NCBI GenBank assembly: GCA_016939365.1
Contig: JAFGHD010000007.1
Location: 1 to 62,565 of the forward strand
Direction of reading: 5' to 3'
Length of the DNA: 62,565 nt
From: Bacteroidales bacterium
GTDB lineage: Bacteria; Bacteroidota; Bacteroidia; Bacteroidales; JAFGHD01
The stretch's first letter is position 1, and each line of letters begins with the position of its first letter. Shown here piece by piece: positions 1-62,565 of the stretch. The position numbers and the translations under genes are program-made. The notes under the pieces were generated by a model. It was not told the origin of the DNA and searched no databases. It saw only the letters and a program-made list of their open reading frames with translations.

Positions 1-3000
1 AGGTTTTCCGGGCCGAACGTGCATTCAAAAACCCAGAAGTAGACGCCTGCCGCACATTCCCTGCCATTGGAAGTGCCGTCCCATGCGTTGAGGAAGCTGT
101 CCATTTCGTGCACTTTGGTGCCCCAGCGGTTCAGGATGACCAGGGTGAAGTCCTTGAGGCCTGAGAGCTCCCTGGGCTGGAAGATGTCATTGAGTCCGTC
201 GCCGTTGGGGGTGAAGACATTGGGTATCTCGATCCTGAACTCTTCGATAAGGATGGTGTCCGATCCCTTGCAGTACCCGTTGGAAACCTCGACCCAGTAA
301 TATCCGTCTTCCGTGTAGGACTCCCCGGTGATGGTGAAGTAACGTCCCTGGGAGCCGTCCTGCCAGGTGTATTCGGCATAATCTTCACCGCCGTCCAGCT
401 GGAATGATTCGCCGGGATAGATGATGTTGTCCGGGCCCAGGTAAGGTTCCGGGTATGGGTAGATGTCGACCTGAAGGCCGTCTGTGGCGCTTCCGCAGGC
501 ATTGGAGACATTGAGTTCGTAATATCCGGATTGTGTAACGACGAACTGGCTGCTGCCGGGCATGCCGTTCCACAGGTAGGTGAACTCGCCTTCCGGTGCG
601 TAGAGCAGGAGGGTGTCTCCTTCGCAGAGGTTCTGGTCGCCGCCCAGCAGGGCAGAGGGGATGGGGAGCTGGTTCAGGGCGATGTCGTCGGTGCCCTCGC
701 ATCCGAACTCATCCACGACCAGGACGTTGAACAGGCCTTCCTGGGTGACGGTGAATGTCTGGCCTCCCGGCACACCCTGCCACCAGTACTGTTCAAATCC
801 CGGTCCTGCATCGAGGATGAAGGATTCCCCTTCACAGAAGAGGGTGTCGGGGCCGAGATCCACCTGGGGATGGGACACGTCGACCTGTATCTCATCGCCG
901 GCGTGGCAGTTGTTGAAGTCGGTCACGGTGACCGAGTAGAGGCCGGACTGTGTGACGTCGAGGTACTGCTGGTCCCAGCCGGTGTTCCATGCATAGCTGA
1001 CGAATCCGAAACCGGCATCCAGCAGCACCGACTCCCCGAAGCAGATGGTGGTGTCGTTGCCCAGGTTGACCACCGGTTCGGGGAACAGGTTGACGGTGAT
1101 GGTGTCGTAACCGGTACCGCATGCATTGGTGACCTTCACCCAGTAAGTCCCGGCCTGGCTGACGGAATAATACTGCCCTCCGGGTGTGCCGTTCCAGACA
1201 TAGCTCTGGAATCCCGCTCCGGCATTGAGGATGTATGATTCGCCCGTGCAGATGGTGGTGTCGTTGCCCAGGTTGACCACCGGCAGGGGATCGACGGCGA
1301 GGAAGACCGAGTCGGTGGCATCACAGCCGTTCCAGTCGGTCACATTCACCCAGTACCATCCTTGCAGGATGGCAAAGTAAATGGAATCGGTGGTGGTCAT
1401 ATCCTGCCAGAGGTATGAGACGAAGCCGGAACCGGCATTCAGCACAGCGGTATCCCCTTCGCAGATGTTGATCGTGTCGCTCCCGTTGCCGATATCCAGG
1501 TTGATCGGCGGGTACATGTTCACATTGATGCTGTCCCGTGAGGTGCATCCGGCTGTGGATGTGATCTGGCACCAGTAAAGCCCGGGCATTACTACATAGA
1601 AAACAGGACTCGTGGATCCGTTTTGCCATTCGTAACCCATGTATCCGGGTCCCGGATCAAGAACCAGTGTGTCGCCGTGACAGATGGTGGTGTCGTTACC
1701 CAGAAAGAAGGTGGGTGCGGGATTGACCACGATCTGAACGGAATCCTGAACCGTATTCTCACACATATCGGTAATTTGTACCACATATGTGGTGGTGGAG
1801 GTGGGGCTGACCGTAATCGTATCATCAATGAAGGGAGTGTTGAGCCATTCAAAACCATATGGCGGTATGCCGTTGGCAGCTGCAGCCCATATGGTGACCT
1901 CCTGGCCCTCACATATCATTGTATTGCCGCTGGTGGTGGTCTCCATGTCCACATAATCCAGGATGATCACCTCTACCGTGTCATAGCGGGTGGTGCATCC
2001 GAGGGTGTTCTCGATGATGAATATAATGGTCTCATCTCCCTCCGTAATACCGTCATAAAGGGGTTCGACATGGATTGAAGCAGTGTCGGTGCCCGAAGGA
2101 ATAAATACACTATCGGGTATTTCTTCATAGTCAACCCCGTTTATGGCGGTACCCTGTATCTCGAAATGAACCGTATAGGGCGCCCATCCGGAAGCCGGGA
2201 GCTTGAAGATTATATTGGCCTCGACACATCCCTCGACCATGAAATTGCCGACGCCTGCCGGAATGAGTTCTGCCTGCACCTCGATCCGGGGGCTGACGAA
2301 ACTGTTCTCTTCAATGAATACACCGGTGTCATAAATACCGTCGCCTGAATCGGCTACGGCCATCTTGATATGGTAGGTCTCACAGGGTACCACCAGAACC
2401 CATGCCGTAAGAACAGTCGTAAATCCGTCATATTCTATTGTTAGGCCTCCCGTATTATCAACATAATACTGCGGATATGAAGGAATTACATTATTGATGG
2501 TGGCAATGGCTACAGGAAGCTGGGTTCCCGGTACCAGAGCGATGTTCTTGTTGATGTACTGTCCTCCCTCGGGATCCGGTCCGGTGACGAAATACCCGAA
2601 CACATCATTATAAAGGTTCAGCACCCATTCAGGGTATTCTTCCGAGCCGAACACGTAACGGAACCTCAGCGTGTCTGACTCAGGGATGAAATCAAACTCC
2701 AGTACCGCCGCATCATAGGTGGACTGGTTCGAAAGTGCTGTAAGCTGCGGATCACCCGGGAACCCATTGTTGACACCCGAAGAGGACGAACTGTTGGGCC
2801 CGGGGATCAGATAGCCGGCACCCGATGTGAGAAAAATCCCGCTTTCGAGCCCGATGTTGGTCGTGCCCCCGTTGCTGAAAATTCCCCTGCTGATGTCAGC
2901 GCCCTGGAACGTCACATTGCTGTAAACAATGCCCTCCCCGACGATGTTTTCTACCATGTCGTCAGGGCTGACCCCCGAATTGATCAGTATCTGTGAATAA

Positions 3001-3080
3001 TTTACAGCCGGTGTGGCCAGGAAGACCATTAACGTCAACCATAGCCTTAACCGTGAAATGAATTGGTAGAAGTGGGTCAT
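1..3080 (-). CDS. Large T9SS type B surface protein, 3' end cut by window edge
   Basis: Reading is open from an ATG at 3080 to the left edge, about 1026 codons, with the stop codon outside the window. A signal peptide (about residues 1-30) is followed by a choice-of-anchor L-type domain, recognised by GSEEYPEW near residue 147. A Calx-beta-like segment (about 250-345) follows, then a run of Ig/PKD-like repeats of about 69 residues built on LGNDTTIC, a small hydrophobic stretch and a GF-x-SY-x-W core (about 345-930). The visible end carries the gliding-motility/T9SS type B signature VFTPNGDGLNDIF and NRWG. By family knowledge this is exported across the outer membrane by T9SS and anchored at, or shed from, the surface; an adhesin or matrix role is inferred. 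Many short overlapping reading frames here are shadows of its repetitive codons. Confidence 0.88.
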   Translation of the reverse strand, partial: MTHFYQFISRLRLWLTLMVFLATPAVNYSQILINSGVSPDDMVENIVGEGIVYSNVTFQGADISRGIFSNGGTTNIGLESGIFLTSGAGYLIPGPNSSSSSGVNNGFPGDPQLTALSNQSTYDAAVLEFDFIPESDTLRFRYVFGSEEYPEWVLNLYNDVFGYFVTGPDPEGGQYINKNIALVPGTQLPVAIATINNVIPSYPQYYVDNTGGLTIEYDGFTTVLTAWVLVVPCETYHIKMAVADSGDGIYDTGVFIEENSFVSPRIEVQAELIPAGVGNFMVEGCVEANIIFKLPASGWAPYTVHFEIQGTAINGVDYEEIPDSVFIPSGTDTASIHVEPLYDGITEGDETIIFIIENTLGCTTRYDTVEVIILDYVDMETTTSGNTMICEGQEVTIWAAAANGIPPYGFEWLNTPFIDDTITVSPTSTTTYVVQITDMCENTVQDSVQIVVNPAPTFFLGNDTTICHGDTLVLDPGPGYMGYEWQNGSTSPVFYVVMPGLYWCQITSTAGCTSRDSINVNMYPPINLDIGNGSDTINICEGDTAVLNAGSGFVSYLWQDMTTTDSIYFAILQGWYWVNVTDWNGCDATDSVFLAVDPLPVVNLGNDTTICTGESYILNAGAGFQSYVWNGTPGGQYYSVSQAGTYWVKVTNACGTGYDTITVNLFPEPVVNLGNDTTICFGESVLLDAGFGFVSYAWNTGWDQQYLDVTQSGLYSVTVTDFNNCHAGDEIQVDVSHPQVDLGPDTLFCEGESFILDAGPGFEQYWWQGVPGGQTFTVTQEGLFNVLVVDEFGCEGTDDIALNQLPIPSALLGGDQNLCEGDTLLLYAPEGEFTYLWNGMPGSSQFVVTQSGYYELNVSNACGSATDGLQVDIYPYPEPYLGPDNIIYPGESFQLDGGEDYAEYTWQDGSQGRYFTITGESYTEDGYYWVEVSNGYCKGSDTILIEEFRIEIPNVFTPNGDGLNDIFQPRELSGLKDFTLVILNRWGTKVHEMDSFLNAWDGTSNGRECAAGVYFWVFECTFGPEN
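1041..1283 (-). repeat. Exact 36-nt direct repeat inside the Ig-like repeat array
   Basis: The 36 bases at 1041-1076 recur without change at 1248-1283, 207 nt (69 codons) apart. A diverged third copy lies near 1681. The spacing equals the protein repeat unit, so the array is recent enough at this point to keep DNA identity and could change copy number by recombination. Confidence 0.85.
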
Positions 3081-3415
3081 TATCTGTGGTATTTCTGACT
3101 GTCTGGTTTAAACGACAAATCCAGGATCAGGTTCACTTAATTTACAGACAACTGTCTAATGCATTTGGTTGCCTTTCTGTGTTTCAGAAAAAGGTATTGT
3201 GATACGTTGCAAATCGGATAATTTGAATCAGTCCTGAATGACAGCCGTGCTCACAATCTGTTGGATGAAGGAAAAAATAAGGATATCCCGTTGTATTACA
3301 GTATGTCCCTGGCTGAATATTACAGTCAGCAGAAAGGTATGATGAAAATTTCATCTGGTGGAGTTTGGGGCCACTTCCTGACAAAATTGTTTGGGGAAAC
3401 AGGGGAAAGTGGTTG
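3081..3415. other. Intergenic stretch, no gene seen
   Basis: This 335-base stretch lies between the start of the large surface protein and the end of the YihY gene, both on the minus strand. Short open frames here have no recognisable product. I found no well-spaced Bacteroidota promoter for the surface protein and no clear terminator hairpin. Confidence 0.5.
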
Positions 3416-4372
3416 TCAATATCTCCCGAAGGTTGTTTTTTCCTGCTTGGCCTGGTGGATGCTTGCGTTCAACTCGAAACCAATCAGCAGGATCATGGCA
3501 TTGAAATATATCCAGACCAGAATAATGAGCAGTGTGCCGATCGATCCATACAGGGCATTGTAACTGGAAAAATTTTTAACATAGAAATTGAAGCCGATGG
3601 ATGCTGCCAGTGAAAGGAAGGTGGCCAGGGATGATCCGGCGGAGATAAATCTGAATTGGTTTTTCTTGGCGGGTCCGATGTAGTACATAAACGAAATGGA
3701 AAAGAAAAACATGGCTATGATCACCAGCCAGCGACCGGCTTCCAGGAGCAACAGCGTGAAAGACCCGTGCAGAATGTCCTGTTCGGAAAGGAAGTCGAGT
3801 ATAAGTGAACCGGTAGTGATCAGTGTGATGGCAATGATGACAATCAGACTGATGGTCAGCAGCAGGAAGATCGCCACAAGTTTTTCTTTCAGGAATGATC
3901 TGGTTTCGATGCTGTGGTATGTGTTGTTGAATCCTTCGATAATGCTGCTGAAACCGTTGGTGGCGAAATAAAGGGCCATCACGAAGGTCAGTGACAGCAG
4001 GCCACCCCTCGGCCTCAGAATGATATCCCTGAGGGTGGATTCGATGGTCTGGTAGGCATTTTCGGGCGTAATCTGGCGGATCAGGTCCAGCAGGGTCGCC
4101 TGGAAATCCTGTATCGGTATAAAAGGGATGATGGAGAAGAAAACGATGATCATAGGAAAAATGGCGAGGAAGAAGTTGAAGGCGATGGAAGAGGCTCGTG
4201 ATGTGATGGAACCTTTGGTGAGACCCCTCAGAAAAAAGACTGCAACATCATATACCGGGATCCCGTCAAATCCCGGAAGGATCACCTTTCTGGAAATACG
4301 GACAAGCTTTACAACCACCTTGTGATTGAGTATCCTATCCAGATATTTCAGCCAAATCTTTTTTCCGGTCAT
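3416..4372 (-). CDS. YihY/BrkB-family inner membrane protein
   Basis: 318 residues with about six hydrophobic segments. Family landmarks are RASSIAFNFFLAIFP near residue 60, where transmembrane segment 1 begins, and the C-terminal stretch NALYGSIGTLLIILVWIYF. The family was once named RNase BN, but it is a membrane protein whose transport or envelope role is unsettled. It is the last gene of an apparent operon, 10 bases after nadC. Length and motif order match the family; the substrate cannot be read from the sequence. Confidence 0.9.
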   Translation of the reverse strand: MTGKKIWLKYLDRILNHKVVVKLVRISRKVILPGFDGIPVYDVAVFFLRGLTKGSITSRASSIAFNFFLAIFPMIIVFFSIIPFIPIQDFQATLLDLIRQITPENAYQTIESTLRDIILRPRGGLLSLTFVMALYFATNGFSSIIEGFNNTYHSIETRSFLKEKLVAIFLLLTISLIVIIAITLITTGSLILDFLSEQDILHGSFTLLLLEAGRWLVIIAMFFFSISFMYYIGPAKKNQFRFISAGSSLATFLSLAASIGFNFYVKNFSSYNALYGSIGTLLIILVWIYFNAMILLIGFELNASIHQAKQEKTTFGRY

Positions 4373-4382
4373 GGGTGCGGGA

Positions 4383-5216
4383 TCAGCAAGCCCTGAGGCT
4401 CATATCCAGACTGTGGATTTTATGAGTCAGCGCTCCAACAGAGATATAATCGACTCCTGTTTCGGCATATTCCCGTATATTCTCTTCTGTAATGCCCCCT
4501 GAGGCTTCCGTCTCGAACCGGTTTCCGATCAGTTCTATCGCGTTGCTGATGTCTGCCGGGGTGAAGTTATCGAGCATAATCCTGTCAACTCCGCCCTCGG
4601 CAAGCACTTCCTTCAATTCTTTCATATTCCTGACTTCAATCTCTATGAAAAGGCCCAGTCCGTGATGCTTAAGGTATTCCTTTGCAGACCTTATCGCCTT
4701 TGTGATGCTGCCGGCAAGATCAATGTGATTGTTCTTGATCATGATCATATCATACAATCCCATCCGGTGGTTGTATCCTCCTCCGGTCCGGACGGCATAC
4801 TTTTCGAGTCCACGCAGCAGTGGAGTTGTTTTGCGGGTATCCAGCAACCGGGCTTTGGTTCCTTCAATAATTCCTTTCAACCGGTATGTGGCGGTTGCAA
4901 TGCCGCTGAGTCGCTGGATGAAATTGAGAGCTGTCCGCTCTGCTGAAAGGATCGACCGTTTGGAGCCGCCTACCTTCAGGATGATATCCCCGGGTTCGAT
5001 CTCCATGCCGTCCGGTATCTGTATCTGGATGTCGAGTTCCGGATCCAGTAGGCGGAACACCTGTGCTGCGATACCGCCACCTGCCAGGATGCCCAGGCTT
5101 TTGCTGATGAGTTGCGCCGATCCCCTGGCATCCTTCGGTATAGTGGCCAGAGAGGTATGATCACCTGCACCCAGATCCTCCTCCAATGCAAGCTGAATGA
5201 TTTTTTCAGTAGTCAT
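4383..5216 (-). CDS. nadC: Nicotinate-nucleotide diphosphorylase (carboxylating)
   Basis: 277 residues, normal for NadC. It converts quinolinate and PRPP to nicotinate mononucleotide, CO2 and pyrophosphate in de novo NAD synthesis. Visible family motifs are DTRKTTPLLRGLEKYAV followed by the GGGYNHRMGL loop (substrate binding), IKNNH, EIEV and MLDNF. The gene sits 12 bases downstream of a DUF4783 gene and 10 bases upstream of the YihY gene on the same strand. nadD, a later step of the same pathway, lies far away at 56.4 kb, so the pathway is not clustered. Confidence 0.96.
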   Translation of the reverse strand: MTTEKIIQLALEEDLGAGDHTSLATIPKDARGSAQLISKSLGILAGGGIAAQVFRLLDPELDIQIQIPDGMEIEPGDIILKVGGSKRSILSAERTALNFIQRLSGIATATYRLKGIIEGTKARLLDTRKTTPLLRGLEKYAVRTGGGYNHRMGLYDMIMIKNNHIDLAGSITKAIRSAKEYLKHHGLGLFIEIEVRNMKELKEVLAEGGVDRIMLDNFTPADISNAIELIGNRFETEASGGITEENIREYAETGVDYISVGALTHKIHSLDMSLRAC

Positions 5217-5228
5217 GGCATGGGAATA

Positions 5229-5639
5229 TCAGTCCTCCTCGATCTGCAACTGCTGGATCAGCAGCTTACCTGATATGGTCTTTAACAGGCCGTAAACCCT
5301 GAACTGCACTCCGGACGATGTATAGGTGCCGATGAAGTATCGGGATCCATCCTGCGAGGTGCCCTGATGATTGACCTGGAAAGCGCTGCACGGATGTACG
5401 GTGAAAAAGTCCTTGATGATCATCTCTGCCTGAGTCTTGCTATAGGCGCCTTCCGATCCGGGGATTTCCATATCCACCGCTTCAGAGAAGAATCCTGAAA
5501 GTTCCCGTGAATCATTGCTCCTGAATGTGTTTGCAATCTGTTCTACCACCGATTCTTCCTGAGCAATGGTATTCAGGTGGCCCGCCACGGTTAGTGACAG
5601 GAGAATGATGGTACTTGTCAGGGAGTTAAGCGTTCGCAT
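5229..5639 (-). CDS. DUF4783-type small exported protein
   Basis: 136 residues from the ATG at 5639. A longer upstream start at 5759 is possible, but it would put 40 hydrophobic, poorly conserved residues before the real signal peptide (MRTLNSLTSTIILLS). The mature part begins near QEESVVEQIAN and has the cystatin/NTF2-like feel of DUF4783: a helix with RSNDSRELSGFFSEAVD, then FFTVHPCSAFQVNHQG, GTY and YGLLK strands. The function is unknown. It is the first gene of the DUF4783-nadC-yihY operon, an arrangement that hints at shared expression rather than shared chemistry. Confidence 0.75.
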   Translation of the reverse strand: MRTLNSLTSTIILLSLTVAGHLNTIAQEESVVEQIANTFRSNDSRELSGFFSEAVDMEIPGSEGAYSKTQAEMIIKDFFTVHPCSAFQVNHQGTSQDGSRYFIGTYTSSGVQFRVYGLLKTISGKLLIQQLQIEED

Positions 5640-5717
5640 GATTACAAAGGTATTAAGAATGAATGAGACATTAAAGCTATTTGGGGTGACTGACCGATGC
5701 AGGAAAACGAATGACCC

Positions 5718-5725
5718 CAAACATA
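5718..5725 (-). promoter_or_regulatory. Candidate -7 box for the DUF4783-nadC-yihY operon
   Basis: CAAACATA on the plus strand is TATGTTTG on the minus strand and fits TAnnTTTG. It lies 79 bases upstream of the start codon. No matching TTTG sits at the usual distance. A second box at 5645-5652 (TACCTTTG) is so close to the ATG that it would give an almost leaderless message, so the choice between them is open. Confidence 0.35.
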
Positions 5726-5817
5726 AATATAATCCAAAAATCGTGCTAAAGATTGCCATCGTCGGGCACCCTGAGCGTCTTATTACCCCGCATTTTCATC
5801 CAGGTCGGGATAAACCA

Positions 5818-5844
5818 TTGTCACGATCATCTGTTATACTTTTG
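5818..5844 (+). promoter_or_regulatory. Bacteroidota-type promoter for the SDR-RseC pair
   Basis: TTG at 5818-5820, a 16-base spacer, then TACTTTTG at 5837-5844, which fits TAnnTTTG. The start codon at 5868 is 23 bases downstream. The spacer is slightly short for the family consensus. Confidence 0.55.
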
Positions 5845-5867
5845 CAGCATCATAAACAGGTGTCATT

Positions 5868-6569
5868 ATGAATGTTCTGATAACCGGTGCCAGCCGAGGC
5901 ATCGGAAGGGAAATTGCCATGAGTTTCTGCGGGAAGCCCGGAAACACCGTCGTGGCTTTGTCAAGGTCGGAAGAATTGCTGGAAGACCTGTTCTTGCAAT
6001 GCAATCGCCTGGGAACCGGTTCTGCGCTCATCCCTCTGCCTTTTGACCTCCTGACCGGCGACCTTGACCTTCTGACCCGCAAAATCAATGAGATTGCCGG
6101 CAGGCTGGATGTGCTGGTGAACAACGCCGGCCTGTTGATCAAAAAAGAATTTTCCCGGCTCGACAAGAACGATTTCGACCGCATCTTTGCCGTTAATGTC
6201 AGGTCGCCATTCCTGCTTGTTCAAAGCCTGCTGCCCATCATGCACCGCGAATCACACATCATCAACATCGGAAGCATGGGCGGATTTCAGGGCAGTGCCA
6301 AGTTTCCCGGATTGTCCCTATATAGTGCCAGCAAGGGAGCGCTGGCCATACTCACGGAATGTCTTGCCGAGGAACTGAAAGAGGCTGGCATCAGGGTCAA
6401 CTGCCTGGCCATAGGCTCCGTTCAGACAGAGATGCTTTCCGAAGCCTTCCCCGGCTACACTGCACCGGTCAGCCCGGAACAAATGGGGGATTTTATCAGG
6501 GAATTTGCGATCAATGGCCGGAAATTCTTCAATGGGAAAGTCCTTCCGGTCTCTTTGTCAACACCATAA
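5868..6569 (+). CDS. SDR family NAD(P)-dependent oxidoreductase
   Basis: 233 residues with the classical short-chain dehydrogenase order: TGASRGIG cofactor loop at residues 7-14, NNAG near 90, the serine in INIGSMGG near 140 and the YSASK catalytic Tyr/Lys pair near 156. The C-terminal part is short, which is common among Bacteroidota FabG-like SDRs. The substrate is unknown. The RseC-like gene starts 9 bases after the stop, so the two are likely cotranscribed from the promoter at 5818-5844. Confidence 0.9.
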   Translation: MNVLITGASRGIGREIAMSFCGKPGNTVVALSRSEELLEDLFLQCNRLGTGSALIPLPFDLLTGDLDLLTRKINEIAGRLDVLVNNAGLLIKKEFSRLDKNDFDRIFAVNVRSPFLLVQSLLPIMHRESHIINIGSMGGFQGSAKFPGLSLYSASKGALAILTECLAEELKEAGIRVNCLAIGSVQTEMLSEAFPGYTAPVSPEQMGDFIREFAINGRKFFNGKVLPVSLSTP

Positions 6570-6578
6570 ACCGGTTAT

Positions 6579-7058
6579 ATGCCAACATCCGGTCCATCGG
6601 AAGATTGTTCACCCGGTTCGGTCAGCCGCCAGGGAGTGATTGAAGCCATCAGCGATACCCTGTACATCATTTCTGTCCCGGCCGTTTCGGCTTGCTCCGA
6701 ATGCCATGCCAGAGGCAGTTGCCGGATGGGCCATTCGGGTACCCGCATCATCAAGGTACCCAGGCAGGGAAATGTGGATTTCCGGGTGGGTGATGCCGTG
6801 GAGGTATATATGAAAAGATCACTGGGACTGCGGGCGGTATTTCTTGGATATGTACTCCCTTTCATTATCTTACTGGGGGCTTTGATCATCACCGTCACAT
6901 GGATGGAAAACGAGGCCCATGCTGCTCTTCTCTCACTCGGGATACTGGTGCTGTATTATACTGGACTTTGGGCGTTCAAAAAACATCTCACATCTGTCTT
7001 CAAATTTCATATCAAACACAATGGAAATACTCATCAGGTGTTGCCCCAAAGAACCTGA
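6579..7058 (+). CDS. RseC/MucC-like positive regulator, SoxR-reducing type
   Basis: 159 residues. An N-terminal soluble part carries a cysteine cluster (ACSECHARGSC plus a nearby Cys context) and a short beta region (GTRIIKVP). Two membrane segments follow (about 85-105 and 110-130) with the family's GYVLPFIILLGAL. RseC homologues in Bacteroidota usually sit next to the rnf genes, where they are thought to help electron flow to SoxR-type or other redox centres. Here the gene is alone with an SDR and no rnf gene is in view. It ends 43 bases before the convergent universal stress gene. Confidence 0.82.
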   Translation: MPTSGPSEDCSPGSVSRQGVIEAISDTLYIISVPAVSACSECHARGSCRMGHSGTRIIKVPRQGNVDFRVGDAVEVYMKRSLGLRAVFLGYVLPFIILLGALIITVTWMENEAHAALLSLGILVLYYTGLWAFKKHLTSVFKFHIKHNGNTHQVLPQRT

Positions 7059-7101
7059 TTGTGAGTGTGATACCTGGGAGGGTTGCCGGTTTTGCGGTCT
7101 C

Positions 7102-7926
7102 TCAGATCTTGAAGATCTTTTCCCAGTTGTATTTCCTTGGATTGATACACATGACCGGTATCTGGGATACATTGAAAATCATCTCCTCGTCATAGCTTCC
7201 CAGCAGGAATTTGGTGAAGCTTTTATCCGGATTGGTCATGATCATGATCAGATCGGCGTTATTGGCGGTAGCGTAATCAATCACCTGTTTCGAGAAACTT
7301 CCGCTACCGGTTGTCCGGGTAGTGAAGCTGATGCCGGTGCTCTCGAAATGCCTGGTGATGATCCCGATGGCCTCATCCAGACTGGCGTCCTCTGAACGCA
7401 GAATATGAACAGATGCACCGAAAACCCCTGCGATGAAAGAAGCCCATCTGGTTTTTTCCCAAGGTCCGGCATCGCTTGTGATGGGCAGAACGATCTTCCG
7501 GTAACCATTGGCAAAGGGCCTTTTCTGTACCACCACAACAGGTACCGGTGAACTGGTGACTACCTTGATGGCAAAACTCCCGGTAAGCATCTGGATGCCT
7601 GTTTTTCCGTGTGTGCCAAGATATATCAGATTGGCACCAATGTCTTCTGCAACTTCTGCTATGGTTGTGAAAATGTCGCCTTCCCTGGCCAGGGTATTTA
7701 CCTCAATGCCATGCGATGTGCGCACTTTTTCTGCCAGTGTGCCGAGCCGGGTTGCTACCCAATCTTCCGTCTGATTTTCCTTCCTGAGCTGGGCTTTCGT
7801 GTTTTTGTCAATCACATGAAGAAGGGTAACCGAATAATTCAGGAATTTGCCAGCATCTGCAGCTTGCTGAAGTGCATTATCACATACTTCTGAAAAGTCT
7901 GTGGGAACAAGAATAATTTGATTCAT
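7102..7926 (-). CDS. Tandem-domain universal stress protein
   Basis: 274 residues made of two USP folds. The first (1-140) has ILVPTDFSE, LLHVID and the ATP-binding loop GTHGKTGIQMLTGS, which fits G-x2-G-x9-G-S. The second (145-274) keeps KIVLPITSD but its loop (TNPDKSFTKFLLGSYDEE) has lost the glycine pattern, so probably only the first half binds nucleotide. The gene stands alone and converges with the RseC-like gene. A role in general stress adaptation is inferred from the family. Confidence 0.9.
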   Translation of the reverse strand: MNQIILVPTDFSEVCDNALQQAADAGKFLNYSVTLLHVIDKNTKAQLRKENQTEDWVATRLGTLAEKVRTSHGIEVNTLAREGDIFTTIAEVAEDIGANLIYLGTHGKTGIQMLTGSFAIKVVTSSPVPVVVVQKRPFANGYRKIVLPITSDAGPWEKTRWASFIAGVFGASVHILRSEDASLDEAIGIITRHFESTGISFTTRTTGSGSFSKQVIDYATANNADLIMIMTNPDKSFTKFLLGSYDEEMIFNVSQIPVMCINPRKYNWEKIFKI

Positions 7927-7974
7927 GCCTGATTATATTGGAATGATACTGTTGGTGATAATGATTGCCATGGG

Positions 7975-7982
7975 CAAAAATA
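7975..7982 (-). promoter_or_regulatory. Candidate -7 box for the universal stress gene
   Basis: TATTTTTG on the minus strand (CAAAAATA on plus), about 50 bases upstream of the start codon, fits TAnnTTTG. No clear -33 TTTG is present. Confidence 0.4.
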
Positions 7983-8012
7983 TAAAATTATGTTGATCCG
8001 GCGGGACTGATC

Positions 8013-8600
8013 CTATTTTTTCAGGCAAAGCAACTCCCTCAACTCCCTGATGTTCTCCTGTTTCCTCTCTTCCCTGAGGCGGGTGGCGGATCGGGTGAAA
8101 AAACGGTGACCCTCGATGAATTGAAGCTGATGTTCATGCCATTCCCGGAGGGAGGTGATTTTTCCATGAAGTCTCCATTCATAATGGAGCTTTTGGCTGA
8201 TCATGAACATATCATCCCTTCCCAGGTAGTCCAGGTCGGCATCTGACAGGATCATCTCCCTCATATCCCCCGGCTTCTGGGGCAGGCGGGTGGCATGGAT
8301 CATGCTGGCTACCGCCCGGATATCCTCCCCGTTATATCCCCATCCGGGAAGAATCTTACTTGCCAGTTGTGCAGATATCTCTTCGTGTTCATCATATGTT
8401 TCCAGGAAGCCTGAGTCATGGAACAGCGCTGCGGTTTTCACCAGCAACAAGTCCGTACCTCCGACATTTTCCATCCCGCAAAGCCGTTCCGCAGCGGTGA
8501 TCACATCCAGCGTATGATCGAAGGTATGGTAAAACAGGCTGCTGTTCAGTCCCTTCTGCAGGATATCCTTCATGTATTCGAACACTCCGTTATAGTCCAT
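8013..8600 (-). CDS. HD-domain phosphohydrolase next to a nucleotide cyclase
   Basis: 195 residues. Metal-ligand motifs are in the right order: YHTFDHTLDV (first His), ALFHDSGF (the HD pair) and DADLDYLG (distal Asp). A conserved C-terminal helix pair (EWHEHQLQFIEGHRFF) follows. The domain belongs to the HD superfamily of metal-dependent phosphohydrolases, which includes nucleotidases and cyclic nucleotide phosphodiesterases. It begins 27 bases after the membrane cyclase and on the same strand, so cleavage of the cyclase's product or a related nucleotide is a reasonable inference but is not shown by sequence alone. Confidence 0.85.
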   Translation of the reverse strand: MDYNGVFEYMKDILQKGLNSSLFYHTFDHTLDVITAAERLCGMENVGGTDLLLVKTAALFHDSGFLETYDEHEEISAQLASKILPGWGYNGEDIRAVASMIHATRLPQKPGDMREMILSDADLDYLGRDDMFMISQKLHYEWRLHGKITSLREWHEHQLQFIEGHRFFTRSATRLREERKQENIRELRELLCLKK

Positions 8601-8627
8601 TCTTTTGTATTTGTTGTTATCTCTCCG

Positions 8628-10835
8628 TCACACGATTCCCCTTTCTTCAATGATACCGTGCCTGATAATGTTCATACAACGTTCTGTATAGAGCTCGGCT
8701 GCGCGATCGAAGGTATTGATTTCGCTCACTTCCCTGAAACATTTGAGTGCCTCCTGGTACCTGTTGTTTTTGAAATGGTTGATGCCCGAGTTGTAGGTGT
8801 CCTTGGTCATAATCTTCAACTGACGGATGTCCTCAGGATCGCCGTCAATGACCTCGAATACATAGACCGCCTCTTTTTTCCCCTTGACCTTTGCGATATC
8901 CAGGAAACGGTAGTTGTACTGGGAGGGATTGATCAGCTTGATCAGGGTGTCCTGGCTGATGATGATGGAACTGCCGTAGGTTTTGGTAAGACCTTCAAGC
9001 CTGGCGGCCAGGTTGACCGCGTCGGAGATCACTGTACCGTCCATCCTTCCCTCGCCCCCAACCACTCCCAGCATGAGAAGACCGGTGTGTATCCCTATCC
9101 CGCTCCGGATGCTCGGTTTGCCGAATTGTTCCATGACCTGGTTGAACTGCGACAACTTGATCCGCATCTCAATGGCAGCGTTCAGCGCATCTTCCACCTG
9201 GTCGCTGAAGAGGGCCATGATCGAATCCCCGATGTATTTGTCAATGAATCCGTTGTTGTGCCGGATCACCGGCTCCATATAGCCAAGGTAATAATTCAGG
9301 TAGTCGAAGTTTTCCTTTGGGCTCATCTGCTCCGAAATCTCAGTAAAGGAACGGATGTCTGAGAAAAGGACGGTCATTTCTTTCTGGACCTGATCTCCCA
9401 GCCGTATATCCACGAACGATTTCTTGCCCAGGTAATCCAGGAACTGTCGGGGAACAAACCGGGAATAGGCTTCTGTCATCTGTGAAATGTTGTGAATATA
9501 ATCCCCCAGTCGCCGCGTCATCTCATTATACCCTTCGGCCAGCACACCTATTTCATCATTGGTCCTGACCACAGTGAAATGGCTGATCTCTCCCTCACCG
9601 GTCTTTTTCATATTTTCCAGCAATTCATTGACCGGGATCACGATATCCTGGGTCGTCCATTTTACGAAAAACAGGATGTAGATAAAGGCTATGAAAATCC
9701 CGCTGTAAATCCCCATGATCATGAAAAGGCTGTTGACACTGTTGAAATAGAACAGCCAGCCCGGAATTTCAGATTCATTCAGGGAGAATACATCCTCGAA
9801 CATCATGTAATTTCCGAAAAGGATTTTTTTCTGATCCTCATTCATGTTCAGGTCGGGGATGTCCCTGAGGTAGGTAATGCTCAGAAAAATGTAGAGAATG
9901 ACGATGGTAAGGGGGAGAAGGGTGGTCATGGCGCTGGAAATCCAGAGCCGGTTCCTGATGCGTCCGGTACGTTTCCCGAATACCCTCCTTTTAAGTACCT
10001 CCTGAGGTATGATATGATCGATATACCTGATATGTACCCGGTGCTTTTCCCAGAAGTAAACAAACAGTCCCGCCAGTATCGAAGCGATGAACGATACATA
10101 GAAAAATTGTGTAAAAAGTGTGTGCTCGAGATCCCCCCGGAAGCGATCCTGCTGCCCCATTTTGATCAGCATGAAAACATGCATGATCGCGAAAGGCAGG
10201 AAAAGAATCAGTGAACTGATCCATGGGAGTCTTAGAAGATATCTGCTGCAGAAATGCCTCAACTTATCGGATACGGGTTGCCTGCGCCTGATTTTTCTGA
10301 AATAACGCTTGTAAGGAATATTGAAAAGAAATCCGGCCAGGAAACTGATAAGAAGCAGGTTGATCAGCAGTCTGAATGCCTGGCCTGTCGGACTCTCATG
10401 TTCATCCTGCGCGTCCCCGGCGGAAGGTTGTGATAGTACAACTGTTAAGCTTTCGTCCCCGCTCCCCATGGTTCCGCTCCCGATCGTATCCCTCCTGTTT
10501 TCCATGATGGAGTCCAGCATCATGGTTACAAGGCTGTCCATTGCTAAGGATGAAGTGTCCTGCAGATAGTTCCTTGCGATCTCAGCTGATACCCTTCGGG
10601 CGGTTTCAAATGCAGTTTTGTCACCGGAAGAGTCGGGAAAAGGTATATCAAGCCGGTTTTCCCGAGTAACCTCCTGACCTGCCTGTTTTTGCCCAAGCTG
10701 CCTCAACTGCGGGGCATATTTTATAGTCAGGATCAGCAAAAAGGGCAGCACCAGAAAGTAATACAACGCCGAAGCAAATAAATAGATCCGCAATCCGTAA
10801 AACCTCGGTATCCTTCTGTTGCCTGGAGTATTCAT
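8628..10835 (-). CDS. Membrane class III adenylate/guanylate cyclase with HAMP domain
   Basis: 735 residues. Membrane segments cluster at about 15-40, 135-155, 195-220, 240-265, 295-320 and 370-395. A HAMP-like linker follows (TTQDIVIPVNELLENMKKTG to MTRRLGDYI). The catalytic domain (about 475-650) has both metal aspartates (VLFSDIRSFTEISEQM and YIGDSIMALF), the GIGIHTG strand and DAVNLAARLEGLT. A C-terminal TPR-like tail (NHFKNNRYQEALKCFREV) may bind partners. Family knowledge says it makes a cyclic nucleotide in response to an envelope signal; cAMP is more likely than cGMP but not proven. It is the first gene of an operon with the HD protein. Confidence 0.93.
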   Translation of the reverse strand: MNTPGNRRIPRFYGLRIYLFASALYYFLVLPFLLILTIKYAPQLRQLGQKQAGQEVTRENRLDIPFPDSSGDKTAFETARRVSAEIARNYLQDTSSLAMDSLVTMMLDSIMENRRDTIGSGTMGSGDESLTVVLSQPSAGDAQDEHESPTGQAFRLLINLLLISFLAGFLFNIPYKRYFRKIRRRQPVSDKLRHFCSRYLLRLPWISSLILFLPFAIMHVFMLIKMGQQDRFRGDLEHTLFTQFFYVSFIASILAGLFVYFWEKHRVHIRYIDHIIPQEVLKRRVFGKRTGRIRNRLWISSAMTTLLPLTIVILYIFLSITYLRDIPDLNMNEDQKKILFGNYMMFEDVFSLNESEIPGWLFYFNSVNSLFMIMGIYSGIFIAFIYILFFVKWTTQDIVIPVNELLENMKKTGEGEISHFTVVRTNDEIGVLAEGYNEMTRRLGDYIHNISQMTEAYSRFVPRQFLDYLGKKSFVDIRLGDQVQKEMTVLFSDIRSFTEISEQMSPKENFDYLNYYLGYMEPVIRHNNGFIDKYIGDSIMALFSDQVEDALNAAIEMRIKLSQFNQVMEQFGKPSIRSGIGIHTGLLMLGVVGGEGRMDGTVISDAVNLAARLEGLTKTYGSSIIISQDTLIKLINPSQYNYRFLDIAKVKGKKEAVYVFEVIDGDPEDIRQLKIMTKDTYNSGINHFKNNRYQEALKCFREVSEINTFDRAAELYTERCMNIIRHGIIEERGIV

Positions 10836-10888
10836 TCCCGGGTTGAAATTTCCGTCAAATTAACAAATTTTTTCAGTGGAATAATTCC

Positions 10889-10896
10889 TACTTTTG
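10889..10896 (+). promoter_or_regulatory. Candidate -7 box for the flavin reductase operon
   Basis: TACTTTTG matches TAnnTTTG and lies 27 bases upstream of the ATG at 10924. The region at -33 is only T-rich. Confidence 0.45.
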
Positions 10897-10923
10897 AGAT
10901 TTCATACTCCACGGTAAGCTTCA

Positions 10924-11454
10924 ATGCACAAAGAGATTCCCGTAAGCCAGCTGGAAGTAAACATGATAGATCTCATCAGCAGGCAATGGATGCTTCTGAC
11001 TGCCGGCAGTCCCGCTTATTTTAACTGTATGACGGCATCCTGGGGAGGTTTGGGTCACCTGTGGAGCCAGAACGTGCTTTTTGCATTTGTAAGGCCCCAG
11101 CGGTTTACCTATCATTTTATGGAGAACAGCGCCCTTTTTACCGCCTCGTTCTTTCATGAAGAGTACAGGAACATCCTGACCTACTGCGGGACCCGTTCCG
11201 GCCGTGAAGCCGACAAAATTGGTGAAACAGGACTGATGCCGTTCGAACTGGACGGAGGTGGTATGGGATACCAGCAGGCCTGGCTGATCATGAAATGCAG
11301 AAAGATTTACTTCCAGGATATTGATCCCGGAAAGTTCCTTGATAAACTGATCGGCCGGAATTACCCGGAAAAGGATTACCACCGGATGTATATCGGCCGG
11401 ATAGAGCAGTCACTGGTAAGGATCGAACCGGAGCAATCCCTGAAAGAATCTTGA
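10924..11454 (+). CDS. Flavin reductase-like FMN-binding protein
   Basis: 176 residues with the flavin-reductase split-barrel pattern: PAYFNCMTASWGGLGHLWSQ near the start (FMN phosphate and isoalloxazine contacts), FVRPQRFTYHFME, and FTASFF. Such proteins bind FMN and reduce it or pass electrons from it. The next gene (DUF6913) starts 4 bases after the stop. Physiological partner unknown. Confidence 0.86.
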   Translation: MHKEIPVSQLEVNMIDLISRQWMLLTAGSPAYFNCMTASWGGLGHLWSQNVLFAFVRPQRFTYHFMENSALFTASFFHEEYRNILTYCGTRSGREADKIGETGLMPFELDGGGMGYQQAWLIMKCRKIYFQDIDPGKFLDKLIGRNYPEKDYHRMYIGRIEQSLVRIEPEQSLKES

Positions 11455-11458
11455 TCTT

Positions 11459-12034
11459 ATGCCTGTAACCATCACATGGATTGGTAAGAGAGTGCTTCAG
11501 TTCAGGCAACACAGGGTTTCCAGGCAAAAGTGCATGGTCAGCCTCAGTGAAGCCCGTGAAGTTGGAATCCTGTTTCCCGTGAACGGCCAGCTTGAATTGC
11601 ATGAGGTTATGGAGTATTCCCGGATGCTGTCTTCCGGCGGCATTTCTGTGGATGTGCTGGGCTTTGTCAATGACCGCCAGGTGCCGGGATACTGCTTTGA
11701 CGAACGAAACGCGCGCTTCTTTTGCCGAAGGGACCTCAATTTTTTCTCCATACCCGTACACCCGTTCGTAAGGTATTTCATCAGGAAAGAATATGACATT
11801 CTGTTCGATCTCGATCATCAATCCCTGTTTCCATTGGATTATATTATTGGCCTTTCGCACGCCAGCCTGAGGGTGGGACCTCTGGATGAAGCCCGGAGTC
11901 ACCTCTACGACATGATGATCGGGAATCCCGAAGGCTCTTTCAGGGATTTTCTGAAACATGCTTCATATTATCTCACCGAGATCCGTTCCCCCGGGAAAAC
12001 TCCGCCCTCTGAAGCGGGTATACTTCAGCGGTAG
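11459..12034 (+). CDS. DUF6913-type conserved Bacteroidota protein
   Basis: 191 residues. I recognise the family by its order of motifs: a basic N-terminus, EAREVGILFP, SVDVLGFVNDRQVPGY, FFCRRDLNFFSIP, EYDILFDLDHQSLFPL and the closing SHASLRVGP. The function is unknown and no membrane segment or signal peptide is visible. It lies 4 bases after the flavin reductase, so the two are cotranscribed. Confidence 0.72.
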   Translation: MPVTITWIGKRVLQFRQHRVSRQKCMVSLSEAREVGILFPVNGQLELHEVMEYSRMLSSGGISVDVLGFVNDRQVPGYCFDERNARFFCRRDLNFFSIPVHPFVRYFIRKEYDILFDLDHQSLFPLDYIIGLSHASLRVGPLDEARSHLYDMMIGNPEGSFRDFLKHASYYLTEIRSPGKTPPSEAGILQR

Positions 12035-12077
12035 ACAGGCTCTTTTTCGTGTAAGTCTGCCCGGAAACCATAAACCG

Positions 12078-12091
12078 TGATCCCGGGATCA
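12078..12091. promoter_or_regulatory. 14-bp perfect palindrome upstream of the broken carboxypeptidase
   Basis: TGATCCCGGGATCA is a perfect palindrome 120 bases before the start codon at 12212. It could be an operator or chance; nothing else supports it. Confidence 0.25.
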
Positions 12092-12211
12092 TATGACAAA
12101 CGAATCGTCGACTTGTTAAGATCGTCTGTAGCCCGGAAAACCCCGCCGTTCTTCAGCCAACCATTGTCAAATGATTTCTGTCCTATTAAGCGAAATCCAA
12201 CCGATACATCG

Positions 12212-14168
12212 ATGTTGTATATCAGACTCTCGATCCTTCTCATCCTTTCGGTACAGATGATGAAGGTATATCCCCGGCAATGCGGAAATGAAGATGAGGA
12301 AATCAGCAGGATTTTCGGTGACCGGAAAGAAGTGTATTTCAGGTTTAATGTTTTTTCAGAAAAGGACATACACTTCCTGACCCGGATCATCTCGATCGAC
12401 CGTGTGTCCGGAGGCCATGTGGTTTATGCATATGCCGATCCATTGGAATTCGGAGAATTCCTGGATTATGGTGCGGAATATGCGTTGCTGGTGCCTCCGG
12501 GACTGATGGTTCAGCCGGAGATGAGACCTTCGGTCAACCTTAGGGCACTTACCGAATGGGATTTTTATCCCACTTACGAGGCGTACCTGGATATGATGAA
12601 CCAGTTTGCACAGGATTATCCGGACCTGTGTGAGGTATTCAGTATCGGTCAATCCATTCAGGGAAGGGAATTCACTCTTGAGATTTCAGAGGATAAAATG
12701 CCACTTGCAAGCCAGTTACCCAATTTCTGGGAATATAATTACAGGTCATTCCTGAATTACATCGAGCAGACCGGCTTTGGCATCAGGGGAGCCGTTACCG
12801 ATTCCGTGACCGGTCAGCCATTGATTGCGGAGGTATACATTGAGGACCATGAAAAGGACAGTTCCTGGATTTACTCCACTGCCGCTACCGGTATCTACTT
12901 CAGACCGGTTTATGCAGGTATTTGGGATGTCACCTTTTCCGCTCCCGGTTTTTTTTCCAAAAACATATCATGGCATCCAGACGATCAACAGGACGGTTAC
13001 TTCGCTTGATGCTGCATTGGTGCCGGGCGACCTCATTGCTGATTTCATTGCGGACAAGACCTCCATCAGTGTGGGTGAGACGGTCGGCTTCACCGATCTG
13101 ACCCGGGGCAACCCCGTTTCATGGTTGTGGTCCTTTGAAGGCGGGGATCCTCCTTCCTCCACGCTGCAAAATCCGGCAGGGATCACCTACAACAGCACGG
13201 GTAACTATGATGTGACCCTTTCTGTTGACGACGGAAGCAACGTCCACACCCTCACCCGTTACGATTATATCCAAGTCAGTGTGGAATACCTGATGCAGAG
13301 CGGACAGGTGACGACATGCAACGGAACCTTTTTGGACACGGGAGGAATTGAAAATAATTATTCCGACAACGAAGACATGACGATGACCTTCCTCCCGGAA
13401 GAACCGGACGGCAGGATCGCCTGCGATTTCACATTATTTGCAGTGGAGTGGGAAAGCAACTGCGATTACGACTGGCTGAAGGTGTTTGACGGATTGTCCC
13501 CGTCCGCCCCCCTGATCGGGAAATACTGCGGTACCGGTTCACCGGGATACCTCATAGCTACCAATCCCGATGGGGCACTTACATTTCAGTTCCATTCCGA
13601 TTATTCAGTTACTGAACCGGGCTGGGTGGCTCTCGTCACCTGTGAGGATCCCCCCGCAGTTCCCCTGGCGGATTTCACAGCTGACCAGACCATGATTCAT
13701 CCCGGAGAAACAGTCAGTTTTTCTGACCTCTCGCTTCATAACCCGACTTTCTGGTCATGGAATTTCCCGGGAGGCGATCCATCCTCAAGTTTCATCCAAC
13801 ACCCTTGGGTGATCTATCATGACCCCGGACAGTATGACGTCACCCTGACAGCCTCCAACGCGTGCGGCTCCGATACCAAAACGATTGAAAATTTCATCAC
13901 CGTGGAACCCTTAAGCCTGACCGAGGATTACTCCGCAGGCGGTATCCTGCTCTTCCCGAATCCGGCCAGGGAGTATCTGGAACTCCGTCCGGTGATGCCC
14001 GGCGGAATCGTTACGGTCATGGACCTCTCCATGAAGGTAGTGAAATCGTTCACTGCGCAGACCGTTTACGGAAGGATGCCCATCGGAGATCTCTCTCCAG
14101 GTATATATTTCCTGGCTTATCGATACGGAGATTATCCGTTTTTCAGGAAGTTTGTGGTCATCAGATAA
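12212..14168 (+). pseudogene. M14 carboxypeptidase remnant with PKD and CUB domains and T9SS signal: active site deleted, frameshifted
   Basis: A signal peptide starts at the ATG at 12212. The N-terminal propeptide-like region and the entry to the peptidase domain (FYPTYEAYLDMMNQF, VFSIGQSIQGRE) match the intact paralogue at 14226. Immediately after GRE the sequence jumps to FTLEIS, which in the paralogue lies 210 codons later, so the zinc ligands, the NRN substrate loop and the distal His are gone. At the T8 run 12949-12956 the frame slips by one base; removing one T restores an ungapped match to the paralogue. Beyond it lie a PKD domain, a CUB-like domain (CDYDWLKVFDG), a second PKD domain and a type A sorting domain ending KFVVIR. 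Even if expressed whole it could not be a carboxypeptidase; a binding role for the CUB/PKD part is conceivable. Confidence 0.82.
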
Positions 14169-14198
14169 CCTCCCGGCCGGGATCAACTGCACAATGAG

Positions 14199-14206
14199 TA
14201 TATTTG
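14199..14206 (+). promoter_or_regulatory. Candidate -7 box for the M14 carboxypeptidase
   Basis: TATATTTG matches TAnnTTTG exactly, 19 bases before the start codon at 14226. No good -33 element. Confidence 0.5.
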
Positions 14207-14225
14207 CAGTGGCTTAAACCTTCAT

Positions 14226-15965
14226 ATGAAACGGATCGTACCGAAAGGCATGGCCTTTCTGTTGCTTCTGCATGGAATCGTGTTATTTGCCTGGTCTTCA
14301 CAGGACAGTCAGAAGTTGTCTGGAGGCATCCCGGGTGAACTGGAACAACGGGGTGAGCTCTATTTCAGGTTTCTTGAGCAGCGGGCAATGGTCATGGAGG
14401 ATCTCTCCGGGATCATTTCCATTGATCGGTTATCCCCGGATGGCTGGGTTTATGCATATGCCGGCCGGAAAGGATTCCCCGTTTTTCTGAAATATGGCAT
14501 TGATTACGAGGTGCTCATACATCCGGGACTCCAGCATTCTCCAAGGATGACCTCCCTTATCGATCCCGGAAAGACCGGAGCCTGGGATTCTTATCCAACC
14601 TATGATGCCTATCTTGCGCTCATGTATCAGTTTCAGAGTACCCATCCTTCGCTTTGTCAGGTATTCAGTATCGGTCAGTCGGTACAGGGTAGGGAGTTGC
14701 TTGTTGCCAGGATATCGGACCAGCCCGGGACGGATGAAACGGAACCGGAATTCTTTTACACCAGCACGATGCATGGAGATGAAACAGCCGGATATGTACT
14801 CATGCTACGTTTGATTGATTACCTTTTGTCGGGTTATGGCCTGGACCCGCGGGTCACGGAAATGGTGAATGAAACTGATATTTTTATCAATCCCCTGGCC
14901 AATCCGGATGGTACCTATGCAGGGGGCAACAATACGGTGTACGGTGCTACCCGGTTCAATGCCAACGGAGTGGACCTGAACCGGAATTTTCCCGATCCGG
15001 AGGATGGTCCCCATCCTGACGGTGAAGAATGGCAGGCGGAAACATTGGCTTTTATGGATTTTGCCTCAGAAAGAAATTTTGTGACATCAGCCAATATCCA
15101 TGGCGGTTCCGAGGTTTGCAATTATCCATGGGATACATGGCCTGTCCTGCCGGCGGACAACTCATGGTGGCTGCTGGTCTGCAATGAGTATGCGGATACG
15201 GCACAGTATTACAGCCCTCCGGGTTATCTGGACGATTTCGGAACAGGCGTTACCAATGGTTATCAATGGTATTCCATCTCAGGCGGCAGGCAGGATTACA
15301 TGAATTATTTCCATCATTGCAGGGAATTTACGCTGGAAATCTCATCCATAAAGTTACTGCCTGAAAACCAGCTGAATAATTGGTGGGAATATAACTTCCG
15401 GTCTTTTATGAATTATCTGGAACAGGTCCGTTTCGGGATTCATGGCACAGTGATTGATTCCCTGACGGGCCAGCCCGTCAAAGCCGAAGTTTTTATCCCC
15501 GATCATGATATAGATCATTCCTGGATCTATTCCGACAGTATCACAGGAGACTTTCATCGTCCCATTGCGGCCGGTAACTGGACGGTCAGATTTTCGGCGC
15601 CGGGATATGTTACCAGAACTGTGGAAGGCATTGAGGTCGTTTCATGGGCCACCCAATGGTTCGATGTGAAACTGGTCCCCGGAGGACCCGGCATAATCGA
15701 ATACCCGCAGGGTGTTGCATTAGATATATTTCCTGTTCCCACCCCGGGTCCGTTTACCATCGCTCCATTCATCTCATCGCCATCACGGATGGATCTCAGG
15801 ATATTTGATGCCTCTGAAGGAAGAACGGTTTACCGTACACAGGTGGAATGTCTTCCCGGAAGGGAAACCTCCTGCGATCCGGGCTTATTGCCGCCGGGGG
15901 TTTACATCATAAGGCTTTCCGGCGGTGAAAGGTCATATTCTTCCAAGATCATTATCCGTCGCTGA
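14226..15965 (+). CDS. Secreted M14 zinc carboxypeptidase with T9SS type A signal
   Basis: 579 residues. A signal peptide (about 1-22) is followed by a propeptide-like region, then the peptidase core. Zinc ligands are in MHGDETAGY (HxxE) and NIHGGSEVCNYPW (third His), the substrate loop is NGVDLNRNFPD, and the catalytic Glu is in EFTLEIS. A carboxypeptidase regulatory-like beta domain follows (GTVIDSLTGQPVKAEVFI), then a type A sorting domain ending SSKIIIRR. It should remove C-terminal residues from peptides outside the cell. Its stop overlaps the start of the next gene by one base (TGATG), implying translational coupling. Confidence 0.94.
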   Translation: MKRIVPKGMAFLLLLHGIVLFAWSSQDSQKLSGGIPGELEQRGELYFRFLEQRAMVMEDLSGIISIDRLSPDGWVYAYAGRKGFPVFLKYGIDYEVLIHPGLQHSPRMTSLIDPGKTGAWDSYPTYDAYLALMYQFQSTHPSLCQVFSIGQSVQGRELLVARISDQPGTDETEPEFFYTSTMHGDETAGYVLMLRLIDYLLSGYGLDPRVTEMVNETDIFINPLANPDGTYAGGNNTVYGATRFNANGVDLNRNFPDPEDGPHPDGEEWQAETLAFMDFASERNFVTSANIHGGSEVCNYPWDTWPVLPADNSWWLLVCNEYADTAQYYSPPGYLDDFGTGVTNGYQWYSISGGRQDYMNYFHHCREFTLEISSIKLLPENQLNNWWEYNFRSFMNYLEQVRFGIHGTVIDSLTGQPVKAEVFIPDHDIDHSWIYSDSITGDFHRPIAAGNWTVRFSAPGYVTRTVEGIEVVSWATQWFDVKLVPGGPGIIEYPQGVALDIFPVPTPGPFTIAPFISSPSRMDLRIFDASEGRTVYRTQVECLPGRETSCDPGLLPPGVYIIRLSGGERSYSSKIIIRR

Positions 15966-17497
15966 TGAGAAGGTGGTTTTCCGAGGTTTTCCCGGTGAGT
16001 GTAACCGTCCTGGTCGCAGGGTGGGTGGTGATGATCTTTGAGCTGGCAGGATCCAGGATACTGGGACCCCATCTCGGCACATCTGTGGTGGTGTGGACCA
16101 GCCTGATCGGGCTCATTATGACCTCACTGAGCGCCGGTTACTGGATGGGTGGAAAATGGGCAGACCGTTATCCGAAGGAATACCTGTTGTCATACGTCCT
16201 GTTATGTGCGGCCCTCTTCATCCTGTTCACCATACGTTACCACGATGCGGTCATTCGTACCGTAACCTCCCGGCTGAACGATTATCCGGCAAGCACCCTG
16301 GTCTCCACGATGATCCTTTTTGCTCCGGCCTCATTTTTTCTGGGAATGGTGCTGCCTTTTGCGGCCAGGCTCAGGGTGAAATACCTCAGGGACTCCGGAG
16401 CACGGATCGGCAGTCTGTACGCACTCTCAACGATCGGCAGCATTGCAGGAACCTATATGGCAGGATTCTGGCTGATTTCAACGCTGGGATTCAACCGTGT
16501 ACTTTTTCTTCTCGTGTTTGTTCTGGTTGCCAACTCACTGCTGATCTCGGTAAGGAACTTATCCATGATCGCATCCATCTCAGGGCTGGTTTGTGTATTG
16601 CTTGCCATATGGGTGTGGACACGTGCTGAGGGAAGACAGAAGGATTACATTGACCTGGACACCCGATATAACAGGGTACTGATCTACGAAATGACTGACC
16701 AGAACACCGGCAGGCCTATCCGCATGCTCAGGATCAACGATGAAAAAAGCGCTGCAGTGTTTCTCGACGGAAAGGAGGGACTGGTCTTTGAAGTGCTCAG
16801 ATATTACCATCTTGCCGGTTATTTTTTTCCGGATTTTTCCAGGGCCCTCATGATCGGTGGTTCCGGTTATGCGTTTCCACAGGATTATATCCGCCAGTAC
16901 CCCGACAAGTCAATCGATGTGGTAGAGATCGACGGCGAACTGACCCATCTCGCCAGGAAGTATTTTGGTCTGACCGACGATCCCAGGCTCCGGATCTTCC
17001 ACGAGGACGGCCGCACTTATCTGGGAAATACGAACACAAGTTACGATGTGGTTTTCATGGATGCTTACAAATCGCAACTCACCATTCCATATCAGCTGAC
17101 CACGCAGGAAGCCGTCGAGGATATTTACAGAATCCTTTCTCCGGATGGAGTTGTCATGGCCAATATCATCTCCACCCTGGACCGCCGGACCAACCATTTC
17201 CTCAGGGCAGAACTCGCCACATACCGGAGCATCTTTCCGCAGGTCTATCTCTTCGCTGTCCAGTATCCCGAAGATAAAGAACGCGTGCAGAACATCATGC
17301 TGGTCGCACTGAAAAATCCAAAGGTCCCTTCATTTCATTCGGAAGACTCTCTCCTACAGTCCTATCTGAACCACAAGGTGTCGTTCCCTGTTCCGGATGA
17401 CATCCCCTCACTTACGGATGAATTTGCCCCCGTTGACTACTATACTTCCAGGATGCTCAAAGCTGTGAACTCCTCAGATACTGATACCTCCGGATAG
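15965..17497 (+). CDS. Membrane spermidine-synthase-like protein
   Basis: 510 residues. An N-terminal half with about seven membrane segments (about 10-215) joins a Rossmann methyltransferase/spermidine-synthase fold. Visible motifs are MIGGSGYAFPQDYI (nucleotide loop), VVEIDGEL (acidic ribose ligand), HEDGRTYL and DVVFMDAYKS. Such fusions are common but the aminopropyl acceptor, if any, is unknown; a methyltransferase role is also possible. Coupled to the upstream carboxypeptidase by a one-base overlap. Its last 24 bases overlap the end of the convergent membrane protein gene. Confidence 0.85.
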   Translation: MRRWFSEVFPVSVTVLVAGWVVMIFELAGSRILGPHLGTSVVVWTSLIGLIMTSLSAGYWMGGKWADRYPKEYLLSYVLLCAALFILFTIRYHDAVIRTVTSRLNDYPASTLVSTMILFAPASFFLGMVLPFAARLRVKYLRDSGARIGSLYALSTIGSIAGTYMAGFWLISTLGFNRVLFLLVFVLVANSLLISVRNLSMIASISGLVCVLLAIWVWTRAEGRQKDYIDLDTRYNRVLIYEMTDQNTGRPIRMLRINDEKSAAVFLDGKEGLVFEVLRYYHLAGYFFPDFSRALMIGGSGYAFPQDYIRQYPDKSIDVVEIDGELTHLARKYFGLTDDPRLRIFHEDGRTYLGNTNTSYDVVFMDAYKSQLTIPYQLTTQEAVEDIYRILSPDGVVMANIISTLDRRTNHFLRAELATYRSIFPQVYLFAVQYPEDKERVQNIMLVALKNPKVPSFHSEDSLLQSYLNHKVSFPVPDDIPSLTDEFAPVDYYTSRMLKAVNSSDTDTSG

Positions 17498-18835
17498 GCC
17501 GAGCCGCCACAGCACCAACACGATCAAAACTACAAGGGCCGGCTTCCAATCCAGCTGTTTTTTTTTAGGTTCATCGTCGAAAAAGAGATCCAGGTAAGAT
17601 GAATGGGATAACATGATCGGTATGATGATCAGTGCAATGGCCCCCAGCAGCAGCAGATCGAAGTAGAACAGATCAAGGGAGCTGAAATAGAGATTGTTGG
17701 GGAGTTTTATCAGTATGATCAGAAAGGTGCCGATCACCGCTGGTAACAATACCTGGCTATTTATGAAGAACTTCCTGTTGCTTTGGTCGAGGTAATTGAA
17801 GTATGTGTTGGCAGATATTAGAAATGATTTGGTTGAGCCTGCCCCGGTGATCAGAAGGGCAAAAATGGATATGATGGCAAATATCATTTTTCCAGTATCC
17901 CTGTAGTACATATAGGTCACTACATAACCAAATCCCTTGTTGAAAAGAGTTCCCATGAGAAGTGCACCGAAAAACATGTTTATGCCATGGATGAATCCCC
18001 ACAGGAAGAACAGTTTGAATCCGATATTCTCCCTTCTGATATTGGAGTAAATGATAAGACAGATTAATCCCAGAAAAAGTCCGGTCATGGGCATTGTGCT
18101 GTACAGAAGCTTGACCGAATCGGCAAACCATTCTGTGGCATCGATATCAAAATAGATTTTGTTGTAGAACAGGATGATCTGGTATTCAAACTGCCGAGAG
18201 GCCCAGATGGTAATGATCTGTCCGATGATGTAAATGAACATGTACGCCAGCAGAAACCATACGGTGGAATTGGCAGTGATCATGAAGAGGTCATTCCGCT
18301 GCTCCGTGTTTTGTGCAAATTTTTTGATCTTCATTGACCAGGGGAGAAGAATCATGCGCCAGGGGTGCCTGATAGCGTACCCGAACCTCCTGAACTGCCT
18401 TTTCATCAGAAACCGTATAATTCTTCTGCGCCGGTATCTTTTCAGCCTCTTTTCCCGACGATCTTTCAGCTGTTGTTCCCTGACGAGTATCTTTTCCTGC
18501 AGGGTCTTGTCCCTCATGCGTTGCCTGACCTCTGCCCTTTCCTTCAGAAGTTTTTGTCGTATCTCTTTCCTGAGCAGATTCTTCTCCCGTCTCCGGATTT
18601 TTTGCTTCCGGGAAAGAAACCTGATGATCCGGATGATCCTTTTCACCCGGTAACCTAGGCCTGAACCGCGTTTATCCTTTGCGGCAACGGGCTTTATCTT
18701 GTGTTGCTTCTCTCCGGAAAACTGTTCTCTCTTCTGCAGCTTCAGTACCCTGCTCCTGTAACTTAGATATCGAATCCTGCGATAGGTTTTGTAAAGCCTT
18801 TCGCCCAGTATCCTCCTTCTTGTTGTCTCCTTCAT
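17474..18835 (-). CDS. Unknown multi-pass membrane protein with long Arg/Lys-rich N-terminal domain
   Basis: I do not recognise this gene. From the ATG at 18835 it encodes 453 residues; an upstream ATG at 18937 would add 34 unconvincing residues. Residues 1-175 are extremely basic and probably helical (stretches such as RIIRIIRFLSRKQKIRRREK and RREKRLKRYRRRRIIRFLMK). About eight hydrophobic segments follow from residue 185 on, then a short acidic-basic tail (DDEPKKKQ) and one last segment. The basic domain is likely cytosolic and could touch RNA, ribosomes or lipid head groups. It converges with and overlaps the spermidine-synthase-like gene by 24 bases. Confidence 0.72.
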   Translation of the reverse strand: MKETTRRRILGERLYKTYRRIRYLSYRSRVLKLQKREQFSGEKQHKIKPVAAKDKRGSGLGYRVKRIIRIIRFLSRKQKIRRREKNLLRKEIRQKLLKERAEVRQRMRDKTLQEKILVREQQLKDRREKRLKRYRRRRIIRFLMKRQFRRFGYAIRHPWRMILLPWSMKIKKFAQNTEQRNDLFMITANSTVWFLLAYMFIYIIGQIITIWASRQFEYQIILFYNKIYFDIDATEWFADSVKLLYSTMPMTGLFLGLICLIIYSNIRRENIGFKLFFLWGFIHGINMFFGALLMGTLFNKGFGYVVTYMYYRDTGKMIFAIISIFALLITGAGSTKSFLISANTYFNYLDQSNRKFFINSQVLLPAVIGTFLIILIKLPNNLYFSSLDLFYFDLLLLGAIALIIIPIMLSHSSYLDLFFDDEPKKKQLDWKPALVVLIVLVLWRLGLSGGISI

Positions 18836-18960
18836 CTGAAGTCTGGTTCCGGACAAATGTAAAGAAAACAGCCTTACTTCCTTACAGATTACAGACTGTT
18901 CAGTGAGATTACCGCTACGGGCGGTCTTCTGTGGCAAATGTTGGAGTCTTACCCGTGTCT

Positions 18961-20208
18961 TCAGGCTGTCATGCCTGCGATCTCTCCTGAAGAATAGGCT
19001 CCCTCGTCCAGTTTTTTCTTGATTTCGGTAAAGGCCCTGATGGTGTAATCCACATCTTCCAGTGTATGGACAGCGGTGGGGATAAGCCTGAGCATAATGA
19101 CATCGCGGGGTACCACAGGGTATGTAACCAGTGAGCAGAATATGTTATATTGCTCCCTCAGTGTCTTGGTGATCTGGGTTGCTTCAGGAACCCCTCCCTG
19201 GAAATATACCGGGGTGACCGGTGATTCGGTCCTTCCCAGGTTGAAGCCTCTGCTTTTCAGCCCAGACTGCAATGCCCTGACGATGGTCCAGAGCTTTTCC
19301 CGTAGTGCAGATTCGTTTTTCAGCAACTCCAGCCTCTTCATGGCTCCGATTACCATCGGCATGGGCAGGGACTTGGCGAAGATCTGCGATCGAAGGTTGT
19401 ACATCAGGAAACGAACTACCTTGTGGTCTCCGGCGACAAATCCGCCGATGCCGGCCATTGCCTTGGCGAAGGTTGCGAAATAGACATCGATCTGGTCCTG
19501 TGCTCCCAGGTGTTCCCCGGTACCTGCACCGGTGGGTCCCATCGTCCCGAAACCATGGGCGTCATCCACCAGTAGCCTGAACCTGAATCGCTTCTTCAGA
19601 TCACCGATCTCACGGAGCTTGCCCAGGTCGCCGGCCATCCCGTAAACCCCTTCGGTGATTACAAGGATGCCGCCTCCGGTCTTCTCAGCAAGCCGCGTAG
19701 CCCGAGCCAGTTCTTTTTCAAGGTTCTCAATATTGTTGTGCGGGTAAACAAACCTCTTGCCGAAGTGGTGCCTCATGCCGTCGATGATGCAGGCATGCGC
19801 CTCAGAGTCATAAACGATGACATCCTTCCGGTCGACCAGGGCCTCAATGATGGAAACCATCCCCTGGTAGCCGTAATTGAGCAGGTAGGCGTCCTCCTTT
19901 CCAACAAATGCAGCCAGCTCCTTTTCAAGCTGCTCATGATACCGTGTCTGACCCGACATCATTCGGGCGCCCATCGGATAGGCCATGCCCCACTTTGCCG
20001 CCGCTTCAGCATCCGCCTTCCGGACCTCAGGGTGGTTGGCCAGACCCAGGTAGTTGTTCAGGCTCCACACCAGCCGCTCTTTGCCCATGAAAACCATCCG
20101 GTTCGATATCTCTCCCTCAAGCTTGGGGAACATGTAATAACCGTGGGCATGCTCCATGAACCGCCCCAAAGGTCCAAAATTCCTGTCGATCTTGTCGAAA
20201 ATGTCCAT
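18961..20208 (-). CDS. PLP-dependent alpha-oxoamine-synthase-like enzyme
   Basis: 415 residues from the ATG at 20208 (an upstream ATG at 20277 is out of the conserved region and lies before the promoter). It belongs to the serine palmitoyltransferase/KBL/BioF fold. Visible are LNNYLGLANHPEV, GARMMSGQTRYHEQLE, the DDAHGFGTMG cofactor Asp/His loop and a Schiff-base lysine in ATFAKAMAGIGG. The start GYYMFPKLEGE differs from classic SPT, and the lysine motif (FAKAM rather than FSKAF/FGKAL) marks a separate branch. Acyl-CoA plus amino acid condensation is expected; whether the product is a sphingolipid base is unknown. Confidence 0.88.
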   Translation of the reverse strand: MDIFDKIDRNFGPLGRFMEHAHGYYMFPKLEGEISNRMVFMGKERLVWSLNNYLGLANHPEVRKADAEAAAKWGMAYPMGARMMSGQTRYHEQLEKELAAFVGKEDAYLLNYGYQGMVSIIEALVDRKDVIVYDSEAHACIIDGMRHHFGKRFVYPHNNIENLEKELARATRLAEKTGGGILVITEGVYGMAGDLGKLREIGDLKKRFRFRLLVDDAHGFGTMGPTGAGTGEHLGAQDQIDVYFATFAKAMAGIGGFVAGDHKVVRFLMYNLRSQIFAKSLPMPMVIGAMKRLELLKNESALREKLWTIVRALQSGLKSRGFNLGRTESPVTPVYFQGGVPEATQITKTLREQYNIFCSLVTYPVVPRDVIMLRLIPTAVHTLEDVDYTIRAFTEIKKKLDEGAYSSGEIAGMTA

Positions 20209-20246
20209 CACTTTTGATTTTGTCTGCTTCTTGACGCAACAGGCGG

Positions 20247-20277
20247 CAAAACTATAATTAATTCGGTTGTTATTCAA
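20247..20277 (-). promoter_or_regulatory. Bacteroidota-type promoter of the oxoamine-synthase-like gene
   Basis: On the minus strand: TTG at 20277-20275, a 20-base spacer, then TAGTTTTG at 20254-20247, 38 bases upstream of the start codon. Spacing and both boxes fit the consensus. Its position is one reason to prefer the internal start codon. Confidence 0.62.
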
Positions 20278-20370
20278 TTATGACGGCCGGTTTTATCCCG
20301 TCTGAGCTGGAACCGGACGTGTCTGAAATATGGAATTTCTTCCTGCTGGTGTGGATTTGCAATCTGTGCC

Positions 20371-21663
20371 TTAATTACTTTTGTTCATAAGCCCCTCGAT
20401 CTCCTCTGCCTCACGGGGCACGGATGCCGTAAGATCAACAGGCGGGTCATCCACCAGGATGTCGTTTTCGATCCGGATGCCCATCTGCTCTTCACGGATG
20501 TAAAGAGCCGGCTCACAGGTGAGTACCATACCCCTTTCCAACCTGGCAAACCGGTCGCCCGTATCATGTACATCCAGACCCAGAAAGTGGCTGATTCCAT
20601 GCATGAGATACTTTTGCACCACGGGGTGTTCCGCATCCTGCTTCCTGATCTCTTCCATACGGGTCAGGCCCAGATCCACAATGGCCTTTTCTGTCAGCCC
20701 GATCACCGCCCGGTTGATCTCGCCGATGGTGTTTCCCGGCACCATCAACCGGATGGCCTCCTTCTGGATGTTGAGTACTGCGTCGTAGCATTGCCTCTGA
20801 CGTTTCGTAAAGTTCCCGTTCACAGGTATGGTACGTGTGATGTCGGCCGCATAGGATAAGTGTTCCGCGCCGAAGTCCATCAGAAGCAACTCACCATCGC
20901 GGCATTCGGCACGGTTGTCGGTATAATGGAGCACCAGTGCGTTGCCTCCGGCCGCGATGATGGGGAGGTATGCGTGTTCGCGGGCACCACGCCGGATGAA
21001 CTCATGGGTGATCTCGGCTTCCACTTCATATTCTTTTACTCCCGGTGTCAGAAATCCCAGTACACGGCGAAAGGCGGATTCCGTGATCCTGCATGCCTGC
21101 CGGATGAGTTCCACCTCCTCGGGCTCCTTGACAGCTCGCAGAGAGGCCATCAGCGGTGCCAGTCGATCATATCCGTGAGCCGGGAACATTGACCGTACCT
21201 GATCTGCCAGCCGGCGGTCACGATATGCCACTTCTGTGGTGTATTTGAAGTATTCATTGAAATTGAGATAGATAAGTCCGGCAGTCAGCACCATATTTCT
21301 GAACACCAGGCTGAATTCCTCCAGGGGAAATACTGTGGCAATACCGGATATATCAGTGACTTCATCATTACTGAGCCGGTGACCGTTCCAGGTCTCCGCT
21401 GTCTCATTCGCAGCCAGGGTGAAGATCACCTCCCGGAATTTCTCCTCCGGATGCCATGGGCATATAACCAGTATGGACCGGGCCTGGCTGATGCCCGTCA
21501 GGTACAGGAAATCCGAGCTCTGCCTGAAGCGGTAGTTCTGGTCGCCGTTACGCAGCAATTCGTCATGTGAGGCGAGTATCACCAGGGAATTTTCCTTCAT
21601 TGTGGAGACCAGTTTATTACGGTTCCGGATGAAAAGGTCTTTTAACGGGGCTTGACCGGACAT
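20371..21663 (-). CDS. pepP: Xaa-Pro aminopeptidase (M24B family)
   Basis: 430 residues with the full two-domain layout. The N-terminal AMP_N domain (about 10-150) has NQNYRF-like features (RNGDQNYRFRQSSDFLYLTG). The pita-bread catalytic domain holds all five metal ligands: two Asp in LLMDFGAEHLSYAADITRT, His in HGISHFLGLDVHD, Glu in LTCEPALYI and Glu in GIRIENDILV. It removes N-terminal residues preceding proline. No signal peptide is visible, so it is cytosolic. It stands alone, divergent from the sdh operon. Confidence 0.94.
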   Translation of the reverse strand: MSGQAPLKDLFIRNRNKLVSTMKENSLVILASHDELLRNGDQNYRFRQSSDFLYLTGISQARSILVICPWHPEEKFREVIFTLAANETAETWNGHRLSNDEVTDISGIATVFPLEEFSLVFRNMVLTAGLIYLNFNEYFKYTTEVAYRDRRLADQVRSMFPAHGYDRLAPLMASLRAVKEPEEVELIRQACRITESAFRRVLGFLTPGVKEYEVEAEITHEFIRRGAREHAYLPIIAAGGNALVLHYTDNRAECRDGELLLMDFGAEHLSYAADITRTIPVNGNFTKRQRQCYDAVLNIQKEAIRLMVPGNTIGEINRAVIGLTEKAIVDLGLTRMEEIRKQDAEHPVVQKYLMHGISHFLGLDVHDTGDRFARLERGMVLTCEPALYIREEQMGIRIENDILVDDPPVDLTASVPREAEEIEGLMNKSN

Positions 21664-21717
21664 ATCAGAAGTTGTTATTTATAATTTGTAAAAATAGAAC
21701 AGCTGAATGGATTTTTT

Positions 21718-21747
21718 TTTGCTGAAGTGATTAATCATTTATTTTTG
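21718..21747 (+). promoter_or_regulatory. Strong Bacteroidota promoter of the sdhCAB operon
   Basis: TTTG at 21718-21721, an 18-base spacer and TATTTTTG at 21740-21747 match both boxes and their spacing. The predicted start is near 21754, leaving a leader of about 70 bases before sdhC. Confidence 0.75.
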
Positions 21748-21750
21748 CTC

Positions 21751-21766
21751 TGTTAATCAGTTAACA
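21751..21766 (+). promoter_or_regulatory. Inverted repeat at the predicted sdh transcription start
   Basis: TGTTAATCAGTTAACA is two 6-base arms around a 4-base centre and sits right on the predicted transcription start. The position suits a repressor site or a leader hairpin. A minus-strand box (CAAATATA, 21765-21772) overlaps its edge and might serve pepP. Confidence 0.4.
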
Positions 21767-21824
21767 AATATAAAGGATTACACGACACCTCTCCGGCTGG
21801 AGATTCAGTCAAATATCATCGGAT

Positions 21825-22517
21825 ATGGGCAACAGATTTCAATCCTCCCTTACCAAGAAGTATGTGATTGCATTGGCAGGGCTATTCCTGATCACCTTTC
21901 TATTCGTCCACCTGACGATCAACCTGCTGGTGTTGTTGCCGGCCTCGGGGAAATACGAAGCCAGGCAGATGTTCAACATCGCCGCGCATTTCATGGGCAG
22001 CAACATAATCATCAAGTTGTTTGAAGTCGTGCTCTTCGGTGGTTTCATCATTCACATCATTTACGGGCTGATCCTGCAGATACGGAACTGGATGGCACGG
22101 CCGGTCAGGTACCGGATCGAGGGGTGGTCGCACACTTCGCCCTTTTCGAAGTTCATGATCCATACAGCCGCCCTGATCTTCACTTTCCTGGTGATCCACA
22201 TGATCGATTTCTATTTCAAGGCCAAATTCGCCTCCCAAGGAATAGCCTCAGTGGTATATAACGGCAAGGAATATCATGATCTGGGAATTCTCGTGATCGA
22301 GAAGTTCAGGATCCCCGGATTCGTGATCCTTTATATCGCAGCCTTTCTCTTCCTGGGTTTCCATCTGCACCATGGTTTTCAGTCGGCATTCCAGTCGCTG
22401 GGGTTGAATCACAGCAAATACACTCCTTTTATCAAGAAGCTGAGCCTGGTCATATCCATTATTCTGCCGTTGGGATTCACGGTTATTCCTTTGGCGGTTT
22501 ATTTCGGCAATTACTAA
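21825..22517 (+). CDS. sdhC: Succinate dehydrogenase/fumarate reductase cytochrome b subunit
   Basis: 230 residues with five membrane segments, the size and topology of the di-heme b558 type of Bacteroidota and epsilonproteobacteria. Conserved His in FVHLTINL, FIIHIIYG, MIHTAAL/VIHMIDF and FLGFHLHHGFQSAFQ are candidate heme ligands. It anchors the SdhAB head and passes electrons to or from menaquinone. It opens the operon; sdhA follows after 35 bases. Confidence 0.93.
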   Translation: MGNRFQSSLTKKYVIALAGLFLITFLFVHLTINLLVLLPASGKYEARQMFNIAAHFMGSNIIIKLFEVVLFGGFIIHIIYGLILQIRNWMARPVRYRIEGWSHTSPFSKFMIHTAALIFTFLVIHMIDFYFKAKFASQGIASVVYNGKEYHDLGILVIEKFRIPGFVILYIAAFLFLGFHLHHGFQSAFQSLGLNHSKYTPFIKKLSLVISIILPLGFTVIPLAVYFGNY

Positions 22518-22552
22518 AACGACATAACTGATCTCATAATTCCGGATACATC

Positions 22553-24499
22553 ATGACATCATTACATTCAAAGATACCAGCGGGGCCTCTTGCGGAAAAG
22601 TGGACCAGTTACAAGTGGACCCAGAACCTGGTCAATCCTGCCAACAAGCGGAAGCTGGACATTATCGTGGTAGGGACTGGGCTGGCTGGAGCGTCTGCTG
22701 CAGCCAGTTTCGGAGAGTTGGGATTCAAGGTGAAGGCCTTCTGCATCCATGACAGTCCGCGCAGGGCACATAGCATCGCTGCTCAGGGGGGGATCAATGC
22801 GACCAAGAATTACAAGAACGACGGCGACAGTGTGTACCGTTTGTTTTACGATACGATCAAGGGGGGTGATTACCGGAGCCGCGAGGCGAATGTTTACAGG
22901 CTGGCTGAAGTGAGCGGCCCCATCATTGACCAATGTGTGGCGCAGGGAGTGCCCTTTGCGCGCGAGTACGGGGGGTTGCTCGACAACAGGTCTTTCGGCG
23001 GCGCACTGGTATCCAGGACCTTCTATGCCCGCGGCCAGACCGGACAACAGCTGCTCCTTGGTGCCTATGGAGCGCTCTGCAAGGAGGTGAACAAGGGGTC
23101 GGTAACCATGTACACACGCAGGGAGATGATGGACCTGGTCATAGTGGACGGAAGGGCCCGGGGCATCATCGTCAGAAACACCCTCACCGGTGAACTGGAG
23201 CGCCATTCCGCCCATGCAGTGTTACTGGCCACGGGCGGATACGGAAATGTGTTCTTCCTCTCCACCATGGCCATGAACTCCAACGGAAGCGCCGCCTGGC
23301 AATGCTATAAAAAAGGTGCCTACTTCGGCAATCCATGCTTCACCCAGATCCATCCCACCTGTATTCCCGTTCATGGAGATTACCAGTCGAAGCTTACCCT
23401 GATGAGCGAAAGCCTCCGCAACGACGGAAGGATATGGGTGCCAAAAAAGGCGGAAGACGCTGAAAAGATCAGGATGGGAACACTCAGACCTACCGAAATA
23501 CCTGATGATAACAGGGACTATTACCTTGAACGGCGTTACCCTGCCTTCGGCAACCTGGTGCCGCGTGATGTGGCTTCCAGGGCCGCCAAGGAACGGTGCG
23601 ACGCCGGATTCGGTGTAGGATCCACCGGCCTGGCCGTTTATCTCGATTTTGAAGATGCCATCAACAGGCTCGGACGGAATGCGATCGAGGCTAAATACGG
23701 CAACCTGTTCCAGATGTATGAAAAGATCGTGGATGAAAATCCATATAATACCCCCATGATGATCTTCCCTGCGGTGCATTATATCATGGGAGGCCTCTGG
23801 GTCGATTACGAACTGCAGACCACCATTCCAGGCCTTTTTGCTGCCGGCGAGGCCAACTTCTCCGACCATGGCGCCAACAGGCTCGGCGCCTCGGCGCTCA
23901 TGCAGGGCCTCTCGGACGGATACTTCATCCTGCCTTATACAATCCAGAATTACCTTGCTGACCAGATTGGTGTTCCCAGGTTCAAGACCGATCTGCCGGA
24001 GTTCGAAAAGGCCGAAAGGGATGTGTTTGACCGGATACAACGACTATTGTCCATAAAAGGACACAGAACTGTCGATTCCATTCATAAGGAACTGGGGCAT
24101 ATCATGTGGAACCACGTGGGTATGGGTCGTAACGGGGAAGGACTGGCAAAAGCCATTGAACTGATCAGGAATCTTCGGGAGGAGTTCTGGAAGGAAGTCA
24201 AGGTGCCCGGAAAAGCCACAGACGTGAATATTGAGCTGGAAAAGGCCATCCGGTTGGCCGACTATCTGGAGATTGGCGAGCTGATGGCCAGGGATGCACT
24301 CCACCGCGAAGAGTCCTGCGGCGGCCATTTCCGCGAGGAATACCAGACACCTGAAGGGGAGGCCCTCAGGAATGATCAGGATTTCGCTTATGTGGCAGCC
24401 TGGGAATATACAGGATACGGAAAGGAACCGGAACTGCACAAGGAGCATATTGAATTTGAAAATATTGAGGTGAAACAACGGAATTACAAGACCTCCTGA
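22553..24499 (+). CDS. sdhA: Succinate dehydrogenase/fumarate reductase flavoprotein subunit
   Basis: 648 residues. The FAD loop is [13 protein letters not shown], and the flavin-linking His is in [14 protein letters not shown], which implies covalent FAD. Substrate-domain motifs [11 protein letters not shown] and [12 protein letters not shown] follow, with [19 protein letters not shown] near residue 440. It oxidises succinate to fumarate or runs in reverse. Length and motif order are those of the B-type Bacteroidota enzyme. sdhB begins 18 bases later. Confidence 0.96.
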
Positions 24500-24517
24500 A
24501 GACAATAACGTACTTCC

Positions 24518-25300
24518 ATGATCAAGAACAATAATAATAAATCCATGGACCTGACATTGAAGATCTGGCGTCAGGAAAACGCCCAGGCCAGGGGCAGGTT
24601 TGAAACATATAAAGTTACTGGAATCTCTCCTGATTGTTCTTTTCTCGAGATGCTTGACATACTCAATGAAAAGCTTGTCATGGAGGGTGTTGAGCCGGTG
24701 GCTTTCGACCATGACTGCAGGGAGGGGATATGTGGCGCCTGTAGTCTTTATATCAACGGGAGGCCGCATGGCCCCGATCATGGCATCACCACATGCCAGC
24801 TGCATATGAGAAAATTCAAGGATGGTGATACCATCATCATTGAACCCTGGCGGGCTAAAGCTTTCCCGGTGATCAAGGACCTGATGGTGGACCGGAGTGC
24901 CTTCGACCGGATTATCCAGGTCGGAGGGTATATCTCCGTCAATACCGGTGCAGCTCCCGATGCCAACTCCATTCCGGTCTCAAAGGAAAACGCAGATTCG
25001 TCAATGGATGCTGCAGCATGCATCGGATGTGGTGCCTGCGTAGCCGCCTGCAAAAATGCTTCCGCCATGCTGTTTATCTCTGCCAAGGTATCACAACTGG
25101 CCCTGCTGCCACAGGGCCGGCCCGAAGCAGCACGCCGCGTTCAGATTATGGTCAGTAAAATGGATGAACTGGGCTTCGGCAACTGCACCAATACATATGC
25201 CTGTGAAGCGGAATGTCCCAAAGAAATAAAGGTGACCAACATCGCCCGAATGAACAGGGAATTTTTCTCTGCCAAAGTATGCGGCGAAAAAAAGAAATAG
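24518..25300 (+). CDS. sdhB: Succinate dehydrogenase/fumarate reductase iron-sulfur subunit
   Basis: 260 residues. The plant-ferredoxin domain has [10 protein letters not shown] plus a distal Cys in TTCQLHM for the [2Fe-2S] centre. The second half has [13 protein letters not shown] and a Cys-rich run [17 protein letters not shown] for the [4Fe-4S] and [3Fe-4S] centres. An internal ATG at 24545 (MDLTLKIW) is an equally good start; the Asn-rich first eight residues are unusual. It links SdhA to SdhC. Confidence 0.95.
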
Positions 25301-25368
25301 CGTCCCGGAAGACTGAATGACTCCCTCTGGGAGATCACCTGGTCTTACATTCCGGATCATACAATCGC

Positions 25369-26784
25369 ATGGAGTGGCTCCGGATCTTCGAAAAACTGAT
25401 GCGGAAAATCTTTCCGTCCACATTCACCATCGCCCTGTTTCTGACCGTTCTTACCTTTCTCCTGGCATTGCTGCTGACCCCTTGTGCCGACATACACCAT
25501 TCCGCAAAGCCTCTCCACGCTGAGCTTGCCACAGATCCCCTTGCGAATTCGGGAAGTCATCTTCTCCAGATCACCGCTTTCTGGTACAAGGGTCTGTGGG
25601 ATCCTGACATGATGGCCTTTGCACTTCAGATGATGCTGATCCTGGTGCTGGGATATGTGCTCGCATCCATCCGTGCGGCACGTCATCTGATCGACAGCAT
25701 GCTCGTGTACTGCACTTCAACATCCCGGACTGCCTTTCTCGTGGCTTTTCTTACTATTGGAGTGAGTTTCTTCAACTGGGGGCTGGGACTGATATTCGGT
25801 GCCGTGTTTGCACGCAAGGCCGGGGAGTATGCCGTCATGCGGAATGTTCCTCTCAACTATCCTTTGGTGGCGGCAGCCGGTTACTCAGGCCTGATGGTGT
25901 GGCACGGCGGCATCTCTGGTTCGGCTCCGCTGAAGGTGGCGGAAACCGGCCATTTCATAAGCCTTGTGGGCAGGGATATCCCCCCCGTGGATTTCAGCCA
26001 GACCATCTTCTCGGCCATGAACATGTCGGTGGCCCTGGCCCTGATCCTCATTGTGCCGGCGGTACTGGGTCTCACCGGACGAAAAAGCCCCGGAACCGGA
26101 ATTTCCCTGATCCCCTCACAGGATACCAAAGTACTGCCTAAGGGAAATGACCTCGTGGGTGCAGAACGGATTGACCGGATCAGGAGTTTCAGTGTATCAG
26201 CCGGACTGGTATGCCTGATTATTGCGGTTTTCAAGGCTGCCTGCTCCGGAAGCCTCAATGTGATCGATCCCAATTTCCTGAACTTCGCACTGCTCGGCCT
26301 TTCACTTGTGCTCAGCAGAAATATTGCAGGCTTCCTTTCATCTGTCACAGATGCCATGGGAGCGGCCTCAGGCATCCTGATCCAGTTTCCGTTCTATTTC
26401 GGTATCATGGGGATCATGAAGTACAGCGGACTGGTGGAGGTCTTTTCCGGTTTTCTGATCCACATCTCCACCCAGTCCACTTTCCCGGTGTTCACCTTCC
26501 TGAGTGCCGGACTGGTGAATCTTTTTGTTCCCAGCGGCGGCGGACAATGGGCCGTTCAGGGCCCTGTCATCATTGAGGCCGCTCAAAACCTGAACGTGCC
26601 TTTATCCAAGTCCATCATGGCCCTTGCTTACGGCGACCAGATCACCAATATGCTTCAGCCTTTCTGGGCACTGCCCCTGCTGGGGATCACAGGATTAAAA
26701 GCCAGGGATATCATTCCATACACTCTTTTCATGATGGTTATCGGAATGATCATTTTTTTGGCAGGATTACTCATTTTCCCTTAA
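25369..26784 (+). CDS. AtoE-type short-chain fatty acid transporter
   Basis: 471 residues with about ten membrane segments. Family landmarks are IGVSFFNWGLGLIFGAVFAR, MVWHGGISGSAPL, FVPSGGGQWAVQGP and GDQITNMLQPFWALPLLG. Relatives take up or release short-chain fatty acids. It follows sdhB by 68 bases on the same strand and may be cotranscribed, which would place a fermentation-acid transporter with the succinate/fumarate step. The substrate here is inferred. Confidence 0.88.
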   Translation: MEWLRIFEKLMRKIFPSTFTIALFLTVLTFLLALLLTPCADIHHSAKPLHAELATDPLANSGSHLLQITAFWYKGLWDPDMMAFALQMMLILVLGYVLASIRAARHLIDSMLVYCTSTSRTAFLVAFLTIGVSFFNWGLGLIFGAVFARKAGEYAVMRNVPLNYPLVAAAGYSGLMVWHGGISGSAPLKVAETGHFISLVGRDIPPVDFSQTIFSAMNMSVALALILIVPAVLGLTGRKSPGTGISLIPSQDTKVLPKGNDLVGAERIDRIRSFSVSAGLVCLIIAVFKAACSGSLNVIDPNFLNFALLGLSLVLSRNIAGFLSSVTDAMGAASGILIQFPFYFGIMGIMKYSGLVEVFSGFLIHISTQSTFPVFTFLSAGLVNLFVPSGGGQWAVQGPVIIEAAQNLNVPLSKSIMALAYGDQITNMLQPFWALPLLGITGLKARDIIPYTLFMMVIGMIIFLAGLLIFP

Positions 26785-26835
26785 GCAGGGTAGAGGGAGG
26801 GCCGGAGGATGACGGAAAGGCAGTGGGAAGGCGGT

Positions 26836-28572
26836 TTACCTGTCGATGGTTATTTCCATCCTTCCCTCATTCCCGCAATGGTCGTTAACAAGGATCACCA
26901 TCTCGTTTTTACCCCCAACCAGATGATCATCAACGCCATAATACATCCTTTCGGTTTTCGGGTCATATTCCAGAAGTACCCAGACACCGTTGATTTCAGC
27001 CTGATAGTTTTTAATACCCGAAAGATCGTCATTTACCTTGAATATCAGAGTGTCAGGTATGAAGCCTGAAGTACTTTTTCTGATATTCAGCGGAGTGATG
27101 GAAGGAGCCAGGCTGTCTTCCCTGATCCCGTAAATCCCGAATTCCCTGACATTGGCTTCCAGCATTCCGTTCATCCATATCCCGGGTATTCCGTGTTCCT
27201 TATTCTCCCCGAAGCGCACCATCACCATCAGGGATGGATTCGCAATAATGGAATCAGGCCTGATTGCCAATCTGAAGGACCTGTGCAAGGGCGTTTCCGG
27301 GTGATGGACATGGATCAGGGGTGAAAGCATCCCTGGTTTGCTCTCACCTGTAATACAAACGAAATGGATCGTGTCATACAGAGCTCCTTCGGGAATGTCC
27401 ACCCGGATGTCATCATTCCGGAAACTGTTGGATGATCCGGGATGGAAAACTACGGCCAGTGAATCCGGTTGAGGGGGATCGCCGGGATCAAATGATCCCA
27501 TGCTCTGCAGGATCAGCTTCGCAGTAGAGGTATTCCCGGCAATATCCGAAACGCGGATTTCGATGAGGTGTAAAAGTGAATCACCGGAATAATATACTCC
27601 CTGGTCGGCGATATGCCGGTATATGGAAAGACGGTTGGCCGGATCAATACGTGTGCGCTGGATGTGCCTCCTGTTTCTGACAAATTCTCCGTAGTCGATC
27701 AGGCTGTTGATGTAGCGGGTTTCATCGAAGGAAAAGGCCTCCATACGGTGGGAATACCAGAGGTGATCATCGATCAGGTACTCCACTGAGAACACTCCGT
27801 TTTTGTTGTTGCCTGCATTGAAGGGATCCCATGTGTTCAGCCCGAAGTAAACCGGTCCCATAACTTTGACGGTATCCGTCCCCTTCGGATGGTAGTTCCC
27901 GGGGTCCCATATCATGTAAATGTCTGCCGGGGCTCTCTGATGATTCACTTCCGAGAAGGGGTGTGCAGGGTATATCCTGATCATGTTGATCAGGGGGGCG
28001 TTGTGATCCTCCACGTTGAACCCGAAAAGGAGCGGATTCAGCGGTTTCCCGGTAACGGCATCCCGTATTTCGAAATGCAGATGGGGGCCTCCGGAACTGC
28101 CGGTATTTCCCGACCAGCCGATCGTATCACCCCTCCGGACCTCGAAAGTCCCGGCAGCGGGATAGCATTCCAGGGCAAAAACCTTCCTCCTGTATTGTTC
28201 CTGCTTTACATACTTTCCGACCCCTTCACTGAAGTCTCTGAGGTGGGCGTAAACGGAAAGGTGTCCGTCCGGATGGGATATGTAAAGCGCTTTGCCGTAT
28301 CCTGTGCCTGATACATTGATGCGTACCACCTCCCCGCCGGCGATGGCAATGACGGGCAATCCTTCACGACTTTCAGTGCGAATATCGATTCCCGAATGAA
28401 AATGGTCGCTTCTGAGCTCCCCGAACGTGCCTGAAAGTTGTATCGGAATACACACAGGCGGCAGGAAATGCATTTCAGAATGCGTATCCTGAGCCGCGAT
28501 CCGGTTGCCGCCAGACAGCAACAGGATCAGCAGAAAATATGATCGAATCATCCTCATAACCCTTCTCCCCAT
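26836..28572 (-). CDS. Exported M23 metallopeptidase with C-terminal beta domains
   Basis: 578 residues with a signal peptide (about 8-27, ending IAAQ). The LytM-type core spans about 40-180, with zinc ligands in HFHSGIDIR (His and Asp) and HLHFEIRDA (HxH). An M23 core at the N-terminus followed by about 390 residues of Ig-like strands (GYxL-type repeats, KVNDDLSGIKNYQAEI) is typical of Bacteroidota envelope proteins. It probably cuts or binds peptidoglycan crosslinks in the periplasm. The start codon is only 18 bases from the divergent kinase frame. Confidence 0.9.
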   Translation of the reverse strand: MGRRVMRMIRSYFLLILLLSGGNRIAAQDTHSEMHFLPPVCIPIQLSGTFGELRSDHFHSGIDIRTESREGLPVIAIAGGEVVRINVSGTGYGKALYISHPDGHLSVYAHLRDFSEGVGKYVKQEQYRRKVFALECYPAAGTFEVRRGDTIGWSGNTGSSGGPHLHFEIRDAVTGKPLNPLLFGFNVEDHNAPLINMIRIYPAHPFSEVNHQRAPADIYMIWDPGNYHPKGTDTVKVMGPVYFGLNTWDPFNAGNNKNGVFSVEYLIDDHLWYSHRMEAFSFDETRYINSLIDYGEFVRNRRHIQRTRIDPANRLSIYRHIADQGVYYSGDSLLHLIEIRVSDIAGNTSTAKLILQSMGSFDPGDPPQPDSLAVVFHPGSSNSFRNDDIRVDIPEGALYDTIHFVCITGESKPGMLSPLIHVHHPETPLHRSFRLAIRPDSIIANPSLMVMVRFGENKEHGIPGIWMNGMLEANVREFGIYGIREDSLAPSITPLNIRKSTSGFIPDTLIFKVNDDLSGIKNYQAEINGVWVLLEYDPKTERMYYGVDDHLVGGKNEMVILVNDHCGNEGRMEITIDR

Positions 28573-28590
28573 ATTGCAAGTTTAACAAAG

Positions 28591-30114
28591 ATGGGTCAAC
28601 TTCTGATGGAAGAAAAGGCCGTTTTTTCCTTCAATTATCAACAGATTGATATCGGGTCACTCCTGCGGAATCGTTATCTTTGCGTGTTGATTGCCAGAGT
28701 CAAACTGTTTCACCATTTTTTTTTGGAAGGGAAACTCGATATTTCCGTACTGTATGTCGAGGATGAAAAGATCCTCCAGATGATCTATGTCCGCACCCTT
28801 GAAAAAATGGTACGGACGGTCCATGTGGCAGATCACGGGAAGCAGGGTCTGGAATTTTTCCTGAGCAATGGTGCCGATCTCGTCATTACCGACATCATGA
28901 TGCCCGTGATGGACGGGCTGGATATGATCAAGAAGATTCGCGAAAAGGATCGCTCGGTAGCCATCATCATCATGTCAGCTTACAGTGAAACGGAATACTT
29001 CATCGATGCTATCAAAACCGGTGTGAACAGGTTTCTGATGAAACCCGTTGAAATCCCCGAACTGAAACGGCTGGTGGAGGATTTGGGCAAGGGTATCCTG
29101 CTGGAACGTGAAATCCGTGAGGAGGCGATCCGGAGGAAAAGGGTGGAGGAAAAGCTGCGGAAACTCAATGAAGAGCTTGAGCGAAGGATTGATGAGCGCA
29201 CCAAGGACCTTCAGAAAGAGATACGTGAGAGGATTCAGGCGGAAAAAGAACTGAAGGAACTCAACCTGAATCTGGAACGCAGGGTGAAACAGGAATTGAA
29301 AAGACGTGAACAACAACAACAACTGCTGATCCAGAAGTCAAAGCTGGAATCGATCGGAGAAATGGCTGCCGGGATTGCCCATGAAATCAGCCAGCCCCTT
29401 CAAAGCATCTCACTCGGGCTCGATAACATCCTGTTCAAGCTGGGCAGTTCGGGCGCCACCCTCGAATATATGGAGAACAAAATCAACGGGATGTTCCAGG
29501 ATATCGACAGGATACGCCAGATCATCAATCATGTCAGGATCTTTTCGCGTGATCAGGAAGCCGTAATCAAGGAAGAGGTGGACATCAACCAGGTGGTGAT
29601 GGATGCCCTGTCACTGGTCAGCGCACAATATCAGAAGCACCAAATGCGTGTAACCACGGAACTGGACTGTAAAGGCTGTTTTGTCAAGGGTAATAAATTC
29701 AGGATTGAGCAGGTAATCCTGAATCTGCTGTCAAATGCCAAATATGCGCTGGAGGCGAAGGCAAAAAACCATCAGGGCAAAGCATTCATTAAAGAGATCA
29801 TTATCAGGACTTTCGGGGAGGATTCCTGGGTGGTACTCGAGGTGGAAGATAACGGAATCGGGATACCCAAAGCCCATATCGGGAATGTTTTTAATCCTTT
29901 TTTCACTACTAAAAACGTTGAGGACGGGACCGGCCTGGGATTGTCCATATCATACGGTATCATCAAGGAACTGAAGGGCGACATTCAGGTATTCTCTCGA
30001 GTGGGAAGGTACACCCGGATGAAGGTGATCATTCCGGTCGCCTCCCCGGAGACAGGAAGAAGTGATATGGTGAACGGTGCAACCAAAGGCTGGAAAGCCG
30101 GCCTGAAAGAATAA
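28591..30114 (+). CDS. Hybrid response regulator/histidine kinase (receiver first)
   Basis: 507 residues as an open frame. A receiver domain (about 50-165) has the phospho-acceptor Asp in VITDIMMPVMDG and a switch Lys in RFLMKPVE. A coiled coil follows (about 180-250), then a dimerisation helix with the phospho-His in GIAHEISQPLQS and an ATPase domain with N-box EQVILNLLSNAKYAL, G1 VEDNGIGIP and G2 GTGLGLSISYGI. The true start may be the TTG at 28723 (residue 45), because a promoter-like TATCTTTG lies inside the frame at 28675-28682 and residues 1-44 are not domain-like. Soluble; the input comes through the receiver. Paired with the NtrC-type regulator 34 bases downstream. Confidence 0.9.
   Translation: MGQLLMEEKAVFSFNYQQIDIGSLLRNRYLCVLIARVKLFHHFFLEGKLDISVLYVEDEKILQMIYVRTLEKMVRTVHVADHGKQGLEFFLSNGADLVITDIMMPVMDGLDMIKKIREKDRSVAIIIMSAYSETEYFIDAIKTGVNRFLMKPVEIPELKRLVEDLGKGILLEREIREEAIRRKRVEEKLRKLNEELERRIDERTKDLQKEIRERIQAEKELKELNLNLERRVKQELKRREQQQQLLIQKSKLESIGEMAAGIAHEISQPLQSISLGLDNILFKLGSSGATLEYMENKINGMFQDIDRIRQIINHVRIFSRDQEAVIKEEVDINQVVMDALSLVSAQYQKHQMRVTTELDCKGCFVKGNKFRIEQVILNLLSNAKYALEAKAKNHQGKAFIKEIIIRTFGEDSWVVLEVEDNGIGIPKAHIGNVFNPFFTTKNVEDGTGLGLSISYGIIKELKGDIQVFSRVGRYTRMKVIIPVASPETGRSDMVNGATKGWKAGLKE
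28675..28682 (+). promoter_or_regulatory. Candidate -7 box inside the 5' end of the hybrid kinase frame
   Basis: TATCTTTG fits TAnnTTTG. TTG at 28646-28648 is 26 bases upstream, a little too far. If used, translation must begin downstream, at the TTG at 28723 (residue 45). Confidence 0.4.
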
Positions 30115-30148
30115 TCTTTGAATTTGGGATCGAAACAAGTTACAGTTC

Positions 30149-31519
30149 ATGAAACTTAAAATTCTGGTTGTTGATGATGAACAGCGTGTCAGGGATGAGA
30201 TCGGAGAATTCCTGACTGAAAACAGGTATAAGGTGTATATGGCGGGATTGCCTTCAGAAGCCTATAAGATACTTGAAGAAGAGGATATCGATATAGTGAT
30301 CCTCGATATCCGGCTACCCGAAGAGGATGGACTGAAGGTGCTCGGGAAAATCAAAAAGCAATACCCTGAAACGGAAGTGATCATGATCTCGGGGCATGGG
30401 GATATGAACAGTGTCATTGAGGCCTTGCGTAGCGGGGCATCGGATTTCTTTCCCAAGCCTTTCCGGCTGATGGACGTCCACCTCGCCATCCAGCGCACTT
30501 CCCGCTTCATCAATCTCAACTCCCGTATCCGTGATCTGGAAAAGAATTTTCAGATGGTCTCGGATGAACTCCATAGACATGTGGGTCATCAACTTATTGC
30601 CGTCAGCCCCGCCATGAAGAAAGTCCTTGAGCTGATGGGCAAAATCTCGAAGGTTGATCAGACTACCGTTCTGATCACCGGCGAAAGCGGTACGGGTAAA
30701 GAGCTGGTGGCACGGGGAATACATTATCTGAGCAACCGGAGGGGAGAGTTTTTTCACACGGTGAATTGTTCCGCCATTCCCGAAACACTTTTTGAGAGCG
30801 AATTTTTCGGTCACAGAAAGGGATCGTTCACCGGTGCCGTGGAAAACAAAGCCGGATGGTTTGAGATCGCCAACAAGGGCACCCTCTTCCTGGATGAGAT
30901 CGGCGACATGCCGCTCAGCCAGCAGGCCAAGCTCCTCAGGGTACTCGAGGAGAAGAGTGTCTCAAGGATCGGATCGCACGACAAGGTGGAGGTCGATGTC
31001 AGGGTGATCGCCGCTTCCAACCAGAACCTTGAACAGATGTCCACGGAGAAGGAATTCAGGCTCGATTTATATCACCGGATCAGTTCGTTCGTTATACACA
31101 TCCCACCCCTGCGGGAGCGGCCGGAGGAGATACCTGCCCTGTTGGAGTATTTCATCCGGTATTACAGCAAAAGACTGGGCAAAACCATCAAGGGTTATGA
31201 TTCCTTGATCACCAGGGAACTCTCTTCCTACCACTTTCCGGGAAACATAAGGGAACTCCGGAATATGGTTGAACGGGCCATCATATTGTGTGATGATCCG
31301 CAGCTTTCACTGAAGGATTTCGGCCATCTGAGGCTGGCAGCGGCTGAACCAGTTGCGGTTAGCTCATGCGATGAAGATATCATGGATTTGGAGGTATCTG
31401 AAAAGCAATTGATAATGAAAGCTCTGCAAAAAGCAGGCTTCAACAAGTCCCGTGCCGCAGAGATGCTGAATATCTCATGGCAATCGCTCGACCGGAGGAT
31501 GAAGAAGTTCGGGCTGTGA
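30149..31519 (+). CDS. NtrC-family sigma-54-dependent response regulator
   Basis: 456 residues. The receiver (1-120) has the phospho-acceptor in IVILDIRLPEEDG. The AAA+ domain (about 145-370) has Walker A GESGTGKE, the sigma-54-contact loop GSFTGA and Walker B GTLFLDEIGDM. The C-terminal Fis-type helix-turn-helix reads FNKSRAAEMLNISWQSLDRR. It activates promoters of sigma-54 RNA polymerase once phosphorylated, presumably by the kinase just upstream. No target site of the TGGCA-N7-TGC type was noticed in this window. Confidence 0.94.
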   Translation: MKLKILVVDDEQRVRDEIGEFLTENRYKVYMAGLPSEAYKILEEEDIDIVILDIRLPEEDGLKVLGKIKKQYPETEVIMISGHGDMNSVIEALRSGASDFFPKPFRLMDVHLAIQRTSRFINLNSRIRDLEKNFQMVSDELHRHVGHQLIAVSPAMKKVLELMGKISKVDQTTVLITGESGTGKELVARGIHYLSNRRGEFFHTVNCSAIPETLFESEFFGHRKGSFTGAVENKAGWFEIANKGTLFLDEIGDMPLSQQAKLLRVLEEKSVSRIGSHDKVEVDVRVIAASNQNLEQMSTEKEFRLDLYHRISSFVIHIPPLRERPEEIPALLEYFIRYYSKRLGKTIKGYDSLITRELSSYHFPGNIRELRNMVERAIILCDDPQLSLKDFGHLRLAAAEPVAVSSCDEDIMDLEVSEKQLIMKALQKAGFNKSRAAEMLNISWQSLDRRMKKFGL

Positions 31520-31537
31520 CATCCGAAAGCTTCCCCT

Positions 31538-31906
31538 TCAGAGGAAATAAGGCAGGAATATGAGCGATCCTATGACCGCCGCTCCGATCGCTATAATGAG
31601 AACGGCTGCGGCTGCGGCATCCTTGATGAAACCAGCCGATATTTGCTGCTGTGGGGACAGCAGGTCCACCATACGTTCAAGGGCGCTGTTCATGAATTCA
31701 GCCGCCAGTACCGAGACTATACAAATGATCAGAATGAGCCATTCCATCCGGCTGACTTTTAACAAGAATGCACCCAAAGTGACCACCGCTGCAAGGATCA
31801 GGTGTATCCTGAAGTTATGCTGTGTCCTGTAAACTTCCCGGATGCCCCTGGCAGCCCACCGGAAACTTTTTAATCTCTCCCCTGGGGAGAAAGGCTTGCT
31901 TGTCAT
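31538..31906 (-). CDS. dgkA: Diacylglycerol kinase family protein
   Basis: 122 residues with three membrane helices. The active-site helix has AEFMNSALERMVDL (the catalytic Glu and Asn of the family) and the last part has KDAAAAAVL. It phosphorylates diacylglycerol or, in many Gram-positive and Bacteroidota relatives, undecaprenol. It is the second gene after the KefB-type antiporter (28-base gap). It ends 18 bases from the convergent NtrC-type gene. Confidence 0.9.
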   Translation of the reverse strand: MTSKPFSPGERLKSFRWAARGIREVYRTQHNFRIHLILAAVVTLGAFLLKVSRMEWLILIICIVSVLAAEFMNSALERMVDLLSPQQQISAGFIKDAAAAAVLIIAIGAAVIGSLIFLPYFL

Positions 31907-31934
31907 CGGTTTTTTTTATGATCGCGTATGTTTT

Positions 31935-33923
31935 TCATGATGTCATTCCATCACTGAATCGTCCGGTGATTTCCCTGAATTGCCCGTCATCGCCCAGCAC
32001 ATAAAGGATGTCATGACCCTTTAATATGAATTCCCTGGTGGGCCGGGTGATAATCTCATCGTTCCTGATAAGGGCGATCAGCCTGAGGTTTTCATCATCC
32101 AGTCCCAGGTCATGAATGGAGCGGCCGTTTGCTTCCGAGCCCGGGCTGACTCGCAGGGTGTGTATGGTCATTCCATAGGCCTGCAGCTGGTTGATGGCGG
32201 CATCCTGGCTATTGAGAGAGAGGGAGCGGAACATTTCATAACCATCGGCCCGTATCCGGGAGATGAGCTTCCCGATCTCATCATGTGGGACAAGGAATCG
32301 GGAAAGTACACGGGAGAAGATTTCCACCGATGTCTCAAACTCTTCGGGGATCACTTCATTGGCGCCCAGCTTCAGCAGTACTTTCATGTCCTGAATATAT
32401 CGGGTACGTACCAGGATATGAAGATCTGGATTGAGTGTCCTGGCCAGGTAGGTGATCTGCCGTGAATCCGAAGGATGGGGGATGGTGATCACCAGTATCC
32501 GTGCCTGTGCGATGCCGGCATGCTTCAGTATTTGCTCCTGCGTGGCATCCCCGTAATAGATGATCTCCCCCCGGGCCAGTTCCGCCTTCACTGTGTCTGG
32601 GTTGAGTTCGATGATCACATGGGGTATCCCGGCAAATTTGGCTGCCTGAGCCACGTTTCTCCCGTTGATCCCATATCCCACAATGATCAGGTGGTCTTTC
32701 ATGGATACTACATCCGGCTCCGGCATGTACTGAAGTCCGCATCGAACTGTTTCAGGTATCCGGAGCCTGAGGATGAGTGATGCCAGCCGTGGCGCTACAT
32801 CGATGATGAAGGGAGTCACCGACAGGGTGATGACCGCTGAAGAAAGAAAAAGCTGATACACATCGCCCGGTATCAGTTCATATTGCCTTCCGATATCGGC
32901 CAGCAAGAATGAGAACTCTCCGATCTGGCTCAGCGAAAGTCCCACAAGAACAGTGGTCCTGAACGGGTAACCCAGGACAAATGCAACAAAACCGGAAACG
33001 AATGTCTTGACAATGAGCACTCCGGCAGCAATACCCAGGACCAGTAGCAGATGCCCTGCAACAAACCGGAGATCAAGCAGCATTCCGATTGAAACGAAAA
33101 AGAAGCTCGTGAAAACGTCCCGGAAAGGAATGATGTTGCCGAAAGCCTGTTCACTATACTCGGATTCAGAAATGATCAGCCCTGCGACGAAAGCACCCAG
33201 GGCCAGCGAGAGGCCCAGGCTGGCCGTTAGCCATGCGGCAGCGAAGCCAATGACCACGATTGTGATCAGAAAGAGTTCCCGGTTTTGTGTCCTGGCGATC
33301 TGCAACAGGATCCATGGCATGAGATACCTGCTGCCGGCAAATGTGATGAGGATGATGACTGCCAGTTTGGCGAACAGCCAGACCACCGACAGAGCGATGT
33401 TGCCTGACTCGCCCGCCAGAATGGGCGTCACCAGGATCATCGGGACGATGATGATATCCTGGAAAATGAGGATGGCAAGGGCAGTGCGGCCGTGAAAGGT
33501 ACCCATCTCACCCCTCTGCTGGATGATTTTCATGACTACGGCGGTGCTGCTTAATGACGCCATGAAACCTGCAAAGAGTGCCTCTGCGGGCTTCATCCCC
33601 AAAAAATACACCAGCACAAACGAAAGACCTATGACCAACCCGACCTGTAATCCGCCCCCTATTATCACACTGCGGCTGCTCCTGAAAAGGTTCTTGATGG
33701 AGAATTCGATCCCGATAGTGAAAAGAAGCAATACCACCCCGATTTCGGCCAGGGTTTCAACCTCCTCAATGCCCTGGATGAGCTGCAACCCATGTGGTCC
33801 GGCCAGGATGCCCGTCAGAAGGAACCCCATAATGGCCGGCACCCGGATCCGGAGAAAAATGAAAACCACCAGGATGGAAAGGCCGAAAATGATGATGATA
33901 TCGCTGAAAAGACCGATATGCAT
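31935..33923 (-). CDS. CPA2-type cation:proton antiporter with RCK domains (KefB-like)
   Basis: 662 residues. About twelve membrane segments (1-385) carry the CPA2 core; a putative ion-site patch is FMASLSSTAVVMKI and GLSLSQIGEFSFLLADIG. A TrkA-N domain with NAD loop IIVGYGINGRNVAQAAK follows (about 400-520), then a TrkA-C/RCK domain (about 560-650). It exports K+ or Na+ in exchange for protons under nucleotide control. It lacks the KefF partner and the typical glutathione-site context, so the gating ligand is unknown. Confidence 0.92.
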   Translation of the reverse strand: MHIGLFSDIIIIFGLSILVVFIFLRIRVPAIMGFLLTGILAGPHGLQLIQGIEEVETLAEIGVVLLLFTIGIEFSIKNLFRSSRSVIIGGGLQVGLVIGLSFVLVYFLGMKPAEALFAGFMASLSSTAVVMKIIQQRGEMGTFHGRTALAILIFQDIIIVPMILVTPILAGESGNIALSVVWLFAKLAVIILITFAGSRYLMPWILLQIARTQNRELFLITIVVIGFAAAWLTASLGLSLALGAFVAGLIISESEYSEQAFGNIIPFRDVFTSFFFVSIGMLLDLRFVAGHLLLVLGIAAGVLIVKTFVSGFVAFVLGYPFRTTVLVGLSLSQIGEFSFLLADIGRQYELIPGDVYQLFLSSAVITLSVTPFIIDVAPRLASLILRLRIPETVRCGLQYMPEPDVVSMKDHLIIVGYGINGRNVAQAAKFAGIPHVIIELNPDTVKAELARGEIIYYGDATQEQILKHAGIAQARILVITIPHPSDSRQITYLARTLNPDLHILVRTRYIQDMKVLLKLGANEVIPEEFETSVEIFSRVLSRFLVPHDEIGKLISRIRADGYEMFRSLSLNSQDAAINQLQAYGMTIHTLRVSPGSEANGRSIHDLGLDDENLRLIALIRNDEIITRPTREFILKGHDILYVLGDDGQFREITGRFSDGMTS

Positions 33924-33939
33924 GCCAGTACTTTGCTAT

Positions 33940-33947
33940 CAAAAATA
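33940..33947 (-). promoter_or_regulatory. Candidate -7 box for the antiporter-dgkA pair
   Basis: TATTTTTG on the minus strand, 16 bases upstream of the start codon, fits TAnnTTTG. No -33 match is clear. Confidence 0.4.
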
Positions 33948-34019
33948 CAATAAACCACCCTATCCCGGACAGCGTACTTTACAATCCTGGGGATTGGATC
34001 CGGAAACACCAGAAACGGA

Positions 34020-34041
34020 AAAGCCCCGTTAAAACGGGGCT
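34020..34041 (-). terminator. Rho-independent terminator of rplS
   Basis: Arms AGCCCCGTT (34022-34030) and AACGGGGCT (34033-34041) form a GC-rich stem. Read on the minus strand it is followed by TTTTCCGTTTC. It lies 25 bases after the rplS stop and before the antiporter promoter. Confidence 0.8.
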
Positions 34042-34065
34042 CCTGAGTAAATTGGCAATATGAGG

Positions 34066-34419
34066 TTAAACTCTTTTTTCCCGGATTCTCGCCCTCTTAC
34101 CTCTTCTTTCCCTCAGGTAGAAGATCCTTGCCCTGCGCACCACACCCCTCTTGTTGATCACAATATCTTCGATGAAAGGCGATGCGATCGGGAAGATCCT
34201 CTCTACTCCCACATTTCCTGAAATTTTACGGACGGTGAAGGTCTCTGCGGGCCCGGAGCCCCTCCGCTGCAGCACCACACCCTGGAAATTCTGGATTCGC
34301 TCCTTGTTCCCTTCCTTGATCTTATATTGAACCGTGATGGTGTCCCCTGATTTGAAGAGGGGGAATTCCTTTTTCTCCACCAGACTTTCTGCATACTGCA
34401 ACAGTGCATTCTTGCTCAT
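34066..34419 (-). CDS. rplS: 50S ribosomal protein L19
   Basis: 117 residues from the ATG at 34419 ([11 protein letters not shown]), chosen over an upstream ATG at 34488 because the promoter at 34461-34489 lies between them. Landmarks are [32 protein letters not shown] and [18 protein letters not shown], the last being the typical basic end. L19 bridges the subunits near the 50S/30S interface. It follows trmD, a classic pairing, but has its own promoter and terminator. Confidence 0.97.
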
Positions 34420-34460
34420 CTCAACTCGATTTGGAAAGATATTACCGGTAAAACGGGGTG

Positions 34461-34489
34461 CAAATATACGGCAATAATTTTTTTCCAAA
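34461..34489 (-). promoter_or_regulatory. Promoter of rplS
   Basis: On the minus strand: TTTG (34489-34486), 17-base spacer, TATATTTG (34468-34461), about 42 bases before the start codon. Both boxes and their spacing fit the Bacteroidota consensus. Confidence 0.75.
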
Positions 34490-34508
34490 CAAATTTCATG
34501 CTGTAAAA

Positions 34509-35207
34509 TTATGGATTCCCCTCACCGGGTTCGGGACCGAACAGCAGGGGTCGCCTTGCTTTCGTTCTTTCAAGTGCCTTTTGCATCCTCCATTCTTCAA
34601 TTTCACGGTCATTTCCCGAGAGCAGTATATCAGGAACCCGCATGCCTCTGAAATCACCTGGCCGGGTATAGACCGGCGGTGACAGAAGATTGTCCTGGAA
34701 CGAATCGGAAAGTGCCGAGGTCTCGTCGTTGAGCACCCCGGGTACCAGTCTGATCACCGCATCACAAAACACCATCGCTGCCGTCTCCCCGCCTGAAAGG
34801 ACGTAATCTCCAATAGAAACCTCCCGGGTAATGATATGCTCCCGTATCCTTTCATCAATCCCTTTGTAGTGCCCGCATAAAAGCAAAATCCGTTCCCGGG
34901 TGGAATACCAGTTGGCCATCCGCTGGTCGAGCAGATCGCCGTCAGGACTCAGGTATATGATCTCGTCATACTCCGATTCCTGTTTCAAATGCTCAATACA
35001 ACGGGAGATCGGTTCGATCATCATGACCATGCCTGCACCTCCGCCATAGGGATAATCATCCACCCTTCTGTGCCTGTCGGTGGCAAAATCCCTGATGTTC
35101 ACAATCCGGATCCGGGCTATTCCCTTATCGGCGGCCCTCTTGATAATACTATGTCTGAAGGGTCCCTCGAACATCTCAGGAAATATGGTCAGTATATCGA
35201 TCTGCAT
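34509..35207 (-). CDS. trmD: tRNA (guanine-37-N1)-methyltransferase
   Basis: 232 residues from the ATG at 35207 ([13 protein letters not shown]); the ATG at 35309 adds 34 unrelated residues. The knotted SAM-site motifs are present: [31 protein letters not shown] and [12 protein letters not shown], then [14 protein letters not shown]. It methylates G37 of tRNAs that have G at position 36, guarding the reading frame. It precedes rplS as in many bacteria, although rimM and rpsP are not adjacent here. Confidence 0.96.
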
Positions 35208-35225
35208 CCTGCCTCGGCCTTGATG

Positions 35226-35233
35226 CAAAGATA
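35226..35233 (-). promoter_or_regulatory. Candidate -7 box for trmD
   Basis: TATCTTTG on the minus strand, 18 bases before the trmD start, fits TAnnTTTG. The nearest TTG at -33 gives a short 13-base spacer. Confidence 0.45.
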
Positions 35234-35454
35234 ACAAAGGAACAGTCAATCCATTCTCATCAGGAGACTGTTCAGTACCCGGGTAGTCATTATATCTGCC
35301 CTGATTCACAGATAAACGTTACTTGACTGGATTTTAAAATATGGCCTGATGCACACCGGCCTGATGAAGGGGAATGCACATTGTCCGCAAAAGGTTGTTG
35401 AGTTTGCATATAACCCGGAGTCCATCAGAAAATATTCCCGTTATGAAGTTGTTA

Positions 35455-35462
35455 TATATTTG
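35455..35462 (+). promoter_or_regulatory. Candidate -7 box for the secreted subtilase
   Basis: TATATTTG fits TAnnTTTG and lies 18 bases before the ATG at 35481. The -33 region is weak. Confidence 0.5.
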
Positions 35463-35480
35463 TAAACAAAATTTCGACCG

Positions 35481-37157
35481 ATGAATAGACAAATACTTCT
35501 TTCCCTGGTCATGATATGGGCCGCCGGTGTTTCAGGGCAGGTGTCACCCGATAAGTACTGGATTCAGTTCACTGACAAGAATAATTCCCCCTATTCCATT
35601 GAGAATCCTGAGGAATTTCTCTCCCAGAGAGCTATAGACCGAAGGGTGAAGTATGATATCACGATTACTGTTCAGGATCTTCCGGTGAACCCGTTATATG
35701 TAGAAGCGGTTGTGGGTACTGGGGTCACCCTGCTGAACCGGTCGAAATGGTTCAATTCGGTGACCATTTATACCACCGATCAGAATGCGATCAACACCAT
35801 CAGCGGATTTTCGTTCGTGAAGTCGGTAATGAAATCCGCTCCGAAACCAGGCGGCACGGAACTGGTCATCAAACCGTTCTTCGGAAATGAGTCTTTCAGT
35901 GACGACGTTTCCGGGTTTATGCTCAAGAACGGAAAAACCTTCGATTACGGGTTGGGCTACAACCAGATCCATATGCTGAACGGCGATCTGTTGCACGATA
36001 TGGGATACAGGGGTGAGGGTATGGTCATTGCGGTTTTGGATGCCGGATTCAGAAATGCCGACCAGCTTGTGGTTTTTGACAGCCTTTGGGCCGGGGGCCG
36101 GATCCTGGGTTACAAGGATTTCGTCGATCCGTTGAATCCCAATATTTTCGATTCTCATAATCACGGTACCATGGTGCTGAGCACCATGGGAGCCAACTGG
36201 CCCGGCATGCTGGTGGGTACTGCACCCATGGCCAGTTACTGGCTGCTCCGGTCCGAGGACGGAGGATCGGAATACCTGATCGAGGAGCTGAACTGGGTTT
36301 CTGCAGCAGAGTTTGCCGACAGCACCGGCGCGGATGTCATCAACTCATCCCTGGGGTATTCGGTCTTCGACGACCCGATGCAGAGCCATAGCTATGAAGA
36401 CATGGACGGCAACACCACGCCGATCACCATCGGTGCCGATATCGCAGCCGGTAAGGGAATGATCGTGGTCAGCAGCGCAGGTAACGAAGGAGGTTCCTCA
36501 TGGCAGTATATCACTGCACCGGCCGATGGCGACAGCGTCTTTACCATCGGTGCCGTGGATGAGGCAGGCAACTACGCCGGATTCAGCTCCACCGGCCCCA
36601 CCTATGACGGCAGGCTTAAACCCAATGTCGTTGCCCAGGGCCAGGGCAGTGCCATCGTGAAACCTTCCGACGGCACCATCATCACCGGTAGCGGTACCTC
36701 ATTTTCCGCCCCCATCATGGCCGGAATGGTGGCCTGTCTCTGGCAGGCCAACCCCGAAGCCCGCAACACCGAGATCATGAACACCATCGAGGAAAGCGCC
36801 TCCCTGCACAGCAATCCTGATAACCTGATGGGAAACGGAATACCCGATATGGCCCTGGCCAATACCCTCTTTACACATGTGGAACATACTGCCACTGACA
36901 ACCAGAGCATCAGAGCCTTCCCGGTACCTTTCGAAAATACCCTCACCCTCTGGTTCGGAAGAAAACTGCAGAAGGAGGTCCGCGTCACGATCACCGACCT
37001 CAGCGGTAGACAACTATTCAACGCTTCATACACCCCTTACGGCAGCGATTCTTCATACATTCATGTTCATGGACTGGGTTTCCTGGCCGGCGGATCCTAT
37101 ATCCTCACCGCAGATGACGGAATACGCAGCGATGTGGTGAAGGTGGCGAAGAGATAG
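35481..37157 (+). CDS. Secreted S8 family serine peptidase, T9SS type A
   Basis: 558 residues with a signal peptide (1-19, ending VSGQ). An N-terminal propeptide-like region has YWIQFTDKN and FLSQRAIDRR. The subtilase catalytic triad is Asp in VIAVLDAGFRNAD, His in SHNHGTMVLSTMG and Ser in GTSFSAPIMAGMVA. A sorting domain of about 75 residues ends SDVVKVAKR. It should be exported by T9SS and digest proteins outside the cell. It stands alone with its own promoter. Confidence 0.94.
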   Translation: MNRQILLSLVMIWAAGVSGQVSPDKYWIQFTDKNNSPYSIENPEEFLSQRAIDRRVKYDITITVQDLPVNPLYVEAVVGTGVTLLNRSKWFNSVTIYTTDQNAINTISGFSFVKSVMKSAPKPGGTELVIKPFFGNESFSDDVSGFMLKNGKTFDYGLGYNQIHMLNGDLLHDMGYRGEGMVIAVLDAGFRNADQLVVFDSLWAGGRILGYKDFVDPLNPNIFDSHNHGTMVLSTMGANWPGMLVGTAPMASYWLLRSEDGGSEYLIEELNWVSAAEFADSTGADVINSSLGYSVFDDPMQSHSYEDMDGNTTPITIGADIAAGKGMIVVSSAGNEGGSSWQYITAPADGDSVFTIGAVDEAGNYAGFSSTGPTYDGRLKPNVVAQGQGSAIVKPSDGTIITGSGTSFSAPIMAGMVACLWQANPEARNTEIMNTIEESASLHSNPDNLMGNGIPDMALANTLFTHVEHTATDNQSIRAFPVPFENTLTLWFGRKLQKEVRVTITDLSGRQLFNASYTPYGSDSSYIHVHGLGFLAGGSYILTADDGIRSDVVKVAKR

Positions 37158-37260
37158 AAGATAGAAAGACAGAAGACAGGATTGAACCAACCAAACCAGC
37201 CGGCAATCTGTTAGTTTCATCATGTATGGGGAATGACGATTTGCCGGTTTCACACGTGGG

Positions 37261-37312
37261 TATACTGACAGAAATCAAGTTTATAAATTTTAACTGTCTG
37301 TTTTCGACATTA
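37261..37312. repeat. Dispersed ~52-bp repeat, copy 1
   Basis: This segment (from TATACTGACAGAAATCA to TTTTCGACATTA) aligns along its length with 41794-41845, with scattered substitutions and one indel. Here the inverted arms have degenerated. It lies directly downstream of the exonuclease stop codon. Confidence 0.65.
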
Positions 37313-37314
37313 AA

Positions 37315-38139
37315 CTACCGGATGTTTACCGAGGCATTGTTGAAACCGCGCAGCTTGATGGCCGTGATGACCTTCTTGGTGTAAAGGGGAAACTGGCTCT
37401 TCATCATCCAGTCATAATACTGCGGTTCCCTCTGAAACACCTCTTCGACAGGTTCACCTTTGTACTTGCCGAAATTGAACACCTCCTGGTTTTTATCGTT
37501 GAAGATGATATGGCCGGCCAGATCCGCATTTTTATTGATAAAGGAGAATTCCGAGAGGGCTGTCACATCGTTGGTGACCGGTTTGATCTGCTTCCCTTTA
37601 CGGTCTTCGACCTCCACATCCCTGTAGCGGTCGAGCTGGGCCATCAGGATTTCGTATGTGGCCATGGCATCGGCCTCAGCTGAATGGGCTGCCGTGAGAT
37701 CCCGGCTGCAATAAAACAGATAGGCGGCTTTAAGTGTCCGGGGCTCCATCTTGTGGAATATGTTCTGCACATCCACGAGTCTTCTGTTCCTGAGGTCAAA
37801 GTCGATCCCTGCACGCAGGAACTCTTCTGCAAGTAACGGAAAATCGAATTTCAGGCAGTTGTAGCCTGCCAGATCGCACTGTGAAATGAATCCTGCAAGC
37901 CTTGGGGCGAGTGATTCAAAGGTGGGGCATTCCTTCACATCTTCGTCCCTGATACCGTGTATGGCGGTGGTCTGGGGCGGGATCGGAATGGTAGGGTTTA
38001 CCCGTTCAGTCAGGATATCCTGATCACCTCCCGGCAGGACCTTGATGATGCTGATCTCTACGATCCGGTCGGTGGCAATGTTCAAGCCCGTGGTCTCCAG
38101 GTCGATAAATGCAATGGGCCGTTTCAGGTCGAGCTCCAT
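37315..38139 (-). CDS. DEDDh 3'-5' exonuclease (DNA polymerase III epsilon-like)
   Basis: 274 residues. ExoI motif AFIDLETTGLNIATD (Asp and Glu) is followed by ExoII AGYNCLKFDFPLL and ExoIII AHSAEADAMATY (His and Asp), the DnaQ-type active site. The C-terminal 100 residues (IFNDKNQEVFNFGKYKGEP, WMMKSQFPLYTKK) form a conserved Bacteroidota tail of unknown role. Such proteins proofread DNA or degrade single strands or RNA. It is unlinked to replication genes. Confidence 0.9.
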   Translation of the reverse strand: MELDLKRPIAFIDLETTGLNIATDRIVEISIIKVLPGGDQDILTERVNPTIPIPPQTTAIHGIRDEDVKECPTFESLAPRLAGFISQCDLAGYNCLKFDFPLLAEEFLRAGIDFDLRNRRLVDVQNIFHKMEPRTLKAAYLFYCSRDLTAAHSAEADAMATYEILMAQLDRYRDVEVEDRKGKQIKPVTNDVTALSEFSFINKNADLAGHIIFNDKNQEVFNFGKYKGEPVEEVFQREPQYYDWMMKSQFPLYTKKVITAIKLRGFNNASVNIR

Positions 38140-38245
38140 GTTCTGTTTATTGGTAAAAAGTCATTCCGGGTGCCCTTATGGTTTTGTGCAAGTAATGAGT
38201 GAAGTGGGTCCGATTCCCGGAATGACTATGTCATGAAATGGTGTG

Positions 38246-39559
38246 TCAAATGGATCTGGAAGTGTCGAATTGTTCCAGATGGTTTGCGACCCTCTGGAGG
38301 AACATGCCGCCCAGGGCACCGTCAACGATCCGGTGATCGAACGCCAGGGACAGGATCATCATGTGACGGATGGCGATCATGTCACCGTGCTCAGACTCAA
38401 TCACCACAGGTTTTTTGGTGATGGTTCCGATACCCAGAATGGCTACCTGGGGTTGATTGATGATCGGCGCTCCGGTAAGGTTGCCGAACTGCCCGAAATT
38501 GGTAATAGTGAATGTGCCACCCATGATCTCGTCAGGTAACAGCTTGTTGTTGCGTGCCCTCCGGGCAAGATCGTTCACATCGCGGACGAGTCCCAGCAGA
38601 TTCTTCTGGTCCGCATTCCGGATGACGGGAACGATCAGGTTGCCGTTGGGTAATGCGGTGGCCATGCCGATATGGACGTTCTTCCTGCGGATGATCCTGT
38701 ATCCGTCCACCGATGAATTGACAAGTGGAAAGTCCCGGAGGGCTTTTGCTGCCGCCTCTACAAAAACAGGAGTGAAAGTAATCTTCTCGCTCTCCCTCCG
38801 CTGAAACTCTTCCTTGATCCGTTCCCTCCATCCGACGATATGGGTGACATCCACTTCATGGAACATCGTGACATGAGGCGAGACGTGCTTTGACATAACC
38901 ATATGATCGGCGATCAGTCGCCTCATGCGATCCATCTCGATCACCTCGTCACCGGGCATGACTGTGACCCTGGGGGCCTCGATCCCTGTTACCGTCGCCG
39001 CTTTCGGAGCTTCGGCAACGGGTGCATCTGATGTTTTTCCTTTCTTTCTCTCTTCCAGGTAGGCGAGGATGTCGTTTTTTGTGACCCGGCCGTCTTTCCC
39101 CGATCCCCCGATCCGGTCAAGCTCCTCCTGGCTCACCCCTTCGCTGCGCGCAATGTTCCTGACCAATGGGGAATAGAAGCGACCGGGTGTGGATTTTGCC
39201 GCCTTCCTTTCTTCCGGTAGGACTGTGGAAGCTTCCTGTGAAGCTGCTGCTTCGGCAGGTTGGCCTGCCTCTTCCCCGGCAGCGAATTCCTTCGCACTTT
39301 CACCTTCGCCTCCATCCCCTTCCATCTCTATGTGGGCTATCGGCGTTCCAACGGCAACGGTTTCACCCTCCTGATACAATATCTTCACAAGAATACCCTC
39401 CACCGGAGAAGGGATTTCCGAATCAACCTTGTCTGTGGCGATTTCAACCAGAGCTTCATCTTCCTCAACGCGGTCACCCTCCTTTTTCAGCCATTTGGTG
39501 ATCGTGGCCTCTATCACACTCTCACCCATCTTGGGCATTAATATATCGAATCTTGCCAT
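38246..39559 (-). CDS. 2-oxo acid dehydrogenase E2 (dihydrolipoamide acyltransferase)
   Basis: 437 residues. A lipoyl domain (1-80) has the modified Lys in EIATDKVDSEIPSPV. A Glu/Ala-rich linker leads to the E1/E3-binding domain (YSPLVRNIARSEGV, GKDGRVTKNDIL), then the catalytic domain with HMVMSKHVSPHVTMFHEVD and the active-site His in AFDHRIVDGALGG. It transfers acyl groups to CoA within a pyruvate- or branched-chain-type complex. E1 and E3 genes are not adjacent, so the substrate is open. Confidence 0.93.
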   Translation of the reverse strand: MARFDILMPKMGESVIEATITKWLKKEGDRVEEDEALVEIATDKVDSEIPSPVEGILVKILYQEGETVAVGTPIAHIEMEGDGGEGESAKEFAAGEEAGQPAEAAASQEASTVLPEERKAAKSTPGRFYSPLVRNIARSEGVSQEELDRIGGSGKDGRVTKNDILAYLEERKKGKTSDAPVAEAPKAATVTGIEAPRVTVMPGDEVIEMDRMRRLIADHMVMSKHVSPHVTMFHEVDVTHIVGWRERIKEEFQRRESEKITFTPVFVEAAAKALRDFPLVNSSVDGYRIIRRKNVHIGMATALPNGNLIVPVIRNADQKNLLGLVRDVNDLARRARNNKLLPDEIMGGTFTITNFGQFGNLTGAPIINQPQVAILGIGTITKKPVVIESEHGDMIAIRHMMILSLAFDHRIVDGALGGMFLQRVANHLEQFDTSRSI

Positions 39560-39611
39560 GGCATCGATTGGCTTACTTGTTGAATAACAAAGAATTTGGC
39601 TAAAAGTGGGG

Positions 39612-39619
39612 CAAAGATA
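39612..39619 (-). promoter_or_regulatory. Candidate -7 box for the E2 gene
   Basis: TATCTTTG on the minus strand fits TAnnTTTG and is 52 bases upstream of the start codon. Confidence 0.42.
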
Positions 39620-39637
39620 GCAATAATTTGACGGGCA

Positions 39638-41617
39638 TCAGGAGCCGGTCCAGTCCCTTCCGAGGTCCCTGAAGCCCCGGAGGATGATGCGGATGTCATT
39701 GATAATACTGTAGTCCCGCGCATAAAGCAGGTTCAGGCGTATTACAGTATCCAGGGAAAGGTTGGGATCACCGACCATCATTGAAGGGCCCAGCACCCCG
39801 GGACGCAGCCGGGGAAGCTTCTGCATGGACGGCGGGATGTTGTGATCGTAACCCACCCATGTTTTTTTGCCGGCGATGACCTGGAAAAGATTCCTGACAA
39901 ATCCGGACGGCTTTCTCACGATCCAAACCATCAGCGGTACAAGTGGGACCAGGATCACGCTGACCATCAGATCGGACAACCGCTTGCTTCTCCGGTTGCT
40001 GGGCCGGGAGATGGAATCCAGCTCGATGATAAAGATATCGCCTATCGTGTTGATGGATTTGCTTCCGATAATGGCCATGCTTTCCGGAGGCGCGATCTTG
40101 AAATCGACACGGCTGGGGCTCATCCCCGACATGATATCGATGATCCTGGCAGCCGGGATGTCCCGGGCACAGAAAATGACCTCATTGATCTGGTATATCC
40201 TCACGATTTCCCTGATCTGGCTGACATCACCAATGTAGCCTTCCGCATCCCCGCTGTCCGAATTGATACTGACCAGTCCGATGAAAACGGGATTCATCCC
40301 TGTTTTCCCGATCAGTCCGGCCACACGTTCGGCCTCTCCCGGATTGCCGATGATGATGTACCTCCGGTTGTGTCTCTCACCCAGTCTGAACCGGCGGGGA
40401 GCCAGCCATTGAAGCAGGTAGCGGAGACTCGTCAGTGAAACCACCCCCCATACGGCTCCGAAAATGATCACTGCCCTCGAAAAGCGGTAATTCTCGGGAA
40501 GAAGGGCGTAGATCACCAGGATCATGACAGATCCGGCGAACAATCCTCTGAATATCCGGCCCAGACTGACAGGCCGGTCGTAACCTCCGCTGTAAAAAAC
40601 CGACAGAAGAAGGATCAGAATATATACCGGTATGGCAATAGTCAACAGCTCCGGAGGATATCGCCCGCCCTCAGGAAAAATCACCTGGTGTTCCCAGTAA
40701 TTCTTTATGGCAATGATGCCGCCGGTAAGGAGCGCGGCATCGGCCATGGGAACAGCTGCACCCGAAAGAAACCTTGAGAAAAGTGCCAGAAATGCCCTGA
40801 AGTAGATGGCCACGTTGATCAGCAGCGAGAACAGCCGTGCATTTTTCGGGGAGAAATGCTTGCGGGCGAAGATCGCCATGGCCCTGTAAAAGACCACCAC
40901 GTAGTTGATACTGCTTTTTTTTGTGCTCTCCCCCTTGTAATGGATGATCCGGGTTTCCGGGAAGTAGTAGTTGCGGTATCCTGCCTTGATGATCCGGTAG
41001 GAAAGATCGATATCCTCACCATACATAAAGAACTCCTCGTCCAGCAGTCCGACTTCATCCAGCACGGATTTCCGGAGCATCATGAAAGCCCCCGAGAGAA
41101 TTTCCACTTCATGCGTTTGGCCGGGATCAAGGTAACCCAGGTGGTAACCCCCGAAAATACGGCTTTTGGGAAAGAGCCTGGACAATCCGGATATCTTGTA
41201 AAAAGCCACAGCAGGAGTGGGAAGCCCCCGTTTGGATTCCGGCAAAAAACGACCTTTCCCGTCAACCATCCTGACGCCCATACCGCCGGCTTCCGGATGG
41301 TCGTCCATGAACCGGATGACCTTCATGAAGGTGTCATCCTCTACCACTGTATCCGGATTGAGCAACAGGATGTATTCGCCAGAGGCTTTGCGAATGGCCT
41401 GGTTGTTGGCTTTTGAGAATCCCAGGTTTCCCCTGTTCTCGATCAGATTGACTTCCGGAAACCGGGACCGGATCATCCCGACGGAACCATCGACGGAATG
41501 GTTGTCAACGACGAACACCTCACCATCCACTCCTGTCATCGCCCTGCGCACCGAATGCAGGCACTGGTCAAGGAAATGCCTGACATTGTAATTCACGATG
41601 ACAACAGACAACTTCAT
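39638..41617 (-). CDS. GT2 glycosyltransferase fused to a WcaJ-like domain lacking the usual catalytic motif
   Basis: 659 residues. The N-terminal third is a GT2 rhamnosyltransferase-like domain: VVIVNYNVRHFLDQCL, nucleotide Asp in VVDNHS, LLLNPDTVVEDD (DxD-like) and EEFFMYGEDIDLSYR. Membrane segments occupy about 270-420. A Rossmann-like region follows (YIIIGNPGEAERVAGL). The end resembles a polyprenyl-phosphate sugar-1-phosphate transferase (RRSKRLSDLMVSVILVPLVP, LPRLRPGVLGP, NLLYARDYSIINDIRIILRG), but the expected segment with FxQxRxG and KFRSM is replaced by a short unrelated stretch. Probably a glycan-building enzyme with a non-catalytic membrane scaffold. Confidence 0.87.
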   Translation of the reverse strand: MKLSVVIVNYNVRHFLDQCLHSVRRAMTGVDGEVFVVDNHSVDGSVGMIRSRFPEVNLIENRGNLGFSKANNQAIRKASGEYILLLNPDTVVEDDTFMKVIRFMDDHPEAGGMGVRMVDGKGRFLPESKRGLPTPAVAFYKISGLSRLFPKSRIFGGYHLGYLDPGQTHEVEILSGAFMMLRKSVLDEVGLLDEEFFMYGEDIDLSYRIIKAGYRNYYFPETRIIHYKGESTKKSSINYVVVFYRAMAIFARKHFSPKNARLFSLLINVAIYFRAFLALFSRFLSGAAVPMADAALLTGGIIAIKNYWEHQVIFPEGGRYPPELLTIAIPVYILILLLSVFYSGGYDRPVSLGRIFRGLFAGSVMILVIYALLPENYRFSRAVIIFGAVWGVVSLTSLRYLLQWLAPRRFRLGERHNRRYIIIGNPGEAERVAGLIGKTGMNPVFIGLVSINSDSGDAEGYIGDVSQIREIVRIYQINEVIFCARDIPAARIIDIMSGMSPSRVDFKIAPPESMAIIGSKSINTIGDIFIIELDSISRPSNRRSKRLSDLMVSVILVPLVPLMVWIVRKPSGFVRNLFQVIAGKKTWVGYDHNIPPSMQKLPRLRPGVLGPSMMVGDPNLSLDTVIRLNLLYARDYSIINDIRIILRGFRDLGRDWTGS

Positions 41618-41666
41618 TGTAAATAATAAGGATAAAGATACATTCTGCGAGAGATGACGGTGAGGC

Positions 41667-41674
41667 CAAATTTA
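41667..41674 (-). promoter_or_regulatory. Candidate -7 box for the GT2 fusion gene
   Basis: TAAATTTG on the minus strand, 49 bases upstream of the start codon, fits TAnnTTTG. No -33 box. Confidence 0.4.
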
Positions 41675-41792
41675 GCATTAATAGCCGATATGGTTCACCT
41701 GCCTTCGGTATCCAGCATCAGGCTGAGCCAACGCAGACCGGTTTCACTATTTGGAATGGGTATTGATTGTGCAACAGACAGTGCTTATTGAG

Positions 41793-41848
41793 TTATACTG
41801 ACGGAAATCAGGATTACAAATTTAAACTGTCTGATTTCGTCAGTATAA
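41793..41848. repeat. Dispersed repeat, copy 2, with near-perfect inverted arms
   Basis: Left arm TTATACTGACGGAAATCAG (41793-41811) pairs with right arm CTGATTTCGTCAGTATAA (41831-41848), with only one base missing, around a 19-base A+T-rich centre. The same unit, decayed, lies at 37261. It sits in the 347-base divergent gap between the GT2 gene and the small wHTH gene, which also holds candidate promoters for both. Confidence 0.78.
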
Positions 41849-41920
41849 ATAACAACAATTTATATTCGTTATTTTACAATCCTGACCGGAAAAAAGGTTC
41901 ACTTGTAATACTTTCATGCA

Positions 41921-41928
41921 TATTTTTG
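41921..41928 (+). promoter_or_regulatory. Candidate -7 box for the small wHTH gene
   Basis: TATTTTTG fits TAnnTTTG. TTG at 41903-41905 gives a 15-base spacer, somewhat short. Confidence 0.45.
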
Positions 41929-41964
41929 TAAATCAGTAATTCATTACTCATAAGAGCTGAAGTA

Positions 41965-42139
41965 ATGGAAGACAAGGTTCTTGAAGCACTCCGCAAAGCG
42001 GCAAAAGCGCTCAAATCATCTGAAATAGCTGCATCAGCCGGGCTTGAGAAGGCAAAGGTTGACAAAGCCGTCAAAAAAACTCGCCGCCGGTGGTTGGATC
42101 ACCAGCCCGAAGCGATGCTTCTACGAGATAAAGAAATAG
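41965..42139 (+). pseudogene. Small winged-helix-like DNA-binding protein, frameshifted at an A7 run
   Basis: The frame from 41965 reads a compact helix-turn-helix (MEDKVLEALRKAAKALKSSE, then IAASAGLEKAKVDKAVKK). After the A7 run at 42073-42079 the annotated frame turns into unlikely Arg-rich sequence and runs to 42156. Reading with six A's instead gives LAAGGWITSPKRCFYEIKK and a stop at 42137-42139, which looks like the wing and end of a 57-58-residue wHTH protein. So the gene is either mutated or carries a one-base sequencing error. Its product would be a small DNA-binding protein; its targets are unknown. Confidence 0.68.
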
Positions 42140-42173
42140 TTACATCGCCCTGTTAATATCCGAATGAAAGGGA

Positions 42174-42572
42174 ATGGCACATATTGTCAATTTCAGTGAA
42201 GCCGCATCCATTGCATTGCACGGGATGGTGCTCGTCGCCCGCTCCGGTGAGATGGTCAACGTGATCAGGATCGCTGAGGCCATAGGAAGCTCAAGGCATC
42301 ATGTAGCCAAGGTGATGCAGAGGCTGGTCAAGGAAGGATACCTGATCTCGCACAGGGGACCCTCGGGAGGTTTTGCCATGAAAGTGCCTCCCCGTTCTGT
42401 AAACCTCCTTCAAATCTATGAAGCGATTGAGGGCAAAATAGTCATAGCCAGGTGCCCTATTGAACATCCGATCTGCCCCTTTGACAAATGCATCTTCAAT
42501 AACATCACACGGCGGATGACGGAGGAGTTTGTCGAATATATGAGAAATGAAACACTCGACAAGTACCTCTGA
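42174..42572 (+). CDS. Rrf2-family regulator with C-terminal cysteine cluster
   Basis: 132 residues. The winged helix has AIGSSRHHVAKVMQRLVKEG and the wing GPSGGF. The C-terminal part has CPIEHPICPFDKCIF, three cysteines in Rrf2 spacing that can hold an iron-sulfur cluster, as in NsrR and IscR. It starts 34 bases after the corrected wHTH stop and precedes the nitrite/NO genes, so it likely represses them until nitrite or NO damages the cluster. That role is inferred from position and family. Confidence 0.9.
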   Translation: MAHIVNFSEAASIALHGMVLVARSGEMVNVIRIAEAIGSSRHHVAKVMQRLVKEGYLISHRGPSGGFAMKVPPRSVNLLQIYEAIEGKIVIARCPIEHPICPFDKCIFNNITRRMTEEFVEYMRNETLDKYL

Positions 42573-42659
42573 TTTATGCTGAATTTTTTTCCAGAAGATG
42601 CCTGTCCTCATAAAATTAATTTTACATTAACATAGTTAAATATCTAAAAAATATATATC

Positions 42660-42683
42660 AGATGCATAACTGATGTTGCATTT
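42660..42683 (+). promoter_or_regulatory. Candidate operator upstream of the DUF438 gene
   Basis: AGATGCAT at 42660-42667 and ATGTTGCATTT at 42673-42683 resemble the two halves of the NsrR-type operator (AGATGCAT ... ATGCAT). The symmetry is imperfect. It lies between the Rrf2 gene and the first target-like gene, at the end of an A+T-rich stretch. Confidence 0.3.
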
Positions 42684-42804
42684 GGTGTACACGGGCTGGG
42701 ATTAGGCTTACCGCCGGACTCCCCTCAGGGAAGTGCTCATGGGCATCCAGGCGCTTGGGATACAGGAACAGCAACATCGAAAGATTACGGAAACGGGAAG
42801 AACA

Positions 42805-43305
42805 ATGAAAACTTACCATAACAGGTTACCGGACCTGGCCATGGGAATTCTGGAGGGGAACAGAAACCCTGACTTCATCAGGGCCTATGCCGGTATCATT
42901 GAGCAGGCGACTCCAATCGATATTGTCGTTGCGGTCGGCATTATGGCCGGTGTTGGGAAATCCATGGACGAGCTGAAAAGAACGGTCAGCCGGCTGATCA
43001 ATTTGCTTTATGTCCCCTTGAGTGGGAACAAAAGGGCTGCAATGCGCGCAATTCCTTTTATCGGCATCATGATGGAGGAGAACAGGGAGATGGAGAAGCG
43101 AATGGACCGGATCAGATTGGATGTCAGGGCTATCAATGATGCCGTTGGAAGAGGGGAGCCGGCAGAAGTGATGAAGAATGCCTTGCTCAGCCGCATCATT
43201 GAACTGGAAGCCTTCGGGAATCATTATCTCCTTAAGGAAAATGTCCTTTTCCCCTACCTTGAAAAGGTATGGCCGGAGCACAGATGTCTCAGCCTGTGGA
43301 CATAA
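42805..43305 (+). pseudogene. DUF438/hemerythrin-like protein truncated inside its hemerythrin domain
   Basis: From the ATG at 42805 (an ATG at 42733 adds 24 unlikely residues) it reads 166 residues: a DUF438-like helical start, then hemerythrin helices 1 and 2 (IGIMMEENREMEKRMDRI, FGNHYLLKENVLFPYLE with the His and Glu ligands). It stops at EHRCLSLWT. In intact relatives EHRCL is followed by another WSxHDD-type helix and the rest of the hemerythrin bundle before the PAS domain. Here helices 3 and 4 are missing and the frame changes. The family is linked to nitrosative stress. It overlaps the PAS frame by 37 bases. Confidence 0.68.
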
Positions 43306-43733
43306 AGGAAAATGTCGTATGGCTCGGGACCGGTGGGCTTCCTGCCGACCATATCGGATTGCTGTTTAACCATCTGCCGGTGGATATCACCTTTGTTGAC
43401 AGGAACGACAGGGTGAAATACTTCTCGCAGGGAAAGGAGCGGATATTCCAGCGGAACCGGGCTATCCTGAACCGGGATGTCCGGATGTGCCACCCTCCGT
43501 CCAGCGTACATGTGGTGCAACAGATAATCGATGACTTCAGGAGCGGAAAGCAGGACTCGGCGGCATTCTGGATCCGGATGAAGGGCCAGTTCATCCACAT
43601 CGAGTATTTTGCCCTCAGGAATGAACAGGGGGAATACCCCGGTACCCCCGAAGTGTCGCAGAACCTGACCTCCAAGCGTGCACTTGAAGGGGAACAGAGG
43701 ATATTGTCATATTCAGGGCAGAATGAATCATGA
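43269..43733 (+). CDS. PAS domain half of a split DUF438-type protein
   Basis: 154 residues in another frame than the DUF438 part; ATGs at 43269 and 43284 are possible starts. The PAS core has LLFNHLPVDITFVDRNDRV, YFSQGKERIFQRNRAI, RDVRMCHPPSSVHVVQQI, FWIRMKGQFIHIEYFALR and VSQNLTSKRALEGEQRIL. This is the C-terminal third of the usual DUF438-hemerythrin-PAS protein. Because the PAS domain keeps every core motif and an open frame, it may still be made as a free sensor, translated by reinitiation or coupling. Its stop overlaps the next start (ATGA). Confidence 0.7.
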   Translation: MAGAQMSQPVDIKENVVWLGTGGLPADHIGLLFNHLPVDITFVDRNDRVKYFSQGKERIFQRNRAILNRDVRMCHPPSSVHVVQQIIDDFRSGKQDSAAFWIRMKGQFIHIEYFALRNEQGEYPGTPEVSQNLTSKRALEGEQRILSYSGQNES

Positions 43734-44251
43734 AAGATGCGCTCATTATAACTCCTAAAACCAAAATTACTGAGCTTCTGGAAGCCTGTCCGGAACTCGA
43801 AGAGGTGCTGGTGGACCTGGTCCCTGCATTCAGGAATCTGAAGAATCCAATACTGCGCCGGACTGTGGCGAGGGTCACTTCCATCGCCCAGGCTGCCGCT
43901 ATCGGCAACCTGCCGGTGGATACGGTCGTCAACAAGCTGCGGGGAATAACCGGGCAGGAAGCCCTCGGGCAGATCGAAAGCACTCCAGGATACGCGAATG
44001 ATAACCCCGCCTGGTTCTTGGAGGAAAAGATCAGCAAGAGGTTCGACGCCCGGAGCATGATCGCTTCCGGAGGCAATCCCCTTTCACTCGTGATGCAGGA
44101 TCTCAGGGATTGGCCCGCAGGTGAAATCTATGAGCTGACCACGCCATTCCTTCCCGCACCGCTGATCGACATGGTGAGGGAAATGGGGTTTGCTGTCTGG
44201 TCCAGGATGGAGAATGAAAGCCTGTTCAGGAGTTGTTTTATCAGGATTTGA
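43730..44251 (+). CDS. DUF1858/DUF2249-type protein of the nitrite/NO cluster
   Basis: 173 residues. The first 70 (TKITELLEACPELEEVLVDL, FRNLKNPILRRTVARVTSI) are a DUF1858-like helical bundle. The second part (GNPLSLVMQDLRDWPAGEIYELTTPF, LIDMVREMGFAVWSRM) resembles DUF2249. Such proteins occur beside hemerythrin/DUF438 and NO-related genes; their chemistry is not known. It is joined to the PAS frame by an ATGA overlap. Confidence 0.75.
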   Translation: MKDALIITPKTKITELLEACPELEEVLVDLVPAFRNLKNPILRRTVARVTSIAQAAAIGNLPVDTVVNKLRGITGQEALGQIESTPGYANDNPAWFLEEKISKRFDARSMIASGGNPLSLVMQDLRDWPAGEIYELTTPFLPAPLIDMVREMGFAVWSRMENESLFRSCFIRI

Positions 44252-44432
44252 TGGGTGGTGGGAACTTGAATGGCAGGGTGAAGGTCTCTGAAACTGATTT
44301 TTTTATTGGGTTAAGAGATGAGATTGCTGAAATTATTCCGAATAATATACACATATATGATATTTTGTTCATAATTTTATGCTCGCAAGAGACAGCCGGT
44401 CCCAACCGGCGGTCTTCCGGGATCAAAACGGT

Positions 44433-45035
44433 ATGATGAAGCTACTCAGCATGATTAGCGATCTGGTTCCTCCTCCGGCCTGGAGGATACCGGTCATCAT
44501 CCTTCTGGGGATCATCACGGGCCTGGGATTCTATCTCTTTCGGATTTCCAATGCCGTTTCATACCTTTCAGATGAACCGGAAACCTGTATCAACTGCCAT
44601 GTGATGAATCCGCAGTATGTCACATGGAACCACAGCTCCCACCGCGAGGTGGCCCACTGCAATGATTGCCACGTACCGCATGATTTTTTCCTGAACAAAT
44701 ACTATTTCAAGGCTATGGATGGCCTGAGGCATGCCACCATTTTCACCCTCCGGGCCGAGCCCCAGGTGATCAGGATCAAAAGCGCCGGTAAAAGGGCGGT
44801 TCAGCAGAACTGTATCCGCTGTCATGAGTATCTTGTTTCTGACCATGCAGGTATTGCCCGCTTTCCGGATATGAAGCACTCCCGCATGGAACGGAGCTGT
44901 GTGGACTGCCACCGGGAAACCCCCCATGGCCGCGTGAACAGCCTGGCATCAGTGCCCAACGCCCGGATACCCGCGCAAAAACCGGTGGTTCCCGACTGGC
45001 TGAAAAAAAAAGGATCGGCAGTAAATAAATTGTGA
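44433..45035 (+). CDS. nrfH: Cytochrome c nitrite reductase small subunit (quinol oxidase)
   Basis: 200 residues from the ATG at 44433; an upstream ATG at 44379 adds 18 residues before the membrane anchor. One N-terminal helix (IPVIILLGIITGLGFYLF) is followed by four heme motifs CINCH, CNDCH, CIRCH and CVDCH, the standard NapC/NrfH set. It takes electrons from menaquinol and passes them to NrfA. The stop is 3 bases from the nrfA start. A 180-base gap upstream probably holds a promoter, but no clean consensus box was found. Confidence 0.95.
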   Translation: MMKLLSMISDLVPPPAWRIPVIILLGIITGLGFYLFRISNAVSYLSDEPETCINCHVMNPQYVTWNHSSHREVAHCNDCHVPHDFFLNKYYFKAMDGLRHATIFTLRAEPQVIRIKSAGKRAVQQNCIRCHEYLVSDHAGIARFPDMKHSRMERSCVDCHRETPHGRVNSLASVPNARIPAQKPVVPDWLKKKGSAVNKL

Positions 45036-45038
45036 ACC

Positions 45039-46541
45039 ATGGAAAAAAAACACCGCATGAGAAACTGGTTGCTGTTTGTCGTTACAGTACTGGTTGTTTT
45101 TTTACTGGGTCTGCTGGCTTCATCGATCGTGGAGCGGCGGGCGGAAACAGCATATGTGTTTAAGCCGCAAGTGAAGATCGGGCCGCATGAGCCCAGGAAT
45201 TCCGTATGGGGGAAGAACTTCCCGAGAGAGTACCAGTCCTACCTGTTGACCTCTGATACTACATTCAGGAGCAAATACAACGGCAGCGCCATGATCGATA
45301 TGCTCGGGGTGGATCCGAGGTTGGTGGTGCTCTGGGCAGGGTACAGCTTCTCGAAGGACTACAACCAGGGGCGCGGCCATTATTACGCTGTGACCGACAA
45401 TATCAACATACTGCGCACAGGTGGACCCACAGGACCGGATGACGGCCCCATGCCCACCACCTGCTGGACCTGCAAATCCCCGGATGTGCCGCGCATCATG
45501 AACCGCGACGGCATCACGGAGTTTTACCGGGGCAGATGGGCCCGTCTGGGACCGGAGATCGTCAACCCTATCGGCTGCGCCGACTGCCATGACCCGGTCA
45601 CCATGAACCTGGTCATCACCAGACCGGCACTTATCGAGGCATTTGAACGCCGTGGAATGAATATCACGATGGCCACCTATCAGCAGATGCGGTCGCTCGT
45701 ATGCGCCCAGTGCCATGTGGAATATTATTTCGACAAGAACCGGCCGGGCGCGGAAGGGGCTGAATACCTCACCTTTCCCTGGGACAAGGGATTCTCAGCC
45801 GAAAGTATTGAAGATTATTATGATGCGTATCAGTTCGAAGACTGGACCCATGCCCTGAGCCGTGCTCCTATGCTCAAGGCCCAGCATCCGGGCTACGAGG
45901 TCTTCATGACCGGCGTGCATGCCCAGCGCGGCGTTTCATGTGCCGACTGCCACATGCCTTACCGTTCCGAAGGCGGGCAGAAGTTCACAGACCACCATAT
46001 CCAGAGCCCGCTGAACAATATCGCCGCATCATGTCAGGTGTGCCATCGGGAAGAAGCACTGCAGCTGGTCAGTGACGTCTACAACCGGCAGGATCAGATC
46101 ATCCGGAACCGCGACAGGCTGGAGGAGTTGCTGGTGCGTGCGCATGTCGAGGCAAAGCTTGCCTGGGACCTGGGCGCCACTGAAAAGATGATGAAGGATG
46201 TGCTGAAGGATATCCGGCATGCCCAGTGGCGATGGGATTATGCCGCCTCCAGCCACGGCGGATCATTCCATTCACCCGTCGAGATATCCCGGGTGATCGG
46301 CAGCGCCATCGCCATCGCACAGGAAGCACGGCTGAAACTGGCCCGGGTATTGTCCACACTCGGACACAATGAGGAGGTGCCATACCCTGACATCTCCACC
46401 AAGGCCAAAGCCCAGGCCTTCATCGGCCTGGATATGGACAAACTCCGGGAGGAAAAAAGACAGTTCAAACAGAACATCCTCCCCGGATGGCTGGAAGAGG
46501 CACGGCAGCGCGAAGCGGGGTGGGAGGTGACGATACGGTAA
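45039..46541 (+). CDS. nrfA: Ammonia-forming cytochrome c nitrite reductase, catalytic subunit
   Basis: 500 residues with an N-terminal anchor or signal (about 8-30). Five heme motifs: the catalytic CWTCK at 142-146, then CADCH (180), CAQCH (222), CADCH (301) and CQVCH (332). A lysine-ligated first heme is diagnostic of NrfA. It reduces nitrite to ammonium with six electrons in the periplasm and can also consume NO. Cytochrome c maturation genes, often next to nrfHA in this phylum, are not in the window. Confidence 0.97.
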   Translation: MEKKHRMRNWLLFVVTVLVVFLLGLLASSIVERRAETAYVFKPQVKIGPHEPRNSVWGKNFPREYQSYLLTSDTTFRSKYNGSAMIDMLGVDPRLVVLWAGYSFSKDYNQGRGHYYAVTDNINILRTGGPTGPDDGPMPTTCWTCKSPDVPRIMNRDGITEFYRGRWARLGPEIVNPIGCADCHDPVTMNLVITRPALIEAFERRGMNITMATYQQMRSLVCAQCHVEYYFDKNRPGAEGAEYLTFPWDKGFSAESIEDYYDAYQFEDWTHALSRAPMLKAQHPGYEVFMTGVHAQRGVSCADCHMPYRSEGGQKFTDHHIQSPLNNIAASCQVCHREEALQLVSDVYNRQDQIIRNRDRLEELLVRAHVEAKLAWDLGATEKMMKDVLKDIRHAQWRWDYAASSHGGSFHSPVEISRVIGSAIAIAQEARLKLARVLSTLGHNEEVPYPDISTKAKAQAFIGLDMDKLREEKRQFKQNILPGWLEEARQREAGWEVTIR

Positions 46542-46687
46542 ATAGCCTCCGATCCGGTTTCGATTCCTCTCCGTCAGCTTATGGTGAAGGCTGTATCAAC
46601 CGTCAGGAAACAAATAATGAAAGTAATGATGTAAAAAACGGTTATCTTATCCTCAGGAATTATTCAAATATCCCCTGTATAGTATAT

Positions 46688-48547
46688 CTATATTTTTGTT
46701 GTTGTATCATATGCATTTTTGATTGCATGCTGCGCGTTACCTACTTTTTTGGCATCGCCGATAATATGAACCCGGATACTCTCCTTCAATTCGTTTTCCA
46801 GCGGGTTATAACTTTCCATCCCTGTTGAAACCACAATAATATCAACGTCATCAAATTGAATATCTATACCATCTTTTTCTGCAAAAACGGTTTTTCCGTC
46901 AACTTCCTTAATATGTGTATGATCACTGAAAACCGTTTCTTTTTCTTTCATCATCTTCAGAGAAAGGGTTTTTGCGATCATCTCCATATCTTCTCCAAAA
47001 TCAGTTGTTCGTTTGACTATAATTACCTTGTTATTAAGTGGTATTAACGCCGTTGCAATATCGACCCCAATAAGGCCTCCGCCAATTATTAAGACTTTTT
47101 TGTTTCTTGGAAGGTTTTCTTTCAATAATATTTCCGCCCAGAAGAAATTATGTAATCCATTTATATTCATTTTTTTCGGCCTTGAACCGGTGGCCAGAAC
47201 CACTTCATCATATTGGTCTATTAAATCTGATTTTACTGCTTCTTTATGTACTACATTTATGTTATTATCCCTTATTTCTCTGACATAAAATGGGATCAAT
47301 CTTTCCATGGAAAGTTTGTTTGGGGTAAGAGGTGCAAGATTAAACTGCCCGCCAAGTTTATCTTTTTCAAAAAGTGTTACTTTGTGTCCTCTCAAATTCA
47401 ATGTTAAAGCAGCTTCCATCCCGGCAAGACCGCCACCAACAACAGCAATGTTTTTGGATTTTTCCGCTTTTCCCAAAACATCATTCTCCTGACCAACCAT
47501 CGGATTTACGAGACATTGCAGGCCTTGTCCTGCTTTTACCCCACCCAGGCAACCTTCGGCACATGCCAGGCACGGACGTATATTGCCTTTCACTGTATTT
47601 AAACATTTCCCGACAAAATGAGGATCCGCAACAAGTGCTCTCCCTATTGCAATATACTCCGCCTTGTAATGCTCTTTAAGATTTATGATGTCATCTCTTG
47701 AGTTTATCTGGCCAACATAAATCGTTGGAATATTTACATCCTGCTGTATCTTGTTGGCGAACTCCCATGTTTTTCCTTTGGGTACAAACATGTGCTGAAA
47801 AAACCATGGCGGAGTGTTACAAACGGTACCGGCAGACACATGGATGGCATCAATCGATTTCTCTTTCAGTATCTTCGAAAATTCAATCATTTCCTCCAAC
47901 TTGATCCCATCCGGGATCATTTCGTCACCACTGATTCTGACAATAACCGGTAAATTGGTTACAGATCTTACAGCACCCAGAATTTCCAATGGGAATCTTA
48001 TCCTGTTTTCAAAACTCCCCCCGTATTCATCTGTCCTGTCATTGACTTGTGGTGAAATGAACTGTGCTGCGAGATAACCGTGTCCAAACTGAAGTTCAAT
48101 GATATCAAAACCTGCTTGTTCTGCCCGTCTTGCAGCTTCTGCAAATAGATGAACAGCATCATTGATATCATTTTTGTCCATTCTTTTGGGAGTTGCACCT
48201 CCCATTTCACAGACTTTATCCGTTGATGAATAATAATAATTTCCGGGGATTTTCGGGTTGGCCATTCTCCCCGGATGGTTTAAATGCGCAATTACTTTGG
48301 TATCAAACTGATGTATTTTGTCTGTTAATTTTTTCAATCCTTTGATTTTGTCATCATTATCAATGCCTATTTGAGTAGGTATTTCCCTTAATCGTTTATC
48401 AATATACAGAGGCTCAGGTGTAATTGCTCCAATAAATTCGCTTCTTGTTTCATAAAACTTCAGATGTTTGTCATTGATAATACCTGTTCCATCGCTGTAT
48501 CCTGTTTTAACAGGAGCGAAAATGAAATTGTTATTAAGTTTTAACAT
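46688..48547 (-). CDS. Old-yellow-enzyme-type NADH:flavin oxidoreductase with Fe-S and FAD/NAD domains
   Basis: 619 residues in the 2,4-dienoyl-CoA reductase/trimethylamine dehydrogenase layout. An FMN TIM barrel (1-330) has FGHGYLAAQFISPQVNDRTD and EYIAIGRALVADP. A [4Fe-4S] cluster site reads CLACAEGC plus a distal Cys in GLQCLVNP. An FAD domain (VVGGGLAGMEAAL) and NAD domain (IIGGGLIGVDIATAL) complete it. It reduces an activated double bond of an unknown substrate, using NAD(P)H. The gene is visibly richer in A+T, Lys, Asn and Ile than its neighbours, suggesting recent acquisition. Confidence 0.9.
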   Translation of the reverse strand: MLKLNNNFIFAPVKTGYSDGTGIINDKHLKFYETRSEFIGAITPEPLYIDKRLREIPTQIGIDNDDKIKGLKKLTDKIHQFDTKVIAHLNHPGRMANPKIPGNYYYSSTDKVCEMGGATPKRMDKNDINDAVHLFAEAARRAEQAGFDIIELQFGHGYLAAQFISPQVNDRTDEYGGSFENRIRFPLEILGAVRSVTNLPVIVRISGDEMIPDGIKLEEMIEFSKILKEKSIDAIHVSAGTVCNTPPWFFQHMFVPKGKTWEFANKIQQDVNIPTIYVGQINSRDDIINLKEHYKAEYIAIGRALVADPHFVGKCLNTVKGNIRPCLACAEGCLGGVKAGQGLQCLVNPMVGQENDVLGKAEKSKNIAVVGGGLAGMEAALTLNLRGHKVTLFEKDKLGGQFNLAPLTPNKLSMERLIPFYVREIRDNNINVVHKEAVKSDLIDQYDEVVLATGSRPKKMNINGLHNFFWAEILLKENLPRNKKVLIIGGGLIGVDIATALIPLNNKVIIVKRTTDFGEDMEMIAKTLSLKMMKEKETVFSDHTHIKEVDGKTVFAEKDGIDIQFDDVDIIVVSTGMESYNPLENELKESIRVHIIGDAKKVGNAQHAIKNAYDTTTKI

Positions 48548-48575
48548 TGCATTTCTTGTTGGTTTTGTCAGGTGC

Positions 48576-48583
48576 CAAAGTTA
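48576..48583 (-). promoter_or_regulatory. Candidate -7 box for the old-yellow-enzyme-type gene
   Basis: TAACTTTG on the minus strand fits TAnnTTTG, 28 bases upstream of the start codon. Confidence 0.45.
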
Positions 48584-48853
48584 ATAATAATGGTATCGGC
48601 ACCTCTGTTCTTAAAATCCCTGAAGACCTCCTGTTACGCAAACGGGTTTCCGTGAATATCGGGAATAACAGCAACTTGCATTTAAATCATTGTGTTAATC
48701 ATGGATTTCTGTACTATGATATTTTTTCAATGAAGAGCCCGTTCCGAAAACAAAAAATGAGTAATAATGCAGGGATGGAGCTTTTGCTTTTTCAGAGCGG
48801 TTTCAATTTTTTTAATTCCATTTCTTACCACAAGGTCAATGAGGCACGAAGGA

Positions 48854-49291
48854 TCATAAAGCCATTAGGTTTTCTTTCATTATAGCATGTTTGCTGTCAA
48901 GCGAAATCATCCAGAATTCCTCGTTTGGCTGAAATCCAGGTTTTGCTTTACAGTAATTGATAAGTTCTTCTTTTGACTGTGTTACCGGTAATTGCTCGGC
49001 TTGCTGCTTATGGTAGAGAAGTGAAACTTCTTTAATAAATTTCCGAAGTGCAAGAGCTTTGTCTTTGAAAAAAGGAATCCGATGTAATTCACTCTCATCT
49101 GCATCGAAAAATCCTTTAATAGATCCAAATTTTTCTATAGCCTGTTTTGCTGCAGGTTTGACATCTTTTTGAGGTACGACAAATGTGAGAAATAACTCTA
49201 TTATTTCGTATGGCTGTAAGCCGTAAATTCCCTGTCTGATAAAACGATCTCTTAACCGGTTTCGGTGGTCGAGGTAATGTGGTTTTCCCAT
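48854..49291 (-). pseudogene. RadC-like protein lacking the JAB domain
   Basis: 145 residues from the ATG at 49291 (MGKPHYLDHRNRL); a start at 49327 is less likely. The UPF0758 N-terminus is clear: a helix-hairpin-helix part (LQPYEIIELFLTFVVPQKDV, AIEKFGSIKGFFDAD, LHRIPFFKDKALALRKF) and the strand EEFWMISLDSKHAIMKEN. The frame then stops at LMAL, before the JAB core with its HxHPSG metal site. A shifted frame continues LYDPSCLIDLVVRNGIKK and LHPCIITHFLF down to 48727, which looks like decayed coding sequence. RadC-type genes often ride on mobile elements. Composition matches the A+T-rich neighbour. Confidence 0.65.
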
Positions 49292-49392
49292 GTTGTTTTT
49301 ATTACTTATCACAGAGCCCTTCAACACATTTTACCATTACAGGGAATCTACTTTGTAACCTACCCGGTCCTACAGGCCAGCGAAACCGGGTA

Positions 49393-51036
49393 TCACCGTT
49401 TCAATATCTTTTGCTGCCGGAATTCCCCGTCGGATTCCATGGAAACGACATACACACCGGGCGGAATGCCGTCCAGGTAGAGCGTGGTTTCACCTGCGGA
49501 AGCATGCCTGTACATGACCCGGCATCCTGCCATATCAAAAATCACTATGTGTGTATCCGGAATGCCGTGAGGAAGGGTGATGTGCAGGATTCTGCCGCAT
49601 GGATTCGGGAACACGCTGAAATACGGGTCGTCTGAAGTATGTTGTATTCCCGTCTGCAGGGGGTGCTCATAGGCCCCGATATCCACTGTATCGTTCACGA
49701 TCCGGTCCACACCTGCCAGGTCCTTTTCCGGTAGCATCAGCCCTGTGGTATCGGGGTTTCCGCTGTTCACGCAGGGGGAGGTTTCACCGATCGAAAAAGG
49801 ATGTTCACCGGTCATGACAAATTCCGGATCCAGGTCGATATTCATCGTGTATGATCCGTTATAGTTAACTCCCATTCCCAGACCGAACGCCTGCCATCCG
49901 CCTTCGATGTCACAGTAAGAAAAGTCCGGATCAGAGTCATCCCCGCTCAGGTAGACCTGATCTCCCGCCCCCCCTGCAGTATTAGCGTAAATGATGGTGT
50001 TGACGGTCTCCGCGAAGGAATTGACGAAGTACAATCCGCCGCCCTCGCCGTATTGCATTGAGCCTGTGGTGTTGAAGCACACCGTATTGTTCACCATCAG
50101 CGCATCCGTATAGTACATCAGCGAAATGCCGCCGCCCATTCCTTCCGCATGGTTGGATGCTACCAGGTTGCTGATCAGCCATATGTCCTGGCAGGATTCC
50201 AGGTTCAGGCCGCCACCCTCCCCATCGTCAGTGCACTCATTCATCTCCACACGGTTGGCTGTACAAAGCACCCTGGCGCACCCGGCAAGGCCGATCCCGC
50301 CGCCGCAACAGTAGGCACCGCCATTGTTGTACACATGGTTCCCGGATATGATGATATCGGTCGAGTTCCGGATGCACACGCCTGCGCCTGTGGCATACCC
50401 AAGCCCGCTGAAGATCGGGTGGTGGTGGATGATGTTTCCCGAGATGAGGATATCATTTCCGTTATAGATATAGATGCCTCCCCCTTCAAAAGCATAGTTA
50501 TTTGAGTATATTTCATTGCTGATGATCTGCGGGGAGCCTCCCGACACCGCGATCCCGCCGCCGATACCGTACTGGTTCAGCCAGAAGCTGTTGTTTTTAA
50601 TATGGTTCCGCTCGATGACCGGGGAGCTGTTTTCGACATAGATGCCCAGACCGTTGGCAGCGCCCCCCTCAACTTCGCCGGGAGGCGGTGCTCCGTTCCG
50701 GATCGTAAAGCCTGCGATCCGCGCCGCCTGGCTCTCCCCATTGGTGAACCGCACCAGCCGGCTGTTCTGATTCAACCCGTCAATGACAGTCTGGTCGATA
50801 TAGGTCGTATCCCCGGTCAGCAGGTACCGGCTGCACAGAAGGATGTCTTTCCCAGAAAAATCAACGATCTCGGAATATGTGCCAGGCATTACAAGTACGG
50901 TATCTCCGTTTACAGCCATGCCAATACCCGCCTGGATGGTGGTGCAACTCCCGCCGCCCGATGGATCGACGGTGATAAGGGCGGGATGAGCATGGATACC
51001 GGTCATCAGCAATGGAATCATTATCAGCTTTTTCAT
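49393..51036 (-). CDS. Secreted right-handed beta-helix protein, T9SS type A
   Basis: 547 residues with a signal peptide (1-17). The body (30-380) is a beta-helix of short Asn/Gly/Ile-rich rungs (RNHIKNNSFWLNQYGIGG, ISNEIYSNNYAFEGGGIYI, ISGNHVYNNGGAYCCGGG). A C-terminal sorting domain with SVFPNPCGRILHITLP and ending QQKILKR follows. Relatives include pectate-lyase-fold polysaccharidases and adhesins. No catalytic residues can be assigned by eye, so an enzyme or binding role is open. No strong promoter box was found. Confidence 0.88.
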   Translation of the reverse strand: MKKLIMIPLLMTGIHAHPALITVDPSGGGSCTTIQAGIGMAVNGDTVLVMPGTYSEIVDFSGKDILLCSRYLLTGDTTYIDQTVIDGLNQNSRLVRFTNGESQAARIAGFTIRNGAPPPGEVEGGAANGLGIYVENSSPVIERNHIKNNSFWLNQYGIGGGIAVSGGSPQIISNEIYSNNYAFEGGGIYIYNGNDILISGNIIHHHPIFSGLGYATGAGVCIRNSTDIIISGNHVYNNGGAYCCGGGIGLAGCARVLCTANRVEMNECTDDGEGGGLNLESCQDIWLISNLVASNHAEGMGGGISLMYYTDALMVNNTVCFNTTGSMQYGEGGGLYFVNSFAETVNTIIYANTAGGAGDQVYLSGDDSDPDFSYCDIEGGWQAFGLGMGVNYNGSYTMNIDLDPEFVMTGEHPFSIGETSPCVNSGNPDTTGLMLPEKDLAGVDRIVNDTVDIGAYEHPLQTGIQHTSDDPYFSVFPNPCGRILHITLPHGIPDTHIVIFDMAGCRVMYRHASAGETTLYLDGIPPGVYVVSMESDGEFRQQKILKR

Positions 51037-51179
51037 GGCTTAGGGTGTTGATCCTGAACAAATAAAGATAATATAAATATTTCGAAAGTAGGTAGTAAAT
51101 TCTGCAGACTAAAGAAATGCTCCTTGATATGAGAACTGCAGAACTTGCAAGGAAACCGACCGGGACAACGGGAGGATAG

Positions 51180-51383
51180 TTAATTTGGTGGCATTAATTG
51201 ATACTCTCCCACCTTTATGTATATCCAGGCGAACTCTGCGTTGAAATTTTGAAATATCCCCTTGAGGAAATGAAGGTTTGACCTTTTTCCCATGCTCATC
51301 ATTGCAGAAACTGCAAATTGCACCGGTTTCTCGTGAAGTTCACCAGGGATGTCTTTTATACTACGGATCCTGTTCGTGATCAT
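51180..51383 (-). CDS. Possible small protein overlapping the permease stop
   Basis: A 67-codon frame that overlaps the stop of the FtsX-type gene by 4 bases (ATGA), which could allow coupled translation. The product has no recognisable motif. It may equally be chance; no second line of support is visible. Confidence 0.25.
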   Translation of the reverse strand: MITNRIRSIKDIPGELHEKPVQFAVSAMMSMGKRSNLHFLKGIFQNFNAEFAWIYIKVGEYQLMPPN

Positions 51384-53782
51384 TCATACCGCAGTGCCTT
51401 CACCGGATGTGTCCATGATGCTTTGAGGGATTGATAGCCCACCGATAACACTGCAATGACCAGTCCGGCCAGTGCTGCCACAATGAATACCCACCAGGCA
51501 ATGGCAACACGGAATTCAAAGTGCTGCAGCCACCGGTCCATGGCAAACCAGGCAACGGGCCAGGCGATGACATTGGCGATAAGCACCCATTTGGCAAATG
51601 CTTTCGTGAAGGAATATACAACATCCCGGCTGGTCGCCCCGAATGTCTTCCGGATCCCGATCTCCCTGGTTTTCTGTGTGGCCATGAAGGAAGCCAGACC
51701 GAGAAGGCCCAGGCAGGCAATGAAGATGGCCAGGATGGTGAAGATGACCATCAGGTTGCGGGTCTGTTCTTCATTCCGGTACAGGTTGTTGTAGTCCTCT
51801 TCAAACACGGAATAGCTGAAGGGAAGTTCCATGGAAAAGTCCGACCATTTGTTTTCCAGGAACCGGATCACTTTTTCCAATGATCCGGGCGTGATCCGTA
51901 ATGCGATGAACCGTTCTTGCCTCGAATAGGTTCCGCCCATATACATGAAGGCCTGGGGCCGGATCTTTTCATGCATCGATTCATAGTGAAAATCACGCAC
52001 CACCCCGATCACAGGGAATTTTGGCCTGCTTTCGGACCCGTCGTCGATTTTTTTTCCGATGGGATCATTCCAGCCGATGAGGTGAAGTGCCGCCTCATTG
52101 ATGACGACGGCGCCTGAATCGGTCGGGAAATCCCGGGAGAAGAACCTCCCCTGGACCATTTCAAACTGCATCACGCTGTCATACCCGGGATCACAGCACA
52201 ACAGATTCAAAGAGAATCCATCTTCCAGTCCTTCGGCATGGAAACCATTGTTGTTCAGCCTCATGCCCGGCATCCGGTGCGCGCCGGCCACATGCAGGAT
52301 GTCGGGATGCTGCAGCAGCTCATTCTTGAAAGATGCCGACTGTTCACCGAGCAGGTAGGCATTTCTGATCACCAGGACGTTTTCCTTGACAAATCCCAGA
52401 TTTTTATTCTGTACCATCCTTAGCTGCTGGTAGACGACCATCGTTCCGATGAGCAGGAATACCGACATGGCAAATTGAAATACCACCAGCACATTTCTCA
52501 ATGACCATCCCCCGTGGCTTTTGTTCATGCCTCCTTTCAGCACGCTGACCGGTTGAAATGACGAGAGCACCGCAGCAGGATAACTCCCGGAAAATATCCC
52601 GACGCACACGGCCAGGGCCAGCAGCAGGGGGATGGTCCACGGATCATCCAGGAATTGAAGGGACAGGTTCCGGCCAGTCAGATGACGAAAGGCAGGCATG
52701 GATATTTCCGCCAGGAGCAACCCGATCAGCAGGCCGATCATGGCGATGATGATTGATTCGGAGATGAACTGGGTGACCAGCTTCGGCCGGGTGGCGCCGG
52801 AGACCTTCCTGATCCCCACCTCTCTGGCCCGCCGGGTGCTTTTGGCAGTGCTGAGGTTCATGAAATTGACACAGGCCATCACCAGGATAAAGGCCGCCAC
52901 CACACGGAAAATATTGATATATGTCCGGTTTCCGTTGGCCTCGAATTCTCCGGAAATATCTGAATTGAGGTGGATGTCGGTGAGGGGCTGAAGGTAGTAT
53001 TCCCATTTGTCCCCCTTGGCCACCATCTCATCGTAGTAGCTGTAGTTGCCCTCGAACATGTATTTGCGGACAAAATCCGGGAATTTGGCCTCCAGTTCCC
53101 GGTAATCGGCATGGGGGCTGAGCAGCAGGTAGGCCCTGAAATTGTTCCACGACCAGGAAGTGCCATTGTAGAAGCCGTCGAATGAGATCAGGGGCACCAG
53201 GAAATCAAAATGGAAATGCGATTGGTCCGGGACATCTTCGATGACACCGGTTACTTTGAAGTTGAACGTATCCAGGCGCATCACCTCATTCAGCGGATCA
53301 CGGTCACCGAAATATTTCCCGGCCATGGTCCTGGTGAGGACGATCGAATAGGGTTCCTTCAGGGCCCGATGTTTATCCCCCTGGAGCATGTGGAAGGAGA
53401 AGACCTCGAAAAAGGTTGAATCCACGCAAAAGATACGGTCTTCGCTGAAGACTTTATCCCCGTAACGGGTTTTTACCTCGCTCCAGCCGGAGATACGGGT
53501 GATCTTTTCAATCTCCGGGAACTCCCGGTACATGGCTTCCGGAAGCGGGGCAGGGGTATAGGTCTGGTAGATCATGGTATTCCCCACGACGGCATCTACT
53601 GCCATCCGGTAAATCCGGTTGTGGTGAGCATGGTATTTATCAAATCCCATCTCAAAGTTGACAAACAGCATGATCAGGATGCTGCACGCGATACCCACGG
53701 ACAATCCCAGCACGTTGATAAGATAGAATCCCTTCTGCCGGATGATGTTCCGCCGGATGATCTTAAGATAATTGGAAAACAT
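51380..53782 (-). CDS. FtsX/MacB-type ABC transporter permease
   Basis: 800 residues in the large Bacteroidota layout: an N-terminal helix (YLINVLGLSVGIACSILIML), an extracytoplasmic MacB_PCD domain (about 45-270), three central helices, a second periplasmic domain and three C-terminal helices. Permease landmarks are TRRAREVGIRKVSGATR and TREIGIRKTFGATSRDVVYS. Such permeases work with a separate ATPase and often export peptides or transmit an envelope signal. No ATPase gene is adjacent, so the partner is elsewhere. Confidence 0.92.
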   Translation of the reverse strand: MFSNYLKIIRRNIIRQKGFYLINVLGLSVGIACSILIMLFVNFEMGFDKYHAHHNRIYRMAVDAVVGNTMIYQTYTPAPLPEAMYREFPEIEKITRISGWSEVKTRYGDKVFSEDRIFCVDSTFFEVFSFHMLQGDKHRALKEPYSIVLTRTMAGKYFGDRDPLNEVMRLDTFNFKVTGVIEDVPDQSHFHFDFLVPLISFDGFYNGTSWSWNNFRAYLLLSPHADYRELEAKFPDFVRKYMFEGNYSYYDEMVAKGDKWEYYLQPLTDIHLNSDISGEFEANGNRTYINIFRVVAAFILVMACVNFMNLSTAKSTRRAREVGIRKVSGATRPKLVTQFISESIIIAMIGLLIGLLLAEISMPAFRHLTGRNLSLQFLDDPWTIPLLLALAVCVGIFSGSYPAAVLSSFQPVSVLKGGMNKSHGGWSLRNVLVVFQFAMSVFLLIGTMVVYQQLRMVQNKNLGFVKENVLVIRNAYLLGEQSASFKNELLQHPDILHVAGAHRMPGMRLNNNGFHAEGLEDGFSLNLLCCDPGYDSVMQFEMVQGRFFSRDFPTDSGAVVINEAALHLIGWNDPIGKKIDDGSESRPKFPVIGVVRDFHYESMHEKIRPQAFMYMGGTYSRQERFIALRITPGSLEKVIRFLENKWSDFSMELPFSYSVFEEDYNNLYRNEEQTRNLMVIFTILAIFIACLGLLGLASFMATQKTREIGIRKTFGATSRDVVYSFTKAFAKWVLIANVIAWPVAWFAMDRWLQHFEFRVAIAWWVFIVAALAGLVIAVLSVGYQSLKASWTHPVKALRYE

Positions 53783-53947
53783 GGCGTAATTTGGTTTTTT
53801 GTATGAAGTTGTGCTGATGAATCATTCATTTTCCATGTGATTTCTGTATCCAGTCATGCCCCCTCTTTCTTCTTTCCAGCAGGTACAGAACAGAATAGAG
53901 AGAACTGCGACAGATGCTCATATGACGTTTGAAGGAACAAAAAGATA

Positions 53948-54664
53948 CTACACCAGAGACCTTTTTTTATATTCCTTCACGACCAGATCACGGCTGTTCG
54001 GTGTGCCATGGGCGGGAAAGAAAAGAGCGCAGCCTGTTTCCAATAATTTACCCCAGCTCTTTACCATTTCGCGGGTATCCATGCCGTATGGAGGGAACAC
54101 CGACTATGGGAACACCCCGAACATGGCGTCACCTACCAGGGCAAATTCATCGTCAATAATTACGCTCATGGATCCTTTCGTATGACCTGGAGTATGCATT
54201 ATCACAGTATTGAATCCGCTTTCACTCAGGTCCAACCCGGTTCCCACTTCAATATCAGGTTCGCACGGCTCGTATTTCAGTCTTTTCATGAACCCCCTGA
54301 CGAAGCACTTCACCATGAACCATGTGAATATGTTTGTGCCTGAAATCATGGGATTATCACCGACTCTCAGATAAGATGCCTCGCTTTGGTGTACCATGAC
54401 CGACGCCCTGTACTCCCGTTTGAGCCTGGCGGCGTTGGCCGCATGATCAAAATGAGTGTGGGTCAGGATGATATAATCAATATGCTTGATATTCAGGCTT
54501 TTGATCCTGTTATTGAGTTTTTTCCATTTTCTTCCCGGACTCGTATCTATGACGATGTTTTTATCCTCATGTGACACAAGAAAGACATTACTTCTCCCCG
54601 ATAATAACTGTATGATCCGGTATCCGTTTCTGGTCGTCCATTGCCTGGATTTATCCCTTTTCAT
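53948..54664 (-). pseudogene. Metallo-beta-lactamase-fold hydrolase interrupted by an in-frame TAG
   Basis: From the ATG at 54664 the frame reads the MBL motifs THTHFDHAANA (zinc site), HTPGHTKGSMSVI (His) and GDAMFGVF (Asp). After P comes TAG at 54104-54106. The same frame then continues with SVFPPYGMDTREMVKSWGKL and the last metal His in FFPAHG, and stops at 53948-53950. So one codon breaks an otherwise complete protein of about 238 residues. The first product (187 residues) lacks the last zinc ligand and should be inactive. Substrate unknown; the family cleaves lactones, thioesters and similar bonds. Confidence 0.8.
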
Positions 54665-54879
54665 GACGGTGATTGAAAGCTGCTTTAAGAGGCTGTTTAA
54701 GATCATATTTGTCTATTGTTTCAGATCGGGGATTGGTACACATCATCTTGATCTTACTCAACGAAGATACCGGGCACAATCATTTCGACTTTTGGAAACA
54801 TTTTTATTACCCGGAGAGCTGTAAACCGCCTGACCAGTCAATAGTCCGTGTGTCCAGTCCGTCTGTTCAGCCGGCGAGG

Positions 54880-54895
54880 CCTGCCAACAGGCAGG
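54880..54895. repeat. Short hairpin between two minus-strand genes
   Basis: CCTGCC and GGCAGG flank the four bases AACA. There is no T run, so it is not a clear terminator. The 272-base gap (54665-54936) around it shows no gene. Confidence 0.4.
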
Positions 54896-54936
54896 ATACC
54901 GCACATCCTGTTGAACAATCTGGATTAAACAGTCCC

Positions 54937-56205
54937 TCAGAGTTTCAGTTTGAAAAGCCTTTTCGACACCGGCTGGTTCATGGTTCCTTTGAAGAGCACA
55001 TACACATATCCTGAATTAACCATCGTCTTAAAGGGATAAACGTAAGGGATCGTGGCCTTTCTTTCAATATTTCCATCGGTCAGGTCAATGAGGTAAAGGA
55101 TTTCAAGGTTGTTTTCGGTTATAGTGGTATATGCTTTGCCTTCCACCTGATCGATGATCGTTTTATTGTTCCAGTTCCTGTCTGAATGATAACCGATTTG
55201 AATGGAACGTACATATTCCAGACTGCCCGAATACAAATCAATACGGTCATTTGCATAGTCAAATAAATATACGGTATCACCTACCTTGTGCATGGTCACC
55301 ACTGAAGGCCTGTACATGATCTTCTGCTCAAAATGGATGGCAGCAGAAACATCGCTGTAAAGATCGGGGTGTGACATGATGAAGCTGATCTGTGCATTCA
55401 GCTTCCTCAGCTTTTCTGACTGTATTCCGGAATATACGATACGGGTGGTCTGATCGCGTGTGTTAACGGCGTAAAACTCATTGGAAAATCCTTCCTTTGA
55501 TGAGTATCCGAATACCAGGTATTCTTCCGTTTTGAAAAGGCATCTTTCATCAACGGCTTCGAATTCTTCGCCGGAAACCTTATGAGACAAGCTCAGTGTC
55601 GAGTCGTGATTCCAGATCTGTATAGCGTAATCCTTGAACAGCAGATGGCAATATCCCAGGCAATCCTTCTCTATGCTTCCGGCTCCATTCAGATCTTCTG
55701 TGGATAATATGGCTATGGTATCGAAAACAGGATTGGTCAAAACCAGCTCTGTCCGGTGGTTTGTGTGGTCTCTTATCAGCAGCAGGACGTTTTCATTGAT
55801 GAAATCAAAGTCAATGACAGAAAGGTTGTGGCGACCTATGGTGCTACGCTTCCTTGCGCTGATGACGGCCTCATCCAGGTTGAAAAGCCGGGGCTCCAGG
55901 CAGATGTTCAGGGTGTCACCTGACTCAGCTGTATTCTTATCCAGAACAGCCTTATTGTAGGAGATGTGGGATATGATGAGTGCATACTCATCCTGTATGC
56001 CTGCCGTTTTTAATGCAAAAAAGCCGGATTTGAGGGTTGTGGTACCCCTGTTCGAGTTTTTAAAATAGACGCTTGCATTTTCGACCGGCTGCCTGCTCCT
56101 GCAATCATACACATAACCTGTGATCTCCTGGCCCATGACCCTGCTGAAAACACAGATGCAGATGATGGTACTCAGCGTGAAGACAAGTCTAAAACAGGGT
56201 TTCAT
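54937..56205 (-). CDS. Exported protein with carboxypeptidase-regulatory-like and putative beta-propeller domains
   Basis: 422 residues with a signal peptide (1-25, ending VMGQ). A carboxypeptidase-regulatory-like domain (ITGYVYDCRSRQPVENASVY, NRGTTTLKSGFF) leads into strands typical of six-bladed propellers (LVFGYSSKEG, YLFDYANDRIDLYSG, KAYTTITENNLEILYLIDL). The protein likely sits at the envelope. The role is unknown; propellers of this type often bind peptides or partner proteins. No close gene partner is visible. Confidence 0.75.
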   Translation of the reverse strand: MKPCFRLVFTLSTIICICVFSRVMGQEITGYVYDCRSRQPVENASVYFKNSNRGTTTLKSGFFALKTAGIQDEYALIISHISYNKAVLDKNTAESGDTLNICLEPRLFNLDEAVISARKRSTIGRHNLSVIDFDFINENVLLLIRDHTNHRTELVLTNPVFDTIAILSTEDLNGAGSIEKDCLGYCHLLFKDYAIQIWNHDSTLSLSHKVSGEEFEAVDERCLFKTEEYLVFGYSSKEGFSNEFYAVNTRDQTTRIVYSGIQSEKLRKLNAQISFIMSHPDLYSDVSAAIHFEQKIMYRPSVVTMHKVGDTVYLFDYANDRIDLYSGSLEYVRSIQIGYHSDRNWNNKTIIDQVEGKAYTTITENNLEILYLIDLTDGNIERKATIPYVYPFKTMVNSGYVYVLFKGTMNQPVSKRLFKLKL

Positions 56206-56396
56206 GTGTATTTCAATACGCAGATGCTATTTTACAGGTAATCGCTTCAGCATTTCAATGGAATGTCTCAACAGAGCCGGGCAACACTCAGGCCGGTTTC
56301 GAATCCGGTTCCTTGTATGTTAGTGATTTTTATTAACGATGAATGAACGCCGGGTCGTATGGATACATGAAAAATCCCTAATTTTACCGGGAAGCT

Positions 56397-56999
56397 ATGA
56401 TAATCGGGATGAGTCTTAGCAAGGAACATACAGGTCTGTTTTTCGGGTCATTCAATCCCATCCATACAGGTCATATGGTGATGGCCGGCTGGTTCGCGGA
56501 ATACACCGACCTGGAAAAGGTATGGTTTGTCGTGAGCCCTCAGAATCCATTCAAGGAGAAGAAGAGCCTGCTGGACGACTATCACCGCCTGGCCCTGGTC
56601 AGGCTGGCCATTGAGGATGATCCGAGGTTTTGGGTGACGGACATCGAATTCAGGATGCCCCAGCCTTCGTATACCATTGATACGCTGACATACCTTGAGG
56701 AGAAATATCCCGGGCGGCCGTTCACATTGATCGTGGGCTCTGACCAGCTGCCTACCTTCCACAAGTGGAAGAATCCGGAAAGAATACTGGAGCTTTACCG
56801 GTTGTATGTTTATTTGCGACCGGGTTTTGACGGCGGGGAGTATAGGAACCACCCGATGGTGCGGATTTTCGATGCCCCCCAGATGGAGATATCCTCCAGC
56901 TTCATCAGGGATTCCATCAGGGAGGGGAAGGATATGAGGTATATGCTTCCCGTCAGGGTATATGAATACATCAAAGAGATGCATTTTTATGAGAAATAA
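56397..56999 (+). CDS. nadD: Nicotinate-nucleotide adenylyltransferase
   Basis: 200 residues. The nucleotidyltransferase signature GLFFGSFNPIHTGH (HxGH) is near residue 14. SPQNPFKEKKSLL, DIEFRMPQPSYTIDTL, LIVGSDQL and the closing ISSSFIRDSIREGK follow. It adenylates nicotinate mononucleotide in NAD synthesis, downstream of NadC. ATG at 56409 is an alternative start. Its last 11 bases overlap the next gene. Confidence 0.95.
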   Translation: MIIGMSLSKEHTGLFFGSFNPIHTGHMVMAGWFAEYTDLEKVWFVVSPQNPFKEKKSLLDDYHRLALVRLAIEDDPRFWVTDIEFRMPQPSYTIDTLTYLEEKYPGRPFTLIVGSDQLPTFHKWKNPERILELYRLYVYLRPGFDGGEYRNHPMVRIFDAPQMEISSSFIRDSIREGKDMRYMLPVRVYEYIKEMHFYEK

Positions 57000-58527
57000 G
57001 ATCGTTATGCGGCTCTGGCCGCTTCTGCTGACGGGCTTCCTTGCATTGGCCTCCCCGGTGAGGACATTCTCACAGGTGAACGGGGTGATCCTGTCGGATA
57101 CCGGCAACCTGACCGTGGTCAAGCTCTGGGGCACCCATGAAGAGCGGGGTTATGCCTACGGTTATCTGCTGGCGGAGGAGATCGTGGCGCTGTATGACGG
57201 TTATATCCGTCCGATGTTCGGCTCGATGCTGACCATGGCAAAGCAGGTCATCAAGGAGGGTGAGCACATACGGATCGATTCGGTCTTCTGGATTGAAGCC
57301 AAGGCTGTGGTGAACGGCATGGCGGATGCGGGGATCGACACTTCCGGGGTGAATTACCTGGACCTCCTTGTGGCCAACTCGATGCTCGATTTCAGGGGGC
57401 TCTGGTGGAAAGGGGAGGGCCGGGAGTCGCCGATGGGATGCTCCAGCCTCATGAGCTGGGGCGATGCCACGACCGGAACACCCCTCGGCGGGAAATCGGT
57501 CATCTCGCGCCACCTCGACTGGACTGCTTCCGCCATACTCATTGCAAACCAGGTACTGGTGATCCATGTTCCCGCTGAAGCCGGCGAACGGCCATGGCTG
57601 ATGACCGGTTTCTCAGGACAGATATCCGTGCTGTCCGGGCTGAATGATGCAGGTCTTTCCGCCTTCCAGCACATGATGTCTGACTTCTCCGGTACAGGCC
57701 ACCTGAACCAGGCCTATGAACCCATCTGGTTCACCCTGCGGAAAGCTTTGGAATCGGACGACTTCAACCAGGACGGGCATGTCAATACGCTCGATATCCG
57801 GGACGCCATCCAGATGAACCCCCAGGGTTATGCCGACGGTTACATCGTGGCGGCCATGGCGCCCTCTACAGTTATGACCGACAGCCTGACCGCCCTGGTG
57901 GCCGAAGTGGCGCCGGATGCCCCCCTGCTCACCTTCCGATCCAACGAATACCCCGACAGCATCCCGGGCGATAACCTGTATGCGGCCAACTTCGAGATCA
58001 AAAGGAACAACCATGTGCACCTCTGCCCGAGGTATATCGCTGTGATGAACGCACTGGAAGAGGGCCTGAACATAGGCGCGGAGGTGAACTGGGCCATCAT
58101 GAGGGACCATTCGAATTCAGGCAGTGGCAACATCCAGTTCATGCAGCATGTCCCCGAATGGGATATGTTCAGGATATCCGTCCATAACAACGGCAAACCG
58201 GCCTACCAGAACACCCCGATGGAATTCAATACTGCAGAGCTCTTTTCACCGGCGACCGGAACGAAAGGTCCGGAGGGACTTATGAAAGATGTTGTCCTGT
58301 ATCCCAATCCCGTATGGGATGTTTTAAATCTTTCGGTACCCGGAGCTGGCGGTTCATATTCATGGGAAATCCTTGACGTTTATGGATCCCTGCTGGCGAA
58401 TAGAAATGGGATAACAGGAACCACTGAAAGGTTCTCCCTGGAAGATATGCCTGCAGGATTGCTGGTGATCCGGATAAATGCAGAAGGTGTAACGGCGTGC
58501 AGGAAGTTGTTGCATCTGGGGGAATGA
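56989..58527 (+). CDS. Secreted C45-type acyl-hydrolase/acyltransferase, T9SS type A
   Basis: 512 residues from the ATG at 56989, giving a signal peptide of about 28 residues (the ATG at 56962 adds nine). The N-terminal-nucleophile fold has EERGYAYGYLLAEEI and the predicted autoprocessing Cys in PMGCSSLMSWGDA, as in acyl-CoA:6-aminopenicillanate acyltransferase (C45). An inserted Ca-binding-like segment, DFNQDGHVNTLDIRDAI, lies near residue 270. A type A sorting domain (VVLYPNPVWDVLNLSV) ends the protein. It should hydrolyse an amide or ester outside the cell; the substrate is unknown. It overlaps nadD by 11 bases. Confidence 0.85.
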   Translation: MRNKIVMRLWPLLLTGFLALASPVRTFSQVNGVILSDTGNLTVVKLWGTHEERGYAYGYLLAEEIVALYDGYIRPMFGSMLTMAKQVIKEGEHIRIDSVFWIEAKAVVNGMADAGIDTSGVNYLDLLVANSMLDFRGLWWKGEGRESPMGCSSLMSWGDATTGTPLGGKSVISRHLDWTASAILIANQVLVIHVPAEAGERPWLMTGFSGQISVLSGLNDAGLSAFQHMMSDFSGTGHLNQAYEPIWFTLRKALESDDFNQDGHVNTLDIRDAIQMNPQGYADGYIVAAMAPSTVMTDSLTALVAEVAPDAPLLTFRSNEYPDSIPGDNLYAANFEIKRNNHVHLCPRYIAVMNALEEGLNIGAEVNWAIMRDHSNSGSGNIQFMQHVPEWDMFRISVHNNGKPAYQNTPMEFNTAELFSPATGTKGPEGLMKDVVLYPNPVWDVLNLSVPGAGGSYSWEILDVYGSLLANRNGITGTTERFSLEDMPAGLLVIRINAEGVTACRKLLHLGE

Positions 58528-58573
58528 TGGCGGAAGGATATACCTGCTCATTCCCATCTCCCCGCATCCCAAT

Positions 58574-58734
58574 GAGGAGGTCTCAAATGCCATTTTTAAC
58601 GCGGAGACGCAAAGGACGCAGAGAATCCGATACTGATAATTAATTAAATATGACTGCGATCTCTGCGACCCAGCCTGACTGCTGGCAGGTCTGTGTGAAA
58701 TTATTGGATAGATTGGCATTTTGAGACAGCCTCC
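58574..58734. repeat. MITE-like element with inverted ends
   Basis: GAGGTCTCAAATGCCA near 58576-58591 pairs with TTGGCATTTTGAGACAGCCTC (58713-58733). The interior holds the motif ACGCGGAGACGCAAAGGACG and no gene. The ends look like the termini of transposons (GAGGCTGTCTCAAAA), hence a non-autonomous element is likely. Confidence 0.55.
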
Positions 58735-58797
58735 AATTTATCTACTGGCTTTACCTGCCGGCGCAGATTTGCCATCCGTGCCATGAAATACCCCCAT

Positions 58798-58859
58798 CTC
58801 CGGCACGGAGAGGGGGGGAAGGGGGGTGAGGGCCGGGCACGACCACAATCACGATCATG
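58798..58859. repeat. Direct repeat, copy 1 (GGAGAGGG/GGGCACGA type)
   Basis: A small hairpin (CTCCGGCACGGAG) followed by a G-rich run and GGCCGGGCACGA. A diverged copy in the same order lies at 58937-58989. Non-coding. Confidence 0.6.
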
Positions 58860-58936
58860 CCATGATCCGGAATAATTGTCGTGTTAAACGGAACACCAAA
58901 ACCTGGAGCAATTCAGCCATTACCGGCCTGTAATCC

Positions 58937-58989
58937 TCTCTCCGCCCGGAGAGGGGGCAGGGGGTGAGACCGGGCACGATCACGATATG
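58937..58989. repeat. Direct repeat, copy 2
   Basis: CTCTCCGCCCGGAGAGG hairpin, G-rich run, then CCGGGCACGATCACGAT, matching the order of copy 1 at 58798. Confidence 0.6.
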
Positions 58990-59231
58990 ATGGATGATGG
59001 GTGATGTATTGAGCTTCCCTGAACCGCCTTTTCACTTTCTACTTTACAAACTTTCTACTCGACTGGGGGCAGTGGGCATCTCGACTATCGCTCCTCCTTC
59101 ATCCCGAAGTATCGGGATTTTGGCGGGCAGGCCCGTCTGCCCAGCCGGGCAGGAAGGGCAGATCAGCGACTTTCGATTTGCGAAGGTCAACGTCATTCAG
59201 GCATAGTAAACATAAAACCGGGTCAATTACT

Positions 59232-59496
59232 CCGGCCTTTAGGCCGGGGTTTCAGAGACCACTAACAAATCTAACGGGCTTTAGCCCAGCATCACAACCG
59301 CCCCGGGGAATCGATCCATCTTTCGTCTGTGGCTAACCCCCCTGAATCCTGGCGTCTTCAATTTTCCCCGGGCTGAAGCCCGGGGTAATTCAGTCCGTCG
59401 ACTCTAGTGATATCCATGCTCTACGGGCAAGGTTCCAATCCGGTTGTGCGCACATGAATACCCGTCTTCTGCATTGGAAAAAAAGCCCGGAGGGCT
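59232..59496. repeat. Cluster of four GGGCT/AGCCC-type hairpins
   Basis: Palindromes CCGGCCTTTAGGCCGG (59232-59247), GGGCTTTAGCCC (59276-59287), CCCCGGGCTGAAGCCCGGGG (59366-59385) and AGCCCGGAGGGCT (59484-59496) share a core pattern. None is followed by a clear T run except that the last is preceded by a run of A's. They look like dispersed extragenic palindromes. Confidence 0.65.
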
Positions 59497-59544
59497 TCAA
59501 TATCAATAGAAACATGAACATAACCAAACCTTTTGCCCGTAGAG
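59419..59544. repeat. 126-bp segment bounded by a perfect 12-bp inverted repeat
   Basis: CTCTACGGGCAA (59419-59430) and TTGCCCGTAGAG (59533-59544) are exact inverses and enclose one of the palindromes. Size and ends suit a miniature mobile or REP-like element. No target duplication is obvious. Confidence 0.55.
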
Positions 59545-59741
59545 TATTAACATTCACTAATGGGATTCCCAGCCATCCCTGAAGGCATTGATTAAAAATA
59601 CGTCAGAAAATTGATTAGATAATAATCAACAAGTATCATTTTTTTTTCAAATTTTTTGTTGACATTAGTATGAATATTGAATATATTTATGGCCTATAAT
59701 TTTCACTTTCACGCTGTTGATTGCACTTTCAAAACCAGACC

Positions 59742-62565
59742 ATGAAAACCAGAGTACAATGCCTGACAGCGCTGGCGGCAGTAATGATGTCCGCATCCCT
59801 CGCTGCCCAGACCTTCACCGTCAGCCTGAAGGCCTTCCTGGAAGGGCCCTTTGACGGTACTTCGATGACCACCACCCTGAACAGCCACAACGAGCTGCCC
59901 CTTTTCCAGCCCTACAACACACCCCCGTGGAACTACACGGGGAACGAAATGGTACCCGTCATCCCGAATGCGGATGTGGTGGACTGGGTGCTCATCCGGC
60001 TCAGGGAGACGCCGGGCGATGCCTCCACCGCTTATGAGGAATACACGGTGGCCACCCAGGCGGGTTTTATCCTGAAGGACGGTACCATCGTATCCACCGA
60101 CGGGAGCAGCCCTTTGCAGTTCACCTGCACGGTAACCTGCAACCTATATGCGGTGGTCTGTCACCGTAACCACCTGGCTGTAATGTCGGGCAATGCACTG
60201 GCGGGAGGCGGGAGCCAGTACAGCTATGATTTCTCCACAGGGGAGGGACAGGCATATGGCGGCGCCACGGGCCACAAGGAGCTGGCGCAGGGAGTATGGG
60301 GAATGGTATCGGGCGACGCCAACGCCGACGGACAGGTGAATACCCAGGACAAGGTGGACTTCTGGTGCGTGCAGGTGGGTAATTCAGGCTACCTGGAGAG
60401 CGATTTCAGCCTGAACGGGCAGGTGGACAATGTGGACAAAGTGGAGCACTGGAACTGCAACTGCGGCTGCAGCACCCAGATGCCCGGCCCGTGGGAATGC
60501 GGGAATCCCATGTTGGATAGCCGTGACGGGCAATTCTACACAACCGTTGAAACCGGCACCCAGTGCTGGATGGCCGGAAACCTGAACATCGGCACGATGA
60601 TACCGGGAACCAGCAACCAGACCAATAACGGCACCATCGAGAAATACTGCTATGACGACAATCCAGCCCAGTGCGATGAATACGGCGGCCTGTACCAGTG
60701 GGATGAGATGATGCGTTATTTGACCATTCCCGGATTTGAAGGTATATGTCCCAACGGCTGGCATGTGCCCACCGATGCCGAATGGTGCATCCTGGAACAG
60801 TATGTGGATCCGAACATTACCTGCAGCAGCACCGGCTGGCGGGGCGTGGACGGCGGAGGCAAGTTGAAGGAAGCAGGTTATGCCCATTGGGCACTCCCCA
60901 ATACCGGGGCCACGAACTTCAGCGGCTTCACGGCGCTTCCTGGTGGTGGTAAAAGTCCTTCTGGCAGTTTCTTTGACCTAACCTACTATGGTTATTCTTG
61001 GTCTTCTTCCGCGTATGGTCCGGGTGCGTGGTACCGGAGCCTGTCAAATACTAATGCTCAAGTGTTTCGAAATAGCAATAATAAGTTAAACAGCTATTCG
61101 GTTCGATGCGTACTCGGGGCTTATCAGAACCAGCCCCCGGCAGCACCGTCCGGCCCAAATCCTGTAAACAATGCAACCGGTCAACCTCTGGATACGCAAC
61201 TTTCATGGACCTGCTCCGATCCGGAAAACGACCCGCTGACGTTTGATGTGTACTTCGGAACATCAACCCCGCCCCCGCAGGTATCGGCAGGTCAGGCAAG
61301 CTATACCTACAATCCGGGAAATCTTGATTTCAGCACTGAGTATTTCTGGAAAGTGGTGGCCCATGACGATCACGGCAATACCACGGAAGGGCCTGTCTGG
61401 TCATTCAAAACATTATCTCCTTTTCTCTGTGGAGACACCCTTATAGATCTTCGCGATGGCCAAAAATATACCACTGTACAGATCGGATCACAGTGCTGGA
61501 TGGCCGGGAACCTGAACATCGGCACGATGATCTACGGCAGCAGCAACCAGACCAATAACGGAACCATTGAAAAATACTGCTACTACAATAGCACTGCCAA
61601 CTGCAATGAATACGGCGGCCTGTACCAGTGGAACGAGATGATGCAGTATGCACTCACTCAAGGGGTACAAGGCATTTGCCCCGACGGCTGGCATGTGCCC
61701 ACCGATGCCGAATGGTTTACCATGGAGCATTTCGTGGATGCAACGATCACTCTCAGCGGAGGCTGGCGGGGCGTGGACGGCGGTGGCAGGCTCAAGGAAA
61801 CCGGTTATGAACACTGGTCTCCGCCCAACACCGGTGCCATCAATTCCAGCGGTTTTACAGCCCGTGGTGGCGGTTATCGTAATCAGCCGGGCATTTTTGA
61901 AGAGTTCAAAGTACATGGTGTGTGGTGGTCATCTTCAAGTTCAGGCGGTGTCACTCCGACATGCCGGGCTCTCTCCTTTGCCTCTCCTCAGGTGATGCGC
62001 GGAGGCGAAGGTGTGTCCAACGGATTCAGTGTCCGGTGTATCATGGATGGCGCTGCACCCGGATTGCCGCAGAATCCGGTACCGCCTGACAACTTTCCGG
62101 ACCAGCCCGTTAATACTTCCATTAGTTGGTCGTGTCACGATCCCGGTAATAATCTGCTGACATACGATGTATATTTCGGGAAAACCAATCCGCCGGCCCT
62201 GGTCTCCGCCTTTCAGGCGGACACAACCTATAATCCGGGTTTGCTGGACTTCAATACGGTCTATTACTGGAAGATCATAGCTCATAACATCATCGGTTTC
62301 AATGCCGAAGGACCGGTCTGGAGCTTCAGCACCACAGTACCACTGTCATGGCATTGCGGGGACTCGCTTGTGGATCCCCGGGATGGACAGGTCTATGCTA
62401 CCGTTCAGACAGTCAATCAGTGCTGGATGTCCGGAAACCTGAACATCGGTACTCCAATAGATGGTACCTTTCAACAGTCGAACAATGGAACAATCGAAAA
62501 ATATTGTTACGGTAACAGTGCTTTAAACTGTGATGAATACGGCGGTCTTTACCAGTGGAACGAAA
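59742..62565 (+). CDS. Multi-FISUMP surface protein, 3' end cut by window edge
   Basis: At least 941 residues are visible, open to the window edge. A signal peptide (about 1-22, ending SLAAQ) is followed by about 150 residues of beta-rich sequence, then a dockerin-like pair (SGDANADGQVNTQDKVDF and DFSLNGQVDNVDKVEHW). Three FISUMP domains follow, each with QCWMxGNLNIGT, NNGTIEKYCY, EYGGLYQW, GWHVPTDAEW and SVRC, separated by fibronectin-like segments (DVYFGTSTPPPQVSAG). FISUMP domains are lectin-like and occur in surface proteins. Part of the first domain (60948-61110) has unusual codons; see the findings. Confidence 0.88.
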   Translation, partial: MKTRVQCLTALAAVMMSASLAAQTFTVSLKAFLEGPFDGTSMTTTLNSHNELPLFQPYNTPPWNYTGNEMVPVIPNADVVDWVLIRLRETPGDASTAYEEYTVATQAGFILKDGTIVSTDGSSPLQFTCTVTCNLYAVVCHRNHLAVMSGNALAGGGSQYSYDFSTGEGQAYGGATGHKELAQGVWGMVSGDANADGQVNTQDKVDFWCVQVGNSGYLESDFSLNGQVDNVDKVEHWNCNCGCSTQMPGPWECGNPMLDSRDGQFYTTVETGTQCWMAGNLNIGTMIPGTSNQTNNGTIEKYCYDDNPAQCDEYGGLYQWDEMMRYLTIPGFEGICPNGWHVPTDAEWCILEQYVDPNITCSSTGWRGVDGGGKLKEAGYAHWALPNTGATNFSGFTALPGGGKSPSGSFFDLTYYGYSWSSSAYGPGAWYRSLSNTNAQVFRNSNNKLNSYSVRCVLGAYQNQPPAAPSGPNPVNNATGQPLDTQLSWTCSDPENDPLTFDVYFGTSTPPPQVSAGQASYTYNPGNLDFSTEYFWKVVAHDDHGNTTEGPVWSFKTLSPFLCGDTLIDLRDGQKYTTVQIGSQCWMAGNLNIGTMIYGSSNQTNNGTIEKYCYYNSTANCNEYGGLYQWNEMMQYALTQGVQGICPDGWHVPTDAEWFTMEHFVDATITLSGGWRGVDGGGRLKETGYEHWSPPNTGAINSSGFTARGGGYRNQPGIFEEFKVHGVWWSSSSSGGVTPTCRALSFASPQVMRGGEGVSNGFSVRCIMDGAAPGLPQNPVPPDNFPDQPVNTSISWSCHDPGNNLLTYDVYFGKTNPPALVSAFQADTTYNPGLLDFNTVYYWKIIAHNIIGFNAEGPVWSFSTTVPLSWHCGDSLVDPRDGQVYATVQTVNQCWMSGNLNIGTPIDGTFQQSNNGTIEKYCYGNSALNCDEYGGLYQWNE
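60561..62460 (+). repeat. Tandem FISUMP units with DNA-level identity
   Basis: The motif beginning CAGTGCTGGATGGCCGG recurs at 60561 and 61491 with one base change over about 40 bases, and diverged at 62418. The unit is about 930 bases (310 residues), one FISUMP domain plus one fibronectin-like linker. Such identity invites recombination and copy-number change. Confidence 0.8.

Follow-up and report, generated by a model that had tools for sequence, protein, structure and literature searches.

A probable recent pseudogene of a secreted M14 carboxypeptidase beside intact paralogues in a Bacteroidales genome

The window analysed here, a stretch of 62,565 nucleotides from a Bacteroidales draft genome, contains two M14 carboxypeptidase genes in tandem, and the upstream copy combines an in-frame loss of 210 codons of its catalytic core with a frameshift further downstream. 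This copy is probably a recent pseudogene that arose by a deletion between short repeats and an indel in a homopolymer run, beside intact paralogues; the presence of two separate lesions in one gene counts for this explanation. The ancestral gene would have encoded a secreted M14 carboxypeptidase with the domain order M14, CarboxypepD_reg, PKD, CUB, PKD and sorting tail. A deletion between two short Arg-Glu-coding repeats lying in the same phase would have taken out the core, and a separate small indel in a T8/A5 stretch, occurring earlier or later, would have shifted the frame of the remainder. The loss would have been tolerable given the intact neighbour and a further paralogue on contig C171. 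The two lesions, an intact orthologue at the matching place in the gene order and the conserved residues that the broken gene retains are seen in the sequences themselves; slippage at the repeats, loss of function and a relaxed need owing to the paralogues are inferred.

Organization of the tandem M14 genes

The first open reading frame of the upstream gene (ORF1, 265 aa) starts with the ATG at 12212 and ends at a premature stop codon (13007-13009). Its match to the Pfam Peptidase M14 profile (23.2 bits) is confined to positions 2-38 of 286; CarboxypepD_reg is matched at positions 2-63 of 82, likewise with 23.2 bits and hence below the cut-off of 32.3, and the N-terminal region is without a Pfam match. 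A second frame is open from 12825 to 14168 and holds the remaining domains, including CUB (~13308-13631), the second PKD (~13674-13889) and a weak Por_Secre_tail match (~13950-14159; 21.3 bits against a cut-off of 27); judged by eye, this part has no signal-like start of its own. The sequence-only reading had stated that the prodomain, PKD, CUB and sorting domains remain. Their sequence is indeed present, but PKD, CUB and tail are cut off by the frameshift and the stop, and the region named as prodomain is the one without a Pfam match.

Table 1. Coordinates of the tandem M14 genes, the two lesions and the repeats in the window.
Feature	Start	End	Strand	Content
ORF1 of the broken upstream gene	12212	13009	+	Signal-like N terminus (by eye), N-terminal region, M14 remnants, truncated CarboxypepD_reg
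Out-of-frame remainder of the upstream gene	12966	14168	+	PKD, CUB, PKD, weak Por_Secre_tail match
Deletion junction, single AGGGAATT	12665	12672	+	Paralogue and congener orthologue have 210 more codons here
Frame change in TTTTTTTTCCAAAAA	12949	12963	+	T8/A5 stretch
Intact tandem paralogue, 579 aa	14226	15965	+	M14 carboxypeptidase, CarboxypepD_reg, weak Por_Secre_tail
First repeat AGGGAGTT in the intact paralogue	14691	14698	+	Sequence position
Second repeat AGGGAATT in the intact paralogue	15321	15328	+	630 bases after the first repeat

The downstream paralogue matches Peptidase_M14 with 4.4e-59, its sorting-tail match lying below the cut-off, and among solved structures it scores best against carboxypeptidases D, M and N, with whose corresponding segments its M14 motifs align. 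The genome to which the window belongs (G000) yields 11 M14 rows, further intact M14 genes among them, and the paralogue on C171 shows the same M14-CarboxypepD_reg-PKD-CUB order as the upstream gene. This paralogue (G000:C171:10742-12865, L074) forms a pair with a gene on contig C24 of a congener genome, G001 (L073); the two encode 910 and 919 aa, and their domain order was assigned by alignment. Their C-terminal region differs and replaces the PKD and sorting tail.

Loss of the catalytic core at a short repeat

The sequence-only reading had proposed that the upstream copy lost its active site at a short repeat, and most of its particulars are borne out. The two repeats of the intact paralogue lie at the positions it gave, 630 bases or 210 codons apart, and protein alignment reveals that 210 codons are absent from the upstream copy relative to both the paralogue and the syntenic orthologue in G001. 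The two sides meet in frame at Arg-Glu (...SIGQSIQG-RE-FTLEIS...), which confirms the junction at a single AGGGAATT. According to PMC11266112, active M14 metallocarboxypeptidases require the zinc ligands (HxxE and a second His), the substrate-binding Arg and the catalytic Glu, the key residues being H69, E72 and H196, R127 and R145, and E270. The paralogue motifs MHGDE (14769), DLNRN (14973) and NIHGG (15093) fall inside the missing stretch, so both zinc-ligand motifs are gone, and the segment FTLEIS with the catalytic Glu (15327 in the paralogue) is the sole active-site motif kept; the claim that everything needed for catalysis except one Glu has been lost was therefore right.

Of 34,352 pairs of positions on either side of the paralogue's core, only 18 agree in at least 7 of 8 bases, three of them in frame, and the two repeats themselves agree at 7 of 8 bases as read from the paralogue. 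With so few equally good pairs, the repeat at the junction is unlikely to be a matter of chance, which supports a deletion at a short repeat as the probable route of core loss. The repeats are, however, in part Arg-Glu codons that both sites share, two Arg-Glu motifs in the same phase. The G001 orthologue likewise has GRE starting at residue 172 and CRE at residue 382, also 210 codons apart; however, it writes these motifs in other codons and lacks the 8-mer repeat, so that an ancestral 8-mer would have to be deduced from the paralogue. A deletion falls in frame by chance one time in three, and these two repeats force an in-frame outcome. The in-frame deletion nevertheless counts against a pseudogene, as selection for a product would favour it.

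A frameshift in a homopolymer stretch

The second lesion, which the sequence-only reading missed, lies in TTTTTTTTCCAAAAA: the family match runs in frame 2 (start position modulo 3) until this stretch and in frame 0 beyond it. At the site of the frame change, GYFPK is found in the paralogues on C24 and C171, and GYFAK in the G001 orthologue. Counted from the codon at the end of the T run, the stop comes 16 codons later and falls inside CarboxypepD_reg; the signal-like start and the PKD-CUB-PKD-tail part, being in different frames, do not share an ORF.

This finding weighs on the earlier suggestion that the gene may have become a secreted binding protein. A secreted core-less protein that binds substrate through PKD and CUB would presuppose that the frameshift is false or bypassed, and we consider it improbable, even though the deletion itself is in frame and the frameshift sits in a homopolymer run, the kind of place where errors are common. 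The stop is present in the assembled sequence, and six other A or T runs of at least 8 bases in the window lie inside ORFs that all stay open. A bypass would moreover need a net loss of one base in the transcript, and in PMC5574713 transcriptional deletions in E. coli are rarely located in homopolymers and none is seen to restore a reading frame. A related idea, in which the T8 run acts as a length-variable switch and in-frame cells secrete a core-less M14-PKD-CUB protein that either shields substrate or presents it to the neighbouring carboxypeptidase, is very unlikely.

An intact orthologue in a congener genome

Among the 60 relatives searched, G001 is the sole genome of the same genus, and its contig JAFGME010000127.1 carries an intact upstream gene (L072/L078; 882 aa) with the order M14-CarboxypepD_reg-PKD-CUB-PKD-tail. 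Window and G001 have a six-gene order in common, which in G001 comprises a flavin-reductase-like gene (with a Pfam match just below cut-off), DUF6913, the 882-aa M14 gene, a 596-aa M14 gene, a spermine-synthase-like gene and a 460-aa gene, the counterpart of a 487-aa gene in the window that is without a Pfam match. The Pfam assignments cover the genes of the window and the 882-aa protein, and the gene pairs align with each other. The intact gene resembles the upstream copy in gene order and domain order and differs from it in keeping the 210 core codons and one frame; from this it follows that the ancestral upstream gene was complete. Relative to this gene, the upstream copy as assembled thus carries two disabling lesions, the 210-codon deletion and the frameshift.

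Amino-acid identity between the two upstream genes is 42-64%, depending on the segment. Tree support is low (ultrafast bootstrap 24-88) and the two genes are not firmly paired, so that their orthology rests on gene order and the PKD-CUB-PKD-tail architecture. The terminal branches leading to the window and G001 genes measure 0.54 and 0.47, respectively, in the first of two trees; the second gives 0.49 and 0.59, and neither shows clear acceleration. A contig search for more congeners, which may leave out the window's own genome, returned five loci: L078, which is G001 itself, and four others at 28-46% identity.

A junction-spanning probe of 81 aa matched in 82 of 393 genomes of the order (E 1e-12 or better). 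At its own locus it scores 182 bits over its full length, the next best match reaching 78.4 bits over half of it, and within the 82 matching genomes no strong match across the whole junction was found besides the own locus. Some low-score matches nominally cross the junction, e.g. in G286 (positions 1-78, 71.6 bits). In the five loci that were worked out (G286, G202, G349, G104 and G134), the distance between the two probe halves exceeds that in the window by 624-630 bases, indicating that these carry the core and that its length is conserved. Orthologues sharing the deletion, which the sequence-only reading had proposed to look for, are thus missing from the strong matches in these genomes, and the only congener found is intact. 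This counts against the binding protein, as an inactive form conserved in relatives was not encountered.

A product consisting of ORF1 alone, i.e. a secreted N-terminal protein without enzymatic core that inhibits or escorts the neighbouring carboxypeptidase, would profit from the retained signal-like start and conserved N-terminal region, and a catalytically dead paralogue that activates an enzyme has a precedent in another family (PMC5201418). We rate this as highly improbable: such a product ends inside CarboxypepD_reg and has no sorting tail, and it is not conserved, given that the orthologue is full length. AlphaFold models of ORF1 have a mean pLDDT of 58.3, with residues 138-176 around the junction below 50; the intact paralogue, modelled as a control with the same five rows, reached 46.3, and this failed control renders the models uninformative on ORF1.

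Age of the damage and signs of selection

Measured against G001, four segments of the upstream copy have dN values of 0.31-0.58, close to the 0.37-0.90 of five complete neighbouring genes. The broken gene thus shows no clear surplus of changes, and with pS at 0.65-0.78 synonymous sites are saturated, so that dN/dS cannot decide and no ratio is given. In a neutral simulation, the first stop appeared at a median of 0.0097 substitutions per site and in 95% of cases by 0.040. The 650 codons of the upstream gene, read in the two frames, contain no further stop, which makes a neutral history beyond ~0.04 substitutions per site unlikely.

Positions that do not vary among the remaining sequences are kept at 18/18 and 18/18 on the two sides of the junction, at 54/56 in PKD-CUB and at 36/43 in PKD-tail, the last figure being based on four of eight sequences since the rest lack that part or differ there. 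Intact relatives in the same tests keep 86-100%, 92-98% and 80-88% for junction sides, PKD-CUB and PKD-tail, respectively. The M14 remnants are identical to the G001 orthologue at 29/38 and 25/33 positions; in the intact downstream pair the corresponding segments agree at 24/38 and 19/33 positions, and in the C171-C24 pair at 32/38 and 22/33. As the remnants are as conserved as in intact pairs, no drift is visible since their purpose was lost, although past the junction the remnant differs at 2 of 17 conserved columns, all of which the G001 orthologue keeps.

On these comparisons, the damage looks recent. The well-kept PKD-CUB-PKD-tail part, with no stop in its own frame, speaks for a binding protein, and purifying selection on a working protein would also be expected to prevent drift, which counts against the pseudogene; the absence of drift in the M14 remnants in turn speaks against the binding protein. 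Conservation by itself would fit a recent pseudogene and a protein under selection alike, and the frameshift tips the balance towards a pseudogene. Taken with the recent look and the lack of a strong match across the junction in any relative examined, it leaves the proposed secreted binding protein without support.

Relation to known pseudopeptidases and pseudogenes

PMC11266112 describes the M14 pseudopeptidases AEBP1/ACLP, CPXM1, CPXM2, CPD-III and Ecm14, which are likewise inactive and several of which have extra binding domains. In these proteins, the carboxypeptidase domain is kept and the listed active-site residues differ, whereas the upstream copy has lost most of the domain and carries a frameshift. 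It also departs from one continuous secreted product with binding domains, as the stop precedes PKD, CUB and tail. A literature search for CUB-bearing bacterial M14 proteins and type IX secretion returned nothing relevant, from which we make no claim of absence from print.

Deletions between short direct repeats and indels in homopolymers are known ways in which bacterial pseudogenes form. Ordinary cases resemble the upstream copy in having a repeat at the junction, an indel in an A/T run and intact relatives nearby, and the copy is set apart from them only by the in-frame deletion that spans the active site; mechanism and parts are all within known kinds. Given the intact orthologue and the overlooked frameshift, it is most likely an ordinary broken gene caught early. 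The case cautions that an in-frame deletion of an active site can mimic a designed pseudoenzyme, and it offers one clean example in which two short Arg-Glu-coding repeats flanking the M14 core may serve as deletion ends.

Reliability of the assembly

Both lesions are known from the own assembly alone, a draft of 197 contigs, and may conceivably be artefacts of assembly or library preparation, with an intact gene in the living genome; we hold this to be rather unlikely. Collapse between the tandem paralogues, which the sequence-only reading had named as its own refuting case, was considered and rejected as unlikely. It would not give this junction, because the sequence on the 3' side is the upstream copy's own, and nowhere else in the window does any part of the upstream gene match exactly over more than 19 bases. 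When the assembly was searched with a 401-base DNA query across the junction, no further copy of this region turned up; the hits were paralogues at 71-74% identity and short chance-like matches, and none of the 11 M14 rows looks like a stray core by profile range and score.

For a lesion scan, 1.01 Mb of G000 were compared with 0.77 Mb of G001, keeping best hits with at least 45% identity and at least 100 bits, so that genes lacking a close counterpart in G001 or having a paralogue as best hit escape it. It detected three events at 142 testable places: the frameshift of the upstream gene and, within a single 2032-aa protein, two in-frame gaps. In the opposite direction, no event was seen at 159 places. 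Lesions are therefore not general, with one frameshift signal in the sampled assembly, and this rarity also speaks against a false frameshift as required by the binding protein. The scan flagged the frameshift via the downstream paralogue of G001, and it flagged neither the deletion nor the second damaged gene described below. Pfam scans of 30 further ORFs of the window gave matches that mostly cover their profile well.

A second apparently broken gene lies at 42733-43733 (+), with an N-terminal part (42733-43302) and a PAS_10 part (43269-43733) that almost abut and lie in different frames. The N-terminal part has no Pfam match; we take it to be DUF438-like. In four relatives (L092, L094, L095 and L096), both parts are found in one ORF of 402-416 aa with ~94-108 residues between them, so the window gene appears to have lost about 280 internal bases out of frame. 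With at least two damaged genes in the region, general decay and artefact both become slightly likelier, and this second gene, which likewise looks deleted and frame-changed, counts against the pseudogene by leaving room for artefact.

The 2032-aa protein of G001 (C217, ORF from 27386) shows in-frame gaps of 107 and 446 residues against L216 (G000:C81) and a gap of 373 residues against L113 (G000:C56), which perhaps reflect a difference in the number of repeated domains.
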